Below are positions 1-64,000 of a DNA stretch of 64,000 nt, piece after piece. This DNA is from an uncultured Acidimicrobiia bacterium. Its GTDB lineage: Bacteria > Actinomycetota > Acidimicrobiia > Spongiisociales > Spongiisociaceae. The stretch spans positions 1,483,724-1,547,723 of the forward strand of contig OY282370.1 in NCBI GenBank assembly GCA_958295745.1, in the 5' to 3' direction. The translations under genes and the position numbers were made by a program. The notes under the pieces were generated by a model. The model had not been told where the DNA came from. It did no database searches and saw only the letters and a program-made list of their open reading frames with translations. How positions within the stretch are numbered: position 1 is the stretch's first letter; every line of letters starts with the position of its first letter.

Positions 1-1424
1 ATGGTGTGGCCAAACCTGGCCTCTTGTACCACCTTCAAGCTCTGGATCAACTCCAAGTGATGGGCCCATACCTGGACAGCCTCCACAAGAGGTACCCATT
101 TGGATGATGCTCCGTCGGGCATGGGCGCTAGAATTTGCTCCCTTCCAAAGCGGTGTAGTACCGAGGCGGTGAACTCGCCACTCCGACCGATATCTCCTGT
201 TTGCCCGATAGGCCAGGTGGGCATGATCTTATTGGGCGGTTCCCGCAATGGGCCTAGATATTTTATATTGGCATCACATAACTTACTCAAATAGTTAGCC
301 CCCCCAATCAGGAAGTTATTATCTCCACCCTTCCAATCAAAATAAGTCTGACCTTCGATATTTATACATTCCGCGATAGTAGCAACCAGCGATTCGTATT
401 TATTCAGATTGTCGTATTTGCTAAGTTTACCTACGATATTAATCAATTCCTCTATATCGTAGAGGGCTTTATTAAACTTGAAGTTGATTTTCTGCCTTTC
501 TGTTCTGTTTTGAACATTTTGAGCGGCAAATCTGACTAGTTCCTCTCTTTCTTTTCTCGCCAATATTTTCTTTTTTGGTAAAGTACTCTCTACTGCTATA
601 AGTTCTGCTATCAATTCAAAGGCAATGACATAGGAAGTATCTTGTTTTAATAGCATATTCTTAGGAAGTGCGCCGCCTTTTAGATTCATAAAACAAATCT
701 GAATTGACCCGTTTTTGTCTAAGCTTTGCGACGTTTTGTGTAAGGAAAGATCATTATACTTTGTTTCATCTAAAGTACCATAGTTACCATTTTTATAAAA
801 GAGATAAGGCATAAAATCAATCTTTCCATATACAGGTTGTATATCAATATATTGAGCATCCCTTTCATTACTTTTACCAAGTAGTGGGATATCTAGTGTA
901 CATCCTTTGCCATGGATATTTGCTAAACTAAAATGTAAACCTTTTACAAGAGCAGATCCAGATTCATCCGGAATTACTTCGCCAAGATATACTTGCCAGC
1001 TGATGATAAGGGTTTTCGTAGCTGAATCCTTTATCCACAAATCTATAAACCAGTAATCTTTATATTCTTCAGATGTTATATCGTTAAGAAAACCCGAGAA
1101 ATAGTCGGTGGGTATAGTTAGATCAAATCCTATTGAAACCTTCTCTCGCTTCTTTGCCTGAACAGAGCGAAGTTCTTCAAAATTATCCATGCTAATCATG
1201 TTGCCATTGAGGGGAAAAACTTCACCCAATTTTCCCATACAGGCCGCCTGTTGCATGAGGCGAATGGCTTGAAGTATACTACTCTTGCCTGACGAATTCT
1301 CACCCACGATCAAGGTCAGAGGCGCGAGGGAGACTTCCTGATCTCCCACCGACTTGAAGTTGCGCAACTTCAGCCGACTCAAGAACGGGTATGAATATAC
1401 TTTCTGAATCAGTTCTTCGTTCAT
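1..1424 (-). CDS. RecF/OLD-like AAA ATPase, truncated by the window edge
   Basis: About 474 codons are open on the minus strand from the ATG at 1424 and run off the left edge. The N-terminus reads LKLRNFKSV and then a Walker A motif, GENSSGKSS, at residues 41-49, the usual start of RecF/SMC-like ATPases. Near residue 390 it has YLGPLRE followed by GDIGRSGE, a pair common in AAA_15/AAA_21 and OLD-type defence ATPases. The Walker B region and any TOPRIM nuclease part lie outside the window. The start overlaps the stop of the upstream gene by one base (TGATG), so it is the last visible gene of a four-gene operon. From about 1250 leftward the gene is AT-rich, unlike its GC-rich 5' end and its partners, which suggests transfer. 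Function in defence is inferred. Confidence 0.8.
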   Translation of the reverse strand, partial: MNEELIQKVYSYPFLSRLKLRNFKSVGDQEVSLAPLTLIVGENSSGKSSILQAIRLMQQAACMGKLGEVFPLNGNMISMDNFEELRSVQAKKREKVSIGFDLTIPTDYFSGFLNDITSEEYKDYWFIDLWIKDSATKTLIISWQVYLGEVIPDESGSALVKGLHFSLANIHGKGCTLDIPLLGKSNERDAQYIDIQPVYGKIDFMPYLFYKNGNYGTLDETKYNDLSLHKTSQSLDKNGSIQICFMNLKGGALPKNMLLKQDTSYVIAFELIAELIAVESTLPKKKILARKEREELVRFAAQNVQNRTERQKINFKFNKALYDIEELINIVGKLSKYDNLNKYESLVATIAECINIEGQTYFDWKGGDNNFLIGGANYLSKLCDANIKYLGPLREPPNKIMPTWPIGQTGDIGRSGEFTASVLHRFGREQILAPMPDGASSKWVPLVEAVQVWAHHLELIQSLKVVQEARFGHT

Positions 1425-2380
1425 CAGGACACCTTCAGGATCGGGTTCAGGATGTACTCGGCCCGCCGACTCCCGTATCGGAAGGTCTGGTGGCGCGGCT
1501 GTGCGTTGTCAGTATCCTCCACGACGGCAATCTTGACGAAGGACGCGATATCCATTGCGTCCGCGAGAGTGCTGCGCAGTAGGTGGTCAGCCGTGCCATT
1601 GGCCGTGTTGAGGGGAAGGGAACAGTCATCCGGCACAGGCGCGGGCGCCGGGCGGCTCCTCGGCGCGAGCAGGGGCTGGAAGGCGCGGAATCGCTGACTG
1701 TCGAGGTGGTTGACGGCCCAGACGGCGCATCCGGGTGAGAAGCCGCGGGTTTCGCTCGTTAGCCGTTGGATCGTCTCTTCATCGGGAAGGGGCGCCCCCT
1801 TCGAGTCCGCCAGCAGGCGGGGGTCCGCGAACGGCAACTCGAAGTCTTTTTCCAAGCGTTTGTAGGTGCAGTCCGCGGCCAAGGCCTGCATATGGGCAAA
1901 ATCGGCCGTGAGAACAGGCCATCGAAGGTCCTGCGGCTGGCGCAGAAGCGGAAGGCCCCGGCGGGCGAGATGGAAATCGTGCTCCACGCCGTAACGACCG
2001 GCGCTCGCCGCGTCCAGGGCCTCGTCGGTCAGGGCGCCTACCCTGCGCTTGATCTGTACGTACCAGAGCCAGCCCGCTGATTGGGTTATCACCGTGGTCC
2101 GGTAGGGCAGGCCGGTGTCCTCGGGGTCGAGGACGAGATCGGTGCCGACGGCCATGAGCGCTTCGTTGGTCACCAGGATGCCGTGGAAGCTCCGCCTTTC
2201 CGGCTCGACTTCGAGGGCGATCACCATCCGATCCGCCGGTTCGCGTCCGTCCATGGAGGTGACGACCAAGATGTCGCCTTCCTCCACATCGTCCAGCGAC
2301 GGCCTTTCCTCCCGCCAGGGGTATTCCACCGGGCGGTGATCCGCCAAGGCCTCGGTGAGCCAATCAGACACCGGATACAT
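1424..2380 (-). CDS. Hypothetical protein of the sigma-like/ATPase operon
   Basis: A 318-residue soluble protein that I do not recognise. It has no signal peptide or membrane segment. It begins MYPVSDWLTEAL, and its middle has Trp/Tyr-rich stretches (SAGWLWYVQIKRR near residue 105). A proline-rich linker (RSRPAPAPVP) lies near residue 245. It overlaps the preceding HTH gene by 17 bases and its stop overlaps the ATPase start by one base, so the genes are translationally coupled and probably act together. Its high GC matches the chromosome, in contrast with the AT-rich ATPase that follows. It may be an adaptor or effector, but nothing in the sequence decides this. Confidence 0.65.
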   Translation of the reverse strand: MYPVSDWLTEALADHRPVEYPWREERPSLDDVEEGDILVVTSMDGREPADRMVIALEVEPERRSFHGILVTNEALMAVGTDLVLDPEDTGLPYRTTVITQSAGWLWYVQIKRRVGALTDEALDAASAGRYGVEHDFHLARRGLPLLRQPQDLRWPVLTADFAHMQALAADCTYKRLEKDFELPFADPRLLADSKGAPLPDEETIQRLTSETRGFSPGCAVWAVNHLDSQRFRAFQPLLAPRSRPAPAPVPDDCSLPLNTANGTADHLLRSTLADAMDIASFVKIAVVEDTDNAQPRHQTFRYGSRRAEYILNPILKVS

Positions 2381-3335
2381 CCTCGTTCCTAGGTACTGCG
2401 ATCGACAGCGCGATCTCGTCCATCAACATCTCCCGGCCTTTCTCGTCGAGACCTTCCGCGGCGGCGTGTATGCGGTCGAGGAGGTTGCGCTGGTGTTTGA
2501 ACAATGTGGGTCGGCTGATTCCGATTCGTCTGGCCGTCTCGGAGTAGGGGAACCCGGCCAGATATCCACCCAGGATTTTTATCTCGACTTCCGACAAACC
2601 CGAAGCGAGCTCGGATGCCGTCATCTTCACCTCGACGATCTGGCTCGGCTCCGTGCCGTCCGCAACCGAGCTGCCGCCTATTTCATCTAGTTCAAGGACG
2701 GCAGGAATCCAATCTGTCAAGGCCGATTCCAGAATCCTGCCCAGGTCGCGGACGGCGATTCCGCCGCCGGGCGCTTCCTGGAGCACTATGTCGAGGAGCG
2801 CCCCGAGACCGGCCTTCGAGTACACCGACGGGGCGCGCTTGCCGCGGCCCGGCCGTCGGCGGGGAACCAGGCGCACCTGCTCCGTAGTATGAAAAACCTC
2901 CCGGTCGGTTAGAGGTCGGTATGGCTCGCGTGAGCCGACCCGCCGAAACACCTTGTGCCCGGCCCCGGACACGGTTTCGACCTTCTCCGAGCGCGTCAGG
3001 TGCCGCCCGGCTCTATCCAACAGGTTGTCCACGACCGTGCGCGCTCTCCTGCGGGCCAGGGTGATCTTCACCTGCCGGTTCAGGAGGGCCCGCCAATGGG
3101 AGAGGTCGCCCGCCACATCGAAGAGGTAGGCGAGCTGTTGTTCGCCCAGGAGTCGTAAGGTCACCACGTCCTGCACCAGATCCTCGACCGCGTCGACGCC
3201 CCATGCCTGGGATCGGGCGTACACGACCGGCGGGTATCTGCGAACCTGGGAAGCGCAGGCCCGGCGGACCTCCTCGAGGATGTCGGCGCCGATGGTCACC
3301 GTCTCGTACTCCCGCCTGAGCTCACGGAGGGTCAT
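2364..3335 (-). CDS. Sigma-70 region 4-like HTH protein
   Basis: 323 residues. A helix-turn-helix of the sigma region 4/LuxR kind lies at about residues 240-290: LSEVEIKILGGYLAG, then SETARRIGISRPTLFKHQRN. The rest (residues 1-235) is helical and charged and has no recognised enzyme motif. The first codon overlaps the last codon of the upstream small gene in an ATGA, and the 3' end overlaps the next gene by 17 bases. It is probably the DNA-binding or regulatory part of the four-gene operon. It could be a transcription activator of the operon or a DNA-sensing part of a defence system. It lacks regions 2 and 3 of a true sigma factor. Confidence 0.7.
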   Translation of the reverse strand: MTLRELRREYETVTIGADILEEVRRACASQVRRYPPVVYARSQAWGVDAVEDLVQDVVTLRLLGEQQLAYLFDVAGDLSHWRALLNRQVKITLARRRARTVVDNLLDRAGRHLTRSEKVETVSGAGHKVFRRVGSREPYRPLTDREVFHTTEQVRLVPRRRPGRGKRAPSVYSKAGLGALLDIVLQEAPGGGIAVRDLGRILESALTDWIPAVLELDEIGGSSVADGTEPSQIVEVKMTASELASGLSEVEIKILGGYLAGFPYSETARRIGISRPTLFKHQRNLLDRIHAAAEGLDEKGREMLMDEIALSIAVPRNEDVSGV

Positions 3336-3721
3336 CTTCGCCTCCCCCGGCGCGCAGAACGCTTCTTCTTGTGGTAGTCCTCCATGAGCTTTATGACGAG
3401 TTCGATGACCGTTTCATTCGGTTCTTTGCAAGACATGCGGTCGGATGTGAATGCACTTATCGGGATGTACCTGATTTCTTCTTGGCGGATCCACCCATGT
3501 AGGTCTATACGGCAGCCATCCACACTGCAGCTGCCTTCGTGTGGAGGGTGGGGAGTGCCTCCATAGGGTTTGGTGGATCGCAGCACACACGGGAGAGCAG
3601 CGGATTGGGGGATGTATCCCGCGACTATCCAACGGTGTTCCTTCCAGGGCGCGTGCTTGGCCACGCGCGCGACGCACTGCGGGAAGCAGAACCAGTCTCC
3701 GGCGGCGGTTTCGGCGGCCAT
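3332..3721 (-). CDS. Small Cys-containing hypothetical protein, first gene of operon
   Basis: The frame is open from 3892, but a start there would overlap the plus-strand VOC gene. I prefer the ATG at 3721, giving 129 residues. Cysteines occur as FCFPQC near residues 11-16 and SCSVDGC near 65-70, which could bind a metal. The C-terminus is very basic (HKKKRSARRGRRR), so it may bind nucleic acid. The stop overlaps the start of the HTH gene (ATGA), which is the main sign that the frame is real. No family is recognised. There is no clear ribosome binding site at 3721, so the start is uncertain. Confidence 0.45.
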   Translation of the reverse strand: MAAETAAGDWFCFPQCVARVAKHAPWKEHRWIVAGYIPQSAALPCVLRSTKPYGGTPHPPHEGSCSVDGCRIDLHGWIRQEEIRYIPISAFTSDRMSCKEPNETVIELVIKLMEDYHKKKRSARRGRRR

Positions 3722-3890
3722 GTGGCCACGATATCCGGTCGGTGTGACAACGGCCCCGTCCGGCGGGCCTCGGTCAGCGGGCTGGACCGGTCGCCGTTTA
3801 TCCTGAAATCGACCGCCGGTCCGGGGTTCCCGAGGGCCTCTGGCACGGGCGGGCGCGGGCCGATTCAACCGATTCCACGAGGAGAACGAC

Positions 3891-4268
3891 ATGAAACTGG
3901 GCGTGGTGCTGATCTATGCGGAGGACTTCGAGGCGATGGTCTCGTTCTACCGGGACGATCTGGGGTTGGAGGCGGTCGAGATCGACCCCGGCGACGAGTA
4001 CGACGAGGGGGTGGACTTCACCTTCTTCGACGCGGGAGGCGCCGGAGTGGAGATATTCGACCGGGCGGTCCACCCCCCGGATCTGCCCTCGTCGACGGGA
4101 GGCGCCGTGCGGGCAGGCTTCCAGGCCGGCGACCTCAACGCCGCCCGATCCCGGCTCATCGCACGGGGGATCGCGGTCGGGCCCGTCGTGGCCAGGGCCT
4201 GGGGGCGCTACGCGGAGCTGGCCGACACCGAGGGCAACCCTCTCGTCGTCTTCGACATAGCCGGATGA
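3891..4268 (+). CDS. VOC (glyoxalase/bleomycin-resistance) family protein
   Basis: 125 residues, the normal size for a single vicinal-oxygen-chelate domain pair. It starts MKLGVVLIYAEDFEAMVSFY, the typical first strand and helix, and ends ELADTEGNPLVVFDIAG, the typical last strand with the glutamate region (GRYAEL) used for metal binding. A ribosome binding site (GAGGAGA) precedes the ATG at 3891. VOC proteins include dioxygenases, lyases and antibiotic-binding proteins, and the substrate cannot be told here. It is divergent from the minus-strand operon at 1-3.7 kb and runs toward the PhyH gene. Confidence 0.85.
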   Translation: MKLGVVLIYAEDFEAMVSFYRDDLGLEAVEIDPGDEYDEGVDFTFFDAGGAGVEIFDRAVHPPDLPSSTGGAVRAGFQAGDLNAARSRLIARGIAVGPVVARAWGRYAELADTEGNPLVVFDIAG

Positions 4269-4356
4269 TCCGTACGGGGGCGCCCGGGCGTCTTTTAGCA
4301 TCCGAGCGAAACAAGGCGGGGGTATAGTCGCAGGCGGCGGCGTCCGGGAGGTCGGC

Positions 4357-5307
4357 ATGATCGAGCAGTTCACCGAGGCACAGGTGCAGCAGTATCGCGA
4401 GGACGGGTTCCTCATCGTGGAGAACCTGATCGGCATGGATGCGGTGGAGGAGCTTCGCGGGCGGTACGACCGTATATTCGACGGGCAGCACGACCTGGTG
4501 TTATGGCCCGACGAGCTCTACTGGCAGAAGGGCCGGGACCCCGAGGACGCCCATAGGGTGCTGGCCGGCCTGTGGCGGGTCGATCCGGTGGTGGCCCGAC
4601 ACACCTTCGGCGGGCCTTTCGCCCGGCTGGCCTGCCAGCTCGAGGGTTCCTCCAGCGCCCGCCTCTGGGCCGACGTGGCCATGTACAAGCCGGAAGGGGG
4701 CAAGCCTTTCGACATCCACCAGGATGCGGCCTTCATGTGCTGGGTGGAGCCGGTGTGGAACTGGACCTGCTGGATCGCCCTCGACGACACCTACGCTGAC
4801 GGGGGCACCCTCGTCTACGTGCGGGGGAGCCACAAGTGGGGGCCTCAGCCGGCCCCGGGCACCACTCAGATCACCCGCGAAACGATGGAGGGCTGGACCG
4901 ACTACGTGCGGCAGTTCGCCCCGGAAGGGGAGGAGGTGGAGCTGGTGCCGCTGGAGTTCGGCGCCGGGTCGGCGGCCTTTCACACCGGCTGGATCTGGCA
5001 CGGGAGCGGCCCCAACACCCGGCCCGGCAACATCCGCCGCTCGTACAGCGTCCACATGATCCCGGCCGCCTCCAGGCACCATCCCCGCATCCGCCACCGC
5101 GCCTACAGCCGCTATTTCCCTCCCGGACGGCGGGATTTCGACGACGACTTCTTCCCGGTCCTGTGGTCGGAGGACGGTTACCGGACCCCCTGGCTGGACG
5201 AGTACGCCGACCAGGAGATCCCGATCGACGCCTTCTCGTCGGAGGCGGTGCTCACCCTCGGCGAAGACCAGATCCGGGTGGAGCCGTGGGCGACGGCCGG
5301 CGCTTGA
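4357..5307 (+). CDS. Phytanoyl-CoA dioxygenase (PhyH) family protein
   Basis: 316 residues. Members are Fe(II)/2-oxoglutarate oxygenases that hydroxylate varied small molecules. The N-terminus (FTEAQVQQYREDGFLIVENLI) is the family hallmark. The iron triad appears as H121-x-D123 (DIHQDAAF) and a distal His in GWIWHGSGPN at about 215, with arginines just after it (NTRPGNIRRSY) for the 2-oxoglutarate carboxylate. All key residues seem present. It begins a plus-strand run with a threonine synthase-like gene and an unknown gene. The substrate is unknown, and PhyH paralogs are often expanded in marine and sponge-associated bacteria. Confidence 0.88.
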   Translation: MIEQFTEAQVQQYREDGFLIVENLIGMDAVEELRGRYDRIFDGQHDLVLWPDELYWQKGRDPEDAHRVLAGLWRVDPVVARHTFGGPFARLACQLEGSSSARLWADVAMYKPEGGKPFDIHQDAAFMCWVEPVWNWTCWIALDDTYADGGTLVYVRGSHKWGPQPAPGTTQITRETMEGWTDYVRQFAPEGEEVELVPLEFGAGSAAFHTGWIWHGSGPNTRPGNIRRSYSVHMIPAASRHHPRIRHRAYSRYFPPGRRDFDDDFFPVLWSEDGYRTPWLDEYADQEIPIDAFSSEAVLTLGEDQIRVEPWATAGA

Positions 5308-5410
5308 GGGTCCCAGCCGCAGAGCCCGGCAGGCGCCTGATCGTGATACTCCCCTCGTGATACTCCCCGGAGCGGGCGCGGCGGGGGCATCACAGGCGGA
5401 CGCCTGATCG

Positions 5411-6652
5411 ATGTTCGCCTTGGGCCTGCGCTGCACCGGCTGCACCGGCGAGTACGACCTCGGCGCCTACTTCTTCGGCTGCCCCGGATGCGGGGAGGCC
5501 CTGGAGGTGGCCTACGACGAGAAGGCGGTGGGCTCGGTCGTGTCCTTGGAGATGTGGGCCAGGCGGACCGCCTCGGTATGGCGTTACGCCGAGCTGCTCC
5601 CGTTGCCGGCCGGCGGGGAGCGGGTGACCCTCGGCGAGGGCGGGGCGCCGATGGTGCGGGTCCCCAAGACGGACGAGAACCCCCTCCCGTTCCTCTACCT
5701 GCAGAACGAGACGGTCAACCCCACCTACGCCTTCAAGGACCGCTTCCATACGGTCTCGATCTCGATGGCCCGCCGGCTCGGATACGACCGGGTGGTGTGC
5801 TCCACCACCGGCAACCACGGGATGAGCGCCGCCGCCTATGCGTCCCGGGCCGGGATGCGCTGCGTGGTGCTGGCCGACCCCCGCGCCCCTGTCGGGCAGC
5901 GGGACTGGATGCGGCTGTTCGGGGCGACTGTCGTCGTGGAGATGAACCGCAAGCCTCCGCTGCGGGCCTTCGTGGAGGAGCACGGCTGGTATCCGTCCAC
6001 CTACATGACCCCGATGCCGGTGGCCACGCCCTACGGGGTGGAGGGGTACAAGACCATGGCCTACGACACCGTCATGGCCTTGGGGAGGGCCCCCGACCAC
6101 TATCTGTTCCCGGTGGCCGCCGGGGACGGGCTCTACGGGCCCTGGAAGGGGTTCCAGGAGCTGCACCGCCTGGGTCTTATCGCCTCCCTTCCCAGGGTGC
6201 ATGGGGTGCAGGCGGCCGGATGCAACCCGATCGTCCAGGCCATAGAGCAGGGCTTGGACGAAGTGCCCGTCCATCCCGGCCCCGACACCGCCGCCCTTTC
6301 CATCGCCGACGACACGGGCGGGCGGATCACCCTCCGGGCCATCCGCGACTCGGGCGGCACCGCGGTGGAGGTAACCGACGAAGCCATCTTCGAAGCCCTC
6401 CGCAGGGCGGCTCGGGCGGGGGTGAGCCCCGAACCGGCCTCGGCCGCCGCTCTGGCCGGCGCCTGGGAGCTGGCCGACAGAGGGGTGATCCGGCCCGGCG
6501 ACTTCGTGGTGTGCTGTATAACGGGCGCCGGACCCAAGTGGCCCGACGCGGTGTCGGGCCTGGCGCCCGGCGAGGAGCTGGTGAATCCCGGCCGGGCCGT
6601 GTTCGACCGGCTGATGTCCGGGGCGCCGGGGCCGCGATCTGATCCCCGATGA
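5411..6652 (+). CDS. Threonine synthase-like PLP-dependent lyase
   Basis: 413 residues of the tryptophan synthase beta/threonine synthase fold. An N-terminal zinc ribbon (C8, C11, C24, C27) comes before the PLP domain. The PLP lysine is K109 in PTYAFKDRFH, and the phosphate/substrate loop is STTGNHG near residue 137. A C-terminal CITGAGPK loop closes the active site. Threonine synthase makes threonine from O-phosphohomoserine, but paralogs also include cysteate synthase and other beta-replacement enzymes. The catabolic neighbours (PhyH before it, an unknown after it) suggest a paralog rather than the housekeeping ThrC. Confidence 0.8.
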   Translation: MFALGLRCTGCTGEYDLGAYFFGCPGCGEALEVAYDEKAVGSVVSLEMWARRTASVWRYAELLPLPAGGERVTLGEGGAPMVRVPKTDENPLPFLYLQNETVNPTYAFKDRFHTVSISMARRLGYDRVVCSTTGNHGMSAAAYASRAGMRCVVLADPRAPVGQRDWMRLFGATVVVEMNRKPPLRAFVEEHGWYPSTYMTPMPVATPYGVEGYKTMAYDTVMALGRAPDHYLFPVAAGDGLYGPWKGFQELHRLGLIASLPRVHGVQAAGCNPIVQAIEQGLDEVPVHPGPDTAALSIADDTGGRITLRAIRDSGGTAVEVTDEAIFEALRRAARAGVSPEPASAAALAGAWELADRGVIRPGDFVVCCITGAGPKWPDAVSGLAPGEELVNPGRAVFDRLMSGAPGPRSDPR

Positions 6653-6712
6653 GCCGATGAGCCGAACCTGATACACGATGAACCGACCGCCGACCTGAGA
6701 GGAGCCGCTGCG

Positions 6713-7522
6713 ATGTCATCCGTTGTCGAAGAGCTGGTCGATTTCTTCCGTTCCGACTACTGGGCGGAGAACATGGAGCTGATGCATAGGCCCGACCTGA
6801 CCCTCCACGAGGTGATGCTGTCCACCAGCGTCCATCCTGTGACCCTGGAGTACCTGTTCGACCGCTACCTGGCGGCGGCGGGCAAGCAGGTGGTCAACGT
6901 GGGTCATGCGGTGGTGGGGGAACGGGGGCTGGTCAAGTACTACACCGCCGACCGCCCCTCCTTCTTCCTCATGTGGAAGTACGGAAACGAGGGCCTGATA
7001 GGGCCCGACCCCGACGGTTCGACCGTTCTCCTCGGCGACGCCGGCGAGCAGGCCTACCTCGCCGATGCGGCGCCCAGGCGGATCACCGACTCCGACCACC
7101 GCGCCATCGACCGCTACTTCGACTCCGAACACTGGGAGGAGATGCTCGCCAAGATGCGCTCCTCCGACATCGAACACTTCCACGCCTACCTGCTCACCGA
7201 GGTACACCCCTACGACTTGGCCGAGCGCTGCACCGCCGCCGTCCGGCAGGCCGGATACGGGGAGGCCGAGCCCTACTACCTGCCCCGGCCCGACATCGGC
7301 TCGATGTGGATCGGATACGCCCCGCCGGGCACCAAGTCGATGGAGTTCGTGGCCACCCACACCCCGGGCGCGGTGTTCGAACCGCAGGAGCTCACCGCCG
7401 CCGACCGGGCCTACGGCGGGGACGGCTTCACGGTTACCCAACTGAGGGAGTTCGTGGAGAAGGAACCGTACCTGCCGGTGACCCTGAGCGAGGCGAGGGC
7501 GGTGCTGGCGGAGGTCACCTGA
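6713..7522 (+). CDS. Hypothetical protein, paralog of the gene at 19885
   Basis: 269 residues, no signal peptide, no membrane segment, no family I recognise. It is clearly homologous along its full length to the 272-residue protein at 19885-20703. Shared blocks include NVGHA-VGE near residue 63, EHFH-YL-TE-HP-DLA near residue 155, RPD-G-MWIG-AP near 200, HTPGA--EP--LT near 222 and TLSEAR at the end. Conserved His, Glu and Asp in the EHFHAYLLTEVHPYDL block could bind a metal. A ribosome binding site (AGAGGAG) precedes the ATG. It follows the PLP enzyme by 60 bases and probably shares its transcript. Confidence 0.7.
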   Translation: MSSVVEELVDFFRSDYWAENMELMHRPDLTLHEVMLSTSVHPVTLEYLFDRYLAAAGKQVVNVGHAVVGERGLVKYYTADRPSFFLMWKYGNEGLIGPDPDGSTVLLGDAGEQAYLADAAPRRITDSDHRAIDRYFDSEHWEEMLAKMRSSDIEHFHAYLLTEVHPYDLAERCTAAVRQAGYGEAEPYYLPRPDIGSMWIGYAPPGTKSMEFVATHTPGAVFEPQELTAADRAYGGDGFTVTQLREFVEKEPYLPVTLSEARAVLAEVT

Positions 7523-7734
7523 GCGCCGCCGAACCCCCTCGGAAGGGCTCGACCGGCGTGAACACCGAACCGGCGAACCCCGCGCCTATGCCCCGGTCCC
7601 GTCTGGCCCGTTTGCCTGCGGGCCCCGTCCGATGTTTGGGGGAAACCCTATACAACCTCGCGAAAATTTTCCGGCCTGCCGCCGCCCCTATTTCGGGCCC
7701 ATCCCCCACCTCCGTGCGTGTTTAACTGCTGGTG
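7523..7734. other. Intergenic region left of the IS110 element
   Basis: No credible gene. It holds an AT-rich patch around 7655-7675 (CTCGCGAAAATTTTCCGG) that resembles a patch on the other side of the insertion element at 9188-9215 (CTCGCGAAAAAATCTTTC). Both sides also carry CTGCGGGC close to a CGATGTTTG. The resemblance is degenerate, so it could be an old repeat family rather than a target duplication. Confidence 0.35.
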
Positions 7735-7955
7735 GGTAGGCCCCCGGCGGGGATTTGGCTCAACGCCTCCTGCCCAGCCATCCCTAGGGATGGCTGTGGC
7801 TTTAGTGGTGATTGCCTCCCCGCCGGGCCTGCCGGGGTTCGGTAGTTGTCGCTTGATAGGAGCCTGAACGGCCCACACGTGTCGTGTTCCCTACGCATGG
7901 TTGCGCAATACCGGACCGGCCTACCCAAGGTAAGACCAGCAACCGAAAGGATACA
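7735..7955 (+). ncRNA. Candidate IS110 bridge RNA region
   Basis: The segment between the presumed left end and the transposase start is rich in inverted repeats. They include a perfect 20-base palindrome at 7776-7795 and a CCCCGCCGGG-CCTGCCGGGG arrangement around 7819-7836. IS110-group recombinases use an RNA from this position, with two loops that pair with target and donor DNA. Position and structure fit, but the RNA limits, the guide loops and the core dinucleotide were not worked out. Confidence 0.4.
7776..7795. repeat. Perfect 20-base palindrome in the IS left end
   Basis: The two halves AGCCATCCCT and AGGGATGGCT are exact reverse complements with no spacer. It lies 166 bases before the transposase start, within the candidate bridge RNA, and would form a perfect stem or a dimer-binding site. 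Confidence 0.85.
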
Positions 7956-7960
7956 CCCTG

Positions 7961-9004
7961 ATGCCAACAGCAGGGATAGACTCCCACAAAGACACCCTGG
8001 CGGGATGTGTCATCGACCCGACGGGACGGGTCGTCGAGCACAGGACCTTCTCGAACACCCCTGCCGGTTACCGCAGAACCCAAGCCTGGCTACAGGCTCA
8101 TGACGTCGGCCGGGTGGGGATCGAGGGGTCGGGCAGCTACGGGCGGCCCTTGGCGTTGTTCCTGATCAGCGTAGGCTGCGAGGTGGTGGAAGTGCCTCCT
8201 CAGATGACCGCCCAAGCCAGAAGACAACAGCGGAACCGCAGCAAGTCCGACCGCATCGACGCTTTGGCCATAGCCCGGGTAGCAGCCCGAGAGGACGACT
8301 TGGGGGCGCCTCGACCCCAAGACGCTCTAGAAGACCTGCGTGCTCTGGTGTTCTACCGGCGTGAGTTGGTCGAATCCCGAACTGCTGAGGTCAACCGTCT
8401 CCACGCTGACCTTACCCTGCTCTGTCCGGGCTATCACAACCTGTTGCGCTCGGGGTTGTTGTCCTACAAGGCCTTGGCACGGGCCGCCAGGCTGATCACC
8501 GCAGACAGAACCACCAGAGCTGACATCGCCCGCCGGCGCATCCGCCGCGTTCGTCGGCTCTTGCGCCAGGTTCGGGAACTCGACACCCAGATCACCCGCC
8601 TGGTCGCCGCCTTGGGCACTTCCCTCACCGACATCTACGGGATCGGGAACCTGATAGCAGCTGAGATCATCGCCGAAGTCGGCGACGCCGCCCGGTATCC
8701 GACCAAAGCCCGCTTCGCTATGGCCAACGGCACAGCCCCCATCGAGGCGTCCTCGGGACGGGTCACCCGCCATCGGCTCAACCGAGGCGGCAACCGCCGG
8801 CTCAACCGGGCCCTCCACAACGCGGCCATCACCCAGATCGCCCGGCCCGGCACCGAGGGACGCTGCTACTACGAACGGCTCCTCCAACGAGGAAAAACCA
8901 AAAAAGAAGCCGTCCGCATCCTCAAACGACGCATCTCCGACCGGGTCTGGACCCACCTCCAACCCACCACCAACACCCCCCAAACCCACCAAGTCTTGAC
9001 ATAG
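7961..9004 (+). CDS. IS110-family transposase (DEDD recombinase)
   Basis: 347 residues, full length. The RuvC-like domain shows the acidic residues D7 (GIDSHKD), E55 (GIEGSGSYG) and D97/D100 (KSDRIDALAIAR). The C-terminal Transposase_20 domain has YGIGNLIAAEIIAEVGD, ANGTAPIEASSGR with the candidate nucleophile serine at 264 or 265, and HRLNRGGNRRLNRAL. A ribosome binding site (GAAAGGA) lies just before the ATG. No frameshift or stop is seen, so the element may still be active. IS110 enzymes insert and excise DNA under guidance of a bridge RNA from the same element. Confidence 0.93.
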   Translation: MPTAGIDSHKDTLAGCVIDPTGRVVEHRTFSNTPAGYRRTQAWLQAHDVGRVGIEGSGSYGRPLALFLISVGCEVVEVPPQMTAQARRQQRNRSKSDRIDALAIARVAAREDDLGAPRPQDALEDLRALVFYRRELVESRTAEVNRLHADLTLLCPGYHNLLRSGLLSYKALARAARLITADRTTRADIARRRIRRVRRLLRQVRELDTQITRLVAALGTSLTDIYGIGNLIAAEIIAEVGDAARYPTKARFAMANGTAPIEASSGRVTRHRLNRGGNRRLNRALHNAAITQIARPGTEGRCYYERLLQRGKTKKEAVRILKRRISDRVWTHLQPTTNTPQTHQVLT

Positions 9005-9392
9005 GAGCTCACCACTCCGAGGTCGGGCCGCGAGGGGGCGTGCGGGGGCTGTCGTCGCCCCCGGCCCGCCTGGGGCCTTTTCGAGGATTACCGCCTGCTC
9101 TCTCCGGATGTCTGCGGGCGATGTTTGTGCCTTCGGTATCCGTAACTATCCCCCATACCTATGACGAAAACAACCCCCTTGTTCCGTTCTCGCGAAAAAA
9201 TCTTTCAGGCCGTCCTGCCCATCCCTCTGGGGTTCCCTCGCCCGCAGGCATGCGGCGGCCCGTTTCATCACTGCGCCCGCATCGGCAACCGGGCGCCTGC
9301 AGCCGACAACCACGGATACAGGACGGCTTCGATCTCCGATACGGCGGCCAGGGCGGTCCTTCTGACGGGATCGTCCCCCGGCCGGTCGAGGG
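9005..9392. other. Intergenic region right of the IS110 element
   Basis: No credible gene. It lies between the transposase stop and the 3' end of the minus-strand amidohydrolase. Around 9169-9215 it carries a CAACCCCCTTGTT block and an AT-rich CTCGCGAAAAAATC block. The first recurs as a perfect hairpin at 40581-40600, and the second resembles the left flank of the element. Confidence 0.35.
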
Positions 9393-10283
9393 TCAGGAAG
9401 CTTCCAGCCCCAGCAGGCGGGCGGCGTTGTTGCCCATGTAGTCGGCTATGTCCTCGTCGGTCAGCTCCGGCAGGCCGGGGGCGATGTTGTGCTCGGCCGC
9501 CATCGCAGGCAGGGACTTCACGAACGGTACGTCCTCGCGGCAGTCGTAGTTGTCGGTGCCCCACAGCACCTTGTCGAGCACCATGAAGTGCTTGGCGTAC
9601 TTGAGGAAACGGATGTTGGTCTCGGGCGGCTGCAGGAACCCCCACCAACCCGTGTTGGCGTACATGTTGGGGTTCTTGAGCATCATCATCACCACCTCCT
9701 CGTAGTAGTTCTCGCCGGCGTGGACCACCACGAGTTTCAGCTCAGGGAACTCCACCGCCACGTCGTCCAGCAGGATGGGGTGCTGGTTCTTGAGGAGGAA
9801 GTAACCGGACCATCCGGTGTGGACGAAGATGATCATGCCGAGCTCGGCGGCTCTCTCGTAGATGGGCATGAGGCTGGGGTCGTTGAGCGGGAGGTCGAAG
9901 CTGGAGGCCGGCGATATCTTCATTCCCACTAGGCCCATATCGACGATCTGGTCCATCTCTCGGACGGCGCCGAGGCCCCCGTACAGGTCCACGCTGCCGA
10001 GGCCTATGTAGCGGTCCGGGTACTTCGCCGCCGCCTCCGCCACGAAGGAGGCCGGGACCTCCGAGTCCAGATGGGGCGCCTTGCTGGCGTGGCAGACCGC
10101 CATGTCCACGCCGGCCTCGTCCATGCGCTCGATCATCTGCTCGGCGCTCATGCCTTGGAGCAGACCGGTCTTCTCACCCAAGCCCCGCGCCGCCCAGCCG
10201 GCCCGGTACATGGCGTCGTCCATCACCCCTTTCCCGCCCCAATGCTCCGGCTTCGAGAGCCATACGTGGCTGTCGATGATCAT
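9393..10283 (-). CDS. Amidohydrolase-2 family metal-dependent hydrolase
   Basis: I start it at the ATG at 10283 (MIIDSHVWL), which has a ribosome binding site (AAAGGGG) and gives 296 residues; a longer frame from 10418 has no homologous N-terminus. The fold is the TIM-barrel amidohydrolase superfamily (PF04909): IDSH replaces the usual H-x-H at the first strand, and then come IIFVHTGWSG near residue 165, VVHAGENYYEE near 198 and LWGTDNYDCRED near 253. Many members are decarboxylases or lactone hydrolases. The gene stands alone between the IS element and the divergent NTase-HEPN gene. Confidence 0.8.
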   Translation of the reverse strand: MIIDSHVWLSKPEHWGGKGVMDDAMYRAGWAARGLGEKTGLLQGMSAEQMIERMDEAGVDMAVCHASKAPHLDSEVPASFVAEAAAKYPDRYIGLGSVDLYGGLGAVREMDQIVDMGLVGMKISPASSFDLPLNDPSLMPIYERAAELGMIIFVHTGWSGYFLLKNQHPILLDDVAVEFPELKLVVVHAGENYYEEVVMMMLKNPNMYANTGWWGFLQPPETNIRFLKYAKHFMVLDKVLWGTDNYDCREDVPFVKSLPAMAAEHNIAPGLPELTDEDIADYMGNNAARLLGLEAS

Positions 10284-10431
10284 GGCCGCCCCTTTCGCTT
10301 CCGGCCTCTCACCCGAGAGGCAACACAGGATGAAGTTACCCCAGGCCCGCACTTGCCGGAGGGGCGGGTTGCCGGCGAAAGACGGGTGATCCATCGGCCG
10401 CGGCGGTGCGGCCCGCAATTAGGATCACATT

Positions 10432-11403
10432 ATGACTACAACCGTGGCGGCCCGGCCGTCGATGGCGGATGCGGAGAAGGCGGCCGGGGCGGTGGCCGGG
10501 GTGGGGGTGTCGGAGGTGTTGGTGTTCGGGTCGGTGGCCCGCGGTGAGGCCGGACCGCACAGCGATATCGATTTGGTGGCCGTCTACGACGATCTCGATT
10601 ATTCGACCCGGCGTGAGAGGTCGGCCGAACTGGGGCGGGTTGCTTCCGCCGCGGCGGGCCGTCGGGTGTTCGTGTATGTGACCGATTGGCCCGAGTGGAG
10701 CCGCCGCACCAGCGAGGTGGCTTCTTCTTTGGAGAATGCGATCACTGTCGATGCAGTTGCGTTGTACCGGCGGGAACCGAACGGTGTGCGCTGGGGGAAG
10801 GAGATCGGTATGCCCGCTACGGACAGGGAGGAGGCCGCCGCCCGTCTCGACAACGCCCGCCGCGCCCTCTTTGGTCTGGACGACCACTTGGTGATGAGCC
10901 GGGCAGAAAGGCATGCGCTGAAGGACGGCGATCCCGGTTACTACCTGTTGGGGATGCGGGACCGTATGTGCGCTCTGTGCGCCGACGCTCAGATGGCGGT
11001 GGAGACTAGCTTCAAGGCTCTGATCCATCTTCGAGGCGAACGTCCCGCCCGCACCCACGACCTCGGTAAATTGTTGGAGGCCTTTCCCGCTTCCCGGCGT
11101 GATCCTCTCAGGAGGATGTTCGTAGAGATCACCCCGGAGGAAGCTTCGATGTGGCGCGAGGCGGGCGCGTACGAATATGTCGACTGGTCTCTGGAAAGCC
11201 TTGTGATCCACGCCTACCGCATGGCCCGCACAGCTGTCGCAATATCCCGTTACGCAGCCGGTTTCCTGCCCGAAACGGAATCCGCTCGCCTCGTCTACAA
11301 GGCGGCCGTAACGGCCGCCGCAACACTCGACGGGTGGGACCTCACCGCCGGAGACCCCTTCGATATGACAGGCCAGCCTCCTCTGCCCGACCCCCTCTCG
11401 TAG
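10432..11403 (+). CDS. Single-chain nucleotidyltransferase-HEPN protein
   Basis: 323 residues with two domains. Residues 29-52 form the minimal nucleotidyltransferase motif, FGSVARGE followed by D45-x-D47 (HSDIDLVAV). Residues about 135-270 are helical and match a HEPN domain, with the R-x4-H motif at R204 to H209 (RPARTHDL). MNT and HEPN are usually two adjacent genes forming a toxin-antitoxin pair, in which the transferase modifies and silences the HEPN RNase. Here they are fused. It lies divergent from the amidohydrolase and 5' of the phosphotriesterase-like gene. Alternatively it is an aminoglycoside-type or DNA-polymerase-beta-like transferase with a helical tail. Confidence 0.75.
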   Translation: MTTTVAARPSMADAEKAAGAVAGVGVSEVLVFGSVARGEAGPHSDIDLVAVYDDLDYSTRRERSAELGRVASAAAGRRVFVYVTDWPEWSRRTSEVASSLENAITVDAVALYRREPNGVRWGKEIGMPATDREEAAARLDNARRALFGLDDHLVMSRAERHALKDGDPGYYLLGMRDRMCALCADAQMAVETSFKALIHLRGERPARTHDLGKLLEAFPASRRDPLRRMFVEITPEEASMWREAGAYEYVDWSLESLVIHAYRMARTAVAISRYAAGFLPETESARLVYKAAVTAAATLDGWDLTAGDPFDMTGQPPLPDPLS

Positions 11404-11494
11404 CGGCGGAAGCCTCCCGCACCACCATCCCCTCGGGCCGCCGTCTAGAGTCGGGAGTACTGGACGCTTCGGAGGTCGGAGAAGGGAGGGCGCC

Positions 11495-12541
11495 ATCGAA
11501 GACCAAGGTCGCATCATCACCGTAAACGGCCCGATCGAACCCGGGCAGCTCGGTGTGACGCTGATGCACGAGCACCTATTGTTCACGTGCCTGATGTGGT
11601 TCCTGGAGGGCGACCACCGGGGTCTGGGTTCCGATTCGTATGCGCCGGTCACCCACCACAACGCCGCTCTGCTCCGGGAGTTCCCGTACCGCAGCCGCGA
11701 CAATCTGATCAACACCGACTGGCGGCTGACCTCCCAGGAGCTCCGCCGCTTCAAGATGACTTTGGGCCGCAGCGTGGTCGATTCCTCGAATCTGGGCCTG
11801 GGCCGGGACGGGTGGGGGCTCAAGAAGATCGCCGACGACGTGGGGATCAACATCATCTCGGGCACCGGGTACTACGTGGACCACGCCCACCCCTGGTACG
11901 TGGATTCCATGAGCGCCGAGGAGCTGGCCAAAGGCATGATCGGGGACATCACCGCCGGGGCCGACGGAACCGACATCCGCTGCGGGATCATCGGGGAGAT
12001 CGGAACCTCCGATCCGGTCACGCCCAACGAGTGGAAGGTGCTGGAGGCGGCGGCCATCACCCACCACGCCACCGGGGCGGCCATCCAGATCCACGCCCTC
12101 CACGAGCAGCGCCTGATGCCCTCCATCCTCGATTTCCTGATCACGGAGCACGGGGTCCACCCCGGCCGGGTGATCGCCGGTCATCTGGATCTCTGCACGG
12201 ACGATCGGCCCTACCTGGAGCAGGTGGCCGGCTATGACACGTTCCTGGAGATCGACGGCTGGGGCCACCCCTGCCCGACCGACGGTGTCTACGTCTCCGA
12301 CGACGACCGGATGGCGACCGTGGAGTGGATGGTGGCGGAAGGCCTCGGCGGCAAACTCCTGTTCTCCCACGACATCGGCCTGAAAGCCCGACTGTCCGGT
12401 TTCGGCGGCCCCGGCTGGGACCACATCATGAACGTGATCCTCCCCTCCCTGAAAGCCCGAGGCATGCCCATCGCCACCCTCAACCAGTTCGTGATAGACA
12501 ACCCCGCCCGAGTCCTGCCCCTCAGCCTCGAAGCCGAATGA
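11495..12541 (+). CDS. Phosphotriesterase-family hydrolase, probable ATC start
   Basis: The amidohydrolase-fold phosphotriesterase family. The metal site is seen as H-x-H in LMHEHLL, IGEIG (Glu where some members have carboxylated Lys), IQIHA, IAGHLDL and SHDIGLKARLS. A GTG at 11555 would start the protein only three residues before H-x-H. The frame upstream encodes RIITVNGPIEPGQLG, the normal first strand, and contains no ATG, GTG or TTG. An ATC at 11495 lies 4-5 bases after a strong GGGAGGG, so I take that as the start (348 residues). If an ATC start is wrong, the gene is 11555-12541 with a missing first strand. The natural substrate may be a lactone or phosphoester. Confidence 0.75.
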   Translation: MEDQGRIITVNGPIEPGQLGVTLMHEHLLFTCLMWFLEGDHRGLGSDSYAPVTHHNAALLREFPYRSRDNLINTDWRLTSQELRRFKMTLGRSVVDSSNLGLGRDGWGLKKIADDVGINIISGTGYYVDHAHPWYVDSMSAEELAKGMIGDITAGADGTDIRCGIIGEIGTSDPVTPNEWKVLEAAAITHHATGAAIQIHALHEQRLMPSILDFLITEHGVHPGRVIAGHLDLCTDDRPYLEQVAGYDTFLEIDGWGHPCPTDGVYVSDDDRMATVEWMVAEGLGGKLLFSHDIGLKARLSGFGGPGWDHIMNVILPSLKARGMPIATLNQFVIDNPARVLPLSLEAE

Positions 12542-12579
12542 TTTCATCGTCCGATTCAGGAGGCTCGCGTCTCACGGAC

Positions 12580-12585
12580 TATACT
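12580..12585 (+). promoter_or_regulatory. Candidate -10 box of the methylase/ATPase operon
   Basis: TATACT lies 15 bases before the ATG of the GHKL ATPase gene, in a short AT-rich patch after a GC-rich gene. Transcription would begin near 12592, so the message would be almost leaderless. No ribosome binding site is seen. A five-codon micro-ORF (ATG at 12593, stop 12605-12607) overlaps the main start. No good -35 box is visible. Confidence 0.4.
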
Positions 12586-12599
12586 TTGATTGATGTCTG

Positions 12600-14507
12600 A
12601 TGAATGACCCCGCTGTTAAATGGGTTTGGGAGAGGACGGACGCGGCGCGTAGCGGTGCCGCCGGTGACCTCGCCAGGCTCTTCAGAAACGAGCCCGTCAA
12701 GCAACCTGGTGTTCTGGCTATAGGTGCCCCCTCTGCTCAGGCCACAGTGTTGGCCCGTGAAGTCATCCAGAACTCCTGGGACGCAGCCGACGACCTGCGC
12801 GAGGATCTCAGGAGAGAGCAACTGCGAGCCGAGCGGCGCGGTCGGTCTCTTGGTATCAGTCCTTTCGTTCCTCCACCTTTTGAGATACGCTTTGACTTCC
12901 GTACCGCCGTTGGGTCCACCAAAGACGAGATCGTCCGGCGGCTTGCGCTGAACGAACACGCGAATCGTCTGGGGGGGGGGGTTGACCGTAGAAAGGTCGG
13001 TCTGAGAAAGGACGATTGCCTAGGAACCCTGGGGGACTCCGATGCTGAGTTGGCCTACATGGTGATCGAAGAGGAGGCGGCTTCTGGTATGTACGGTCCC
13101 TGGAGAGGGGATGAGTCGAAGATGTACAGGGCGCTTTGCGCCATTGGAGTCACCTCTGGTACCGAGGGCAGGGGCGGTTCCTATGGTTACGGCAAGGCGG
13201 GCATGATCCGAGGTTCCGCCACCCGGACAGTGGTCGCCTACACCTGCTTTAGGGAACGAAGGGACGACCCGGGTGCCACGCGGCGGTTGCTCGGTATGAC
13301 CTATTGGGGTCGGCACGACTATTGCGGCGAAGGGTTTACCGGGTTCGCCAGATTCGGAAAAGAGAAGAATGGTGGTGAGGTGGTCCCGTTCGAAAACGAG
13401 GAAGCCGACGAGCAGGCCGCCATGTTGGGCCTGAGGGCCCGAAGCCCGGACGAGATAGATCAGCTGGGGACCACCTTTCTGTTGATCGAACCCACCGTGC
13501 AGCCCGAAGAGTTGATCACCGCCATTGAACGCTCGTGGTGGCCGGCTTTGGAAGAGCGTCGCCTTCAGTTCAATACATATGTTCAAACACCGGCCGGGGC
13601 AGTACTACACCCCAGGCCGCGTCATGATCCTGTCCTCCGTACTTTTATAGATGCCTATGAAAATGCAACGCTTCCTGCCGCTATAGGGGAAGGTAGGAGA
13701 GGAGAATTCCCTGGTCTCGGTACTATTGGATTGGTTTCCGACATTGAGGGTTGGTCGTATGCCGAACAGATCGGAGATACTGAAGAACAAGGTATAGACC
13801 ACTGCAGCCTTGTTGCTCTCATGCGTAAGCCGCATATGGTTGTTGAATACTTGAAGGTGAGCAGAGCGACTCCACCCCATGTACGCGGTGCCTTCGTTGC
13901 TGATTTCAGTATCAACGATGCTCTTCGTGAGACTGAGCCGAAGGGGCATGATGCATGGGACTACAAAGCAGGCGACACAGACGAGGAGTCGAGGAGGACA
14001 GCCAAGAAAGTCCGTGACCGAATAGCAGAGAAGGTTAGGCGGTACAAGAAGGAGTTGAAGCCTCCTTCCCCACCTGTTGAAGGTGTAGTGCTTCCAGAGT
14101 TCGACCGACTTATGAGAAAGCTCATGTCGGGTCCGATTAAAGACCGTCCAGACCTCTCTCCTCGATTGGTCACCATACGTCCTGACTTCAATTTGGAAGT
14201 CGCCGGTCCGGACGAAGTACGCGTGGTCGGGAAGGCGGAGTTTGGTTTGAGTGAGCACTTTGAGGGAGAAGCAGCCTGGATTGAGGTATCTATCCGTTAC
14301 TCGTTCGTGGAGGACGATCGTGCCGGGAAGCGGGCGGAGCTTGAGGTTGTTCCGCCCGTAGACTTTGTGGAAATCAACGGGAAATACCGCGGAATTATCC
14401 GATCCCGTGACCAGGTGTTGTTCAAGTTCAAGACCCAACCATATCGGGCGGATTGGTCCGGCCGTCTGATCACAGGGGCGGAAATAGTGAATGAAGAAGA
14501 GGCATGA
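12600..14507 (+). CDS. GHKL (HSP90/MutL/MORC-like) ATPase of a methylase-linked system
   Basis: 635 residues. The N box of the GHKL ATP-binding fold is at residues 53-64 (REVIQNSWDAAD, with E54, N58 and D61), a G1-like segment at about 155-166 (VIEEEAASGMYG), and a glycine-rich lid at 192-202 (GGSYGYGKAGM). The C-terminal half has no recognised domain. GHKL ATPases of this type occur with DNA methylases, Vsr nucleases and helicases in predicted restriction systems (the MutL/MORC-like groups described by comparative genomics). Four genes follow with overlapping ends, so this opens a five-gene operon. An 11-G tract at 12971-12981, at codons 123-127, could switch the gene off by slippage. Confidence 0.8.
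   Translation: MNDPAVKWVWERTDAARSGAAGDLARLFRNEPVKQPGVLAIGAPSAQATVLAREVIQNSWDAADDLREDLRREQLRAERRGRSLGISPFVPPPFEIRFDFRTAVGSTKDEIVRRLALNEHANRLGGGVDRRKVGLRKDDCLGTLGDSDAELAYMVIEEEAASGMYGPWRGDESKMYRALCAIGVTSGTEGRGGSYGYGKAGMIRGSATRTVVAYTCFRERRDDPGATRRLLGMTYWGRHDYCGEGFTGFARFGKEKNGGEVVPFENEEADEQAAMLGLRARSPDEIDQLGTTFLLIEPTVQPEELITAIERSWWPALEERRLQFNTYVQTPAGAVLHPRPRHDPVLRTFIDAYENATLPAAIGEGRRGEFPGLGTIGLVSDIEGWSYAEQIGDTEEQGIDHCSLVALMRKPHMVVEYLKVSRATPPHVRGAFVADFSINDALRETEPKGHDAWDYKAGDTDEESRRTAKKVRDRIAEKVRRYKKELKPPSPPVEGVVLPEFDRLMRKLMSGPIKDRPDLSPRLVTIRPDFNLEVAGPDEVRVVGKAEFGLSEHFEGEAAWIEVSIRYSFVEDDRAGKRAELEVVPPVDFVEINGKYRGIIRSRDQVLFKFKTQPYRADWSGRLITGAEIVNEEEA
12971..12981 (+). repeat. Eleven-G homopolymer inside the GHKL ATPase gene
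   Basis: Eleven consecutive G bases, the longest homopolymer I noticed in the window, coding for Leu-Gly-Gly-Gly-Val with the flanking bases. Twelve Gs would place TGA immediately after the tract. Ten Gs would reach TGA eight codons later. It therefore has the form of a contingency (phase-variation) tract. A sequencing length error cannot be excluded. Confidence 0.8.
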
Positions 14508-15502
14508 ACCGCGAAGTTCGTACGGTCCGTCCTTTCCAGGTTCCCTATCACCTCGCCCGAGTTTTTGAAGGAGCGGTGTTCCGGTTCGGGAGAGATGAAT
14601 GTTATCCTGACGGTCGTATCAATATAGATATTGACGATTATCCTGATGAATATGGTCGGCGACCTGCAGAGCTGATCTGGGCATCTGATTCCGAGCTCGA
14701 GTATTTCAAGGCGATGCTCAATGAGGGAGCACAAGCCGCGGAGATTGATCCAGCCTGCTTGGCTTTATTGATCACAGTTAGCACTTCTTATCTCAAAATC
14801 ACCGAGGTAGTTTTCAGACATCCCCTTATGAACCTTGAAGGACTGACCAATACGGTGAATCTATCCGGCCCTCCCCGCCCCTCTGCTCTTCGCACCGGAT
14901 TCCATGGGGCGACCATCGTTGCCTATCTATTGTTGACGGAGGAGATCAAACCTTGTCCTCTCCGTCCTTGGCGCAAAGGTACCTGGTTGGCTCGGGCCGC
15001 TTTTAAGTTAGTGCCCCGTTCACGAGCCAGCCTGTTCCGACCGTCAGCACTTGATGACGAGCAACGCAATCGTCTAGGACTCCCGAAGGGCGTCGTGCGT
15101 TATCTGGATATGAGCGATCACGAGCCTTTGCTTCCGTACGAAGATTCTTATCCGCCTATTTTCTATGTCGACCAGGAACTACTGGCCTCGCTCGCCTCCC
15201 GCCCTCGAGCACCTATAAGTCGTTCTATTCAGGTTCAGCTGGTACAAGACTTTATATATGGAGTTCTCACCTCACCTGCTGTGCAGGAGGCCGATCTCGG
15301 TGAGATGATATGGACAGATATGAAAGACACTTTGTTGGGAAGGGTATTGAACCTCATCGCCGGGCCTGATGCCTCGGAGGAACGGCTAGGTATCCTAGTT
15401 CAATTAATCCGAGACGATCCGGCCAAGCTAGTGGCGCAGGCAGAACATGCCATCGGACTCCGCAAGGTGTTGTTGGCTACCTCTCGTGAGGGGCAGATAT
15501 GA
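14504..15502 (+). CDS. Hypothetical protein, second gene of the methylase-linked system
   Basis: 332 residues with no recognised domain. It begins with a charged, acidic region (INIDIDDYPDEYG near residue 40) and ends in a helical region. There is no signal peptide or clear membrane helix. Its ATG overlaps the ATPase stop (ATGA), and its own stop overlaps the next start (ATGA), so the products are made together. The gene is less GC-rich than the chromosome, as are the 3' end of the ATPase gene and the next gene. Genes in this position of methylase-Vsr clusters are often nucleases or adaptors, but no catalytic motif is visible. Confidence 0.65.
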   Translation: MNREVRTVRPFQVPYHLARVFEGAVFRFGRDECYPDGRINIDIDDYPDEYGRRPAELIWASDSELEYFKAMLNEGAQAAEIDPACLALLITVSTSYLKITEVVFRHPLMNLEGLTNTVNLSGPPRPSALRTGFHGATIVAYLLLTEEIKPCPLRPWRKGTWLARAAFKLVPRSRASLFRPSALDDEQRNRLGLPKGVVRYLDMSDHEPLLPYEDSYPPIFYVDQELLASLASRPRAPISRSIQVQLVQDFIYGVLTSPAVQEADLGEMIWTDMKDTLLGRVLNLIAGPDASEERLGILVQLIRDDPAKLVAQAEHAIGLRKVLLATSREGQI

Positions 15503-16206
15503 GATATCCGATCATTACCTTATCCGATTGCCAAAGGCTGGCGACAGAGATGAATAAGGGTACTTTTCCATCCCTAGAGAGATATACACAAGAGAGATAT
15601 ACACACCGGTTGAGTACTGGTGATGTAATGGATCAATCTGAGATCAAGAGGGCGGCCGTTCTAATACACGATATATTGGAAAAAAATCGGGCCAAATATG
15701 GTCGCGACCGGGACCGTTTAGAGGGCAGAGTTGCGCCGATCTTATATAGTGCCTTACACAAAGTGGACTTGGCGGTGCTAGACGACCCCGGTTTTTGGTG
15801 CTTTTTAAGTCTGAAATACTTTTGGAATTTTATTGCTTGGCGGGAGAAGAAGGCCTTCACGGAGGGAAACTATCTAAAATATGTGTGTGGCGAGAGAAGC
15901 ACTGAAAGTGTACTAACCCGTATGTACCTGCGTGTGCAGGCGCTGGGTGGCAGTGAATACGGGTCTATGGCCTCGGAAGTTCCGATGGCGACAGACTTCT
16001 GGCGGAGCCACATCATCCGGGTCAGGACAGGAACGGCTCCCTCCCTTACCAGAGCCTTCGTAGAGCGGCAACGGGACGATCGACTCAACACCCCCGAACT
16101 TCGGCAGTTCGCCCGGAGATTGAATCGGACCTGGACGAATATCCTTTTGAACATCTATGACGACGAAGAGGCTCGACAACTGATAGAAGAGCTATGGACG
16201 AGGTAG
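15499..16206 (+). CDS. Hypothetical protein, DUF6339-like, third gene of the system
   Basis: 235 residues, helical and basic. The C-terminal part (WRSHIIRVRTGTAPSL, then LNRTWTNILLNIYDDEEAR) recalls DUF6339 proteins, which I remember as neighbours of cytosine methylases in actinomycetes; this is from memory and unverified. It overlaps the gene before it by four bases and the methylase by 13. A perfect 15-base tandem duplication at 15576-15605 encodes ERYTQ-ERYTH. AT-rich compared with the methylase that follows. Function unknown. Confidence 0.65.
   Translation: MRYPIITLSDCQRLATEMNKGTFPSLERYTQERYTHRLSTGDVMDQSEIKRAAVLIHDILEKNRAKYGRDRDRLEGRVAPILYSALHKVDLAVLDDPGFWCFLSLKYFWNFIAWREKKAFTEGNYLKYVCGERSTESVLTRMYLRVQALGGSEYGSMASEVPMATDFWRSHIIRVRTGTAPSLTRAFVERQRDDRLNTPELRQFARRLNRTWTNILLNIYDDEEARQLIEELWTR
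15576..15605 (+). repeat. 15-base tandem duplication inside the third system gene
   Basis: Two exact copies of AGAGAGATATACACA side by side. As 15 is a multiple of three, gain or loss of a copy changes protein length by five residues (E-R-Y-T-Q/H) without a frameshift. Confidence 0.9.
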
Positions 16207-17507
16207 CCGAAGCCTTCGCCCTTGACGGTTCCCTACTGAACCACCACCTCAGAGTAGGTGATGCCGTCGTCCGATCGTCTGTGGAGGTGGACTCGTTCGC
16301 TTCCAATGGGGATCCCAAGGGTGTATGGTGGAAGTCATATATGGCCGGAGCGGTTCCTACCCCGGTAGAAGGGCCTGCTCCTGTCCTGAGGGTGGTTGAC
16401 CTCTTCAGCGGAGCAGGCGGTCTCGCGCTTGGCGTTCGGCAGTTGGCCGCCGACATGGGCCGGAAGGTGGTTACCGAGCTGATCGTCGATCAGGATGCCG
16501 CCGCCAACGCGGTCTATGCGGCCAATCACGACACGCGGCTTCGGTCCAAGGCTTCGGTCAGCTCCCTGGTGGACTTCCGCCTCCGGGGTTGGGAGGACGC
16601 CGCCGCCTTCGTGTACCCACCCGAGGTGCTCGACTCCGCGATCGCTGAAGCAACCCAGGCTGTCGATCTCCTTATCGCCGGCCCGCCCTGCCAGGGCAAC
16701 TCCAACCTCAACAACCACTCCCGCCGTAACGACAAGCGAAACGAGCTCTACCTGACCGTACCTGCCTTCGCGGTCGCGGTGGGCGCTCGCAACGTCGTCA
16801 TCGAGAACGTTCAGGGGGTGATACACGACCGCTCCCGGGTGGTCCAGACGGCGGAGCGGTTATTCGAGGCGGCCGGGTACCGGGTGACCACCGGGGTGCT
16901 GGCCGCCCACACACTGGGATGGCCGCAGACCCGCCGCCGTTTCTTTATGGTTGCCAGCCTAGACAGCCACCCGATACCCCTCGCAGAAGTCGAACGAGCA
17001 TTGTCCGACCCTCAGCCGCGGTCGGTTCTGTGGGCGATCGGCGGTCTGGAAACCCTAGGATCCAAAGACGTTTTGGATCAGCCCACCGGGCACAACCACG
17101 AGAACCAGGACCGGATCGACTGGTTGTTCGACAACGACGAGTACGACCTGCCTCTATCCGAGCGCCCGGAATGCCACAAGGACGGCACTACATACCGTTC
17201 CGTCTACGGCCGGATGAAACCGAGCGATCCGGCGCCCACTATCACCACGGGGTTCATGTCACCGGGCCGGGGGCGTTTTACACATCCGACCGAGCGGCGC
17301 ACCCTCACCGCCCGAGAGGCCGCCGTCATCCAAGGATTTCCATACGGCTATCGCTTCGTGACGGACCCGAGGAACCCGCCTACTCGTTCCCAGCTCGCCA
17401 AATGGATAGGAGACGCGGTGCCGATGCCGCTCGGCTACGCCGCCGCGCTGTCTGTTCTGGGACCGGAAATCACCTCCAGACCTAACCGTGATGGATCTAC
17501 GGAATAG
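16194..17507 (+). CDS. DNA (cytosine-5) methyltransferase
   Basis: 437 residues. Motif I is VVDLFSGAGGLALG near residue 66, motif IV with the catalytic Cys is GPPCQGNSN near 165, motif VI is ENVQG near 204, and motif VIII is QTRRRFFM near 245. Motifs IX and X lie in TLTAREAAVIQGFP and AKWIGDAVPMPLGYA. The N-terminal 60 residues are an extra leader. The target recognition region (about 280-350) carries GTTYRSVYGRMKPSDPAPTITTGF. All catalytic motifs are intact. It would methylate cytosine at an unknown site and protect the host. It overlaps the unknown gene before it and the Vsr gene after it. Confidence 0.93.
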   Translation: MDEVAEAFALDGSLLNHHLRVGDAVVRSSVEVDSFASNGDPKGVWWKSYMAGAVPTPVEGPAPVLRVVDLFSGAGGLALGVRQLAADMGRKVVTELIVDQDAAANAVYAANHDTRLRSKASVSSLVDFRLRGWEDAAAFVYPPEVLDSAIAEATQAVDLLIAGPPCQGNSNLNNHSRRNDKRNELYLTVPAFAVAVGARNVVIENVQGVIHDRSRVVQTAERLFEAAGYRVTTGVLAAHTLGWPQTRRRFFMVASLDSHPIPLAEVERALSDPQPRSVLWAIGGLETLGSKDVLDQPTGHNHENQDRIDWLFDNDEYDLPLSERPECHKDGTTYRSVYGRMKPSDPAPTITTGFMSPGRGRFTHPTERRTLTAREAAVIQGFPYGYRFVTDPRNPPTRSQLAKWIGDAVPMPLGYAAALSVLGPEITSRPNRDGSTE

Positions 17508-17946
17508 AACTCTGCCGCCGCCGTCTTCACCCTCGGCCAGCAGCGAGGCGGTTCGCCGGAGGATGGTCAACACTCCCCGGCGGGACACGCCCTTCGAGAT
17601 GCGGGTCCGGCGGATACTCCACGCCAGGGGGTTCCGCTACCGGGTCGATCGGCCGATGCCCGGCGTGACTCGCTCCCGCCCGGATGTGGTCTTCCCCACC
17701 GAGCGGATAGCCGTCTACTTGGACGGCTGCTTCTGGCACTCGTGCCCCATCCACGGCACCATGCCCGCCGCCGGCCGGGAGTGGTGGGCCGCCAAGCTCC
17801 AGGCGAACATCGAGCGCGACCGCCGCCACGGCGAGGAACTGGAGGCAGCCGGCTGGCTGGCTGCGAGATTCTGGGAGCACGAGGATCCCCACGACATCGC
17901 CGACGAGATCGCAGCCATCGTCGCCGCCCGCCGGATGGAGTTATAG
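17488..17946 (+). CDS. vsr: Vsr-type very short patch repair endonuclease
   Basis: 152 residues (GTG at 17488, or the ATG at 17491). Vsr nucleases nick at T:G mismatches left by deaminated 5-methylcytosine, and some relatives act as restriction nucleases. Family features: NTPRRDTPFEMRVRRILHARGF, SRPDVVFP with the metal-binding Asp, VYLDGCFWHSCPIHG with the zinc-site Cys and His, then WWAAKLQANIERDRRH. It overlaps the methylase by 20 bases and ends the operon. Since no other nuclease is visible in the operon, this could be the restriction effector as well as a repair enzyme. Confidence 0.9.
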   Translation: MMDLRNRTLPPPSSPSASSEAVRRRMVNTPRRDTPFEMRVRRILHARGFRYRVDRPMPGVTRSRPDVVFPTERIAVYLDGCFWHSCPIHGTMPAAGREWWAAKLQANIERDRRHGEELEAAGWLAARFWEHEDPHDIADEIAAIVAARRMEL

Positions 17947-18182
17947 CGGTATATCCAGGCCGGACATACAGACCGGTATATTTTCCGGTATGAAATCCAA
18001 TCGTTTTTCCATCAGCGAAGGCGGGATCGTCGTATGCGGGGCGTATGCGGATAGCCGAGTTCGGCGGCTTCGCCGATGTAGACCGGGCGGCGGAGATACT
18101 GCCGCTCAGGCAGGGGCTGCGGGTGGTGCGGTAGAAATCCGGGCGGGCGGTGCGCGCCCTCCGCGCCTGCCTGTAGGATGGG

Positions 18183-18656
18183 GTGCTCATGGACTACCGG
18201 GTCGCTACGACCATCGAGGTGCTCAACCGGGCTACTAGCGCCATCTGGCATGAGATGCCCGAGGAGGTGCGTCGCCTGAAAACCCGGCGGGGCACCAAGG
18301 GCTACGGCTGGCCGATGATCATCTGCGCCGAGGAGAACACCAGGGCCTTCGCCGACGACATGGCCGTGCTCCGCAACGCCGGTCAGGACCCCTCCCTCGA
18401 CCTCGGCACCCTCAAGCAGGTGGTGCGGATGTTCGCGGAGGCCCAGCTCGGCATTCTCCACAACTGGTACGGGCTGGACGACAGCGTCGATCTGATCCGG
18501 GGTTCTCTCGACGCCTTGGAACACATCGAGACTAGGGAGGAGTACCTGGCCTACACCCACGAGCTGGGGGTGTATGTGGGCCGGCTCCACTGGTGGGCGG
18601 ACACTTTGGTGCCGTGGGACGACATCAGCGCCAAGTACGAAGAGATGAACAACTAG
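18183..18656 (+). CDS. Hypothetical protein
   Basis: 157 residues, GTG at 18183 or ATG at 18189. It is rich in charged residues and tryptophan (HNWYGLDDSVD, GRLHWWADTLVPWDD), soluble, and without a motif I know. The N-terminal half has a helical segment with TIEVLNRATSAIWHEMPEEVRRL. It stands 236 bases after vsr and 112 bases before the Gfo/Idh oxidoreductase gene. The codon use is that of the chromosome, so it probably belongs to the metabolic block that follows and not to the defence operon. Confidence 0.65.
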   Translation: MLMDYRVATTIEVLNRATSAIWHEMPEEVRRLKTRRGTKGYGWPMIICAEENTRAFADDMAVLRNAGQDPSLDLGTLKQVVRMFAEAQLGILHNWYGLDDSVDLIRGSLDALEHIETREEYLAYTHELGVYVGRLHWWADTLVPWDDISAKYEEMNN

Positions 18657-18768
18657 GGCGGCCAAGGTTTACAAGGGACTGTTCAGGACGGCCGGAACGA
18701 CCGGTGCGGCCGGGGCGGGACCAGACAACAGGACGGCTGAATACGGCCGGCAGGCAATAGGAGGAGCG

Positions 18769-19827
18769 GTGGCCGAGCGCGACAGGAACTACAGGGTCGG
18801 ATGTGTGGGGGCGGGGTTCGCAGCCTCGGTCTATCACCTGCCCGTCCAGCAGCGGGTCGAAGGGGTGGAGACGGCGGCCATCGCCGACCTCGACCTGGAG
18901 CTGGCCGGGAGGCGGGCCGAAGAATACGGGATACCGGAGGTCTACGGCTCCTACGAGGAGATGATCGAACAGGCCGACCTCGACATCGTGTCCGTGTGCG
19001 TGCCGCCCTTTCTGCATCTGGCGGTTACCAAGGCGGCGGCCGCGGCCGGGGTGAACGTGATCTGCGAGAAGCCGATGGCCGCCTCACCCGAGGAGGTGGC
19101 GGAGCTGGTGCGGGTGGTGGAGGAGAGCGGCATCAGGTTCATGATCTCGGAGAACTTCTGGTGGTACCCGGACATGGTGGACGCCAAGGCGAGAATCGAC
19201 GCCGGCCTGATCGGTGACCTGTTCCACGTGCGGGTCGAGGAGTTCATCAACGACATCGACCCCACCTACCGTCGGGACCAGGAACGCTTCCTGATGTACG
19301 AGCAGGACGTTCACTACGTCGACGTGATCCGCCACCTGGTGGGCGCCGACGTGGTGCGGGTGCATGCCATGACCCGCCGGGTGCCGGTACAGCAGCTGGC
19401 CGGGGAGAACTTCGCCATGATCACTATGGAGTTCGCCAACGGGGTCATCGCCCGCATCGACGAGTGCTGGTGCTCCGCCCGCGGCGACCAGTACGTGATG
19501 AGGATGCGGATCGACGGCACCCTGGGTTCGATCTTCATCAACCAGCCTGACCACCCCTACAAGCTCTATACCGACAAGCCGGGCCTCGAAGGCTGGCACT
19601 ACCCCCCCACCGACACCAAACCGCCGGCCGGGCACACAGTCGGTTACTCGGCTCCCTGGCCCGCCGACGAGCTCCGGGAGGGGACCGTCGGGTGTTACCT
19701 GGCTTTCCTCGACTACATGGAGAAGGGGGTCCCGCCGGTCACCGTGGCCTCCGACAACGCCAAGACCATGGAGGTGGTGTTCGCCGCCTACGAGTCGGCC
19801 GAGACCCATCGGGTGGTCGAGCTTTGA
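18769..19827 (+). CDS. Gfo/Idh/MocA-family oxidoreductase
   Basis: 352 residues, GTG start with AGGAG upstream. The Rossmann motif is VGCVGAGFAASVYH near residue 9, and the family lysine is in the EKPMAAS loop near residue 101. The C-terminal half (ENFWWYPDMVDAKARIDAGLIGDLFHVRVEEF) is the usual substrate domain. These enzymes oxidise sugars, inositols or related polyols with NAD(P). It precedes the unknown paralog at 19885 and the microcompartment locus in one direction with short gaps, so it may feed an aldehyde or ketone pathway there. That link is inferred from position. Confidence 0.87.
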   Translation: MAERDRNYRVGCVGAGFAASVYHLPVQQRVEGVETAAIADLDLELAGRRAEEYGIPEVYGSYEEMIEQADLDIVSVCVPPFLHLAVTKAAAAAGVNVICEKPMAASPEEVAELVRVVEESGIRFMISENFWWYPDMVDAKARIDAGLIGDLFHVRVEEFINDIDPTYRRDQERFLMYEQDVHYVDVIRHLVGADVVRVHAMTRRVPVQQLAGENFAMITMEFANGVIARIDECWCSARGDQYVMRMRIDGTLGSIFINQPDHPYKLYTDKPGLEGWHYPPTDTKPPAGHTVGYSAPWPADELREGTVGCYLAFLDYMEKGVPPVTVASDNAKTMEVVFAAYESAETHRVVEL

Positions 19828-19884
19828 CCGCCGCGGACGGCGCCGGCGGACGGCGCCGGGCGGACTAGGACAGGATCGGCGCTC

Positions 19885-20703
19885 ATGTCTGCGTCCATAC
19901 GGGACGGGCTCCTCGATTTCCTCCGCTCGGACGACTGGATGGCCGCCCGGGCCCTGTTGGACGACCCGGGGGTCAGCTTCTTCGAGGCCAGGATGACCAC
20001 CGTCGTCCACCCGTTGTCGCTGGAGTTCCTCTTCGTCGAGTATTTGAATCGGCTGGGTCGCCGGGTGCGCAACGTGGGGCACGCCTTCGTGGGGGAGTGG
20101 GGTTGGATCAAGATCTACCCGGAGGTGCGCCCGGTGCTGAACGTGGTGTGGAGGTACGGTGGCTCCTCGGTCATCGCCGCCCATCCCGAGGATTTCCTGG
20201 AGATGTGGACCGACGAGGGCGAGCGCAGTTACCTGAAGGATGTGGCGCCCCGGCGGATAGCCGATCGAGACGACCGGGCCGGGATAGCAGCCTATCTGGA
20301 GTCGGACCATTGGAAGCAGGCGCTCGGCTGGTTCGCCGACCGCGAAACCGAACACTTCCACACCTATCTCCACACGGAGCTGCACCCCCACGACCTGGCC
20401 CCTTTCCTGGTCGGCAGCCTGGCGGAGCACGGGTTCGGGCTGTCGGTGCCTCCCTTCTTCCTGGCCCGGCCCGACCTCGGGCTGATGTGGATCGGCCTAG
20501 CCCCGGACGGGATGACCTCCCAGGAGGTGGCCTGTATCCACACCCCCGGCGCCTTGCTGGAGCCCAAGCAGCTCACCCCCCAGGACCGGGAGTACGGAGG
20601 CGACCCCTGGACGGTCGCCCACTTCCGGGAGCGGGCGGCGCAGGATCCGTACCGTGTGCTCACCCTGTCCGAGGCGAGGGGGATCGTCGATGAGATCGTC
20701 TGA
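19885..20703 (+). CDS. Hypothetical protein, paralog of the gene at 6713
   Basis: 272 residues, homologous over its whole length to the protein at 6713-7522. Conserved blocks are HPLSLEFLFVEYL, RNVGHAFVGEWG, EHFHTYLHTELHPHDLA, ARPDLGLMWIGLAP, HTPGALLEPKQLT and LTLSEARGIVDE. No known domain is recognised. It lies directly between the oxidoreductase and the tagged aldehyde dehydrogenase (30 bases to the latter), which points to a role in the same pathway. The shared His-Glu-Asp block could be a metal site. An enzyme role is a guess. Confidence 0.7.
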   Translation: MSASIRDGLLDFLRSDDWMAARALLDDPGVSFFEARMTTVVHPLSLEFLFVEYLNRLGRRVRNVGHAFVGEWGWIKIYPEVRPVLNVVWRYGGSSVIAAHPEDFLEMWTDEGERSYLKDVAPRRIADRDDRAGIAAYLESDHWKQALGWFADRETEHFHTYLHTELHPHDLAPFLVGSLAEHGFGLSVPPFFLARPDLGLMWIGLAPDGMTSQEVACIHTPGALLEPKQLTPQDREYGGDPWTVAHFRERAAQDPYRVLTLSEARGIVDEIV

Positions 20704-20733
20704 GCAGGGTCAAGGGCAGGGGCGGGGGCGGCG

Positions 20734-22545
20734 TTGAGGCGGTTCGTAACCAGCGAGGACGTGCGCCGGCTGGCTGAGAGCGGCGAGTACGAGCTGATGT
20801 TGCGGGAGGGGACGGTGCTGACCGACGCCGCCCTCGACGAGGCGCGCAACCTGGGCGTGAGGCTGGTGGAGGGATCCCGGCTGGCCGCTCCCGGGCCGGC
20901 GGCGGCGGGACCCGGCCCTTCGCAGGCGGAACCCGGGCCGCCTCGGGTTTCCATACCCGCCTCATCCGCCTCCTCCTCCCCGGCGCCGGTTGCGCCTTCA
21001 CCCCGTCGGACCGGCCATCCGGCCAAGACCGCCGAGACAACCCCTAGGTTCGAGGGCCTGCCGGACCCTTCCCGCCTCCACACCCGGTTGCTGATCGACG
21101 GGGAGTTCAGGGACGCCGACGGGGGGAAGACCAACCCCACGGTCGATCCGGCCACCAGAGAGACCATCGTCGAGGTGTCGTCCGCCGGGGCGGAGGACGT
21201 CGATCTGGCGGTGCGGGCCGCCCGGCGGGCTTTTGGGGAGTGGCGGGCCCTCGACCCCGCCGAGCGTTCCCGTCTGCTGCTGAGGGTGGCGGAGCTCATA
21301 GAGGAGGAGCACGAGTTTCTGGCCAAGGTGGAAAGCCAGGACGTGGGGCGGCCCATCCGGGAGACGACCCTGATCGACCTGCCCGCCTCGTGGGATCCGT
21401 TCCGTTTCTTCCAGGGCCTGGTGAGGGCCATCGACGGCCGGCTGCTGGCCCTCCCCCGGGACTCCCTCGACTACGTGCGCAAGGAGCCGATGGGGGTGGT
21501 GGGCATGATCATCCCCTGGAACTTCCCGCTGCATATCGCCTGCCGCAAGGCCTCGGCGGCGCTGGCGGCGGGCAACACGGTGGTTTTGAAGCCGCCGGAG
21601 CTGGCCCCCCTCACCTGCCTGGAGCTGGGGAGGATCTGCCTGGAGGCCGGAATCCCGCCCGGGGTGTTCAACGTGGTCCCCGGCGCCGGGGAGGTGGCCG
21701 GCCGGGCGCTGGTCGAGCATCGGGGGGTGGACAAGATCGCCTTCACCGGGTCGACGGTGGTGGGGCGCTCCGTCATGCGGGGGGCGGCCGGAACCATCAA
21801 GCGGGTTTCCCTTGAGCTGGGCGGCAAGTCGCCCTCCATAGTGTTCGCCGACGCCGACCTGGACCGGGCGGTGAGCGGTTCCTTGTTCGGCATCTACCTG
21901 GCCCAGGGGCAGGTGTGCTCCGCCGGGTCGAGGATCTTGGTGGAGCGGGCGGTCTACGACGACTTCGTGGAGCGGTTCGCCGCTCGGGCGGCCCGGATCC
22001 GGGTGGGGCTTCCCTGGCGGTGGGGCACCCAGCTCGGCCCGCTGGTGAACGAGCGGCAGATGGAGCGGGTTTTCGAGTACGTGGAAATCGGCCGGGCCGA
22101 AGGGGCCAGGGTGATCGGCGGGGGAGCGCCGCCCGACGACCCGGAGCTGATGCGGGGCAACTTCATGAGGCCCACCTGTTTCGTGGATGTGGAACCGGAC
22201 CACCGGATCGTCCAAGAGGAGATATTCGGCCCGGTGGCGGTGGTGCTGCCCTTCAGCGGCGAGGAGGAGGGGGTTAGGCTGGCCAACGACGTCCGCTACG
22301 GGCTGGCGGCCGGCATCTGGACCGGCGACGTCGGCAAGGCGCACAGGGTGGCCAGGGACTTGCAGGCTGGTTCGATCTGGGTGAACCACTTTGGCGTGTA
22401 CCCGAGCGAGGCTCCGTTCGGCGGCTATAAGGAGAGCGGCACCGGCCATGATCTAGGCTTGGAGTCGCTCCACGAATATATGGAGACCAAGAACGTACAC
22501 GTCGACATAGGGCGTGATTACCAGGATTGGTATCGTGGCGACTAG
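20734..22545 (+). CDS. Aldehyde dehydrogenase with N-terminal microcompartment tag
   Basis: 603 residues; typical aldehyde dehydrogenases have about 490. Residues 1-48 (RRFVTSEDVRRLAESG, then TDAALDEARNLGVRLVEG) form a module also found at the start of the DUF3830-like protein at 23880, and similar to the N-terminus of EutQ-type proteins as I know them. Residues 49-115 are a Pro/Ala/Ser linker. The catalytic domain has MIIPWNFPL, the general base Glu in SLELGGKSP near 361 and the nucleophile Cys in GQVCSAGSR near 395. It would oxidise an aldehyde with NAD(P), without the CoA-acylating type being evident. Shell genes follow within 30 bases. TTG start. Confidence 0.9.
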   Translation: MRRFVTSEDVRRLAESGEYELMLREGTVLTDAALDEARNLGVRLVEGSRLAAPGPAAAGPGPSQAEPGPPRVSIPASSASSSPAPVAPSPRRTGHPAKTAETTPRFEGLPDPSRLHTRLLIDGEFRDADGGKTNPTVDPATRETIVEVSSAGAEDVDLAVRAARRAFGEWRALDPAERSRLLLRVAELIEEEHEFLAKVESQDVGRPIRETTLIDLPASWDPFRFFQGLVRAIDGRLLALPRDSLDYVRKEPMGVVGMIIPWNFPLHIACRKASAALAAGNTVVLKPPELAPLTCLELGRICLEAGIPPGVFNVVPGAGEVAGRALVEHRGVDKIAFTGSTVVGRSVMRGAAGTIKRVSLELGGKSPSIVFADADLDRAVSGSLFGIYLAQGQVCSAGSRILVERAVYDDFVERFAARAARIRVGLPWRWGTQLGPLVNERQMERVFEYVEIGRAEGARVIGGGAPPDDPELMRGNFMRPTCFVDVEPDHRIVQEEIFGPVAVVLPFSGEEEGVRLANDVRYGLAAGIWTGDVGKAHRVARDLQAGSIWVNHFGVYPSEAPFGGYKESGTGHDLGLESLHEYMETKNVHVDIGRDYQDWYRGD

Positions 22546-22570
22546 ACAATCTCCCGGGGAGGTTCGGATC

Positions 22571-22849
22571 ATGGAAGGTGCTCTTGGGTTGATCGAGACC
22601 CGCGGGTTGGTGGGTTCGATAGAGGCGGCCGATGCGATGGCCAAGGCGGCCCGCGTCGAGATCGTCGGGCGCGACGTGATCGGCGGCGGCTACGTCACCA
22701 TCATGGTGCAGGGCGAAGTCGGCGCGGTGAAGTCGGCGGTGGATGTCGGGGCGGCCGCGGCCAAGAAGGTCGGGGAGCTCGTTTCGGCCCATCTGATTCC
22801 CAAGCCCCACGAGGACTTGGGGAAGGTGAGCGGGCTGCTCGGCGGCTGA
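22571..22849 (+). CDS. BMC-H microcompartment shell protein (hexamer)
   Basis: 92 residues, a single BMC domain (PF00936). It reads ALGLIETRGLVGSIEAADAM at the start, and the lysine of the edge contact is in ADAMAKAARVEIVGR. The pore loop is the GGGYVTIMVQGEVGAVK segment. The start is the ATG at 22571 after GGGGAGG; a longer frame from 22514 overlaps the dehydrogenase and is not needed. It would tile into the facets of a protein shell around the aldehyde dehydrogenase. It is the first of three shell genes. Confidence 0.93.
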   Translation: MEGALGLIETRGLVGSIEAADAMAKAARVEIVGRDVIGGGYVTIMVQGEVGAVKSAVDVGAAAAKKVGELVSAHLIPKPHEDLGKVSGLLGG

Positions 22850-22910
22850 TCCGCCTCCGGCGGGCCGGGGAACGGAAACCGCAGGCCGAGCGAGAGCTTA
22901 GGAGGCATAG

Positions 22911-23216
22911 ATGTTGTTGTGCCGTGTTACGGGAAGCACCGTCGTGACGGTGCGCGCCGGCGGGCTGGGCGGCGCCAAACTGCTGGTGGTCCGTCCGGAG
23001 TGCTGCGACGGCGCCGGGTGCGGCGGCGGGGCCGCGGAATGCTGCGGTTGCGGGCCGCCGTTCGTGGCGGTGGACACCGTGGGCGCCGGGTCCGGTGATC
23101 TGGTGCTGGTCGCCCAGGGAAGCGCGGCGAGGGTTCCCGGCGAGACCGCTTCCGCGCCGACGGATGCCGCCGTGGTCGGCATCGTCGACGAAGCAAGCCA
23201 CGATCCGGGAGGCTGA
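22911..23216 (+). CDS. BMC-P (EutN/CcmL) vertex protein with Cys-rich insertion
   Basis: 101 residues. The fold is the pentameric vertex protein: AKLLVVRPE near residue 23, then FVAVDTVGAGSGDLVLVAQGSAAR and PTDAAVVGIVDEA. Between the strands, residues 31-50 hold an insertion with six cysteines (31, 32, 37, 44, 45, 47), where most family members have a short loop such as DADG. The cysteines could bind a metal or an iron-sulfur cluster, or cross-link. AGGAGG precedes the ATG by seven bases. The stop is one base before the start of the BMC-T gene. Confidence 0.9.
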   Translation: MLLCRVTGSTVVTVRAGGLGGAKLLVVRPECCDGAGCGGGAAECCGCGPPFVAVDTVGAGSGDLVLVAQGSAARVPGETASAPTDAAVVGIVDEASHDPGG

Positions 23217-23217
23217 G

Positions 23218-23850
23218 GTGTCCGGTCCGGCGCAAGTCTCGAGAGGACAGGGCGGCAATTCCCTTCGGGCCTACGTCTACATCGACCAGATGCAGCCCGG
23301 CTGGGCGGCCTACGCGGGAAGGGGCGCGCCGGACGAAACGTCGCTGGCCGGGATGTCGCAGCTGTACGTGGAGGTGGCCCCGGCCACCCTGGTGTTCTCG
23401 CTGGCCAACGCGGCGCTGAAGAACACCGACACCGGATCGTCGATGATGGTGGCCGAGCGGCGGTACGGCACTCTGGAGCTCCACTCCGCCAACCCCGACG
23501 CGGTGCGCCATGCGGGAACGATCATCCTGGCGATGATCGGCAGCTCCTCGGCTTCCGGCCTCTCCCCCGCATCGGTGACCACCCGCATAGTGGACCGGGT
23601 GACCGCCGCCGAGGCCGGACTGGTGAACCGGATGGGTGTGTACGAACGGCTCGAGGAGGACGACGCCATGCTGGTGGTGGAGACGGCCCCCGCCGCCTAC
23701 GTGGCGCTGGCCGCCAACGAGGCCGAGAAGCACACCTCGCTGCGGAAAGTATTGGTGAGGCTCCACGGCGCCAGCGGCCGGTTGATCCTCGCCGGGAGCG
23801 AAGTCGAGGTGGAGATCGGGCGCCGGGTGGTGCTCGAGGCCCTCGGTTGA
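23218..23850 (+). CDS. BMC-T (tandem BMC domain) shell protein
   Basis: 210 residues from GTG at 23218, one base after the BMC-P stop; the open frame extends to 23095 but that part overlaps BMC-P out of frame. Two BMC-like halves can be seen: residues about 15-105 (YVYIDQMQPGWAAYAGRGAP, ERRYGTLELHSANPDAV) and 120-210 (ILDRV-like segment, MLVVETAPAAYVALAANEAEK, HLGA-like GASGRLILAGSEVEVE). Tandem proteins form trimers with larger pores that pass substrates or cofactors. It completes the minimal set of hexamer, pentamer and trimer. Confidence 0.85.
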   Translation: MSGPAQVSRGQGGNSLRAYVYIDQMQPGWAAYAGRGAPDETSLAGMSQLYVEVAPATLVFSLANAALKNTDTGSSMMVAERRYGTLELHSANPDAVRHAGTIILAMIGSSSASGLSPASVTTRIVDRVTAAEAGLVNRMGVYERLEEDDAMLVVETAPAAYVALAANEAEKHTSLRKVLVRLHGASGRLILAGSEVEVEIGRRVVLEALG

Positions 23851-23879
23851 GAGGGTCCTGGGTCGAGAGGAAGGAACCG

Positions 23880-24419
23880 ATGCGCCAGATTTTGACCACC
23901 CGGGACATCCGGGCCATCGTCAGGGCGGGCAGGACCGAGCTGGTGCTGGACGCCTCCACCTCGCTCACGGAGGCGGCCCGGGACGAGGCCGGGCAGGCCG
24001 GGCTGCGCATCGTCGAAGGCCCGCAGGACCGCAAGGGAGATATCGTCATCAGGGTGGCCGGAGAGGAGATCCGCGCCCGGCTGCTCTTCGACGATGCGCC
24101 GGTCACAGCGGCGGCCATCTCCGATCTGTTGCCGCTGTCGGGCACCGTCAACCACGCCCGCCTCGCCGGCGACGAGCTGATGTTCCCGATCCGCACCTAC
24201 ATAGGCCCGGAGAACCAGTCGAAGGCGCAGGAGGCGGGCAACATCGCCTACTGGCCGGATCGGATGATCATCGCCATGTTCTACGGGGACACCGGCGGCG
24301 TGGGCCTGACCAACGTGTTCGCCAAGGTGACCAGCGACCTGGAGTCCTTCCGCCGGGCGGGCGACCACGTATGGAAGAACCAAGGTGTAGAGCTCCTCAT
24401 CGATCACTGCCGGCCTTGA
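23880..24419 (+). CDS. DUF3830/cyclophilin-like protein with microcompartment tag
   Basis: 179 residues from ATG at 23880 (AGGAAGG upstream); a TTG at 23847 is possible. Residues 1-47 repeat the module of the aldehyde dehydrogenase (RQILTTRDIRAIVRAG, TEAARDEAGQAGLRIVEG). Residues 50-179 resemble DUF3830, a cyclophilin-like beta barrel: IRARLLFDDAPVTAAAISDLLPL, GNIAYWPDRMIIAMFYGD, LTNVFAKVTSDLESFRRAG. A possible lumen enzyme or cofactor binder. It is the last gene of the locus, convergent with the acyl-CoA synthetase. Both recognitions are from pattern only. Confidence 0.75.
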   Translation: MRQILTTRDIRAIVRAGRTELVLDASTSLTEAARDEAGQAGLRIVEGPQDRKGDIVIRVAGEEIRARLLFDDAPVTAAAISDLLPLSGTVNHARLAGDELMFPIRTYIGPENQSKAQEAGNIAYWPDRMIIAMFYGDTGGVGLTNVFAKVTSDLESFRRAGDHVWKNQGVELLIDHCRP

Positions 24420-24483
24420 CTCCGATCGTTCAGGGCCGGGGCCGGGCTCCCGGGCTTACGGTTCCGACGCGGCCGACCCGTGT

Positions 24484-26037
24484 TCAGGGTCTGCAGGGTC
24501 GGGAGAAACGCTCCCGCAGCTCCCGCTTCAGCACCTTCATCCCGGCGTTGCGGGGCAGCGCTTCCACCGTCTCGTACCGGCGGGGAACCTTGTAGTCGGT
24601 CAGGTGGGAGCGGCACAGCTCGTCGAGCTGCTCCACCGGGAGCGGCCCGCCGCCCGCCGGGACGATCACCGCGGTGACCTGCTCCCCCCACCTCTCCGAG
24701 GACAGGCCGATGACAGCCACGTCGAAGACGGACGGATGCCTGGTCAGCACCTCTTCCACGTCGCGCGGGTACACGTTGGCCCCTCCCGAGATGATCAGGT
24801 CCCGCTTGCGGTCCACGATGTAGTGATGGTTCTCGTCGTCGACCATCGCCAGGTCGCCGGCGGAGAAGAAGCCGTCCTCGGTGGTGGACTCGGCCGTGGC
24901 CTCCGGGTTCTTGTAGTAACCGTTCATCAGGTACGGGGAACGGGAGTAGAGCTCCCCGACCTGGCCGGCCCGGACGGGGTTGCCTTCGTCGTCGACCACC
25001 CGAACCTCGGTCATGAACCAGGGGGGTCCTACGCACCTCTCCTTCCGCATGATGTCGGGTGGGCGCAGGTCGGTGACGACGGCGGCTTCGGTCGATCCGT
25101 ACAGCTCGTGCAGGGCCACCTCCGGGAACATCCCGTGGAACCATTCCTTGAGCTCCTGCGGGAGGGGGGCGGCGTTGAAGTAGACGACCTCGAGGGAGGA
25201 GGTGTCGGAAGCCGATATGGTGCGTTCGCCGAGGGTGCGCAGGATGGCGGCATGGGTGGGAACCAGAAAGATCGACTGGACCCGGTCGCGCTCGATCATC
25301 GACAGCAGAACCTCCGGGTCGAAGGCGCGCAGCATGGAGACGGTTCCGCCCGTGTGGACCGCCGCGTACGCGAAGGCGAACCCGGCCCCGTGAAACATAG
25401 GGGCCACGGCGATGGTGCGCCGGCCCGGCCCGAGGCCCCACTCCAAAGCGGAGGCATAGAAGGTGAGGGTGCGCGACCGATGGCTGATCACCACCCCCTT
25501 GGGGTTGCCGGTCGTGCCGGAGGTGTAGGCGATGGCGAACGGTTCGGTCTCGTCCACGCGGATCTGCGGATCGGCGGCGGCGGAGGCGCCTAGGGCGTCC
25601 TCGTAGTTCCGCCCGGCCCGGCCGCCGTCCATCGACAGCACGATCTCCGGCCGGTGCGACTCGATGGCATCGGCGGCCCGGTCGGCGAGGGAATCCTCGA
25701 GTATGAGCGCCCCGGCGTCGGAGTGTCCGAAGACGAAGTCGATTTCGGGCCCCGGCGACCTGGGGTTCAGCGGGATCATCACCATGCCCGCCTTGGCGAT
25801 GCCGGCCGCCGTCTCGCAGTACTCGAGCCGGTTGCCGCTCAGCAACCCCACATGGTCGCCCGGACGGAGGCTGCTGTCGAGCAACAGGTTGGCGACTCGG
25901 TTCGACCGGTCGGCCAGCTCGGCGTAGGTCTGCCGGCGGGCGCCGTCGATGACCGCCGTAGCTCTCGGGGAGGCGATCGAGAACTCGCGGATGCCGTTGG
26001 CGATGTTGAGGTCCGCCCCTCGGGGGAAAATGGCCAT
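24484..26037 (-). CDS. AMP-binding acyl-CoA synthetase/ligase
   Basis: 517 residues, full length for the ANL superfamily. Motifs: IAYTSGTTGNPKGVVIS (P-loop) near residue 172, the YGSTEA adenine motif near 315, FFSAGDLAMVDDENHHYIVDRKRDLIISGGANVYP near 390-425, and the C-terminal catalytic Lys in GMKVLKREL near 505. It would activate a carboxylic acid to its CoA thioester via an acyl-adenylate. It is convergent with the microcompartment locus, so it could process the acid made by the aldehyde dehydrogenase, but no direct link is visible. The cupin gene lies upstream. Confidence 0.92.
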   Translation of the reverse strand: MAIFPRGADLNIANGIREFSIASPRATAVIDGARRQTYAELADRSNRVANLLLDSSLRPGDHVGLLSGNRLEYCETAAGIAKAGMVMIPLNPRSPGPEIDFVFGHSDAGALILEDSLADRAADAIESHRPEIVLSMDGGRAGRNYEDALGASAAADPQIRVDETEPFAIAYTSGTTGNPKGVVISHRSRTLTFYASALEWGLGPGRRTIAVAPMFHGAGFAFAYAAVHTGGTVSMLRAFDPEVLLSMIERDRVQSIFLVPTHAAILRTLGERTISASDTSSLEVVYFNAAPLPQELKEWFHGMFPEVALHELYGSTEAAVVTDLRPPDIMRKERCVGPPWFMTEVRVVDDEGNPVRAGQVGELYSRSPYLMNGYYKNPEATAESTTEDGFFSAGDLAMVDDENHHYIVDRKRDLIISGGANVYPRDVEEVLTRHPSVFDVAVIGLSSERWGEQVTAVIVPAGGGPLPVEQLDELCRSHLTDYKVPRRYETVEALPRNAGMKVLKRELRERFSRPCRP

Positions 26038-26193
26038 TTCACCTCCGGGCTCTGCTTTCGGCCGGCTCTTGCATCGGGATGCCGCGGCTGAGCCTACTCA
26101 AGCGTCCGCCTGCTCTATCCGGTTGCTCGGAGGCCGCCCGTTCCCGCCGGCGGCGCGCCCCGCGGAGGCGTTCACACGATGTTCATAGGGCCG

Positions 26194-26955
26194 TCACATC
26201 GGGGGGAGCCGGTAGCCCTCCACGGGTTCGTAGGTGTTCCCGATCGGCCCCCTCACGATGACGAAGAACATACACCCGTCGCTCGAATGCATCGGCCCGT
26301 GCACGTCCTCGGGCGGATGGGCCAGGTACGCGCCCTTGGTCATCTTCCCGAAGGTGGTGTCGATGGTCCCCTCCAGTATGTATACCTCCTCCGAAAAGGT
26401 GTGCCACTCGGTATAGGGGCTGATCCATTGGGGGAGCAGGCCGGTGAGGGCCGCCCCTTGCTGCGCCTCGGGGTCGTTGCGCAGGGGTTTGCGGGCCGCG
26501 CCCGCCGGGAAGTCGTCGAAGCGGGGGGAGCCCCATGGCACCGCCAGGCTGTCGACGAAGGGCACCTCCCGGCCCGGCCTGAACATCGGACCGGGCGCAT
26601 CGGAAGGGATCCATTCGGGGGTGTCCGTGAACGAGGCCAACACCAAGGCGCCATCGGCGGTGTGCATCGGTCCGCGGAGCTCGCCGGCGGGCTGGAAGGC
26701 GTAACAATAGGGGCCGAACTCGTGGTCGCCCGACGTGATCTCGCCGTCCAAGTAGAACTTGTCCTCGTCTGAGGTGTTGTATCCGGTCTCGCGCCGCTCG
26801 AAGCCGGGGGGAAACTCGATGATCGCCGTGACCCCCCCGGTGTCCGGATCCCGGCTCAGGGTCTTCCTTCTGACGGGGAGGTTCCCTCCAGGAAAATCGA
26901 AATCGACCCATGCGATGTCGTCGATGTGGATGAAGTCGATGCGGGGACGGGTCAT
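26194..26955 (-). CDS. Bicupin domain protein
   Basis: 253 residues from the ATG at 26955 with GGAGGG upstream; earlier starts to 27100 lack homologous sequence. Two cupin-like barrels are visible. The first is around residues 30-120 (GPYCYAFQPAGELRGPMHTADG). The second is around 180-245 (EWHTFSEEVYILEGTIDTTF, HPPEDVHGPMHSSDG), with His and Glu in the order expected for a metal site. Members include dioxygenases, isomerases and sugar-binding sensors. It lies upstream of the acyl-CoA synthetase on the same strand, 156 bases apart, so they may be co-transcribed. Confidence 0.75.
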   Translation of the reverse strand: MTRPRIDFIHIDDIAWVDFDFPGGNLPVRRKTLSRDPDTGGVTAIIEFPPGFERRETGYNTSDEDKFYLDGEITSGDHEFGPYCYAFQPAGELRGPMHTADGALVLASFTDTPEWIPSDAPGPMFRPGREVPFVDSLAVPWGSPRFDDFPAGAARKPLRNDPEAQQGAALTGLLPQWISPYTEWHTFSEEVYILEGTIDTTFGKMTKGAYLAHPPEDVHGPMHSSDGCMFFVIVRGPIGNTYEPVEGYRLPPM

Positions 26956-27092
26956 GCGCCCTCCTTTCCCGCCGCCGGCCGCCGGCCGGTTCCCGGTGAC
27001 CATCTACGATAGGACGCCGGTCAGCGTTCTGGGGCGGCGCCCAGTCGTCGAGTCGGCCTCGCTGGTCGCCCGTTACCTGCCTGCCTGAATCG

Positions 27093-28580
27093 TCAGTCAC
27101 CGAGGCGGCTGCGTATCAACGGCAGCCCGATCACCAACCCCAGGGCGAAGAGGGCCGCGGCCAGCAGCATCAGATCCCCGAAGGCGTCTGCGGAGGCGGA
27201 CCTCAATACCTGCTCGACCCGATCGGACATGGAGTCGTCGAACGAGGCGAACCGGACGGAGGAGATGTCGTAGCCTTCGAGAGCGGTCCGGGATCGGAAC
27301 TGAGCGGCGAACGTGGCCGCGGTTCCGAGGAGGGCCACCGAGAGGGCGCCGCCCACTTGGCGCACCGCGCTCAGCGAAGCGGTCCCTGCCGACGCGAAGG
27401 CCGCCGGGACGCTGTTGACTATGGCGGTGCTCTCGATCGAGAACTGCCACCCCATGGCCAGCCCGAAGAGGACGAGCGGCGGCGCGATATCCGCGGTAGA
27501 AGCCTCCGAGGTCGCCGCGAAGCTCAGCCAGACCATGGCTGCTGCCATGACTCCCAACCCGGCCAGCATCGGCCTTGCGAAGCCGAGCCGGTCCATGGCC
27601 GCCCCGGCCAGGTACGGGCTGAAGGTCATCGGTGTGAAGACGATGGCGAGGATCACCGCAGCCGTCCACGGGCTCAGGGACAGCAGCGACTGGAGGTAGA
27701 GGGTCACCAGGAAGAACACCCCGGGCACGGCGGTGTTGACGCACACGCCGATCCGCAGCACGGTTCTGTAGGAGGGGTTGGTGAACAGCGCCGGATCCAT
27801 CATCGGGTGATCCGAGCGGCGCTCTACCAAGACGAACGCGGCGGCGGCCAGCAACCCGAGAGCCGCGCTCAGGACGACGAGCGGCGAGGCGAGGCCGCGG
27901 CGCCCCGCCTCGACGAAGCCGAAAGTGAGGAAGAACAGGGCGAGGGCGGCGGTCCCCATGCCTGGGTAATCGAAGATGGCGCCCCGCGCCGGCCCGTCGG
28001 CAGGGACGAACCTGACCAGCCCGACCGCGCCGACCACGCTGAACAGTGCAGTCGTCCAGAAGATGGCCTGCCAGGCGGTGTTCTCCGCCAGCCATCCGGC
28101 TATCAGGGGTCCTGAGATGAGGGCGCCCGACGAGAGGCCGATCCAGATGCCGACGGCCCGCCCCCGTTCTTTCTCGTCGAAGACCACTCCGATCTTGGCG
28201 AGGGCGTTCGGGAACAGGAGCGCCATGCCGAAGCCCTGCACGGCTCTGGCGCCGAGCAGCGGCACGACGGCGGGGGCGAGAGCCGCGCCGATCGTCCCCG
28301 CCAGGTAGAGCCAGTAGCCGATGAGCATCGTGCGGCGGCGCCCGTACAGGTCTCCCAACGCCGCGCTGAGCGGCAACAGCGCGGCGTTGCCGAGCATGAA
28401 CATGGTGGTTATCCACTGCAGGTCCGAGATAGACGCCCCGAGGTCCCTCCCTATTGTCGGGAGGGCGACGATCACCATCGTGCCGTCGAGGCTGGGAATC
28501 GCCAGCGCCGGGAAAAGGGCTACCAATACCCACCAGCGGCGGCGGTCGGTTGCGGCGGGAGGCGGCACCCCGGGGGTCAA
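27093..28580 (-). CDS. MFS multidrug-type exporter (DHA2/EmrB-like)
   Basis: 495 residues with about 14 hydrophobic segments. Signature features are LDGTMVIVALPTIGRDLG in the first helix region, the loop motif GDLYGRRRTMLIG near residue 80, and GPLIAGWLAE near 165. These proteins are inner-membrane proton-coupled exporters of drugs or metabolites. The TTG at 28580 is the outermost start; a GTG at 28568 is equally possible, and no ribosome binding site decides it. It is divergent from the flavoprotein gene at 28832. No regulator sits beside it. Confidence 0.87.
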   Translation of the reverse strand: MTPGVPPPAATDRRRWWVLVALFPALAIPSLDGTMVIVALPTIGRDLGASISDLQWITTMFMLGNAALLPLSAALGDLYGRRRTMLIGYWLYLAGTIGAALAPAVVPLLGARAVQGFGMALLFPNALAKIGVVFDEKERGRAVGIWIGLSSGALISGPLIAGWLAENTAWQAIFWTTALFSVVGAVGLVRFVPADGPARGAIFDYPGMGTAALALFFLTFGFVEAGRRGLASPLVVLSAALGLLAAAAFVLVERRSDHPMMDPALFTNPSYRTVLRIGVCVNTAVPGVFFLVTLYLQSLLSLSPWTAAVILAIVFTPMTFSPYLAGAAMDRLGFARPMLAGLGVMAAAMVWLSFAATSEASTADIAPPLVLFGLAMGWQFSIESTAIVNSVPAAFASAGTASLSAVRQVGGALSVALLGTAATFAAQFRSRTALEGYDISSVRFASFDDSMSDRVEQVLRSASADAFGDLMLLAAALFALGLVIGLPLIRSRLGD

Positions 28581-28831
28581 CCCGGGTTGTTCATAGGATT
28601 GGTGGGCAGATTAGGTGAAGGACTCGTGGGCGGCTTTCCGATCTGGAATCTTTGGTATTGATCGTATCCCTGGCTGGGTCGGGAGGGTTCACCCGTGCGG
28701 CGAAGGGTAACAGTACGCGCTTCGTCTCCTATGCGCGAATGCGGGATTCCCCCTGTCGATCAACTCGCAAGCAGATGTTCCGAGGTATAGCCTTGATCGA
28801 TGTGGGGCTCTTCGAGCGGAGGAGGTAGGAG
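28581..28831. other. Divergent intergenic region between exporter and flavoprotein
   Basis: 251 bases between two diverging genes, so it should carry promoters in both directions. The only clear signal is the ribosome binding site of the flavoprotein gene (GGAGGAGGTAGGAG just before 28832). No operator-like palindrome stood out. Confidence 0.4.
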
Positions 28832-30247
28832 ATGGCCGAACGGTGGGATATGGTGGTGGTCGGCGCAGGAACGGCCGGCCTGCCGGCCGCCGTATTCGCC
28901 GCCGAGCGGGGGCTGAGGGTGCTGGTGGTCGAGAAGAGCCGCCGGGTCGGAGGAACCCTGCTCATATCCGGGGGCCAGATGAGCGGGGCCGGCACCCGCC
29001 ACCAGCAGCGTCACGGAGTGGACGACACCCCCGAGGAGCACTTTCGGGATGTCATGGCGTTCTCGGAAGGCCGGGCCGACCCCGACCTGGTCCGGCTGGC
29101 GACCGACAACGCCGCCGGCACGATCGACTGGCTCGACGAGCTGGGCTTCGAGTTCTCGCCGGACTGCCCGGCGGTGAGGTTCAACCATCGCCACCACCCC
29201 TACTCGAAGGCGCGAATGCACTGGGGGACTGACGCGGGCGACTCTATCGCCGAAGTGATCATCCCGGAACTCGAATCGGCCGTTGCGGGCGGGGCGGTAG
29301 AGGTGATGCCAGGTACGAGCCTGGTCGGCTTGGACCACGGCGCGGGCGCCGTTCATGGAGTCAGGATCGAGGGCCCCGACGGGTTACAGGAACACGGTGC
29401 GGGCGCCGTGGTGCTGGCGGCCGGCGGGTACACGGCCAACCCGGTGCTGTTCGAAGAGCTGAGCAGCGGGCGCCTGGTGTCTCCCGGGCTCCCCACCGCG
29501 ACCGGCGATGCACACCGGATCGCGGCTGAGCTCGGCGGCCGACTGAGGGGAGGCGCCCACTGGCTGCCCGTCTTCGGGGGCATAGAAGATCCGGAGGCGC
29601 CCCACCGTACGGTCCACAAGGACTACTGGGCCGTCCTGACGCCGCAGATCCGTCCGCCCTGGGAGGTCTACGTCAACCGGTCCGGGAGGCGGTTCGTATC
29701 GGAGGAAGAAGGCGACGAGGTGGTCCGGGGGCGGGCGCTGCGGGCCCAGGATGGCCAGGTCTTCTGGGTGGTGTTCGACGAAGCGGTGCTCCGCGAGGCG
29801 CCCGACCTGCTCCCGGCGTGGGGCGCCGACGGAGTCCGGGCGCGGGCCGGACGGAAGCCCCCGGTCATGGCGGCGGATACGCTCGAGGGGCTGGCCGCCG
29901 CGGCCGGTATCGACCCGGACGGCCTCGCCGCGACCGTCGCCGGTTACAACGCCGCCGTGAGCGGGGCGCCCGACGAGCTGGGCCGGAGGCATCTGCCGCT
30001 GCCCATCGCCGAGCCGCCCTTTTATGCGGTCGAGAACCACGGAACTACGCTGCCCACCCCGGCGGGGGTGGCGGTCGACGGCGGCCTCCGGGTGCTCACC
30101 GCCGAAGGCCGGCCGATAGGCGGGCTGTACGCCGCCGGCGAGATCCTGGGCAGTGCCGCCTTCAGCGGGAGCGGCGCCGCGGCGGGTATGAACGTCACCC
30201 CGGCGATGACCTTCGGGCGGCTGCTCGGATCGGGCCTGGGTTCGTAG
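28832..30247 (+). CDS. FAD-dependent fumarate reductase/dehydrogenase-like flavoprotein
   Basis: 471 residues of the FAD_binding_2 family. The dinucleotide-binding motif VVVGAGTAGLPAAVFAAE is at residues 8-25, followed by VEKSRRVGGTLLISGGQMSG. The C-terminal FAD contact is GGLYAAGEILGSAAFSGSGAAAGMN near 430. The substrate-binding domain lies in the middle. Relatives are fumarate reductases, 3-ketosteroid delta-1-dehydrogenases and tricarballylate dehydrogenases, and the substrate here is unclear. The ribosome binding site GAGGAGG is strong. There is no signal peptide, so it acts in the cytoplasm. Confidence 0.85.
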   Translation: MAERWDMVVVGAGTAGLPAAVFAAERGLRVLVVEKSRRVGGTLLISGGQMSGAGTRHQQRHGVDDTPEEHFRDVMAFSEGRADPDLVRLATDNAAGTIDWLDELGFEFSPDCPAVRFNHRHHPYSKARMHWGTDAGDSIAEVIIPELESAVAGGAVEVMPGTSLVGLDHGAGAVHGVRIEGPDGLQEHGAGAVVLAAGGYTANPVLFEELSSGRLVSPGLPTATGDAHRIAAELGGRLRGGAHWLPVFGGIEDPEAPHRTVHKDYWAVLTPQIRPPWEVYVNRSGRRFVSEEEGDEVVRGRALRAQDGQVFWVVFDEAVLREAPDLLPAWGADGVRARAGRKPPVMAADTLEGLAAAAGIDPDGLAATVAGYNAAVSGAPDELGRRHLPLPIAEPPFYAVENHGTTLPTPAGVAVDGGLRVLTAEGRPIGGLYAAGEILGSAAFSGSGAAAGMNVTPAMTFGRLLGSGLGS

Positions 30248-30255
30248 ACTCGGAT

Positions 30256-30283
30256 ACACCTTCGGGTGTTCGGACGCCCGAAG
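30256..30283. terminator. Stem-loop between convergent genes
   Basis: Overlapping stems ACACC-TTCG-GGTGT (30256-30269) and CTTCGGG...CCCGAAG (30260-30283) sit nine bases after the flavoprotein stop. No T-run follows, as is common in high-GC actinomycetes. Confidence 0.4.
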
Positions 30284-30473
30284 GGGGCGGATGCAGGAGA
30301 AGAACCGCGCCAGACGCCGATTCCCATGTCGGTCCGTTGGACATCTGGGACCGATTCCTTCCTCGACCCGGATCTGGCGGACCATCCCCGCCGTCCGCGT
30401 TCCGAGGAGGCCGACGGCGGCCGTTCTCGCCGCTAGGCCGTAGACCCAGGGGGGTGCATCCTCAGATGCTTCC

Positions 30474-31424
30474 TTACGAGAGGCCCGTCTTGATACGCTC
30501 GTCGGCCATCAACCGCTGTCCGGACGGGCTCAGGATCCCCCCGGCGACGCCGACGAGCGCGATGCCGCCGCCGATGAAGTGCATCAGGGTGATCGGCTCG
30601 GAGAGCAGCCACCAGGCCAGGGCGGCCGCCATCACCGGCTCGGCCCGGAGCGCGAGCGGCGGGATGTTGGCGGGGAGCCAGCGGAACGACCAGGTCAGCA
30701 GGAACACTCCGACGCCGCCCGGAAGGATCACGGTGTACGCCACTATGAGCAGGTCGCGAGAGGTGGCCGGGCCGATGCCCCAGCCGGTGGCCGCCATGTA
30801 GACGGTAACCCCGACCGACCCGGTCGCGAACACGCTCCAGAGCAGGACGATCGTGTCGAGATGCATCCGGGCGATCTTCAGGAACACCAGATAGAAGGAC
30901 CAGCCTATGAGGGAGACGAGGGCCAGCCCCATCCCGGCCGGATTTCCTTCGATGCCTGTCGATCCCCCGTATACGACCATGGCCGCCCCGAAAACCGCCA
31001 GAACCGTCCACAGACGGAAGCGGGCGCCGGGCCGCTCCCCCAGGATGGGTATGGCGATCAGACTGACCAGCAACGGGACCAGGGAGTTCAGCAGCACCAC
31101 GTCGGCCACCGAGGTCAGCTTCATGGCGGTAAAGAACAGGGGTTGCGCGAAACCGAGGAAGAGGCCCGGCCAGACCGCCCACCGGAGGGAGGACAGCGGC
31201 GGGCGGATCCCGAACCATATAGCCCGGACCGCCGCCAGGAGGCCGAGGACGCCCACCGCACCCCACATACGCCAGAAGGAGAACTGTATCCCGGTGAGGT
31301 CCGACGACTGGACGGCGATCAGCCCGGTGCTCATGAGCGCCACGCTGACCGCGATGGCGGCGAGGGGAAGGTCCGGCCGCGGCCCGCCGCGGGGAGGCGC
31401 CCTACCCGCATGAAGATCGGTCAA
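30474..31424 (-). CDS. EamA/DMT-family transporter
   Basis: 316 residues with about ten hydrophobic helices in two EamA repeats, for example LPLAAIAVSVALMSTGLIAVQSSDLTG near the start and VFLLTWSFRWLPANIPPLALRAEPVMAAALAWWLL in the second half. Such proteins export amino acids, nucleosides or drugs across the inner membrane. The GC-rich neighbours give no hint of the substrate. It is convergent with the flavoprotein. Confidence 0.87.
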   Translation of the reverse strand: MTDLHAGRAPPRGGPRPDLPLAAIAVSVALMSTGLIAVQSSDLTGIQFSFWRMWGAVGVLGLLAAVRAIWFGIRPPLSSLRWAVWPGLFLGFAQPLFFTAMKLTSVADVVLLNSLVPLLVSLIAIPILGERPGARFRLWTVLAVFGAAMVVYGGSTGIEGNPAGMGLALVSLIGWSFYLVFLKIARMHLDTIVLLWSVFATGSVGVTVYMAATGWGIGPATSRDLLIVAYTVILPGGVGVFLLTWSFRWLPANIPPLALRAEPVMAAALAWWLLSEPITLMHFIGGGIALVGVAGGILSPSGQRLMADERIKTGLS

Positions 31425-31605
31425 CCAGCAGTCCTCTCGGTCGACGCCGGGCGGTATGTCCTCAAAGGAATCTCCAAAGGAAGAGGATAGCCGGGGTTGG
31501 CCGCACCCTTTCGGGGGTGATCAGCGGCTGCGGATGAACTCGACGATCATTCGGCTGGTTCGGCGGCCCGGACAGACAGGGGGCCCGAGATATCCGTCTG
31601 TCCGC

Positions 31606-32376
31606 CTATGAACGGGCCGGGCGGAGGGCGGCCAGCAGCGGGATGGAGGCGATCTTCTCCTCGGTGAGTTCCTCCCAGCGCAGGCGGGGTTCGGGGTGCC
31701 CGCCTCGGCAATGGATCACCCGTTCCGGCGTCACGATCAGGTCGAGCCGTATGTCGTGGGCGGTGAGCGGGATCCGCCCCGGCTCGAGAACCTGTATCTC
31801 ATGTACGGTGGCGGCCACCGCCGTTGCGGGTCCGATCAGGCCGGCCTCCCATGCCAGGGCGTACTCCAGATCGCTGAAACCCCCGCCCTTGCCCAGCCGG
31901 GCGCCGGTGGGGTCTACGGCCACGCATCCGGTTATCACCAGGTCGACCGGCTCCATGTCTTCCACACGGGTGGTGCGGGCCGATCGTGAGGCGCCCTTGA
32001 TGGACGAGGCGGCTCGTGGGGTGTCGGCTAGGTCGTCGGGGTCGAGATAGAAGAAGGGTTCCGGCTGCGCGAGGCGGGGTACGGCCATGAACACCAGCTT
32101 TCCGTCCTCCAGCGCCCGTTGACGGACCGGCCACTGCGGCGAGTCGGGATTCGACTTGAGGGTGCGCGCCGCCGCCCATTCAGGGGTGGTACGCAAGCGC
32201 TCGGCAGCCGCCTCGGCGCCGATGAAGTTGGGGATGCGCCCCCGCGCTCCCGGAAAACGGGCGGCGCCGCCCGCCGTCAGGCGCTCCCACACCAGCTCGC
32301 GCAGGGCGGCCTTGGCGGCCAGAACTTCGGGATCACCCCCGGCGTCGCGGTCATGGCGGGGTGCGGTGCGGGCCAT
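31606..32376 (-). CDS. 5-formyltetrahydrofolate cyclo-ligase family protein
   Basis: 256 residues from the ATG at 32376; the frame extends to 32454 but would overlap the start of modA. The MTHFS-like features are the N-terminal helical part LRELVWERL, the KLVFMAVPRL and EPFFYLDP strands, and TGARLGKGGGFSDLEYALA, the glycine-rich loop that binds ATP and substrate. Classical enzymes are about 190 residues, so this is the longer, methenyltetrahydrofolate synthase domain-like type. It would act on folate one-carbon units or a similar carboxylate. It is divergent from modABC and shares the short gap with it. Confidence 0.75.
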   Translation of the reverse strand: MARTAPRHDRDAGGDPEVLAAKAALRELVWERLTAGGAARFPGARGRIPNFIGAEAAAERLRTTPEWAAARTLKSNPDSPQWPVRQRALEDGKLVFMAVPRLAQPEPFFYLDPDDLADTPRAASSIKGASRSARTTRVEDMEPVDLVITGCVAVDPTGARLGKGGGFSDLEYALAWEAGLIGPATAVAATVHEIQVLEPGRIPLTAHDIRLDLIVTPERVIHCRGGHPEPRLRWEELTEEKIASIPLLAALRPARS

Positions 32377-32408
32377 CGAGTCGACCTTAGCTGGGGTACT
32401 GTCAGGCG

Positions 32409-33203
32409 ATGTTTCGCAGCAGCAAGGCGTCGAAGGCATACCGAGCGCCGTCAACGGGCTATTCGACTGTTTTGCTGGCGGCCGTTTTGCTGGCGGCCTC
32501 CTGCGGCGGGTCGGAGGGAATGCCGTCCGACCGCACCCGGCTGCTGGTATCGGCCGCCTCCTCCCTTACCGATGTGTTCGGCGAGATCGAGGCAAGGTTC
32601 GAGGAATCCGCCCCCGGAGTGGATGTGGTCCTGAACCTGGGGGCCAGCTCTCTGTTGCGCGAGCAGATTTTCTCAGGTGCCCCGGCCGGGGTATACGCAT
32701 CTGCCAGCCCGGACATCATGCGGCAGGTGGACGAGGCCGGCTACCTCGACGGCCCTTTCCGGGTGTTTGCCCGTTCCCGCCTGGCCATCGTCGTGCCGAG
32801 GGGCAACCCGGCCGGTATAGCGAAGCTGGAGGACCTGGGCAGGGATGCGCTCTTGGTCGGGCTGTGCGCGGAGGGGGCTCCCTGCGGTTACTTTGCCCGC
32901 CGGGCGCTGGCCAAAGCGGGGGTGGCGCCGGCTGTGGATACCGAGGAGCCCAACGTCCGGGCCCTGCTCACCAAGGTGGAGGAGGCCGAGATCGACGCGG
33001 CTGTCGTTTACGCGACCGACATCGCCGCCGCCGAAGGAGTGGAGGGGATACCGATTCCCGACCCGTACAACGTGATGGTGGAATACCTGATCGCCGTGGT
33101 GGAGGGCGCCCCCGCCCCGGAGGCCGCCGCGGACTTCGCGGCCTTCGTCCTGTCCGCCGAGGGCGGCCGGATACTGGAGCGGCACGGCTTTTCCCTGCCG
33201 TGA
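32409..33203 (+). CDS. modA: Molybdate-binding lipoprotein
   Basis: 264 residues. An N-terminal signal peptide ends in a lipobox, LLAASC-GGS, so it is a membrane-anchored lipoprotein. The mature part has LLVSAASSLTDVFGEIEARF, the first oxyanion contact, then NLGASSLLREQIFSGAPAGVYASASPD and PYNVMVEYLIAVVEGA, all typical of ModA. It captures molybdate or tungstate outside the cell and passes it to the permease encoded next. A molybdoenzyme is not visible in the window. Confidence 0.92.
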   Translation: MFRSSKASKAYRAPSTGYSTVLLAAVLLAASCGGSEGMPSDRTRLLVSAASSLTDVFGEIEARFEESAPGVDVVLNLGASSLLREQIFSGAPAGVYASASPDIMRQVDEAGYLDGPFRVFARSRLAIVVPRGNPAGIAKLEDLGRDALLVGLCAEGAPCGYFARRALAKAGVAPAVDTEEPNVRALLTKVEEAEIDAAVVYATDIAAAEGVEGIPIPDPYNVMVEYLIAVVEGAPAPEAAADFAAFVLSAEGGRILERHGFSLP

Positions 33204-33240
33204 AGGCAGGCAGGCGATAATGAGAACCGGAAATGGGTAG

Positions 33241-34089
33241 GTGCTGAGACAACTGCCGCCGGGCCGGCGGATGCGGAGGGGAACCGCGACGCCGGGTTCC
33301 CGCCGGGCGCGGCGCCCGCCCCCGATCTTTCTTTTGATACCGGCCGCCGCCGGGTTGGTGCTCTTCGCCCTGCCGGTGGTCGGCCTCGCCGCCCGGGTGC
33401 CCTGGCGCGACCTGCCGGCGTTGCTCACCGGGGAGATAGCCGGGGAGGCGCTGCGGCTTTCGCTGGTGTCTTCGGTCGCGGCGACGGTGCTCTCCCTGGT
33501 GCTGGGAGTTCCCCTGGCCTGGATATTGGCCCGTTCCGCGTTCCCCGGACGCTCCGTGGTGCGGGGTCTGGTGCTGCTGCCTCTGGTGTTGCCGCCGGTG
33601 GTGAGCGGGGCGGCGCTCCTGTTCGCCCTCGGCCGCCGCGGGCTGGTGGGAGGTTTCCTCCATCGGGCGGCCGGGCTGACCTTGCCCTTCTCCATCTGGG
33701 GGGTGATCGCGGCGGTTACCTTCGTGGCGATGCCTTTGATGGTGGTGACCGTGGAGGGGGCGCTGCGGAATCTGGATCCCCGATTCGAACGGGCCGCCGA
33801 GACCCTGGGCGCCGGCCCTTGGACGGTGCTGCGCCGGGTTACCCTTCCCATGGCCGCCCCTTCGGTGGTTGCCGGCGCCGCCCTCACCTGGGCGAGGGCG
33901 CTGGGGGAGTTCGGCGCCACCCTCACCTTTGCCGGCAACCTCCAAGGCCGCACGCAGACCCTCCCGCTGGCGGTGTTCGTGGCCTTGGAGAGCGACCGGG
34001 ACGCCGCCATAGCTCTCAGCCTGGTGATGGTGGCGGTCTCGCTGGCTGTGCTGGCCGCCCTCCGGGAACACTGGTGGAGGCGGCGGTGA
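33241..34089 (+). CDS. modB: Molybdate ABC transporter permease
   Basis: 282 residues, GTG start with an AATGGGTAG upstream that is only a weak ribosome site. It has five to six membrane helices. The EAA loop that contacts the ATPase is AAETLGAGPWTVLRRVTLPMAAPS near residue 187. The segment ALGEFGATLTFAGNLQGRTQTLPLAVF is typical of ModB. The stop overlaps the modC start (GTGA). It forms the channel for molybdate. Confidence 0.92.
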   Translation: MLRQLPPGRRMRRGTATPGSRRARRPPPIFLLIPAAAGLVLFALPVVGLAARVPWRDLPALLTGEIAGEALRLSLVSSVAATVLSLVLGVPLAWILARSAFPGRSVVRGLVLLPLVLPPVVSGAALLFALGRRGLVGGFLHRAAGLTLPFSIWGVIAAVTFVAMPLMVVTVEGALRNLDPRFERAAETLGAGPWTVLRRVTLPMAAPSVVAGAALTWARALGEFGATLTFAGNLQGRTQTLPLAVFVALESDRDAAIALSLVMVAVSLAVLAALREHWWRRR

Positions 34090-35153
34090 GAACCGGCCTC
34101 CAAGCCCGGATCGCGGTGGAACGGAACGGTTTCAGCCTGGATGTGCCGCTCGATATCCCGCCCGGCCATACCGCAGCGGTACTGGGCCCGAACGGAGCGG
34201 GCAAGACCACCCTGATGGAGGTGCTGGCCGGCCTGTTGCCCATCGAACGGGGATACGTCCGGCTGGATGGGCGCACCCTGGACGATCCCTCCGAAGGGGT
34301 CTTTCTGGCGCCCTCCGAACGTCGGGTCGGGGTGGTGTTCCAGGACGGGGTGCTGTTCCCCCATATGGGGGCGCTGGAGAACGTCGCCTTCGGGCTGCGG
34401 GCCGCCGGCGCGGCGCGCCGTGAAGCCAGGCGCCGGGCCGCCGGATGGCTGGAGGCGGTGGGTCTCGGCGGGGGCGGGCTGGCAGAGCGCCGACCACGCT
34501 TCCTCTCCGGGGGCCAGGCCCAGCGGGTGGCGCTTGCCCGGGCTCTAGTTACCGACCCGGCGATGCTCCTGCTTGACGAGCCCTTCTCGGCGCTCGATAT
34601 AACAGCCCGGGCCGGTTTGCGGCAGCTGCTGGCCGACCATCTCGCCGGTTTCCCCGGGCCCCGGCTGCTTATCACCCACGACCCCGCCGAGGCGTTCCTG
34701 CTCGCCGACCACTTCGTGATCCTCGAGGCTGGCTCGGTCGTCCAGGTCGGCAGCGCCGACGACATCCGGCTCCGGCCTGCCAGCCGCTACGCCGCTGATC
34801 TGGCGGGGGTGAACCTGTTGACGGGGATCTCGTCGGGCCGGTTGTTGACCGTCGAAGGGGGCCACAGGCTGCAAGTGGCCGAGTCCGTGGAGGGCCGGGT
34901 GATCGCCGCCGTCCATCCCCGCGCCATCTCGATCCATATCGACCGTCCGTCCGGGAGCCCCAGAAACGTCTGGCAGACCAATATCCGGCGCGTCGACCGC
35001 CATGCCGACCGGGTGCGGGTCCAGACCGGCGGCCCCCTGCCGGTAACCGCCGAGGTGACCCCGGACGCCCGCTCGGCCCTCGACTTGGAGGAGGGGTCGA
35101 CAATCTGGGTTTCGATCAAGGCCACCGAGATTCGGATACTCAATAACAGCTGA
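34086..35153 (+). CDS. modC: Molybdate ABC transporter ATPase
   Basis: 355 residues from the GTG at 34086 that overlaps the modB stop by four bases; the frame is open further upstream to 33819 but that part lies within modB. Walker A is GPNGAGKTT near residue 36, the signature is FLSGGQAQR near 139, Walker B is MLLLDEPFSALD near 158, and the H-loop is LLITHDPAE near 192. The C-terminal 120 residues hold MOP/TOBE-like molybdate sensing (LLTVEGGHRLQVAES). It drives uptake by ATP hydrolysis. modABC ends here and an AT-rich island follows. Confidence 0.92.
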   Translation: MRTGLQARIAVERNGFSLDVPLDIPPGHTAAVLGPNGAGKTTLMEVLAGLLPIERGYVRLDGRTLDDPSEGVFLAPSERRVGVVFQDGVLFPHMGALENVAFGLRAAGAARREARRRAAGWLEAVGLGGGGLAERRPRFLSGGQAQRVALARALVTDPAMLLLDEPFSALDITARAGLRQLLADHLAGFPGPRLLITHDPAEAFLLADHFVILEAGSVVQVGSADDIRLRPASRYAADLAGVNLLTGISSGRLLTVEGGHRLQVAESVEGRVIAAVHPRAISIHIDRPSGSPRNVWQTNIRRVDRHADRVRVQTGGPLPVTAEVTPDARSALDLEEGSTIWVSIKATEIRILNNS

Positions 35154-35260
35154 TAGTGTTCTACAGGAACGACCCTAGTCTCCGGAGACGGTAAGATCAG
35201 AAGATGGAACGAAGGATAGTGCTAGTCCGAGCGACTGCCGAATGAACGGGTAGATGTGCC

Positions 35261-36559
35261 ATGGCTAGAATAGAAGGAATAAGGATCAAGAACTACCGGG
35301 TGTTGAAGGACATAACCCTTGGCAAACTCTGGACTGCACAAACGGCCCAACCATTGACTCCCCTGACGGTAGTTATAGGCAAAAATGGAGTAGGCAAAAG
35401 CTCCTTGTTCGATGCCTTTGGATTCTTAGCGGACTGTCTAAAGTTTGGTGTCGAAGAAGCTTGTGATATGCGAGAGAGGGGCGGGTTTCATCGAATTCGC
35501 TCTCAAGGAAGTAGGTTGCCTATTGAATTTGAGTTGTACTATCGTGAAAATTCAAGGTCTCGACCTATAACATATGAGGTTGCTATTGGAGAGGATGGTA
35601 AGGGACGCCCCTATGTAGTTCGGGAGCGCCTCCGCCAGCGACGCAGTGGGCAAACACACGGTAAACCCTATTCCTTCCTGATGATGAAAGGAGGCAAGGG
35701 GGTGGTTTGGAAAGGCAACGAGCCTGGATATCGTGAAGATAAAGAGGATGATCGGCACTCTAGAACCATGGAAGAAGAAATTGATAGAGCCTTGGATAAC
35801 TCAGCTCCGGACGAAAGCACAGAAAAAGAGTCGATTGAATTAGCGGATAAGCGCAAGCTAGGTATAGCGACCTTGGGTGCTTTGAAGCAACACCCGCGAA
35901 TATCCAATTTTCGTCGGTTTGTTGAAAGCTGGTATCTGAGTTATTTCACACCCGATGCAGCTCGAAGCTTGCCGAGAGCAGGACCTCAAAGACATCTGAA
36001 TATCCACGGTGATAATCTTGCTAATGTAGTACAGTTTATGGAGCGAGAACACCCAGATAAGTTCAGAACTATCCTATCTCGAATTGCCGAAAGAATCCCT
36101 GGAATAGATCATATATCTACGGAGCGTAGCCTGGATAATCGATTGCTTCTGTGTTTCAATGACCATGAATTTGAAGACTCTTTTTTTGCTCAACAAATGT
36201 CCGACGGTACATTAAAGCTTTTTGCCTATTTGATTATGTTAGAGGATCCCAATCCACCACCTTTTATATGTATTGAAGAGCCAGAGAATGGCCTCTACCA
36301 TAAACTATTAGAGCTCTTGGCCAATGAATTTAGAGACCATGCTCGTAGGAAACGAAACGCGCCTCAGATATTTGTTACGACGCATCAACCTTATTTAGTT
36401 AACGCCCTTAGTCCTGACGAAACTTGGATTCTAGAAAAGTTAAAGGGGTTCTCAACTATTCGGAGAGCCAGTGATATCCATATTGTCAATTTTATGGTTG
36501 AGGAAGAGTTACCGCTAGGCGGCCTTTGGTATAGTGGTTATCTGGATAAGAGAGGCTAA
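35261..36559 (+). CDS. AAA_21 ABC-type ATPase of a two-gene defence-like unit
   Basis: 432 residues. It begins MARIEGIRIKNYRVLKD, the RecF/SMC-like first strand. Walker A is GKNGVGKSS at 40-48, the signature-like QMSDGTLKLFAYL near 312, Walker B FICIEEPENGLYH near 337, and the switch His in FVTTHQPYLV near 370. The middle has a helical insert. The gene is AT-rich between GC-rich modC and the sulfurtransferase, so it was probably acquired. The next gene encodes a TOPRIM-like protein two bases downstream. This ATPase plus TOPRIM layout recalls split OLD or PARIS systems, which sense phage proteins and trigger nuclease or tRNA cleavage; that role is inferred. Confidence 0.87.
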   Translation: MARIEGIRIKNYRVLKDITLGKLWTAQTAQPLTPLTVVIGKNGVGKSSLFDAFGFLADCLKFGVEEACDMRERGGFHRIRSQGSRLPIEFELYYRENSRSRPITYEVAIGEDGKGRPYVVRERLRQRRSGQTHGKPYSFLMMKGGKGVVWKGNEPGYREDKEDDRHSRTMEEEIDRALDNSAPDESTEKESIELADKRKLGIATLGALKQHPRISNFRRFVESWYLSYFTPDAARSLPRAGPQRHLNIHGDNLANVVQFMEREHPDKFRTILSRIAERIPGIDHISTERSLDNRLLLCFNDHEFEDSFFAQQMSDGTLKLFAYLIMLEDPNPPPFICIEEPENGLYHKLLELLANEFRDHARRKRNAPQIFVTTHQPYLVNALSPDETWILEKLKGFSTIRRASDIHIVNFMVEEELPLGGLWYSGYLDKRG

Positions 36560-36560
36560 A

Positions 36561-37235
36561 GTGCACATTGAAGTCCTGGTTGAAGATCAATCTGGGCAGA
36601 TAACAATTGATTATTTTTTAGAAAAAATTCTTGGAGAGAATAGATTTATTCATTCTTGGATTATTATCCCCTATAAGGGTGTAGGTAATATTCCTGAGAA
36701 TCTATATAGAGCCCCCGACCCTCGCCGCAGGCTTCTGTTGGAAATGTTGCCGAAGGCTTTGCGAGGTTATGGCCGTCGTTTTGATAGCATGGAGATATTT
36801 CAGGGGGTGATTGTAGTAGTAGATCTGGACAACAAGGATTGTATCAGGTTCAAACGGGAACTTCTTCAAATATTAAATACGTGTAATCCACGTCCAAAGG
36901 CTTTATTCAGGATAGCTATAGAAGAAACTGAATCCTGGCTACTAGGGGATGTTGAAGCAGTAAGGGCCGCTTATCCCCAAGCAAAGCGATCTATTCTGGA
37001 TAATTATGTACCTGACAGTATATGCGGTGCCTGGGAAGTGCTGGCGGATGCTGTCTATCCAGGAGGATCAGCGAAGTTGAAGAAAAAAGGCTATCCCGAG
37101 ATTGGCAGGGTAAAGTGTGAGTGGGCTGAAGAGATCGCTCCTCATATAGATATAGATCGGAACCGATCGAAGAGCTTTCAGGTGTTTTGTGAGGGGGTTA
37201 AGCGCCTTGTTGACGAAGAAGGCTTGGCCGAGTAG
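36561..37235 (+). CDS. DUF4276/TOPRIM-like protein, partner of the ATPase
   Basis: 224 residues from GTG at 36561, with AGAGG upstream; an ATG at 36534 within the ATPase gene would add nine residues. The fold resembles TOPRIM: E8 in VLVEDQS on the first strand, D88-x-D90 in VIVVVDLDN, and the IEETESWLLGD helix near 120, as seen in DUF4276. These acidic residues could bind the divalent metal for nuclease activity. It is AT-rich like its partner. The gene ends before a perfect inverted repeat at 37245-37279. Confidence 0.75.
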   Translation: MHIEVLVEDQSGQITIDYFLEKILGENRFIHSWIIIPYKGVGNIPENLYRAPDPRRRLLLEMLPKALRGYGRRFDSMEIFQGVIVVVDLDNKDCIRFKRELLQILNTCNPRPKALFRIAIEETESWLLGDVEAVRAAYPQAKRSILDNYVPDSICGAWEVLADAVYPGGSAKLKKKGYPEIGRVKCEWAEEIAPHIDIDRNRSKSFQVFCEGVKRLVDEEGLAE

Positions 37236-37244
37236 TTAGGGGAG

Positions 37245-37279
37245 GGTACGAGAGGGCGTGAGGGGTGCCCTCTCGTACC
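37245..37279. terminator. Perfect 13-bp inverted repeat between convergent genes
   Basis: GGTACGAGAGGGC at 37245-37257 and its exact reverse complement at 37267-37279, with a nine-base loop. It lies ten bases after the TOPRIM gene and 46 before the 3' end of the sulfurtransferase, so it probably terminates both. It may also mark the right limit of the AT-rich island. Confidence 0.7.
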
Positions 37280-37324
37280 TGTCTGGCGTTGACCCTGGTC
37301 GGCCTTGACAAGGGGGTACGTCGG

Positions 37325-38164
37325 TCAGCCTTTCTCTACGGGGGCGCCGACCAGCGATCCGTATTCGGTCCAGGAACCGTCGTAGTTCTTGACCGCCGGG
37401 TAGCCGAGCAGCTGGCTCAGCACAAACCAGGTGTGGGCGGAGCGCTCGCCGATCCGGCAGTAGGCGATCACCTCGCCGTCCGCCTCGACACCCGCCCCGC
37501 GGTAGAGCGCCTTCAGATCCTCCGCCGACTTGAAGGTGCCGTCCTCGTCGGCGGCCTTGCCCCAGGGGATGTTGTGGGCGCCCGGGACGTGCCCTCCCAC
37601 GTAGGGTTGCTCCTGCGGTAGGTGGTCGGGCGCCAGTTTCTCCCCGCTGAACTCCTCGGGCGACCGGACATCGACGAAGGTGGTCTTGCCCACCTTCCCC
37701 AACACCTCGTCGCGGAGCGCCCGCAACCCGGTGCGGACCGCGCCGTTCAGGGTGAGGGGCCGGGTCGGGTAGGAGGGTACCTCCGCGGTCATCGGGCGCG
37801 ACTCGATGTTCCACTTGAGGCGCCCGCCGTTCAGCAGCTTCACCGCGTCGAAGGCGCGGTACCGCAGCAGCCAGTAGGCGTAGGCGGCGAACCAGTTGTT
37901 GTTGCCGCCGTAGAGGATGACGGTGGTGTCGGATCCGACGCCGGACCGGGACAGCAGCGCGGCCAACCCCTCCTGGTCCAGGTAGTCGCGGCGCACGGGG
38001 TGCTGCAGGTCTGTGAACCAGTTCCAGGCGAGGGCGCCCGGAATGTGGCCCCTGTCGTATGCGTTGACGTCCTCGTCCACCTCGATGATCCGAAGGGCCG
38101 GGTCATCCAAGTGGGCCTCGAGCCATTCGGTCGAGACGAGGGCGTCAGGGTTGAAGTAACTCAT
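37325..38164 (-). CDS. Thiosulfate/3-mercaptopyruvate sulfurtransferase
   Basis: 279 residues from the ATG at 38164; earlier starts to 38344 have unlikely sequence. Two rhodanese domains: the inactive N-terminal one (RIIEVDEDVNAYDRGHIPGA) and the C-terminal one, with TTFVDVRSPEEF and the active-site loop CRIGERSAHTW near residue 240. It transfers sulfur from thiosulfate or mercaptopyruvate to cyanide or thiols. The CRIGERS loop is of the CysA/SseA type found in actinomycetes. A structured element lies in its upstream region (38238-38300). Confidence 0.92.
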   Translation of the reverse strand: MSYFNPDALVSTEWLEAHLDDPALRIIEVDEDVNAYDRGHIPGALAWNWFTDLQHPVRRDYLDQEGLAALLSRSGVGSDTTVILYGGNNNWFAAYAYWLLRYRAFDAVKLLNGGRLKWNIESRPMTAEVPSYPTRPLTLNGAVRTGLRALRDEVLGKVGKTTFVDVRSPEEFSGEKLAPDHLPQEQPYVGGHVPGAHNIPWGKAADEDGTFKSAEDLKALYRGAGVEADGEVIAYCRIGERSAHTWFVLSQLLGYPAVKNYDGSWTEYGSLVGAPVEKG

Positions 38165-38237
38165 GACTGTTTTCCTCGAGTGATAGATGCCTGATGGTGT
38201 TCGCGTCCCATCCGATGGGGGGCGCGGTCCGGCGTTC

Positions 38238-38300
38238 GCTCTCGGGTGTCGGACTTCTAGGAGCGGAAGCGGTCCTCCGCCCTCGGTGTCACCCGAGAGC
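38238..38300 (-). promoter_or_regulatory. Structured element upstream of the sulfurtransferase
   Basis: A perfect 11-bp inverted repeat (GCTCTCGGGTG at 38238-38248, its complement at 38290-38300) encloses 41 bases that hold a second stem (GCGGA with TCCGC). It begins about 74 bases before the sulfurtransferase start on the minus strand. No T-run follows. It could be part of a leader RNA that controls this sulfur gene. No known riboswitch class was recognised. Confidence 0.45.
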
Positions 38301-38491
38301 AGGGACAGACATGTCGACGCGTGGATCCGGCGAGGTGGAGACACACTGTGAAGACGCGCTTCGGGCTGCTCGATCCGTCGATCGGATAGTCTGGCATCAG
38401 CCCTTTATCTCCATTCGTGTATCTCGTATCGGGAGGATTTTACCAGGCCCGGTGGATAGCGGATACGGGGAGAGCCTCTCCGATCGCGGGC

Positions 38492-38848
38492 TCAGAGAGG
38501 TCCCATCATCCCGAAGTGGTTGCCGCCCGGTTCCCTGATCCGGGCCCAGCGCCCCACCCCGGGTATCTCCCTGATATCGCCGATACGGGTCCCGCCGGCC
38601 TTCTCGCAGGCCTCGATGGACGCTTCGAGGTCGGATACCTGGACCGTGTTCATCGTGTACGGCTCGACGCCCTCCGGGGCCGCTTCGACGGCGCCGTCTA
38701 TGCCGGGAGGATCCTCACCGGTGGTGGCCAGCCAATAGTCGAAGTCCCCCCACCGGTCGAATCTCCAGCCGAGGGCCTGTTCGAAGAAGGCCACCGAGGC
38801 GGCCGGATCAGACGAGTGGAACTCGAAATGGACAGGTCGATCTCCCAT
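38492..38848 (-). CDS. VOC family protein
   Basis: 118 residues. The start (MGDRPVHFEFHSSDPAASVAFFEQALGWRFDRWG) carries the first metal His, and the C-terminal end (WARIREPGGNHFGMMGPL) the typical last strand. GGAGGGGCC precedes the start. The family covers lyases, dioxygenases and resistance proteins, and the substrate is not evident. It is divergent from the SAM-II riboswitch on the other strand, sharing the region 38849-38930. Confidence 0.87.
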   Translation of the reverse strand: MGDRPVHFEFHSSDPAASVAFFEQALGWRFDRWGDFDYWLATTGEDPPGIDGAVEAAPEGVEPYTMNTVQVSDLEASIEACEKAGGTRIGDIREIPGVGRWARIREPGGNHFGMMGPL

Positions 38849-38930
38849 GGACGGCCCCTCCGCTCGGCAAGAAAGAAACTCTCTGCGATTCTACACGCGC
38901 CTCCGTCCCGTGTGATAGCATGGGCCAAAC

Positions 38931-38992
38931 AAAGCGCCGATTTGATCAGTCAGCTTGCGGGCGCTCTAGAAAAACCAGCTAAAGCGACTGTG
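38931..38992 (+). ncRNA. SAM-II riboswitch
   Basis: Stem P1 pairs 38933-38938 (AGCGCC) with 38960-38965 (GGCGCT). The loop starts with GATTT (38939-38943), the conserved SAM-II sequence. A pseudoknot joins the loop to the 3' part: CAGTC (38947-38951) with GACTG (38986-38990) and GCTT (38953-38956) with AAGC (38982-38985). The conserved AGCTAAA is at 38977-38983. This layout matches SAM-II, which binds S-adenosylmethionine and turns off methionine genes. A terminator follows, then a homocysteine methyltransferase gene, the expected target. Confidence 0.82.
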
Positions 38993-39020
38993 CGTCTGTA
39001 CCGATCAGGTACCGAACACG

Positions 39021-39052
39021 GGGCCGCTCTAGCTGGGCGGCCCTTCGCTTTT
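39021..39052 (+). terminator. Terminator downstream of the SAM-II riboswitch
   Basis: GGGCCGC (39021-39027) pairs with GCGGCCC (39037-39043), followed by TTCGCTTTT. It lies between the riboswitch and the methyltransferase start, so it could be the expression platform: ligand binding would favour termination. The ribosome site of the gene (GGAGGAG) lies about 40 bases further on. Confidence 0.65.
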
Positions 39053-39099
39053 ATGGGCTCGCTCCGAGCAGCAGGCATCCTGACCCGACTGGAGGAGCC

Positions 39100-40059
39100 G
39101 TGCCCGTATCACGCCCGAGAACCGCCACCATATTCGACCGCCTCTTGGCCGAGCTGCCGGTTCTGGTCGCCGACGGGGGGATGGGCACCTCCCTGTTCGC
39201 GCTCGGTATGGCGCCGGGCGGGTGCCCTGAACTGCTGAACGTCGAGGATCCCGAGATGGTGACCGAGGTGCACCGGAGCTTCATCGAGGCCGGGAGCGAC
39301 GTCGTTCTCACCAACACCTTCGGCGCCAACCGCCGCCGGTTGGGTATGCACGGACTCGAAGACCGGGTGGCGGAGCTGAACAGGGCCGGGGTGGAGCTGG
39401 TGCGGCGGCTGGCCGACGGATGCGGCCGCCCCGTCGCGGTGGCCGGGAGTGTGGGCCCCACCGGCGATATCTTGGCGCCGCTCGGGGGTCTCGACCCCCG
39501 GGCCGCCGTGGAGATGTTCGCCGAGCAGGTCGAAGCCCTGGTGCGCGGCGGCGCCGACGTCATCTGGATCGAGACCATGTCGAGCCGTGAGGAAATGGAG
39601 GCGGCCTACGAGGCGGCCCTGCGCTTCGAGGTCCCGGCGGCGGCCACCATGAGTTTCGACACCCACGGCAAGACCATGATGGGATTCGGACCCGGCCAGC
39701 TGGCGGACTGGTGCCGCGGTCAAGCGCCGCCGCCTGCCGCGGTCGGAGCCAACTGCGGGGTGGGGGCGGGCGATGTGGTCCTCGCCGTCCTGCGGCTGGC
39801 CGAAGCCGACCCGGGCGCGCCCATCGTCGCCAAGGCCAACTGCGGCATGCCCGCCTACACGGCGGGTCACCTCGAATACCCCGACGGCCCAGAGACCATG
39901 CACGACTACGTGGAGCTGGTCCTGCGGGCCGGGGCGCGGCTGATAGGAGCCTGCTGCGGGAGCGGCCCCGGCCATGTAGCCGCTTTGAGGGATGCGGTCG
40001 ATCATCGAAGCCCCGCCCGCAGGGTCACCCGTGAGGAGATCGTACGCCGCCTGCCGTAG
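39100..40059 (+). CDS. Homocysteine S-methyltransferase family protein
   Basis: 319 residues, GTG start with GGAGGAG before it. The barrel begins VLVADGGMGTSLFALG near residue 24. The zinc cysteines are in GANCGVG near 218 and the IGACCGSGPGH pair near 288. It would make methionine from homocysteine with betaine, S-methylmethionine or a similar donor, without the cobalamin domains of MetH. It sits behind a SAM-II riboswitch and terminator, so it should be repressed when S-adenosylmethionine is plentiful. The donor cannot be told from the sequence. Confidence 0.87.
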   Translation: MPVSRPRTATIFDRLLAELPVLVADGGMGTSLFALGMAPGGCPELLNVEDPEMVTEVHRSFIEAGSDVVLTNTFGANRRRLGMHGLEDRVAELNRAGVELVRRLADGCGRPVAVAGSVGPTGDILAPLGGLDPRAAVEMFAEQVEALVRGGADVIWIETMSSREEMEAAYEAALRFEVPAAATMSFDTHGKTMMGFGPGQLADWCRGQAPPPAAVGANCGVGAGDVVLAVLRLAEADPGAPIVAKANCGMPAYTAGHLEYPDGPETMHDYVELVLRAGARLIGACCGSGPGHVAALRDAVDHRSPARRVTREEIVRRLP

Positions 40060-40121
40060 ACCCTCGTTCCTGTTCCCTTCGCTCCGTTACGCGTACCGAC
40101 AGCCCAAAACGGTCGGCGTCC

Positions 40122-40283
40122 CGGCAGATACTTCGCCCGACGGTCACCGCAGCGAGAGGACGTTCGGGAGGGCCTGACTGCGGTCATCTCGTCTCGGCAG
40201 ATACTTCGCCTGGACATCCTGTCCGGGGCTGGAGGGCCGCCCCGACCCGACCGCGGTCATCTCGTGTCGGCAGATACTTCACC
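40122..40283 (+). repeat. Three direct repeats (CGGCAGATACTTC core)
   Basis: Copies at 40122-40137, 40180-40210 and 40253-40283. The last two share 31 bases (GCGGTCATCTCGT-TCGGCAG, then ATACTTC-CC) with two mismatches and a spacing of 73. The first copy matches only the 16-base core. They are too few and the spacer too long for a CRISPR array. Confidence 0.75.
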
Positions 40284-40580
40284 CGCCGCCTGCGGCCGTA
40301 GCCTTATTTCGCGTTCTCGGCCCGAAACCGCCGGCTTCGCCGGGACCCTGCCCCCGCCTCCACCACCAGATTCGCGTTTTGGGGTGCGCGGCCGCGTGGG
40401 CCTGGGCCGCACCCGAATTGTTCGGCCGCTCGGCTAGGTTTTGCCGCCCTCTGCGGATTACCGCCGGTGAATGCTTCGGCGGCTCCGGCGGGCGGTCGGT
40501 TCGATCACCGCCGTCCGGAACAAAACGGTGATATTTGTGTTGTTCTAGATTATATACATCATATAACAATAGCATGACAA

Positions 40581-40600
40581 GGGCAACCCCCTTGTTGCCC
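40581..40600. terminator. Perfect 7-bp hairpin in convergent intergenic region
   Basis: GGGCAAC and GTTGCCC flank a six-base CCCCTT loop. It follows an AT-rich promoter-like patch and lies 38 bases before the 3' end of the O-methyltransferase, so it could terminate that gene or a short RNA. No T-run is present. Confidence 0.5.
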
Positions 40601-40637
40601 GCTCCCCTCTCTGCCGTGTTCGATTCGGTGGAAGACC

Positions 40638-41294
40638 TCAGCCGTCGGCAAGGCGGGTGATGCTGAAGCCGTCGCCGATGGGGATGATCACGGTCTCGGT
40701 CCGGGGGTCCGCCTGCAGCCGGAGGGCGAAGTCGGTCATCGCCAAGGCGGCGGGAGGGGGTTCGGGGTCCACGACCCCTCCGTTCATGAACAGGTTGTCG
40801 GCGATGATCACCCCGGAGGGGTCGAGGCGGCGCACCAGCTCCTCGTAGTAGAGGGGGTAGTTCTCCTTGTCGGCGTCCACGAAGGCCATGTCCACCGACC
40901 TGTCGTCCGGCAGCGCCCGCAGCGTCTCGACCGCCGGAGCGATGCGGAGGTCGATGCGGTCCGCCACCCCCGCCCGCTTCCAGTAACGGCGGGCGACCGA
41001 GGTGTACTCCTCGCTCACGTCACAGCACAGCAGCCGGCCACCCTCGGGCAGCGCCCGGGCCATGGCCAGGCCGGACAGTCCGGTGAAGGTGCCGACCTCC
41101 ACGACGAACCTGGCGCTCAGCAGCCGCACCATGAAACCCAGGAAAGCCGCCTGCTCGACGCCCACCTGCATGCTCCGGATGTTTCCCATGGCGGCGGTCT
41201 CTTCGACCAGATCCTCGATCAGGGGGTCGGCGGGCGGGTTGTGGGCGACCAGGTAGTCGTACAGCGCTTGGGGCAGGTGAGGGTTATGGCTCAT
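40638..41294 (-). CDS. Class I O-methyltransferase (caffeoyl-CoA/catechol type)
   Basis: 218 residues from the ATG at 41294; the frame is open to 41390 but that part overlaps the reductase on the other strand. The SAM site is VVEVGTFTGLSGLAMARALP near residue 66, then LLCCDVSEEY and the metal-binding MAFVDADKENYPLYYEEL with D141 and nearby acids, and IIADNLFMNG. These methyltransferase_3 enzymes methylate catechol-like hydroxyls and need a divalent metal. The substrate is unknown. It is divergent from the geranylgeranyl-reductase-family gene. Confidence 0.88.
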   Translation of the reverse strand: MSHNPHLPQALYDYLVAHNPPADPLIEDLVEETAAMGNIRSMQVGVEQAAFLGFMVRLLSARFVVEVGTFTGLSGLAMARALPEGGRLLCCDVSEEYTSVARRYWKRAGVADRIDLRIAPAVETLRALPDDRSVDMAFVDADKENYPLYYEELVRRLDPSGVIIADNLFMNGGVVDPEPPPAALAMTDFALRLQADPRTETVIIPIGDGFSITRLADG

Positions 41295-41364
41295 GCCCCC
41301 AGAACCTAGCCGCAATTCCGATGGATGGAGAGCCTCGCGGTCACCGTTACCATGCGCCGCATTG

Positions 41365-42600
41365 ATGAATACCGTGGATATAGCCGTCATCGGCGCCGGT
41401 CCGTCAGGCGCCGCAGCCGCTATACGGGCAGCCCGCCAGGGGGTCGATACTGTGGTGTTCGAGCGGGCGGCCTACGGGCGGGACAAGGCATGCGGCGACG
41501 GCCTCACCCCTAGGGCGGTGGGCGCCCTCGCCGAGCTGGGGATCGGCCTCGACGGCGCCCACCTGATCGAGGGGCTGCGGATGATCGCCGGGCGCACCGA
41601 GCGGGTGCTTCCGTGGCCGGCCACCGGCCGGTTCCCGGCTCACGGAGCGGTCTGGCCCCGCCGCCGCCTGGACGCCGCCCTGATCGATGCCGCCGCCGAG
41701 GCGGGGGCGGAGATCGTCTGGGGCGCCGAAGCCCTTCCGGTATTCGAGGGCGGAGAGGACGGGGAGAACGGGCGGGTGGTGGGCGTGGAGGCCGGCGGCC
41801 GGAGATGGAGAGCCGGGCTGGTGGTGGCGGCCTGCGGAGCGCCGGGAAAGGCGGCCCGGATGCTGGGCGCCACCCGGGTGCGGCAGGAGCCGTACGGGGT
41901 GGCCATCCGCAGCTACGCCGCCTCTCCCCGCCACGCCGAGCGGTATCTGGAGGCCTGTCTCACCATGCGGGATGCAGACGGCCATTCGGTTCCTGGCTAC
42001 GGATGGATATTCCCCGCCGGGGACGGCGCCGTCAACATCGGGGTGGGCGCCCTGTCCACCATGAAGCGCTTCAAGCGGCTCAACCTCAACACCCTGCTCG
42101 ACCTCTATCACGACCAGGTGAGGGAGTCGTGGGAGACGGGCCCCTACCTGGAACGGCCCAGGGCCTGGCGGCTTCCCATGAGCTCGGTCCGGCGCCACGG
42201 CCCGGGATGGGTGGCCGTGGGGGACGCGGCCGGGCTGATCAACCCGATGAACGGCGAGGGCATCGACTACGGACTCGAGTCGGGGATGATCGCCGCCGAC
42301 CTGTTCGTCCGGGACCCCGCCTCGGCCCCCGAGCTCTACGACCGGACTGTCGGGGAGCGGTTCGATGCTTTCCTGCGCACCGGCCGGCGCTTCTCGTTCC
42401 TGATCGGCCACCCGGCCATCCTCGGCGCCGGGCTGCGCTTGGCGGTCGGCGCCCAAGCCGTCGCCGATATCACCCTGCGGGTCATGGGCAACCTGGTGGA
42501 TTCGGAGTCTCCGGGCTCGGCGGGCCGGGTGCTGGCCGCCGCCGACCGGATTTTGGCGGCCGCCGATCCTCTCCTGCGGCGAACCCGGGCCCGGGGGTAG
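41365..42600 (+). CDS. Geranylgeranyl reductase family flavoprotein (MenJ-like)
   Basis: 411 residues from the ATG at 41365 (IDIAVIGAGPSGAAAAIRAA gives the FAD-binding motif). Further features are DGLTPRAVGALAELG, PRRRLDAALIDAAAEAG, and WVAVGDAAGLINPMNGEGIDYGLESG near residue 285, the second FAD contact of this family. In actinomycetes such enzymes reduce an isoprene unit of menaquinone or other isoprenoid lipids. The assignment to menaquinone is inference. It is a membrane-associated enzyme without a membrane helix. Confidence 0.87.
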   Translation: MNTVDIAVIGAGPSGAAAAIRAARQGVDTVVFERAAYGRDKACGDGLTPRAVGALAELGIGLDGAHLIEGLRMIAGRTERVLPWPATGRFPAHGAVWPRRRLDAALIDAAAEAGAEIVWGAEALPVFEGGEDGENGRVVGVEAGGRRWRAGLVVAACGAPGKAARMLGATRVRQEPYGVAIRSYAASPRHAERYLEACLTMRDADGHSVPGYGWIFPAGDGAVNIGVGALSTMKRFKRLNLNTLLDLYHDQVRESWETGPYLERPRAWRLPMSSVRRHGPGWVAVGDAAGLINPMNGEGIDYGLESGMIAADLFVRDPASAPELYDRTVGERFDAFLRTGRRFSFLIGHPAILGAGLRLAVGAQAVADITLRVMGNLVDSESPGSAGRVLAAADRILAAADPLLRRTRARG

Positions 42601-42763
42601 GTCCTGCCCTATGTACTTCCCATGCAACTCATTTCCCACGAAACCCGGGCAGCAGGCCGCTGCAGAGGTTAGAATCGACCTTCGGGCGGGGCGGGAATGA
42701 CGGACGCCCACCCCGGATAGATTCCAATTCCGGCAATCCGATGAGCGACGAGAGGGGCGGCAG

Positions 42764-43954
42764 GTGGCGGGGATCGCTTTTGACGCAGTAGGCAAGGTGT
42801 ACGGCGGCGAGACGCGGGCCATCGCCGACGTTTCCCTCGACATAGGGGACGGCGAGTTCGTGGTGCTGGTCGGTCCGTCCGGGTGCGGCAAGTCCACCCT
42901 CCTGCGAATGGTGGCGGGGCTGGAGGAGATAACCGAGGGGGACATCATGATCGGCGACCGGGTGGTGAACGACGTAGCCCCTAAGGACCGCGACATCGCC
43001 ATGGTCTTCCAGAACTACGCCCTCTACCCCCATATGACGGTGCGCGACAACATGGCCTTCGGCCTCAAGCTGCGGAGGACCCCCAAGAAGGAGATCGCCG
43101 CCCGGGTGGAGGAGGCGGCCCGCATCCTCGAGATCACCGATTTCCTGAACCGCAAGCCCAAGGCGCTGTCCGGCGGTCAGCGGCAGCGGGTCGCCATGGG
43201 CAGGGCCATCGTGCGGGAGCCGGCCGCCTTCCTGATGGACGAGCCTCTCTCCAACCTCGACGCCAAGCTGCGGGTGCAGATGCGCTCCGAGCTGGGCCTG
43301 CTCCACACCCGGCTCGGCACCACCACCCTCTACGTGACCCACGACCAGGTGGAGGCGATGACGATGGGGGACCGGGTGGCGGTGCTCAAGGCGGTCGCCG
43401 ACGCTTCGGAATCCAACCTCCAACAGATAGCCGCCCCCCGTGAGCTGTACGACCGCCCGGTGAACCTGTTCGTGGCCGGGTTCATAGGGTCGCCGGCCAT
43501 GAACTTCGTGTACGCCTCGGTGGACGCCGCCGGTGATCCTGCCTCGGTGCGCTTCGGGCCCCACTCTTTGGCGGCGGCGCCGGACTCCCTTCCGGAAGGG
43601 GTGGCCGACCGTTCCGGGCAGGAGATCGTCCTCGGAGTGCGGCCGGAAGCTTTCGAGATACGGTCGGCCGCCGGGGCGGGCGGGAGCTCGATGAACGTGG
43701 ACATAGACCTGGTAGAGCAGCTCGGCTCGGAGGCCTACGTCCACTTCAAGGTGCCGGTGCCCCCGGTCGTCACCGCCGACATCGAGGCGTTGCTGGCCGA
43801 CGAGGGCTCCGATACCAAATCGTTGGGCAACGAGACCAGGTTCACCGCCCGGGTCAACCCTGATCATGCTCCGAAGGCCGGACGGCCCGCCGAGCTGGTG
43901 GTGGACACCGCCAAGCTCCACTTCTTCGACAAGGAAACGGGCGACGCCATCTGA
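42764..43954 (+). CDS. UgpC/MalK-type sugar ABC transporter ATPase
   Basis: 396 residues, GTG start. Walker A is GPSGCGKST near residue 39, the signature is [15 protein letters not shown] near 136, Walker B is [16 protein letters not shown] near 155, and the H-loop is [16 protein letters not shown] near 190. The C-terminal third is the OB-fold regulatory domain ([22 protein letters not shown]). This is the ATPase of a carbohydrate importer. No binding protein or permease lies beside it, so it probably serves transporters encoded elsewhere, as MsmK does. Confidence 0.92.
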
Positions 43955-43960
43955 AAAAAC

Positions 43961-44008
43961 CCCTTTTTGGGAGACACCCCCCCTTTTGGGAGACGCCCTT
44001 TGGGGACG
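43961..44008. repeat. Short tandem CCCTTTTTGGGAGAC repeats
   Basis: Two and a half copies of a 19-base unit (CCCTTTTTGGGAGACACC, CCCCTTTTGGGAGACGCC, then CCCTTTGGGGACG), each able to form a small CCC-GGG hairpin. They begin seven bases after the ABC ATPase stop and could terminate it. Confidence 0.6.
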
Positions 44009-44203
44009 ATTCGAGCGGATCAGCAGGGCACGGGGAGAAGGGGGCGGCCCGGCGGGGCTGTCCGGCTGATTCTGCCGATCCGTCGGGCCTCTCGGTCCGG
44101 ATTACCGACGAAGACCGAGAAAGTCTAGCGCCTCGGCCTTTTCGCGGCTAGTGTTGGCCGCGTCCCCGCCGCCAGAGAAGGGCGGCGATGGAAGGGAGGG
44201 AAA

Positions 44204-45550
44204 ATGGCGCAATCTGGTCTTGCTGGTCTTGACAGCTATTTCAAGATATCGGAGCGTGGATCTTCGGTAGGCACCGAGGTCCGGGCAGGCATCACCACAT
44301 TCCTGGTGATGGCCTACATCCTGTTCGTCAACAGCAATATCCTAAGTGATGCTGGGCTTGACAGGTCGGCAGTCGCAGCTGGTACCGCCTTGGTCGCCGG
44401 GGTGCTGACGATCGCCATGGGGGTGTTCTCCAACTACCCGATCGCCATGGCAGCCGGTCTCGGCCTCAACGCCTTGGTTGCTTACGGTCTGGTGTTGACC
44501 CAAGGTCTTACCATCGAGGGTGCCATGGGAGTCATCGTGTGGGAGGGCATCATCGTCACGGTGCTCGTGCTCCTCGGCCTGCGCGAAGCGGTTATGGAGG
44601 CCATCCCGAACAGCCTCAAGTACTCGATCGGGGTCGGCATCGGGCTGTTCATCCTGTTCATTGGGTTTATGAACGGAGGACTAATCGTTAGTACGGGTAA
44701 CAACGCTAAACCCCTTGAGTTCGTGCCTCCCACAATGGAAAGCCACGGGATGGTGCTGATCGGGTTGATAATAGCGGTGGTGCTCTTAGCCAGGAAGATC
44801 AAAGGGGCGATGATCATCACGATCATCCTCACCACCATCGCGGCCTTGATAGCAGGGGTGGCCTCGTGGCCGTCTGACGGCATTGCGGCCACGGTGAGCC
44901 TGTCGACGTTCGGCAGGGTGGACATGGGCAACGCCTTCGTGGAGCTCGGCGCACTGGCGGCGGTCCTGACGATCTTCACCTTCATGTTGACCGACTTCTT
45001 CGACACGATGGGGACGGCCACCGCCATCGTCGAACAGGCCGAACTGACCGATGAGGAGGGCCGCATCCCCCGTCTGAAGAGCCTGTTGCTGGTTGACTCG
45101 ATAGGAGCGGCCGCCGGCGGCCTGTTCGGGGTCAGCTCGAACACCAGCTACATTGAGAGCTCAGCCGGGGTGGCCGAAGGAGGCAAGACCGGGTTCACCT
45201 CGGTGGTGACCGGAATCCTGTTCCTGATCGCCATCGCCCTGTCGCCGCTGGCTGGTATTGTTCCCTCACAGGCGACGGCGCCGGTGCTGATCCTCATCGG
45301 TTTCCTGATGGTCGGTCTGCTCAAGCGCATCGACTTCACGGACTTGGAGGAAGGGTTTCCGGCCCTGCTGGCCATCATCCTCATGCCCCTGACCTACTCC
45401 ATCACGGTCGGTATAGCCTGGGGGTTCGTGGCGCACACCCTGATCAAAGTGGTGAAGGGCAAGTCGGGCCAAGTCCACGTTCTGATGTGGGTGGTCTCGG
45501 CCGCCAGCCTGATCTACTTGGGGCAGGGCTGGTTGGACTACATCTTCTGA
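44204..45550 (+). CDS. NCS2-family purine permease (AzgA/PbuG-like)
   Basis: 448 residues with about 13 membrane helices. The start, LDSYFKISERGSSVGTEVRAGITTFLVMAYILFVN, is typical of the AzgA branch. Further signatures are FFDTMGTATAIVEQAEL near residue 268 and SSNTSYIESSAGVAEGGKTG near 308, which hold the purine-contacting residues. It takes up adenine, guanine or hypoxanthine with protons. AAGGGAGGG before the ATG is a strong ribosome site. An adenine deaminase follows after a terminator, so the two together form a purine salvage pair. Confidence 0.92.
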   Translation: MAQSGLAGLDSYFKISERGSSVGTEVRAGITTFLVMAYILFVNSNILSDAGLDRSAVAAGTALVAGVLTIAMGVFSNYPIAMAAGLGLNALVAYGLVLTQGLTIEGAMGVIVWEGIIVTVLVLLGLREAVMEAIPNSLKYSIGVGIGLFILFIGFMNGGLIVSTGNNAKPLEFVPPTMESHGMVLIGLIIAVVLLARKIKGAMIITIILTTIAALIAGVASWPSDGIAATVSLSTFGRVDMGNAFVELGALAAVLTIFTFMLTDFFDTMGTATAIVEQAELTDEEGRIPRLKSLLLVDSIGAAAGGLFGVSSNTSYIESSAGVAEGGKTGFTSVVTGILFLIAIALSPLAGIVPSQATAPVLILIGFLMVGLLKRIDFTDLEEGFPALLAIILMPLTYSITVGIAWGFVAHTLIKVVKGKSGQVHVLMWVVSAASLIYLGQGWLDYIF

Positions 45551-45570
45551 TCCACCATCGACCGACTGTC

Positions 45571-45600
45571 GAGAAGGCGCCCCCTGGCGGGCGCCTTCTC
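45571..45600. terminator. Terminator after the purine permease
   Basis: GAGAAGGCGC (45571-45580) pairs exactly with GCGCCTTCTC (45591-45600) around a ten-base loop. It lies 20 bases after the permease stop. There is no T-run, as usual for this genome. Confidence 0.65.
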
Positions 45601-45686
45601 GCGTATCCTGGGGTTGTGCGCCGGCAGCGGGGGGTTGCACCGGGGCGGGTGGGGAGGATGGAGACCGTAGAGAGGGGAAAGCAGGC

Positions 45687-46688
45687 ATGGAGCAATTCGT
45701 CCGGGGCCTTCCGAAGACCGAGCTGCATGTCCACATCGAGGGAACCCTCGAACCGGATCTGATGTTCGAGCTGGCGGGGCGCAACTCCATCGCATTGCCC
45801 TACGGTTCGGTCGAGGAGGTCAGGGCGGCCTACGAGTTCGACGACCTCCAATCATTTCTCGACATCTACTACGAAGCCGCCGCGGTGCTGCAGACAGAGG
45901 ACGACTTCGCCGACCTGATGTCCGCCTACCTGGCCCGGGCGGCGGCCGACGGGGTGCGCCACGCCGAGATCTTCTTCGACCCCCAGACCCATACCGAGCG
46001 GGGGATCGACGCCGGAACGGTCATCCGCGGGTTCGTGCGCGCCCGGCAACAGGCCGCCCCCGAGATCACCTCGTCCCTGATCCTGTGCTTCCTCCGCCAC
46101 CTCCCGCCCGAGTCGGCCCTCGAGGCGCTCGAGCAGGCCCGGCCCTATCTCGAACACATCCAGGGAGTTGGACTCGATTCGGGCGAGAAGGGCAACCCTC
46201 CGCAGCCCTTCGCCGAGCCCTACCGCCGGGCGGTCGAGGCGGGTCTGCGGCCGGTGGCCCACGCCGGCGAGGAAGGCCCGGCCGGGTACGTCTGGGCGGC
46301 CCTCGACGTCCTGGGGGCGGAGCGCATAGACCACGGGGTGCGGGCCTGGGACGACCCGGCGCTGGTGGAGCGTCTGGCCGGGGAGCGTATCCCCCTGACC
46401 ATGTGCCCGCTGTCGAACCAGGAGCTCCAGGTGTTCCCCGACCTGCGGGACCACAACCTGAAGAAGTTCATGGACGCCGGGGTGCTGGTCACCGTCAACT
46501 CTGACGACCCCGCCTACTTCGGCGGCTACGTGGGGGACAACTACCTGGCCATAGCGGAGGCGCTCGACCTCTCCCGGGACGACCTGGTGCAGCTGGCCCG
46601 CAACTCCGTCGAGGCTTCCTTCCTGTCCGATGACCGGAAGGAGGCGCTCCAAGAGGAGATCACCGCCTACGCCGCATCTGCCTCCTGA
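45687..46688 (+). CDS. Adenine deaminase, adenosine-deaminase family
   Basis: 333 residues. The metal motif H-x-H is ELHVHIEGTLEPDLMFELA near residue 14, and further metal and catalytic residues are in VAHAGEEG near 191, ERIDHGVRAW near 212 and VNSDDPAYFGG near 271. The pattern LEPDLMFELAGRN plus FDDLQSFLDIYYEAA is of the adenine deaminase (Aah1/bacterial ADE) branch more than adenosine deaminase. It would convert adenine to hypoxanthine. It follows a purine permease gene and an intervening terminator. Confidence 0.87.
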   Translation: MEQFVRGLPKTELHVHIEGTLEPDLMFELAGRNSIALPYGSVEEVRAAYEFDDLQSFLDIYYEAAAVLQTEDDFADLMSAYLARAAADGVRHAEIFFDPQTHTERGIDAGTVIRGFVRARQQAAPEITSSLILCFLRHLPPESALEALEQARPYLEHIQGVGLDSGEKGNPPQPFAEPYRRAVEAGLRPVAHAGEEGPAGYVWAALDVLGAERIDHGVRAWDDPALVERLAGERIPLTMCPLSNQELQVFPDLRDHNLKKFMDAGVLVTVNSDDPAYFGGYVGDNYLAIAEALDLSRDDLVQLARNSVEASFLSDDRKEALQEEITAYAASAS

Positions 46689-46714
46689 GCAACCGCCCGC
46701 TGGTCTTTGTTGCC

Positions 46715-46976
46715 GCGTGAGAGCGGGAAAAGTCCCCGCGTGAAAACAGGAATAAAAGCCGCGTGAAATCGGTAATTACAGGTGGGGCGTGAGATTCGTG
46801 CGGTACAGTTGGCCGCGTGAGATCGGGAATGATTCTCGCGTGAAAACAGGAATAAAAGCCGCGTGAGATCGGTAATTACAGGTGGGGCGTGAGATTCATG
46901 CGGTACAGTTGGCCGCGTGAGATCGGCAATGAATCCCGCGTGAAAGCGGGAATGATAGCCGCGTGAGACCGGGAGT
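46715..46976 (+). repeat. Array of eleven GCGTGA motifs with 100-bp super-period
   Basis: GCGTGA starts at 46715, 46738, 46761, 46787, 46815, 46838, 46861, 46887, 46915, 46938 and 46961. Spacings run 23, 23, 26, 28 and repeat, so the whole unit is 100 bases and occurs two and a half times. The blocks 46738-46814 and 46838-46914 are nearly identical. Each motif is followed by a variant of GANCGGGAAT. All sit between the deaminase stop and the ATPase start, the last one 23 bases before it. An operator or iteron-like binding array is the simplest idea. Confidence 0.9.
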
Positions 46977-46988
46977 CTAATCAGAAAC

Positions 46989-48221
46989 ATGGAAAAATAC
47001 CTGCCCAGATCCGTGGATTCCAAGCTGGCGAGGATGCTGGCCGGGTTGCCGGCCCTGATGATCCTCGGCCCCAGGGCCGTGGGCAAGACGACGACCGCTG
47101 TTCGGCATGCCTCCCATGTCATGTATTTGAACCGTCCGCGCCTGGCCGATGCGGTGCGCGCCGATGTCGACACCGCCCTCGAGGGTTTACCCGAACCCGT
47201 GCTGCTCGACGAGTGGCAGGAAGTGCCGGATTTGCTGGGCGCGGTGAAGCGGTCGGTCGACGCAGACCTCCGCCCGGGGCGGTATCTGCTCACCGGCTCG
47301 GTGCACGCCCATCTCAAAACCAAGGTGTGGCCCGGCACCGGCCGGGTCGTCCCGGTGGCCATGTACCCCATGACCGTCGCCGAGATGATGGGCAGGACCA
47401 CCCGGCCTCTGCTGGACCGGCTCTTGGCCGGGGAGCGCCCTGCGCCTTCTCCGGACTCCCCCGACCTGCGCGGCTATGTCGAATTGGCGTTGCGGGGAGG
47501 CTTCCCGCCCACCCTCGGGATGGACGAGCAGGACAGGCACGAATGGCTGAAAGGCTACCTGGAGATAGTGTTCACCCGCGACTTGGAGGCGATCACCAAC
47601 GGCAGCGGTCGGGACCCGGATCGGTTCGGACGCTACTTCGAGGCCTACGCCCTCAACTCCGCCGGCCTCGCCGATCACAAGACCATCTACGACGCGGCGC
47701 GCATCAACCGCAAGACGGCCCTGGCCTACGACCGGCTCCTGCGGGACCTGATGATGATCGAGGAGATGCCGGCCTGGCTGCCCAACCGACTCAAACGGCT
47801 GGTGCTGTCGCGGAAGCGTTATCTGGTCGACCCGGCGTTGCTGGCCGGTGTGCTCGGGATCGACGCCGCGGCGGTGCTCCGGGACAGCGGCCTGCTGGGC
47901 CGGCTCCTCGACACCTTCGTAGCCGCCCAGCTTCGATCCGAGTCGGTCGTGGCCGAGAGTCGGCCCCGGCTCTATCACCTCCGCACCCACCAGGGCCGTC
48001 ACGAGGTGGATATCGTGGCCGAGCTGCGGGGGCGGCGGATCGTCGGAATAGAGATCACGGCCAACAGCTCCCACTTGAAGGAGGCCGCCCGTTCCCTGGC
48101 CTGGCTGCGGGACCACTTCGAGGACCGGTTCGAGGCCGGAGTAGTGCTCCACACCGGCCCCGCCTCCTACCCTCTCGGAGACCGGATATCGGCGGCGCCC
48201 ATTTCCACCCTATGGTCATGA
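46989..48221 (+). CDS. AAA_14/DUF4143 ATPase
   Basis: 410 residues. Walker A is GPRAVGKTT at 27-35, Walker B VLLDEWQ at 71-77, and a sensor TGS follows in YLLTGSVHAHL near 100. The C-terminal half is DUF4143, starting around TRDLEAITNGSG and ending in a nuclease-like fold with VDIVAELRGRRIVGIEI near 340, which has the order of acidic residues and Lys-like contacts seen in PD-(D/E)XK-related domains. Such proteins are widespread and of unknown role. An array of eleven repeats precedes it directly, so it may regulate itself or act on those repeats. Confidence 0.85.
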   Translation: MEKYLPRSVDSKLARMLAGLPALMILGPRAVGKTTTAVRHASHVMYLNRPRLADAVRADVDTALEGLPEPVLLDEWQEVPDLLGAVKRSVDADLRPGRYLLTGSVHAHLKTKVWPGTGRVVPVAMYPMTVAEMMGRTTRPLLDRLLAGERPAPSPDSPDLRGYVELALRGGFPPTLGMDEQDRHEWLKGYLEIVFTRDLEAITNGSGRDPDRFGRYFEAYALNSAGLADHKTIYDAARINRKTALAYDRLLRDLMMIEEMPAWLPNRLKRLVLSRKRYLVDPALLAGVLGIDAAAVLRDSGLLGRLLDTFVAAQLRSESVVAESRPRLYHLRTHQGRHEVDIVAELRGRRIVGIEITANSSHLKEAARSLAWLRDHFEDRFEAGVVLHTGPASYPLGDRISAAPISTLWS

Positions 48222-48302
48222 CCAGATACGGACTGCACGATATATGGCAAAGGACATCAATCTAGCTATCAGGCTCAAGAGGCAAATGGAAGGACTTCTG
48301 GG

Positions 48303-48827
48303 ATGAGTGATTTTGAGAAGACGAGGCATTGGCTGAATGAGCCATCTGGGGAGGTGGAGGCAGAGAGGTTGATTCTAGAAGCCGCTGAGTTGGTACTAGA
48401 ACAGATGGAGCGAGCGAACGTTTCACGCACCGAACTAGCCAAGTTGCTCGGCAAAAGCAAGAGCCATGTGTCTCGGCTGCTGAGCGGTGACCGGAACATG
48501 ACTTTGCGAACCCTGGCAAATAAGCTTTGCTCTGTCATGTCGGGTGAGGTTGAACCTTCAACCGTTGGAATCGGTCGAGGATGTCAAACAGCCGGTCGTT
48601 CGTTAACGGGTCTACGACAATCTGTTCTCTTACAAGATCACGGCCTACGGGGATTCCGCCTTCTGGGCGCCGCCCTCCCGCCGCCGGCCGCGGGGAGGCG
48701 GGGAGAACAGGTCCGGGAACTCCCGGACCAACCCCTGTCTTGGCATTTTGGCGGCGGACGGGGCATAATCCGGCAGTCTCGTCCGTCCTTGCCGTTCGTA
48801 CCTGAGGAGTCACCATGTCGGAAGTAA
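48303..48827 (+). CDS. XRE-type HTH protein, C-terminus doubtful
   Basis: Open for 174 codons, but only about the first 85 look natural. Residues 40-75 form the helix-turn-helix (VSRTELAKLLGKSKSHVSRLLSGDRNMTLRTLA). It resembles antitoxins or regulators of about 90 residues. From residue 86 the sequence becomes Gly/Arg-rich and unlike a folded domain, and it ends 13 bases into the L25 gene. A frameshift near 48560 that removed a proper stop is possible. A strong AAGGACTT-like site precedes the ATG. No toxin gene is found beside it. Confidence 0.55.
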   Translation: MSDFEKTRHWLNEPSGEVEAERLILEAAELVLEQMERANVSRTELAKLLGKSKSHVSRLLSGDRNMTLRTLANKLCSVMSGEVEPSTVGIGRGCQTAGRSLTGLRQSVLLQDHGLRGFRLLGAALPPPAAGRRGEQVRELPDQPLSWHFGGGRGIIRQSRPSLPFVPEESPCRK

Positions 48828-49465
48828 CCCTGCAAGCCGAGACCGGTCGGGTCACCGGCACTAGGCCGTCGCGCCGGCTGAGGCGCCGCGGCAAGGTGCC
48901 CGCCATCCTGTACGGGCAGGGCGCCGAGGCGGTCTCGATAGCGGTGAGCGCCCGCGACCTGCGCAACGCTCTGACCACCGACGCCGGGATCAACGTCCTG
49001 ATCAACCTGGTGGTGGAGGAGGAAACCCACACCTCCCTGGCGCGCCAGCTCCAGCGCCACCCGACCCGAGGGGACATAATCCACCTCGACTTCGTGAAGA
49101 TATCGCTGACCGACCAGGTCGATTCCGTGGTTTCTGTCGATCTGATCGGGGATCCGGCGGCGATCCGGGAAATGGGCGGCATCATCGAGACCGTCACCAA
49201 CATGGTGAACGTACGCACGCTGGTGACTTCCATCCCCGAGTCGATCCCGGTCGATATCTCGGGCCTGGGGGTGGGCGATTCGTCGAGGGTGTCGGACCTG
49301 CCGTTGCTCGAGGGAGTCGAATACCTGGACGACCCCGACCTGCCTATCGTCGTAGTGCATCTGCCGGCGGCGGTTCTGGCCGAGGAGGAAGAGGCGCTCG
49401 AGGGAGAGGCCGCAGAGGGAGAGGCGCCGGCCGATGCCGAAGGAGCAGACGGGGCGGAGGCGTAG
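48815..49465 (+). CDS. rplY: 50S ribosomal protein L25/general stress protein Ctc
   Basis: 216 residues, the long two-domain TL5/Ctc form. The N-terminal 5S rRNA-binding domain has RRLRRRGKVPAILYGQG and HLDFVKI. The C-terminal beta domain runs to about residue 190, followed by an acidic Ala/Glu tail. TGAGGAG precedes the ATG at 48815. Pth follows 76 bases after it, an order widely found in bacteria. Confidence 0.95.
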   Translation: MSEVTLQAETGRVTGTRPSRRLRRRGKVPAILYGQGAEAVSIAVSARDLRNALTTDAGINVLINLVVEEETHTSLARQLQRHPTRGDIIHLDFVKISLTDQVDSVVSVDLIGDPAAIREMGGIIETVTNMVNVRTLVTSIPESIPVDISGLGVGDSSRVSDLPLLEGVEYLDDPDLPIVVVHLPAAVLAEEEEALEGEAAEGEAPADAEGADGAEA

Positions 49466-49541
49466 GGGTCTCCCCGCTTACCCTCCGACGAGCGGGCCGC
49501 CGTCCTGGCGGAAGGATCCCGGCAGAGCAGAGGGGAAGGTC

Positions 49542-50114
49542 ATGAAGGTGATCGTGGGTCTTCACAACCCCGAGCCCGCCTACACGGGCACCCGGCACAA
49601 CGCGGGGGCCGAGGTGGTGAACGCCGCCGCCCGTAATCTGGGAGTCCGCCTGAGGCGCGGGCCGCGCCGGGTCCGCTGCCGCTTGGCCAAGGCGGCCGTC
49701 GATGGAGCGCCGGCCGTCCTGGCTCTTCCCGGTGTCTCGATGAACGTCTGCGGGCCGGCGGTGCGGGCGGCGCTGGATTACCACAAGGCCCTTCCCGCCG
49801 ACCTGCTCGCCGTCCATGACGACATCGATCTGCCGTTCGGCAGGTTACGGCTCCACGAAGGCCGAGGCCACGGAGGTCACAACGGGGTGCGGTCGATTAT
49901 CGCCGCCTTGGGCACCCCCGGCTTCTGGCGTCTCAAAGTGGGGGTCGGGCGCCCGCCGGGGAGGATGGATCCGGCCGATTACGTGCTGGGGCGGTTCTCC
50001 AAGGAGGAGCGGGGAGAGATCGACCTCCTGGTGAACGATGCGGCCGGAGTGGTGGAGGCCTTCATGACCGATCCCGACCGAGCCGTAGCCATGGCGGGCA
50101 GCCGCCGGGCATGA
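49542..50114 (+). CDS. pth: Peptidyl-tRNA hydrolase
   Basis: 190 residues from the ATG at 49542. Family residues: N10 and the TRHNAG motif with the catalytic His (residue 20), GVSMNVCG near 65, DDIDLPFGRLRL with Asp near 91, and GHGGHNGVRSI near 107. It frees tRNA from peptidyl-tRNA that falls off the ribosome. It follows L25 with AGGGGAAGG as ribosome site; the upstream start at 49434 is in the L25 gene and is not needed. Confidence 0.94.
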   Translation: MKVIVGLHNPEPAYTGTRHNAGAEVVNAAARNLGVRLRRGPRRVRCRLAKAAVDGAPAVLALPGVSMNVCGPAVRAALDYHKALPADLLAVHDDIDLPFGRLRLHEGRGHGGHNGVRSIIAALGTPGFWRLKVGVGRPPGRMDPADYVLGRFSKEERGEIDLLVNDAAGVVEAFMTDPDRAVAMAGSRRA

Positions 50115-50126
50115 CGGGATGACGGG

Positions 50127-51653
50127 ATGAGCACGCGGCGCGCGGTCGGGGCTATCGACCAGGGGACGACCAGCACCAGGTTCATGATCTTCGATCACGA
50201 GGGCGCCGTCGTGGCCGCGGCGCAGCGGGAGTTCCGCCAGATACTCCCCCGGCCCGGATGGGTGGAGCACGACCCGGTCGAGATCTGGCAGACCGTCGAG
50301 ACGGTGGCCGCCGAGGCCCTGGCCGCGGCGGGCATGACCGCCCGGGAACTGGCGGCGGTGGGCATCACCAACCAGCGGGAGACCACCGTCGTGTGGGACC
50401 GCACCACCGGCGCGCCCCTGGCCAACGCAATCGTGTGGCAGGACACCAGGACCGACGGGATCTGCGAGGCGTTGGCGGAGGGGCGGGGCATCGACCGGTT
50501 CCGGGCCCGCACCGGCCTTCCCCTCGCCGCCTACTTCAGCGGTCCGAAGGCCGCCTGGATGCTGACCCATGTGGAGGGCCTAGCGGAGTCGGCGGCCGCC
50601 GGGAGGGCGGTGATGGGCACCGTCGACTCGTGGATCGTATGGAATCTCACCGGCGGGCCGGACGGCGGGCGCCATGTGACCGATGTCACCAACGCCTCCC
50701 GGACGCTGCTGATGGACATCGACACCCTCGACTGGAGCGGCGACCTGCTCGGGGCGATGGGGATTCCCCGCTCGATGACGGCCGAGATACTTCCGTCCGT
50801 AGGGCGGTTGGGCACCGGAACCGGGGTACTCGAAGGGGTTCCGATCTCGGCGATCCTGGGCGACCAGCAGGCCGCCCTGTTCGGGCAGGCCTGTTTCGAG
50901 CCGGGCGAGGCCAAGAACACCTACGGGACCGGTTGCTTCCTGCTCATGAACACCGGGGTGCGCAAAGTGCCGTCCACCTGCGGCTTGTTGACCACGGTCG
51001 GCTACCAGATAGCCGGCCGGGAGGCGGTCTATGCGTTGGAGGGGTCGATAGCGGTCACCGGCGCCCTGGTGCAATGGCTCCGGGACAACCTCGGGGTGAT
51101 CTCCGATGCGGCGGAGATCGAACCCTTGGCGGCCTCGGTGGAGGACAACGGGGATGTCTACTTCGTGCCCGCCTTCTCGGGCCTCTTCGCCCCCCACTGG
51201 AGATCGGACGCCCGAGGGGTCATCGCCGGGCTGACCCGTTTCGCCGGCAAGGCCCACATCGCCCGGGCCGGGCTCGAAGCCGCCGCCTACCAGACCCGTG
51301 AGGTGCTCGAAGCCATGCAGGCCGACTCGGGGGTTGCCCTCACCGAACTCAAGGTCGACGGGGGGATGGTGGTCAACGAGCTGCTCATGCAGTTCCAAGC
51401 CGACATCCTCGATGTTCCGGTGGTGCGCCCCCGGGTGAACGAGACCACCGCCCTCGGCGCGGCCTACGCCGCCGGACTGGCCGAGGGCTTCTGGAGCGGC
51501 CTCGACGAGCTGCGGAACAACTGGCGGGAGGCGCGCCGCTGGTCTCCGGCGATGCCGGCGGAGGTCCGGGATGCCTACTGCGCCAAGTGGCGAAAAGCGG
51601 TCGATCGCTCCCTCGGCTGGGTCGGGCAGGCATCGGCGGCGGATGGGGTGTAG
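50127..51653 (+). CDS. glpK: Glycerol kinase
   Basis: 508 residues, the FGGY family. The N-terminal nucleotide fold starts [18 protein letters not shown] near residue 10. Then come [25 protein letters not shown], and the C-terminal domain with [20 protein letters not shown] near 350 and [15 protein letters not shown] near 410, all typical of GlpK. It makes glycerol-3-phosphate, which pgsA next door uses for phospholipids. The start ATG is 13 bases after the pth stop, so the genes probably share a transcript. Confidence 0.95.
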
Positions 51654-51677
51654 TGTTGCCTGACCGGAGGAACTGCT

Positions 51678-52244
51678 ATCTCGGTACCTGATCGACTCGC
51701 CCTGTTCCGGGTCCTGTGCGTCCCGGTGATCATCGCCTTGGTGTTGGCCACCGAGCACACCGATCTGGAGAACCTGTTCGGCTTCGCGGTGATCCTCGTG
51801 GTCTGCGCCGGCCTGAGCGATTTCTTCGACGGCTACATCGCCCGCAAGCAGGGAATCACCTCGATCGTGGGGGCGTTCTGGGACACCACCGCCGACAAGA
51901 TACTGGTCAGCGGGGTGCTGATCGCGCTGGTCTCCGTGGACCGGGCCTCCGTTTGGGTCACCTTCATCATCATGACCCGCGAGTTCGTGGTGATGGCGGT
52001 CCGCAGCGTGGTGGCCATCGACGGGAAGGTGGTACCGGCGTCCTGGGCGGGCAAGGCCAAGGCGGTGATGCAGTTCATCGCGCTGGGTCTGGCCATGATG
52101 CGGCTGCCCGACCAATGGGGCCCGTTCTACCTGGACGAATACTGGATGTGGATCACCGCCGCCGTAACCATCGCCTCCGGCTGGGACTACATAGCCCGCT
52201 TCCGCGACGCGGTCCGCCAGGCGGGCGGCAGGCCGGCCGGATGA
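51678..52244 (+). CDS. pgsA: CDP-diacylglycerol-glycerol-3-P phosphatidyltransferase, ATC start
   Basis: The CDP-alcohol phosphatidyltransferase motif D-G-x2-A-R-x8-G-x3-D-x3-D is seen as DFFDGYIARKQGITSIVGAFWDTTADK. A GTG at 51726 would lose the first conserved segment SVPDRLALFRVLCVP. That segment is in frame upstream, and the frame has no ATG, GTG or TTG after the in-frame TAG at 51651. An ATC at 51678 lies seven bases after GGAGG, so it is the probable start (188 residues). Five to six membrane helices. It makes phosphatidylglycerol phosphate. Confidence 0.85.
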   Translation: MSVPDRLALFRVLCVPVIIALVLATEHTDLENLFGFAVILVVCAGLSDFFDGYIARKQGITSIVGAFWDTTADKILVSGVLIALVSVDRASVWVTFIIMTREFVVMAVRSVVAIDGKVVPASWAGKAKAVMQFIALGLAMMRLPDQWGPFYLDEYWMWITAAVTIASGWDYIARFRDAVRQAGGRPAG

Positions 52245-52266
52245 GGAACACGCAGGCGGCCGGCCG

Positions 52267-53235
52267 ATGAAGACCCTGGTGACCGGCGGCACCGGAGTGG
52301 TGGGGACGGCGGTCGTGCGGCATCTCGCGGCGGCGGGGCGGGAGGTGCGCGGCTTGGCCCGGTCCGAGGAGTCGGCCTCGATCCTGGCCGGGTTGGGGGC
52401 CGCTCCGGTGTCCGGGGACATAGGCGATCCGGAGTCGCTGGCCAAGGCGTCCATCGGGTGCGAGGTGGTGTATCACATCGCCGGGCTGGTGTCGTTCTGC
52501 CCCGCCGACCCGGCCCTGCTGTACGAGGTCAACGTGGAGGGCACCCGAAACGTGGTGCGGGCCGCCCGCCGGGCCGGGGTGCGCCGTCTGGTCTACACCT
52601 CGTCGGTGGCTGCGCTCGGAGAGAAGCCGGGCACGGTCGGATCCGAGGCCGTCCGGGGCGGCCGCCACCTCAGCCACTACGGTCGTTCCAAGTACCAAGC
52701 CGAGCAGGCGGCCTTCGCCGAGGCGGGTGACATGGAGGTGGTGGCGGTCAACCCCTCCTCCGTCCAGGGAGGGGGCCGGTCCGCCGGCAGCGGCGGCATC
52801 CTGCTCCGGGCTGTCAACGGCGATCTCCCGGTGATGGTGGACACCCCCATCTCGATGGTGGACGTCGATGACTGCGCCCGGGGTCATCTGGCCGCCGAGC
52901 AGCGGGGAATACCCGGCCAATGCTATGTCCTCAGCGGGTTCACCATCACCACCCGCCAGGCGGTGGCCCTGATGAGCGACCTGACCGGACGGGAGTACGA
53001 GGTTCGTTACATCCCGGCCCGGGCGATGGCCGCCCTGGGTCCCTTCGCGAACCTGATCGGGCGTTACGTCCACGCGATCCCCCTGTGCGGCGAGACCGTT
53101 CGCACCATGCGCTTCGGCGCCCGCTATGACGGCTCGCGGGCCGTCTGCGAGCTGGGCCTGGAATACCGGACGGCGCGTGAGACCTTCACCGGGGTGCTCG
53201 AGGCCTTCCGGGCCGCCGGCCTGACCGAGGTCTGA
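52267..53235 (+). CDS. NAD-dependent epimerase/dehydratase (extended SDR)
   Basis: 322 residues. The Rossmann motif TGGTGVVG is at residues 6-13, and the active site is TSSVAALGEK near 115 and YGRSKYQAE near 138, with Tyr and Lys. The C-terminal part (PISMVDVDDCARGHLAAE) is typical of dihydroflavonol reductase or NAD-dependent hydroxysteroid dehydrogenase-like enzymes. The substrate is unknown. It starts 22 bases after pgsA and precedes mfd. Confidence 0.87.
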   Translation: MKTLVTGGTGVVGTAVVRHLAAAGREVRGLARSEESASILAGLGAAPVSGDIGDPESLAKASIGCEVVYHIAGLVSFCPADPALLYEVNVEGTRNVVRAARRAGVRRLVYTSSVAALGEKPGTVGSEAVRGGRHLSHYGRSKYQAEQAAFAEAGDMEVVAVNPSSVQGGGRSAGSGGILLRAVNGDLPVMVDTPISMVDVDDCARGHLAAEQRGIPGQCYVLSGFTITTRQAVALMSDLTGREYEVRYIPARAMAALGPFANLIGRYVHAIPLCGETVRTMRFGARYDGSRAVCELGLEYRTARETFTGVLEAFRAAGLTEV

Positions 53236-53312
53236 TCCGCACCGGTTTCTGATTCCCGGCGGCGGCCCCCGATTGGCGAGGAAGGCGGGCCGGGCCGGTA
53301 CGATGACCCTTC

Positions 53313-56300
53313 GTGCGCGCCCCTCTGTCGATCCTCCTAGACCGCTGGAACCCCGACCGCCTGCCCGCGCCCCCCGGAAGGGCGGTGGTGCCGGCGGCGG
53401 CCCGGGCCGCCGTGATCGGGGGCGTCGCCCGCCGGGCGGCGGGCCCTCTGGTGGTGGTGGCCCCCTCGGAGCGGGGGGCGGACGCCTTGGCCGCCGACCT
53501 GCGGCTGTTCCTGGACGACGTCCTGCTGCTGCCCGCCTGGGAGACCCTTCCCTTCGAGCACGTATCGCCCAATATGGCGACGATGGCGCGGCGGGCCGAG
53601 GTGCGCCACCGCCTGGCGGGGGCGCCCGCCGGCCTGGTGGTGGTGACGGCGGTGCGTGCGGCCGTCCAGCGGGTGAGCGGGTCGGCCACCGATCCGGTGG
53701 TGGTGCGGGCCGGCGAAGAGGTTCCCTTCGAGCGCCTGGTGGCCGAGCTCGACGATATCGGTTATGCCCGCACCGACCGGGTGGAGTCCCGGGGCGAGCT
53801 GGCGGTGCGGGGAGGCGTCATCGACGTCTTCCCCGCCCAGGCCGACGATGCGGTGCGGATCGACTTCTGGGGAGACTACGTCGAGGAGCTGCGGGTGTTT
53901 TCGATCGGGTCGCAGCGGTCGATGGGGGCGGTGGACGAGATGGCGGCCTATCCGGCGCGCGAGTTCCGTCCGGATGAGAAGGTGAGGGCGGCGGCCCGGA
54001 CCCTGTCGTCCGCCGAACCGTGGGCGGCGTCCGGCTGGGATCGGATCGCCGAGGGGGTGAGGTTCGCCGGGATGGAGTCCTGGCTTCCCTGGCTGGCGCC
54101 GCCCCGCAATTTCTTGGACGAGCTGCCGGAATCGGGGGCGGTGATACTGCTCGATCCGGTGCAGACACTCGCCCGGGCCGGCGGTCTGGTGGAGGAGGAA
54201 AGCGACCTGGCAGAGGCCTTGGCCGACACCTGGGGAGGAGGGCGTTCCCGCGGCCGGCCCCGGCCGGCCCTGTTCCTCGACCTGGCCGCTTCCCTGCCCG
54301 ACCGGCTCCTCGAGTGCCCGTCTCTTGCCGCCAGGCCGGAGGACCGCCGCATCGAGGCGGGCGGTTTGGACGCCGCCCCCGGCGACCCGGAGGCGGTGGC
54401 CCGGGGCCTGACGCGGTTGATAGCCGACGGGATCGATGTGGTGCTGGCCATGGACGGAGCCCCGGCCGCAGCCCGGGTGTCGAAGGTCCTGGGTGAGCAC
54501 GGAATCGAGCTGCCGGTGGTGGAGCGGTTGGAGAAGGGGATGCGGGGCGGGATCCTGGCCGAGGGAGTTCACATCGGGGCGGTGATCCCGGGGTTGGCGG
54601 CGGCGGTGCTGGGCGAGCAGGAGATCTTCGGGCGCCGCAGGTCCCATCGCCGCCCCGGACGGAGGAGGATCGGGGAGGGTCCCGCTTTCCAGGACCTCAC
54701 GCCCGGCGACTACGTGGTGCACGACCACCACGGCATCGGCCGCTTCGACGGCCTGGTTACCCGGACCATGGCAGGGGCGGAACGCGACTATCTCGTGATC
54801 GCCTATGCAGGGGGCGACAAGCTCTACGTTCCCACCGATCAGCTGGCGGCGGTGCGGAAGTACACGGGGGGCGAGTCGCCCAGGGTCAGCCGGATGGGCG
54901 GCGGGGACTGGGCGGCCACCCGCAACCGGGTGCGCCGCGAGGCCTCCGTTCTGGCCGAGCACGTGGTGGAGGTCCATCGGGCGAGGGCGGCCGCCGCCGG
55001 ACACGCCTTTGCGCCCGACACCCCCTGGCAGCGGGAGGTGGAGGACGCCTTTCCATACGAGGAAACCCCCGACCAGATACAAGCCGTCGCCGACGTGAAG
55101 GAGGACATGGAGTCCTCCGCCCCGATGGACCGGCTGGTGTTCGGCGATGTCGGGTTCGGCAAGACGGAGGTGGCGCTGCGGGCCGCCTTCAAGGCGGTCA
55201 CCGACGGATACCAGGCGGCGATGCTGTGCCCCACCACGCTGCTGGCCCAGCAGCACTTCCAGACTTTCTCCGATCGGTTCGCCTCGTATCCCGTCCGGGT
55301 GGAGATGCTCAGCCGGTTTCTCACCCCCGCCCAGTCCCGCCGGGTGGTGGAAGGCCTGCGGACCGGTGAGGTGGATGTGGTGGTAGGCACTCACGGCCTG
55401 CTGTCGGAAGGGGTCGAGTTCCACAAGCTGGGACTCTTGGTGGTGGACGAGGAGCATCGGTTCGGGGTGAAGGCCAAGGACCGCATCAAGGGGATGAAGA
55501 CGGGGGTGGATGTGCTGACCCTGACCGCCACCCCGATCCCGCGGACGCTGGAGATGGCCCTGACCGGAATCCGGGAGGTGAGCCACATCCTGACCCCGCC
55601 CGAGGACCGCCATCCGATCCTCACCTACGTAGGGCCGGACGATTCCCGGGTGGTGTCGGCGGCCATCCGCCGGGAGCTACTGCGGGAAGGTCAGGTGTTC
55701 TACGTTCACAACCGGATCCGATCCATCGACCGGGCGGTGGAGAGGCTGCGGGAGCTGGTGCCGGACGCCCGGTACGGGGTGGCCCACGGCCGGATGAACG
55801 AGGGCCGGCTCGAGCAGACCATGCTGGATTTCTGGGACCACCGCTACGACGTGCTGGTCGCCACCACCATCATCGAGTCGGGGTTGGATCTGCCTCAGGT
55901 CAACACCTTGATCGTGGAGCGGGCCGACCAGCTCGGGTTGGCCCAGCTGTACCAGCTGCGCGGGCGGGTGGGGCGGTCCAGCCAGCGGGCCTACGCCTAC
56001 CTGTTCCACCCCGAGTCGCCCGCCTTGTCCGAGACGGCCTACCGCCGCCTGGAGGCGGTAGGGGAGTTCACAGATCTGGGGTCCGGGCTGCATCTGGCCA
56101 TGCGCGACCTGGAGATCCGGGGGGCGGGGTCCGTGCTGGGCGAGATGCAGTCGGGCCACATCGCGGCGGTGGGGTTCGACCTGTACGTGGAGCTGGTCTC
56201 CGAGGCGGTGGCGGAACGGATGGGAACCGAGCCGCCGGCCAAGAAGCCGAAGGAGGTGCGGATAGACCTGGGCTTGGACGTCCATCTACCGGAGGAATAC

Positions 56301-56747
56301 GTGACCGATCAGAACATCCGCCTGGAGGCCTACCGGCGGCTGGCGGCGGCGGACACGCAGGCGGAGGTGGAGGATGTGGCCGCTGAATGGCGGGATCGGT
56401 ACGGGCCCATGCCTCCCGAGGCAGAGAGCCTGATAGAGACGGCCCGTCTGCGGGCGGAATCGATACGGATCGGGCTTGAGGAGGTCGTCAAGCTGCGCAA
56501 CGAGGTGAAGCTGGGGCCGGTCGATCTGTCCCAGGCGCAGGAGATACGGTTGGAGCGCCTGATGCCGAAGGCCATCCTGCGGGCCGGCCAGTCCCGGCTG
56601 TTCGTCCCCCTGCCGCCCGGCGGCGGCCTGCTCCGCCGCCTGCTCGACTTCCTGGCCGACATGTGGCCGCCTCCCCCCGAACCCTCCCCGCCGCAGGCCG
56701 GGGGGAAAATGCCGAACCCGGCCGAACCCGGGCCGACGGAGGAATAG
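53313..56747 (+). CDS. mfd: Transcription-repair coupling factor
   Basis: 1144 residues, GTG start. The N-terminal UvrB-like domain has LPAWETLPFEHVSPN near residue 72. The RNA polymerase-interacting CarD-like domain has GDYVVHDHHGIGRFDGL near 466. Walker A is GDVGFGKTE near 611, the DEEH box VVDEEHRFG near 711, and motif VI is LRGRVGRSSQRAY near 890. The TRCF domain ends the protein. It removes RNA polymerase stalled at DNA damage and recruits UvrA. Length and all motifs are normal. Confidence 0.96.
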   Translation: MRAPLSILLDRWNPDRLPAPPGRAVVPAAARAAVIGGVARRAAGPLVVVAPSERGADALAADLRLFLDDVLLLPAWETLPFEHVSPNMATMARRAEVRHRLAGAPAGLVVVTAVRAAVQRVSGSATDPVVVRAGEEVPFERLVAELDDIGYARTDRVESRGELAVRGGVIDVFPAQADDAVRIDFWGDYVEELRVFSIGSQRSMGAVDEMAAYPAREFRPDEKVRAAARTLSSAEPWAASGWDRIAEGVRFAGMESWLPWLAPPRNFLDELPESGAVILLDPVQTLARAGGLVEEESDLAEALADTWGGGRSRGRPRPALFLDLAASLPDRLLECPSLAARPEDRRIEAGGLDAAPGDPEAVARGLTRLIADGIDVVLAMDGAPAAARVSKVLGEHGIELPVVERLEKGMRGGILAEGVHIGAVIPGLAAAVLGEQEIFGRRRSHRRPGRRRIGEGPAFQDLTPGDYVVHDHHGIGRFDGLVTRTMAGAERDYLVIAYAGGDKLYVPTDQLAAVRKYTGGESPRVSRMGGGDWAATRNRVRREASVLAEHVVEVHRARAAAAGHAFAPDTPWQREVEDAFPYEETPDQIQAVADVKEDMESSAPMDRLVFGDVGFGKTEVALRAAFKAVTDGYQAAMLCPTTLLAQQHFQTFSDRFASYPVRVEMLSRFLTPAQSRRVVEGLRTGEVDVVVGTHGLLSEGVEFHKLGLLVVDEEHRFGVKAKDRIKGMKTGVDVLTLTATPIPRTLEMALTGIREVSHILTPPEDRHPILTYVGPDDSRVVSAAIRRELLREGQVFYVHNRIRSIDRAVERLRELVPDARYGVAHGRMNEGRLEQTMLDFWDHRYDVLVATTIIESGLDLPQVNTLIVERADQLGLAQLYQLRGRVGRSSQRAYAYLFHPESPALSETAYRRLEAVGEFTDLGSGLHLAMRDLEIRGAGSVLGEMQSGHIAAVGFDLYVELVSEAVAERMGTEPPAKKPKEVRIDLGLDVHLPEEYVTDQNIRLEAYRRLAAADTQAEVEDVAAEWRDRYGPMPPEAESLIETARLRAESIRIGLEEVVKLRNEVKLGPVDLSQAQEIRLERLMPKAILRAGQSRLFVPLPPGGGLLRRLLDFLADMWPPPPEPSPPQAGGKMPNPAEPGPTEE

Positions 56748-56828
56748 GGCGGACCGTTTCTCCCCGTTAGCATCGGCGTCCGACACCGACAAGACTGTGG
56801 GGGGAGACCCCATCGGGAGGAGGCCCTG

Positions 56829-57776
56829 TTGCTCGGTTCCCCGGCGCGCCGCCGTTCATCCGGGCGGCGCCCCATGCACCGCATCCTCGCGCCGGCGGCG
56901 GCGCTGGTTCTGGCCGTTGCCGCGTGCGGAGGATCCCAAGGCGCAGCTACGGTGGACGGGGAGGTGATCACCTTCGACGAGGCGGCGGCTTTGACCACTG
57001 CGGAGGGCGACGCGCTTGACCCCGCCCTCTTCGCCAACTCTTTGAGCCTGGCGATCACCGTCCGGGTATTGACAAACGCGATGCAGCAGGAGTTCGGCCT
57101 GACGATCACCGAATCGGAGATAGAGGCCGAGGCGGAGGAGATAGTGGGCGAAAGCGGCCAGACCGAGGAGGAGCTGCTGACCGCATACGACCTGACCCCC
57201 GCGTTTCTGCGGGCCGTTGCCGCATTGCAGCTGATGGAGGAAAGGGTCGCCGCGGTCCTGTCGGAGGATGCGCCCGCCCCGACGGAGGAGGAGCTCATGG
57301 CGCGCTACGAAGCCGAGATGCAGAGCATGGCCGATGTGTGCAGCGCCCACATCCTCCTGGAGAGCAGGGAGGAGGCGGAGGACGCCCTGGCCCGGGCCCT
57401 GGGCGGCGAGGATTTCGGCGATCTGGCGGTCGAGCTGTCGGTGGGTCCGAGCGGCCCCGGCGGGGGAGATCTGGGGTGCGCCGAGCCCGCCCGATACGTT
57501 CCGGAGTTTGCCGCCGCGGTGCTCGAAGCCGAGGTGGGGGTGCCCTACGGGCCGGTCGAAACCCAGTTCGGATGGCATTTGATCCTCGTGACCGACCGGA
57601 CGAGCCCGAGCTTCGAAGAGGCGCGCGAGTCGCTCGCCGCCGATTCCCAGAGCGACGGCGCCCGGATGTGGAACGAGTGGGCGTTGGAGAGGTTGACGTC
57701 CGCCGACGTGCAGGTGGAACCGGAGTACGGCGCCTGGACGACCGACCCGGCGCCGAGCGTCGTCCCGCCCTCCTGA
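56829..57776 (+). CDS. Parvulin-type peptidyl-prolyl isomerase lipoprotein
   Basis: 315 residues from TTG at 56829, after a strong GGGAGGAGG. An ATG at 56874 is the alternative. The N-terminus is basic (RRRSSGRRPMHR), then LAPAAALVLAVAAC-GG, a lipobox. A SurA/PrsA-like helical domain is followed by a rotamase domain near residues 170-265, with CSAHILLESREEAEDAL, FGDLAVELSVGPSGPGGGDLG and TQFGWHLILV. It helps extracytoplasmic proteins fold. Its stop overlaps the start of the mazG region. Confidence 0.88.
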   Translation: MLGSPARRRSSGRRPMHRILAPAAALVLAVAACGGSQGAATVDGEVITFDEAAALTTAEGDALDPALFANSLSLAITVRVLTNAMQQEFGLTITESEIEAEAEEIVGESGQTEEELLTAYDLTPAFLRAVAALQLMEERVAAVLSEDAPAPTEEELMARYEAEMQSMADVCSAHILLESREEAEDALARALGGEDFGDLAVELSVGPSGPGGGDLGCAEPARYVPEFAAAVLEAEVGVPYGPVETQFGWHLILVTDRTSPSFEEARESLAADSQSDGARMWNEWALERLTSADVQVEPEYGAWTTDPAPSVVPPS

Positions 57777-59230
57777 GCCACCCCCTGATCGCGGCCGGCC
57801 TCGGGCCGGGAACCCTGGCCGGAGCGCCGTCCGACATCATCGAGGCGCTCTTGGATCCCGCCAACCGAGTGATCCTGCGCACGGAACGCCATCCGGCCGC
57901 TTCGGAGGTGGGGCGCCGCCGGGAGGTAACCACCTGCGACGATCTGTACGAGGCGGCCGAAACCTTCGAGGAGGTGTACGAAGCCATCGTGGATCGGGTG
58001 CTGGCCGCCGCCGAGGCGGGCCCGGTGGTCTATGCGGTTCCCGGCAGCCCCCTGTACGGGGAGAGGTCGGTGACGCTGCTGCGGGCCCGCTGCCGGGCGG
58101 AGGGCCGGCCCGTCCGGGTGCGGCCGGCGCCTTCCTTCCTAGACGAGATCTTCGCGGTTCTCGAGATCGACCCCGCCGAGCGCGGTTTCACGGTGTTGGA
58201 CGGAAGGGGCCTTCCCGATCCGCTGATGCTCTACCTGCCCACCGTCATCTTCCAGGTCGATACGCAGATCGTGCTGGAGGACGCGGCGGCGCGGCTGCAG
58301 CGCACGCTTCCCTCGGATACGCCGGTCACGGTGCTGACCGACCTGGGAACCCCCCTAGCAAAGGCGGCTTCCTATCCGATCGGAGCGATTCCCGCCGGGG
58401 CGGCCGGGCTCAGGACCAGTCTTTTCCTCGACCCGCCGGACACCGGGTTGGCCGGGGTTGTAAGGGCCATGCGCCGCCTGCGGGTCGAGTGCCCTTGGGA
58501 CCGCCGCCAGACCCATGAATCCTTGATCTCTCATGCCGTCGAGGAGACCTTCGAGCTGGTAGAGGCGGTCAGCCGCCTGCCGGCCGGTTCCCCGGACGTA
58601 GAAGAACCCGACTACGGGGCCTACGCCGAGGTGGAGGAGGAGCTCGGGGATATGTTGCTGCAGGTGATCTTCCACGCCAACCTGGCTTCCGAGGCGGGGG
58701 CTTTCGACATCGAAGACGTGGCCGAGGTATTGCTCCGCAAGTTGGTGCACCGGCACCCCCATGTGTTCGGGGGCACCGAGGCGAAAGACGCCGACGAGGT
58801 AATGGCCAACTGGCAGGCCATCAAGGCGGCCGAGAAGCCGCGGGTTTCCCTGATGGACGGGGTTCCGGGTTCCCTCCCGGGTCTGGAGCGGGCCGTCGAG
58901 CTGCAGCGGAGGGCGGCCCGGGTGGGGTTCGACTGGCCGGACGCCCGCTCGGTGGTGGACGCCGTGGAGGAGGAGCTGGCCGAGCTGGTGGAGGTTCTCG
59001 AAGGGGAGGCGCCGGAGGGTCCGGCCGCCGCCCGCGAGTTGGGGGATCTGCTGTTCGCGGTTTCCAACCTGGCCCGCCGCATGGAGGTGGATCCCGATAT
59101 AGCCCTGCGGAGGGCGTCGGGGCGCTTCAAGCGCCGTTTCCGGCGGATGGAGGAGCTAGGGAACCTCGAATCGTCCGACCTAGACCGGCTGAACGCCCTG
59201 TGGGAGCAGGCCAAGAGCGAGGGGTTGTAA
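57773..59230 (+). CDS. mazG: TP-methylase/MazG fusion (YabN-like)
   Basis: The N-terminal tetrapyrrole methylase domain begins IAAGLGPGTLAGAPSD, with ERHPAASEV and VYAVPGSPLYGERS following. The MazG domains come after residue 220: ECPWDRRQTHESLISHAVEETFELVEA and EVEEELGDMLLQVIFHANLASE, then a second with ELAELVEVLEGE and RELGDLLFAVSNLARR. MazG hydrolyses nucleoside triphosphates. The frame has no ATG near the expected start. A CTG at 57773 overlaps the previous stop (CTGA) and is the best fit; GTG codons near 57676 and 57685 would overlap the lipoprotein gene by about 90-100 bases. Confidence 0.8.
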   Translation: MSHPLIAAGLGPGTLAGAPSDIIEALLDPANRVILRTERHPAASEVGRRREVTTCDDLYEAAETFEEVYEAIVDRVLAAAEAGPVVYAVPGSPLYGERSVTLLRARCRAEGRPVRVRPAPSFLDEIFAVLEIDPAERGFTVLDGRGLPDPLMLYLPTVIFQVDTQIVLEDAAARLQRTLPSDTPVTVLTDLGTPLAKAASYPIGAIPAGAAGLRTSLFLDPPDTGLAGVVRAMRRLRVECPWDRRQTHESLISHAVEETFELVEAVSRLPAGSPDVEEPDYGAYAEVEEELGDMLLQVIFHANLASEAGAFDIEDVAEVLLRKLVHRHPHVFGGTEAKDADEVMANWQAIKAAEKPRVSLMDGVPGSLPGLERAVELQRRAARVGFDWPDARSVVDAVEEELAELVEVLEGEAPEGPAAARELGDLLFAVSNLARRMEVDPDIALRRASGRFKRRFRRMEELGNLESSDLDRLNALWEQAKSEGL

Positions 59231-61099
<1,869 letters not shown>

Positions 61100-61100
<1 letters not shown>

Positions 61101-61501
61101 TGGCCGCGAAGCGCAGCCGGCGCGGGTTCTTCATCCCGCTGGTGCTGGTTATCGGGCTGGCGGTGGCGGCCGCGGATGTGTTTCCGATCCGCCAGATCAT
61201 CTCCCAAGGCCGTGAGCTGGAAGAATCGAGGGACCGGTTGGAGGCCATCCAGGAGGAGAACCGTAAGCTGGAGGGGCAGATACAGGATCTGCATACCCCG
61301 GCCGAGATCGAGCGGATCGCCCGGGCCGATTTCGGTTACGTTCGCCCCGGCGAGATCAGCTACGTGGTCATCAAGCCGGAAGAGACGCACCCCTCGGAAC
61401 AGCCGCCGCCGGAGGCCGAGCCCGCGCCCGATCCCGAATCCGGCGGGTTCTTCCAAGCGCTGTGGGATTACCTGACCGGGCGCGACGTGAGCGATGAATG
61501 A
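61100..61501 (+). CDS. FtsB/DivIC-like septum formation protein
   Basis: 133 residues from the ATG at 61100 that overlaps the enolase stop by one base. It has a short basic N-terminus, one membrane helix (FFIPLVLVIGLAVAAADVF), then a coiled coil (ELEESRDRLEAIQEENRKLEGQI) and the ERIARADFGYVRPGEISYVV segment typical of the DivIC/FtsB family. The last 40 residues are Pro/Glu-rich. It would act in the division complex with FtsL and FtsQ. The eno-divIC-DUF501 order is common in actinomycetes. Confidence 0.87.
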
Positions 61502-62015
61502 CCGCCGGATGGTCGCCGTACAGATCGGACGCCCTTCGCGGGCCGAGATAGAGACGAGGGCCCGATGCCACCTCTCCCTGCCGGTCGCGGTGCGGGTGCC
61601 GCCGGTGCTGGAGGACGGAACCCCGTTCCCCACCTTGTACTGGCTTACCTGTCCGCTGGCGGTGCTGCGGGTCAGCCGGCTGGAGAGCGGCGGAGGGGTG
61701 AAGGCGATGGATCGGCGGGCCGAACAGGCGCCGGGGTTCGGCGAGGCGCTGGCGGCCGCCCATGCCCGTTACGCCGCGCAGCGGGAGGAACTGACGCCGC
61801 CGGGGGCCGAGCACCGCCCCAAGGGCGGGGTTGCGGGGGCGTCCCAAGGGGTGAAATGCCTGCATGCCCACTACGCCGACACCCTGGCAGGCAATTCCAA
61901 CCCGGTCGGGGAGATGGTGGCGCCCTGGGTGGAACCGCTCGACTGTGCGGTCCCGTGCGTGATAGAACAGGACGGGCAGGCGGTCGGCAACCCGGAGTGG
62001 CGGGCCCCGCGGTGA
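61494..62015 (+). CDS. DUF501 family protein
   Basis: 173 residues. The N-terminal half carries the family segment PPVLEDGTPFPTLYWLTCPLAVLRVSRLES. The C-terminal part has GVKCLHAHYADTLAGNSNPVG, with Cys and His that might bind a metal. It overlaps the DivIC gene by eight bases. Function unknown; in actinomycetes it usually lies between the DivIC gene and an exopolyphosphatase gene, which is not seen here. Confidence 0.9.
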   Translation: MNDRRMVAVQIGRPSRAEIETRARCHLSLPVAVRVPPVLEDGTPFPTLYWLTCPLAVLRVSRLESGGGVKAMDRRAEQAPGFGEALAAAHARYAAQREELTPPGAEHRPKGGVAGASQGVKCLHAHYADTLAGNSNPVGEMVAPWVEPLDCAVPCVIEQDGQAVGNPEWRAPR

Positions 62016-62096
62016 CGGATACGGCCGGTGACGGATACGGCAGGGGGCCCGGCCATCCGCAGAGCCTCGCCGGCGGGCCTACCATGCGAAGGGACC

Positions 62097-62181
62097 GCCC
62101 GGGTGACGGAACTGGTAGTCGTGGCGGACTTAAACTCCGCTGCCCCTCGAGGGCGTGTGGGTTCGAATCCCACCCCGGGCA
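62097..62181 (+). tRNA. tRNA-Leu (anticodon UAA)
   Basis: Acceptor GCCCGGG (62097-62103) pairs with CCCGGGC (62174-62180). The anticodon stem is GCGGA/TCCGC around the loop CTTAAAC, anticodon TAA at 62131-62133. The long variable arm and the T arm (GTGGG-TTCGAAT-CCCAC) fit a type II tRNA. CCA is only partly encoded (ACC after the acceptor). Confidence 0.93.
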
Positions 62182-62306
62182 CCGCCGATGCCGTTGCCCA
62201 AAGGGAACGAGCGCCGGGTTCGTCGTCGGATGCCCGCATGATGATCTTCCCTGGTTGCGCCGTACGAACGGGCGCCGGCCGCACCGCCGTGATATAAATA
62301 CCTCTC

Positions 62307-64000
62307 ATGAAAGACAGGGCTGTCCATAGAAAACCGGCAGGGCCTGTCACGGCTGCCCTTGGAGTGGACTACGGGCCGGTCCGGATGTCGGCGTCGTGGG
62401 GCAGTGCGGGCTGTCCGATCGCGCCGCGCGCCTATCGGACCGCATACGGCGAGATCGATGCCCCTGCCGAGCTGAAGGATCTGGCGGAGAACACGAGGCT
62501 CAAGATCGGTGATCTGGACCGCGAGTTCTGGGATGACGCGCCTGTAACAGCACTGTCGGAATCGTGCAGGCAGATCGTGGGTCGGGAGCTGGGTCGGCTG
62601 CAGTGCCCGCCGGGGGTAGTGGCCCTGCCGGCCGGGCTTCCCTTGGCGTGGGTGGTCGAACTGCCGTTGCGCACCCGCACCCGCAACGCTGTCGAGCGCC
62701 TCGTAAGAGATCGCGGCAAGGGCCCGCTGGAACATTCTCTGCTGGTCGAAGACGTCATGGCTTGGCATACTGTCGGTGTGGGCTCGGTGCTCGATCTGCT
62801 CTGCGTCTTGGAGAGCGCCGAGTTGGGCGCCCGGGATTTGCAGTCCGCAGATCCCGATGAAGGTCACGATCCACGCCACAGGATGACACCGGGCGAACGG
62901 AGCTTGTACGACTTGGCCGCTTGGGCTCTGTCGGAGACCGACGCGTTGACCCTCGGCGATATCATGACTCTCTTTTTTGGCAAGGACACCGCAGTGAGCG
63001 AATGGCGAAACTTCGCCGAACTGCCCCTTTATGAACTGGCGAACCGCCTTCCCCATCCGTACGCCCTCGTGGACAGATGGGCCGACCGACTCCCCGAACG
63101 ATGGCGACTGATCTTCATGAAACGTCTGGTTGAATCCGAGCAGCGCATGACATTGCAAGAATTGGGTGACCGGTTTGGAGTTACCCGTGAAAGGGTTCGG
63201 CAGCTGGAAGAAAAAGTCCGCAAAAAGTTCTACGCCTACGCCGCCACCGCCTCCGGTCGTTCGATCAAATGGCGGATCGAAACCATCCGCAGATCGGTGA
63301 ACGTCGCCGTTCCGGTCGGCAGTGTGGAGGGATTACTGTTGGGTCCCGCAGATTTACCGGACTATTCCTCCCTCTTCTTGAATCTGGCCGGTCCTTATAG
63401 TATTTCGGGCGGCTGGTTGGTCCTCCAATCTGCTCTACACACCGACCCCACGAAGTCGATAATCGATGCGGTAGACGAGTACGGCCGCATCGACACGGTC
63501 GGCGCGGGTGAGGCCCTCCAGAAATGGGGTCTGGACGACAGCCTCCATCTGGAATGGTTGTCCCGTGACGACGCGGTTCACATGTTCAAGGGCCGACTGA
63601 TACGAAGTCGGGGACCCGCGGCGGAAAAGTTGGCTCTCTCCCTTCATGATCTCGGGGGCCAGGCTACTGCCGAGAAGATACGGGACAACCTTGGATTAGA
63701 CCGCAATATCCGTTATGTCAAGAACCTTCTGTCGGCGGATGATCGATTCACACGAGCAGCCAGAGCCGAGTGGGCGCTGACCTCATGGGGTCTTCCCGTA
63801 TACACGGGCATCGCCTCCTCCATCCGCCGTCTTCTGGAAGAGACCGGTCCGATGCGGGTCGGCGATGTGGCCGCACGGTTGGAGGCCGATTTCGGTATCA
63901 AGAGAAGCTCTACAAATACTTTCTGCGAGGCGGCGGCTTTCGTGGTAGAGGATGGTCTGGTGCGTCTTCGCCGGGAGGGCGAGGCCTATGTGTATAAGGA
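62307..64000 (+). CDS. Large protein with sigma region 4-like HTH, cut by window edge
   Basis: About 565 codons are open from the ATG at 62307 to the right edge. Near residues 278-305 it has a sigma-70 region 4-like HTH (MTLQELGDRFGVTRERVRQLEEKVRKKF). Upstream is a helical N-terminal part and downstream a helical repeat region with several winged-helix-like segments. It is less GC-rich than the enolase operon. An AT-rich promoter-like stretch (TGATATAAATACC) precedes it. It may regulate or belong to a defence or stress system whose other genes lie to the right. Confidence 0.75.
   Translation, partial: MKDRAVHRKPAGPVTAALGVDYGPVRMSASWGSAGCPIAPRAYRTAYGEIDAPAELKDLAENTRLKIGDLDREFWDDAPVTALSESCRQIVGRELGRLQCPPGVVALPAGLPLAWVVELPLRTRTRNAVERLVRDRGKGPLEHSLLVEDVMAWHTVGVGSVLDLLCVLESAELGARDLQSADPDEGHDPRHRMTPGERSLYDLAAWALSETDALTLGDIMTLFFGKDTAVSEWRNFAELPLYELANRLPHPYALVDRWADRLPERWRLIFMKRLVESEQRMTLQELGDRFGVTRERVRQLEEKVRKKFYAYAATASGRSIKWRIETIRRSVNVAVPVGSVEGLLLGPADLPDYSSLFLNLAGPYSISGGWLVLQSALHTDPTKSIIDAVDEYGRIDTVGAGEALQKWGLDDSLHLEWLSRDDAVHMFKGRLIRSRGPAAEKLALSLHDLGGQATAEKIRDNLGLDRNIRYVKNLLSADDRFTRAARAEWALTSWGLPVYTGIASSIRRLLEETGPMRVGDVAARLEADFGIKRSSTNTFCEAAAFVVEDGLVRLRREGEAYVYK

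Follow-up and report, generated by a model that had tools for sequence, protein, structure and literature searches.

Iyer, Abhiman and Aravind predicted in 2008 that GHKL ATPases are linked with DNA methylases and Vsr (PMC2292703), a kind of prediction that the sequence-only reading of the present locus had mentioned. In that paper an ExxxH motif is given as the signature of the paraMORC2 GHKL-S5 ATPases, which were predicted to serve restriction-modification, and a looping model is described for MORC and paraMORC proteins. Experiments bear on other GHKL relatives: VcSduA of Vibrio, which joins a paraMORC3 GHKL ATPase to a Shedu nuclease, was shown by mutation to depend on its GHKL glutamate for activity against phage (PMC12137116), and MORC2 clamps and compacts DNA in vitro (PMC12216690). 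On the Vsr side, a Vsr-like protein of Caulobacter causes a DNA-damage response upon loss of a solitary methylase (PMC12907096). The literature searched holds no experiment showing defence by paraMORC2, PDC-M33 or DUF6339 sets.

The five genes and their products

The window, by which we mean the whole 64,000-nucleotide stretch of DNA analyzed, carries five genes (A to E) at positions 12600-17946, all on the + strand. The sequence-only reading had described them as overlapping genes for a GHKL ATPase, two further proteins, a methylase and a Vsr enzyme, and all five are indeed intact open reading frames, with overlaps between successive neighbors of 4, 4, 13 and 20 nt. A promoter scan returned one site, which is below chance expectation. 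The cassette measures about 5.3 kb and contains no helicase and no separate nuclease gene.

Gene A (12600..14507) encodes a 635-aa protein with the motifs RExxQNxxD (R53-D61), GxxGxGK (G193-K199) and GT (G290-T291), plus E446-x3-H450. Across 22 divergent relatives, R53, E54, Q57, D61, G163, G193, G196, G198, S206, G290, R409, E446 and H450 are invariant, while conservation of N58, K199 and T291 is 90% or higher. No Pfam HATPase model matches A, which is therefore called GHKL on the strength of these motifs and of its similarity to PDC-M33A of PADLOC (E=1e-9, 35.6 bits). Profile comparison by hhalign, with 4 window-type proteins set against 7 PDC-M33A-type proteins, gave a probability of 98.7% (E=1.7e-16). 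A search of the PDB by sequence found no credible relative of A. Motifs and PDC-M33A homology thus bear out the earlier call of a MORC/MutL-like GHKL ATPase. Furthermore, because the GHKL motifs and E446-x3-H450 are conserved, A carries the published paraMORC2 signature and is, as judged by sequence features, of paraMORC2 type.

The products of genes B (14504..15502, 332 aa) and C (15499..16206, 235 aa) had both been called unknown, a description that holds for B but not wholly for C. Searches of Pfam, NCBIfam, PADLOC and the PDB found nothing that matches B, which belongs to no known family. B occupies the position of PDC-M33B, to which it shows neither a PADLOC match nor profile similarity (hhalign probability 0.1%), and no homology is detectable to the B protein of a large actinomycete group described below. 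A similar-sized protein stands at this position in every set compared, an equivalence that is positional only. C is a divergent DUF6339 protein that scores above the cut-off of PF19866 (24.7 versus 23.2 bits) and resembles PDC-M33C, both by PADLOC (E=1.3e-4) and in a second comparison (E=8e-4); the PDB holds no credible relative by sequence. Structure models of B and C, built from two-sequence alignments, reached pLDDT values of only 45 and 44.6, respectively, which does not suffice to search for similar folds, and the low-confidence model of C is mostly helical. No nuclease motif was recognized in A, B or C, although the models of B and C are too poor to exclude one.

Gene D (16194..17507) encodes a 437-aa C5-cytosine DNA methylase, complete as had been claimed: it matches PF00145 (E=2.2e-36) and its catalytic PPCQ motif, with the PCQ intact, is preserved. 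The closest PADLOC models are DruM2|DruM and MTase_II. Two C5-methylase loci were found in the 3.31 Mb genome, and D is the only full-length C5-methylase among them. Gene E (17488..17946, 152 aa), which starts with GTG, was likewise correctly read as a Vsr-type nuclease; it scores over the TIGR00632 cut-off of NCBIfam, matches the Vsr structures 1cw0/1vsr/1odg in the PDB, and is the only Vsr without an internal stop found in the genome. In an alignment with E. coli Vsr (1cw0), residues D51, H69, F67, W68 and W86 correspond to D66, H84, F82, W83 and W100 of E, whereas H64 and T63 are replaced by D79 and L78. F67, W68 and W86 of E. coli Vsr are the mismatch-recognition (wedge) aromatics seen in published Vsr structures, and their retention suggests that E is suited to T:G repair. 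A MutL-type DNA_mis_repair domain (PF01119) is absent from the host genome, which leaves E no ordinary MutL to work with. By analogy with Caulobacter, where the Vsr-like protein makes methylase loss costly, E may additionally stabilize D.

Relatives of the set and its arrival as one block

The order A-B-C-D-E recurs in two genomes of the same taxonomic order, G001 (locus L006) and G022 (L007), with protein identities of 34-59%; identity to the window proteins is about 45% for A, 35% for B, 50% for C, 57% for D and 54% for E. B is also conserved in L010, a locus of a Thermoanaerobaculia genome in which A-B-C-D are intact and no Vsr lies within the 21.9 kb examined; this set might be inactive. 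The triad of A, B and C with a methylase and no linked Vsr is found at L062 as well, and broken copies are present at L008 (G127) and L011 (a Gemmatimonadetes contig). Overall distribution is sparse: among 148 genomes from the class, 4 (this one included) carry B, as do 3 of 397 genomes in a phylum sample. Searches of viral contigs with A, B and C of the window and with A of the Acidimicrobiales contig L012 found no relatives. Plasmids held none detectable by window A, B or C; plasmid sets were found only via L012-type A. The sequence-only reading had proposed looking for other defense genes beside related clusters, and both intact five-gene relatives have them: a PsyrT-like helicase near L006, where a REase-ARP gene directly follows the Vsr gene, and GmrSD, an SLFN-type helicase and a NERD-kinase like PglW/PD-T4-6 near L007.

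In six family relatives, the phosphotriesterase-like and cucumopine-synthase-like genes on either side of the set are direct neighbors, their aligned flanks standing 44-73 bp apart. The segment 12534..18173, to which no strand applies, is therefore an insertion, and the extra 5.6 kb of the window (about 12534-18173) contains the five genes and no others. Its ends show no target-site duplication and no terminal repeat, and the site lies between metabolic genes, outside any dense defense island. We conclude that the five genes were acquired together by horizontal transfer, as one block. That they form one set, as had been proposed from their overlaps, agrees with this single insertion and with the gene order kept in L006 and L007.

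GC content is 0.57, 0.53, 0.50, 0.63 and 0.69 for A, B, C, D and E, respectively, a dip from which a composite origin had been proposed. The dip is real in the window but absent from the relatives L006, L007 and L010, in which GC is even across the genes. Moreover, L006 and L007 form the closest pair whichever gene is compared, and pairwise identities rank similarly for all genes. Even GC in relatives, arrival as one block and the similar identity ranking lead us to set aside as unsupported a composite origin, and likewise a separately derived D-E end, although gene conversion may have occurred.

The search was widened using the DUF6339 model and A of L012 as queries, which opened two further groups. 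In the first, A, B and C strongly match PDC-M33A, B and C. Sets of this PDC-M33 type occur on plasmids of Deinococcus, Lactococcus, Ligilactobacillus, Priestia, Paenarthrobacter, Planococcus, Arthrobacter and haloarchaea, where they often lie beside type II restriction genes, Shedu or AbiG. The second is the actinomycete group, whose B turned up in 33 of 199 genomes from the order to which G305 belongs. Profile search recovered A and C in all 21 actinomycete loci inspected; each has a methylase predicted to be active, 20 have Vsr and 2 a Z1 gene, and no conserved separate restriction nuclease was recognized among the 21. The B proteins of the window, PDC-M33 and actinomycete types share no detectable homology with one another and are of similar size in the same place, so that homology of the sets rests on A and C and is positional only for B.

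After exclusion of L055, a near copy of L024, 41 distinct loci remained: 6 of window type, 22 of actinomycete type (L021 included) and 13 of PDC-M33 type. A C5-methylase lies within the examined stretch in 36 of the 41 (5 window-type, 22 actinomycete and 9 PDC-M33 loci), against an expected chance of about 1% for a random stretch of roughly 17 kb, given two loci in a 3.31 Mb genome; since homology searches in a few taxa supplied the loci, these numbers do not describe a random sample. This frequency speaks for the sequence-only expectation that related sets would be found in methylase clusters. Vsr is less regular, with 28 of 41 loci (4 window-type, 21 actinomycete, 3 PDC-M33). Triads with neither a C5-methylase nor Vsr nearby were seen at L019, L023 and L024, and at L021 the triad, methylase and Vsr are accompanied by Z1 and DUF4420.

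Predicted action of the cassette

We favor the reading, at a probability of roughly one half, that A-E form a compact defense cassette resembling restriction-modification, in which D marks self, A-B-C attacks unmarked DNA and E is the cognate Vsr. Supporting this reading are the recurrence of the full five-gene order in L006 and L007, the block insertion, the defense genes near relatives, plasmid relatives among them, and the precedent of VcSduA (PMC12137116); the aromatic residues kept by E also fit. The core of the set is A-B-C plus the methylase, since a methylase accompanies 36 of 41 loci and Vsr 28, and since L010 has A-B-C-D without Vsr; Vsr is frequent and not essential. Counting against the reading are the failure to recognize a nuclease motif in A, B or C, the position of the cassette among metabolic genes, and the persistence of Vsr in 20 of 21 actinomycete loci and, where window-type sets still have a methylase, in 4 of 5. 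The sequence-only label of an uncharacterized defense system holds in that the set is probably a defense system, and gives way in that A and C are related to PDC-M33A and C and A bears the paraMORC2 signature.

As we envisage it, the intact methylase D would methylate cytosines throughout the host genome wherever its target site occurs, and A, B and C would form an ATP-driven, DNA-engaging complex. Kept off methylated host DNA, this complex would close on and disable unmethylated incoming DNA, a self/non-self step that we infer from gene conservation and from the behavior of MutL, MORC and paraMORC3 proteins. The damaging step would fall to the A-B-C complex itself, with B the first candidate for an unrecognized enzyme. 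E would repair T:G mismatches arising from deaminated 5-methylcytosine and would help keep the methylase from being lost.

The sequence-only reading had held that the Vsr enzyme or one of the unknown proteins must be the effector. The Vsr part of this claim is weakened, because L010 (A-B-C-D) and L062 (triad plus methylase) have no linked Vsr. We nevertheless regard as a serious, if unlikely, candidate a scheme in which A-B-C senses unmethylated DNA and recruits or activates E, much as MutL does with MutH or Vsr. E is an intact Vsr and the only recognized nuclease in the set, with a Vsr linked in 28 of 41 loci, and its Caulobacter counterpart is able to provoke a DNA-damage response when a methylase disappears (PMC12907096). 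Iyer 2008 (PMC2292703) also remarks on GHKL-nuclease pairing and cites a functional MutL-Vsr interaction. Beyond L010 and L062, this scheme is at odds with linkage of Vsr in just 3 of 13 PDC-M33-type loci, with the kept wedge aromatics, which suit T:G repair, and with a host that has no MutL-type DNA_mis_repair domain.

Smaller odds attach to restriction with no nuclease involved, whereby A-B-C, by analogy with MORC2, would clamp, compact or silence DNA that lacks the marks of D. Absence of a recognized nuclease from the core A-B-C-D is what such a reading predicts. If A-B-C and the methylase protect without Vsr, two possibilities follow: an effector concealed within B or C, or restriction by a MORC-like ATPase that leaves the DNA uncut. 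The latter, if true, would bear on the origin of eukaryotic MORC silencing.

Improbable, too, is that a larger restriction system lost its helicase and nuclease genes (Z1/DUF4420 or type II) and left the cassette behind as an incomplete or inactive remnant. Z1 and DUF4420 at L021, the type II enzymes adjoining plasmid relatives, the REase-ARP gene directly 3' of Vsr at L006 and the broken copies L008 and L011 would all suit such a history, but all five window genes are intact and coupled by overlaps, and the short form recurs, since L007 and most actinomycete loci also have no recognized separate nuclease directly in the set. The least probable reading is that of a repair or epigenetic unit, in which E would provide mismatch repair for D as a solitary methylase, and A, acting with B and C, would help in the manner of MutL: a genome without PF01119, in which D and E are the sole C5-methylase and Vsr without internal stops, is compatible with it, as is the statement in Iyer 2008 (PMC2292703) that some GHKL relatives were possibly recruited for repair, but it is opposed by the patchy spread of B (4/148 class genomes, 3/397 in the phylum sample), the block insertion, the other defense genes next to relatives, and the triads L019, L023 and L024.

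Returning to the favored reading of a defense cassette, the window set is a practical test object because it is small, self-contained and arrived as one block.

Comparison with known systems

The simplest comparison is with the E. coli Dcm-Vsr pair of very short patch repair, whose operon likewise has a Vsr gene after a C5-methylase gene; the window set has three more genes, ahead of the methylase and overlapping it. Type II restriction-modification shares with the set a self-marking methylase and partners able to attack unmarked DNA, but the window block has no sequence-specific restriction endonuclease: none cognate to D was recognized among the five proteins, and the block ends with Vsr. 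VcSduA shares a GHKL ATPase of the paraMORC radiation. It is fused to a DUF4263 nuclease (PMC12137116), whereas A has no such domain, none of the five proteins matches DUF4263, and a methylase is part of the window set.

Closer is PADLOC PDC-M33, with which the window shares A-B-C order, overlapping starts, and detectably related A and C. However, A of the window scores 35.6 bits where A of L012 scores 368, window B is unrecognizable, and the window operon additionally holds a methylase and Vsr. Because B fails the PDC-M33B model, we do not file the set as PDC-M33 and consider it instead a divergent relative. The paraMORC2 systems of Iyer 2008 (PMC2292703) have the same methylase and Vsr neighborhood around A. 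They differ in a superfamily II (Z1-type) helicase and a novel RE-fold nuclease, both absent from the window set, and the text consulted names neither B nor C. Collectively, these comparisons identify the set as a compact version of the predicted, restriction-modification-linked paraMORC2 kind, in which A and C have relatives that were already predicted.

The triad elsewhere in the genome and beyond

The genome that carries the window also holds a second, canonical PDC-M33 triad, the PADLOC candidate system of three genes A, B and C, near 151 kb of G000:C1 (locus L019, 8489-12940). Here the GHKL ATPase gene A is broken across two frames; genes B and C come next, and after them a gene for an SspD-like PAPS reductase. 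A PsyrT-like helicase is encoded close by, and neither a methylase nor a Vsr gene accompanies the triad at this locus. Near 1930 kb of G000:C1 (L091, L094), the same genome retains a decayed pair of Vsr and C5-methylase genes, each interrupted by an internal stop. The triad was also present on haloarchaeal plasmids (L029, L053, L054), and the family therefore extends over both bacteria and archaea.

Variation among related gene sets

Gene C of the block contains a perfect 15-nt tandem duplication (window 15576-15605), which yields ERYTQERYTH in the protein and falls within a stretch absent from relatives. One relative with the same A-B-C-D-E order (L006, genome G001) carries additional genes: a 107-aa ORF (11374-11697 of that locus) separates the methylase gene D from Vsr, and a REase-ARP gene (PF22558) directly follows Vsr, together with an ORF without a Pfam family (12230-13764). 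A second C5-methylase-like protein accompanies the active methylase in the actinomycete sets L020, L021, L057-L061 and L063-L075, with LPRV(K/R) replacing the catalytic PCQ in all copies (20/20); in L021 this protein and the DUF6339 protein form a single fusion. This conserved inactive methylase may serve as a site reader.

Neighboring genes in the window

Upstream of the block lies a nucleotidyltransferase-HEPN gene (window 10432-11403). Because a homologue occupies the same position in L086, a locus without the block, this gene is native there. At the window edge, which cuts it, is an AT-rich gene for an AAA_15-type ATPase (3-1424, minus strand) whose top PADLOC match is NsnB. Approximately 17 kb downstream of the block, an AT-rich island (window 35261-37235) comprises two genes encoding an AAA_21 ATPase and a DUF4276 protein. 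The pair strongly matches the PADLOC models HEC-01A and HEC-01B, which are PARIS-like, and is a second candidate defense system.
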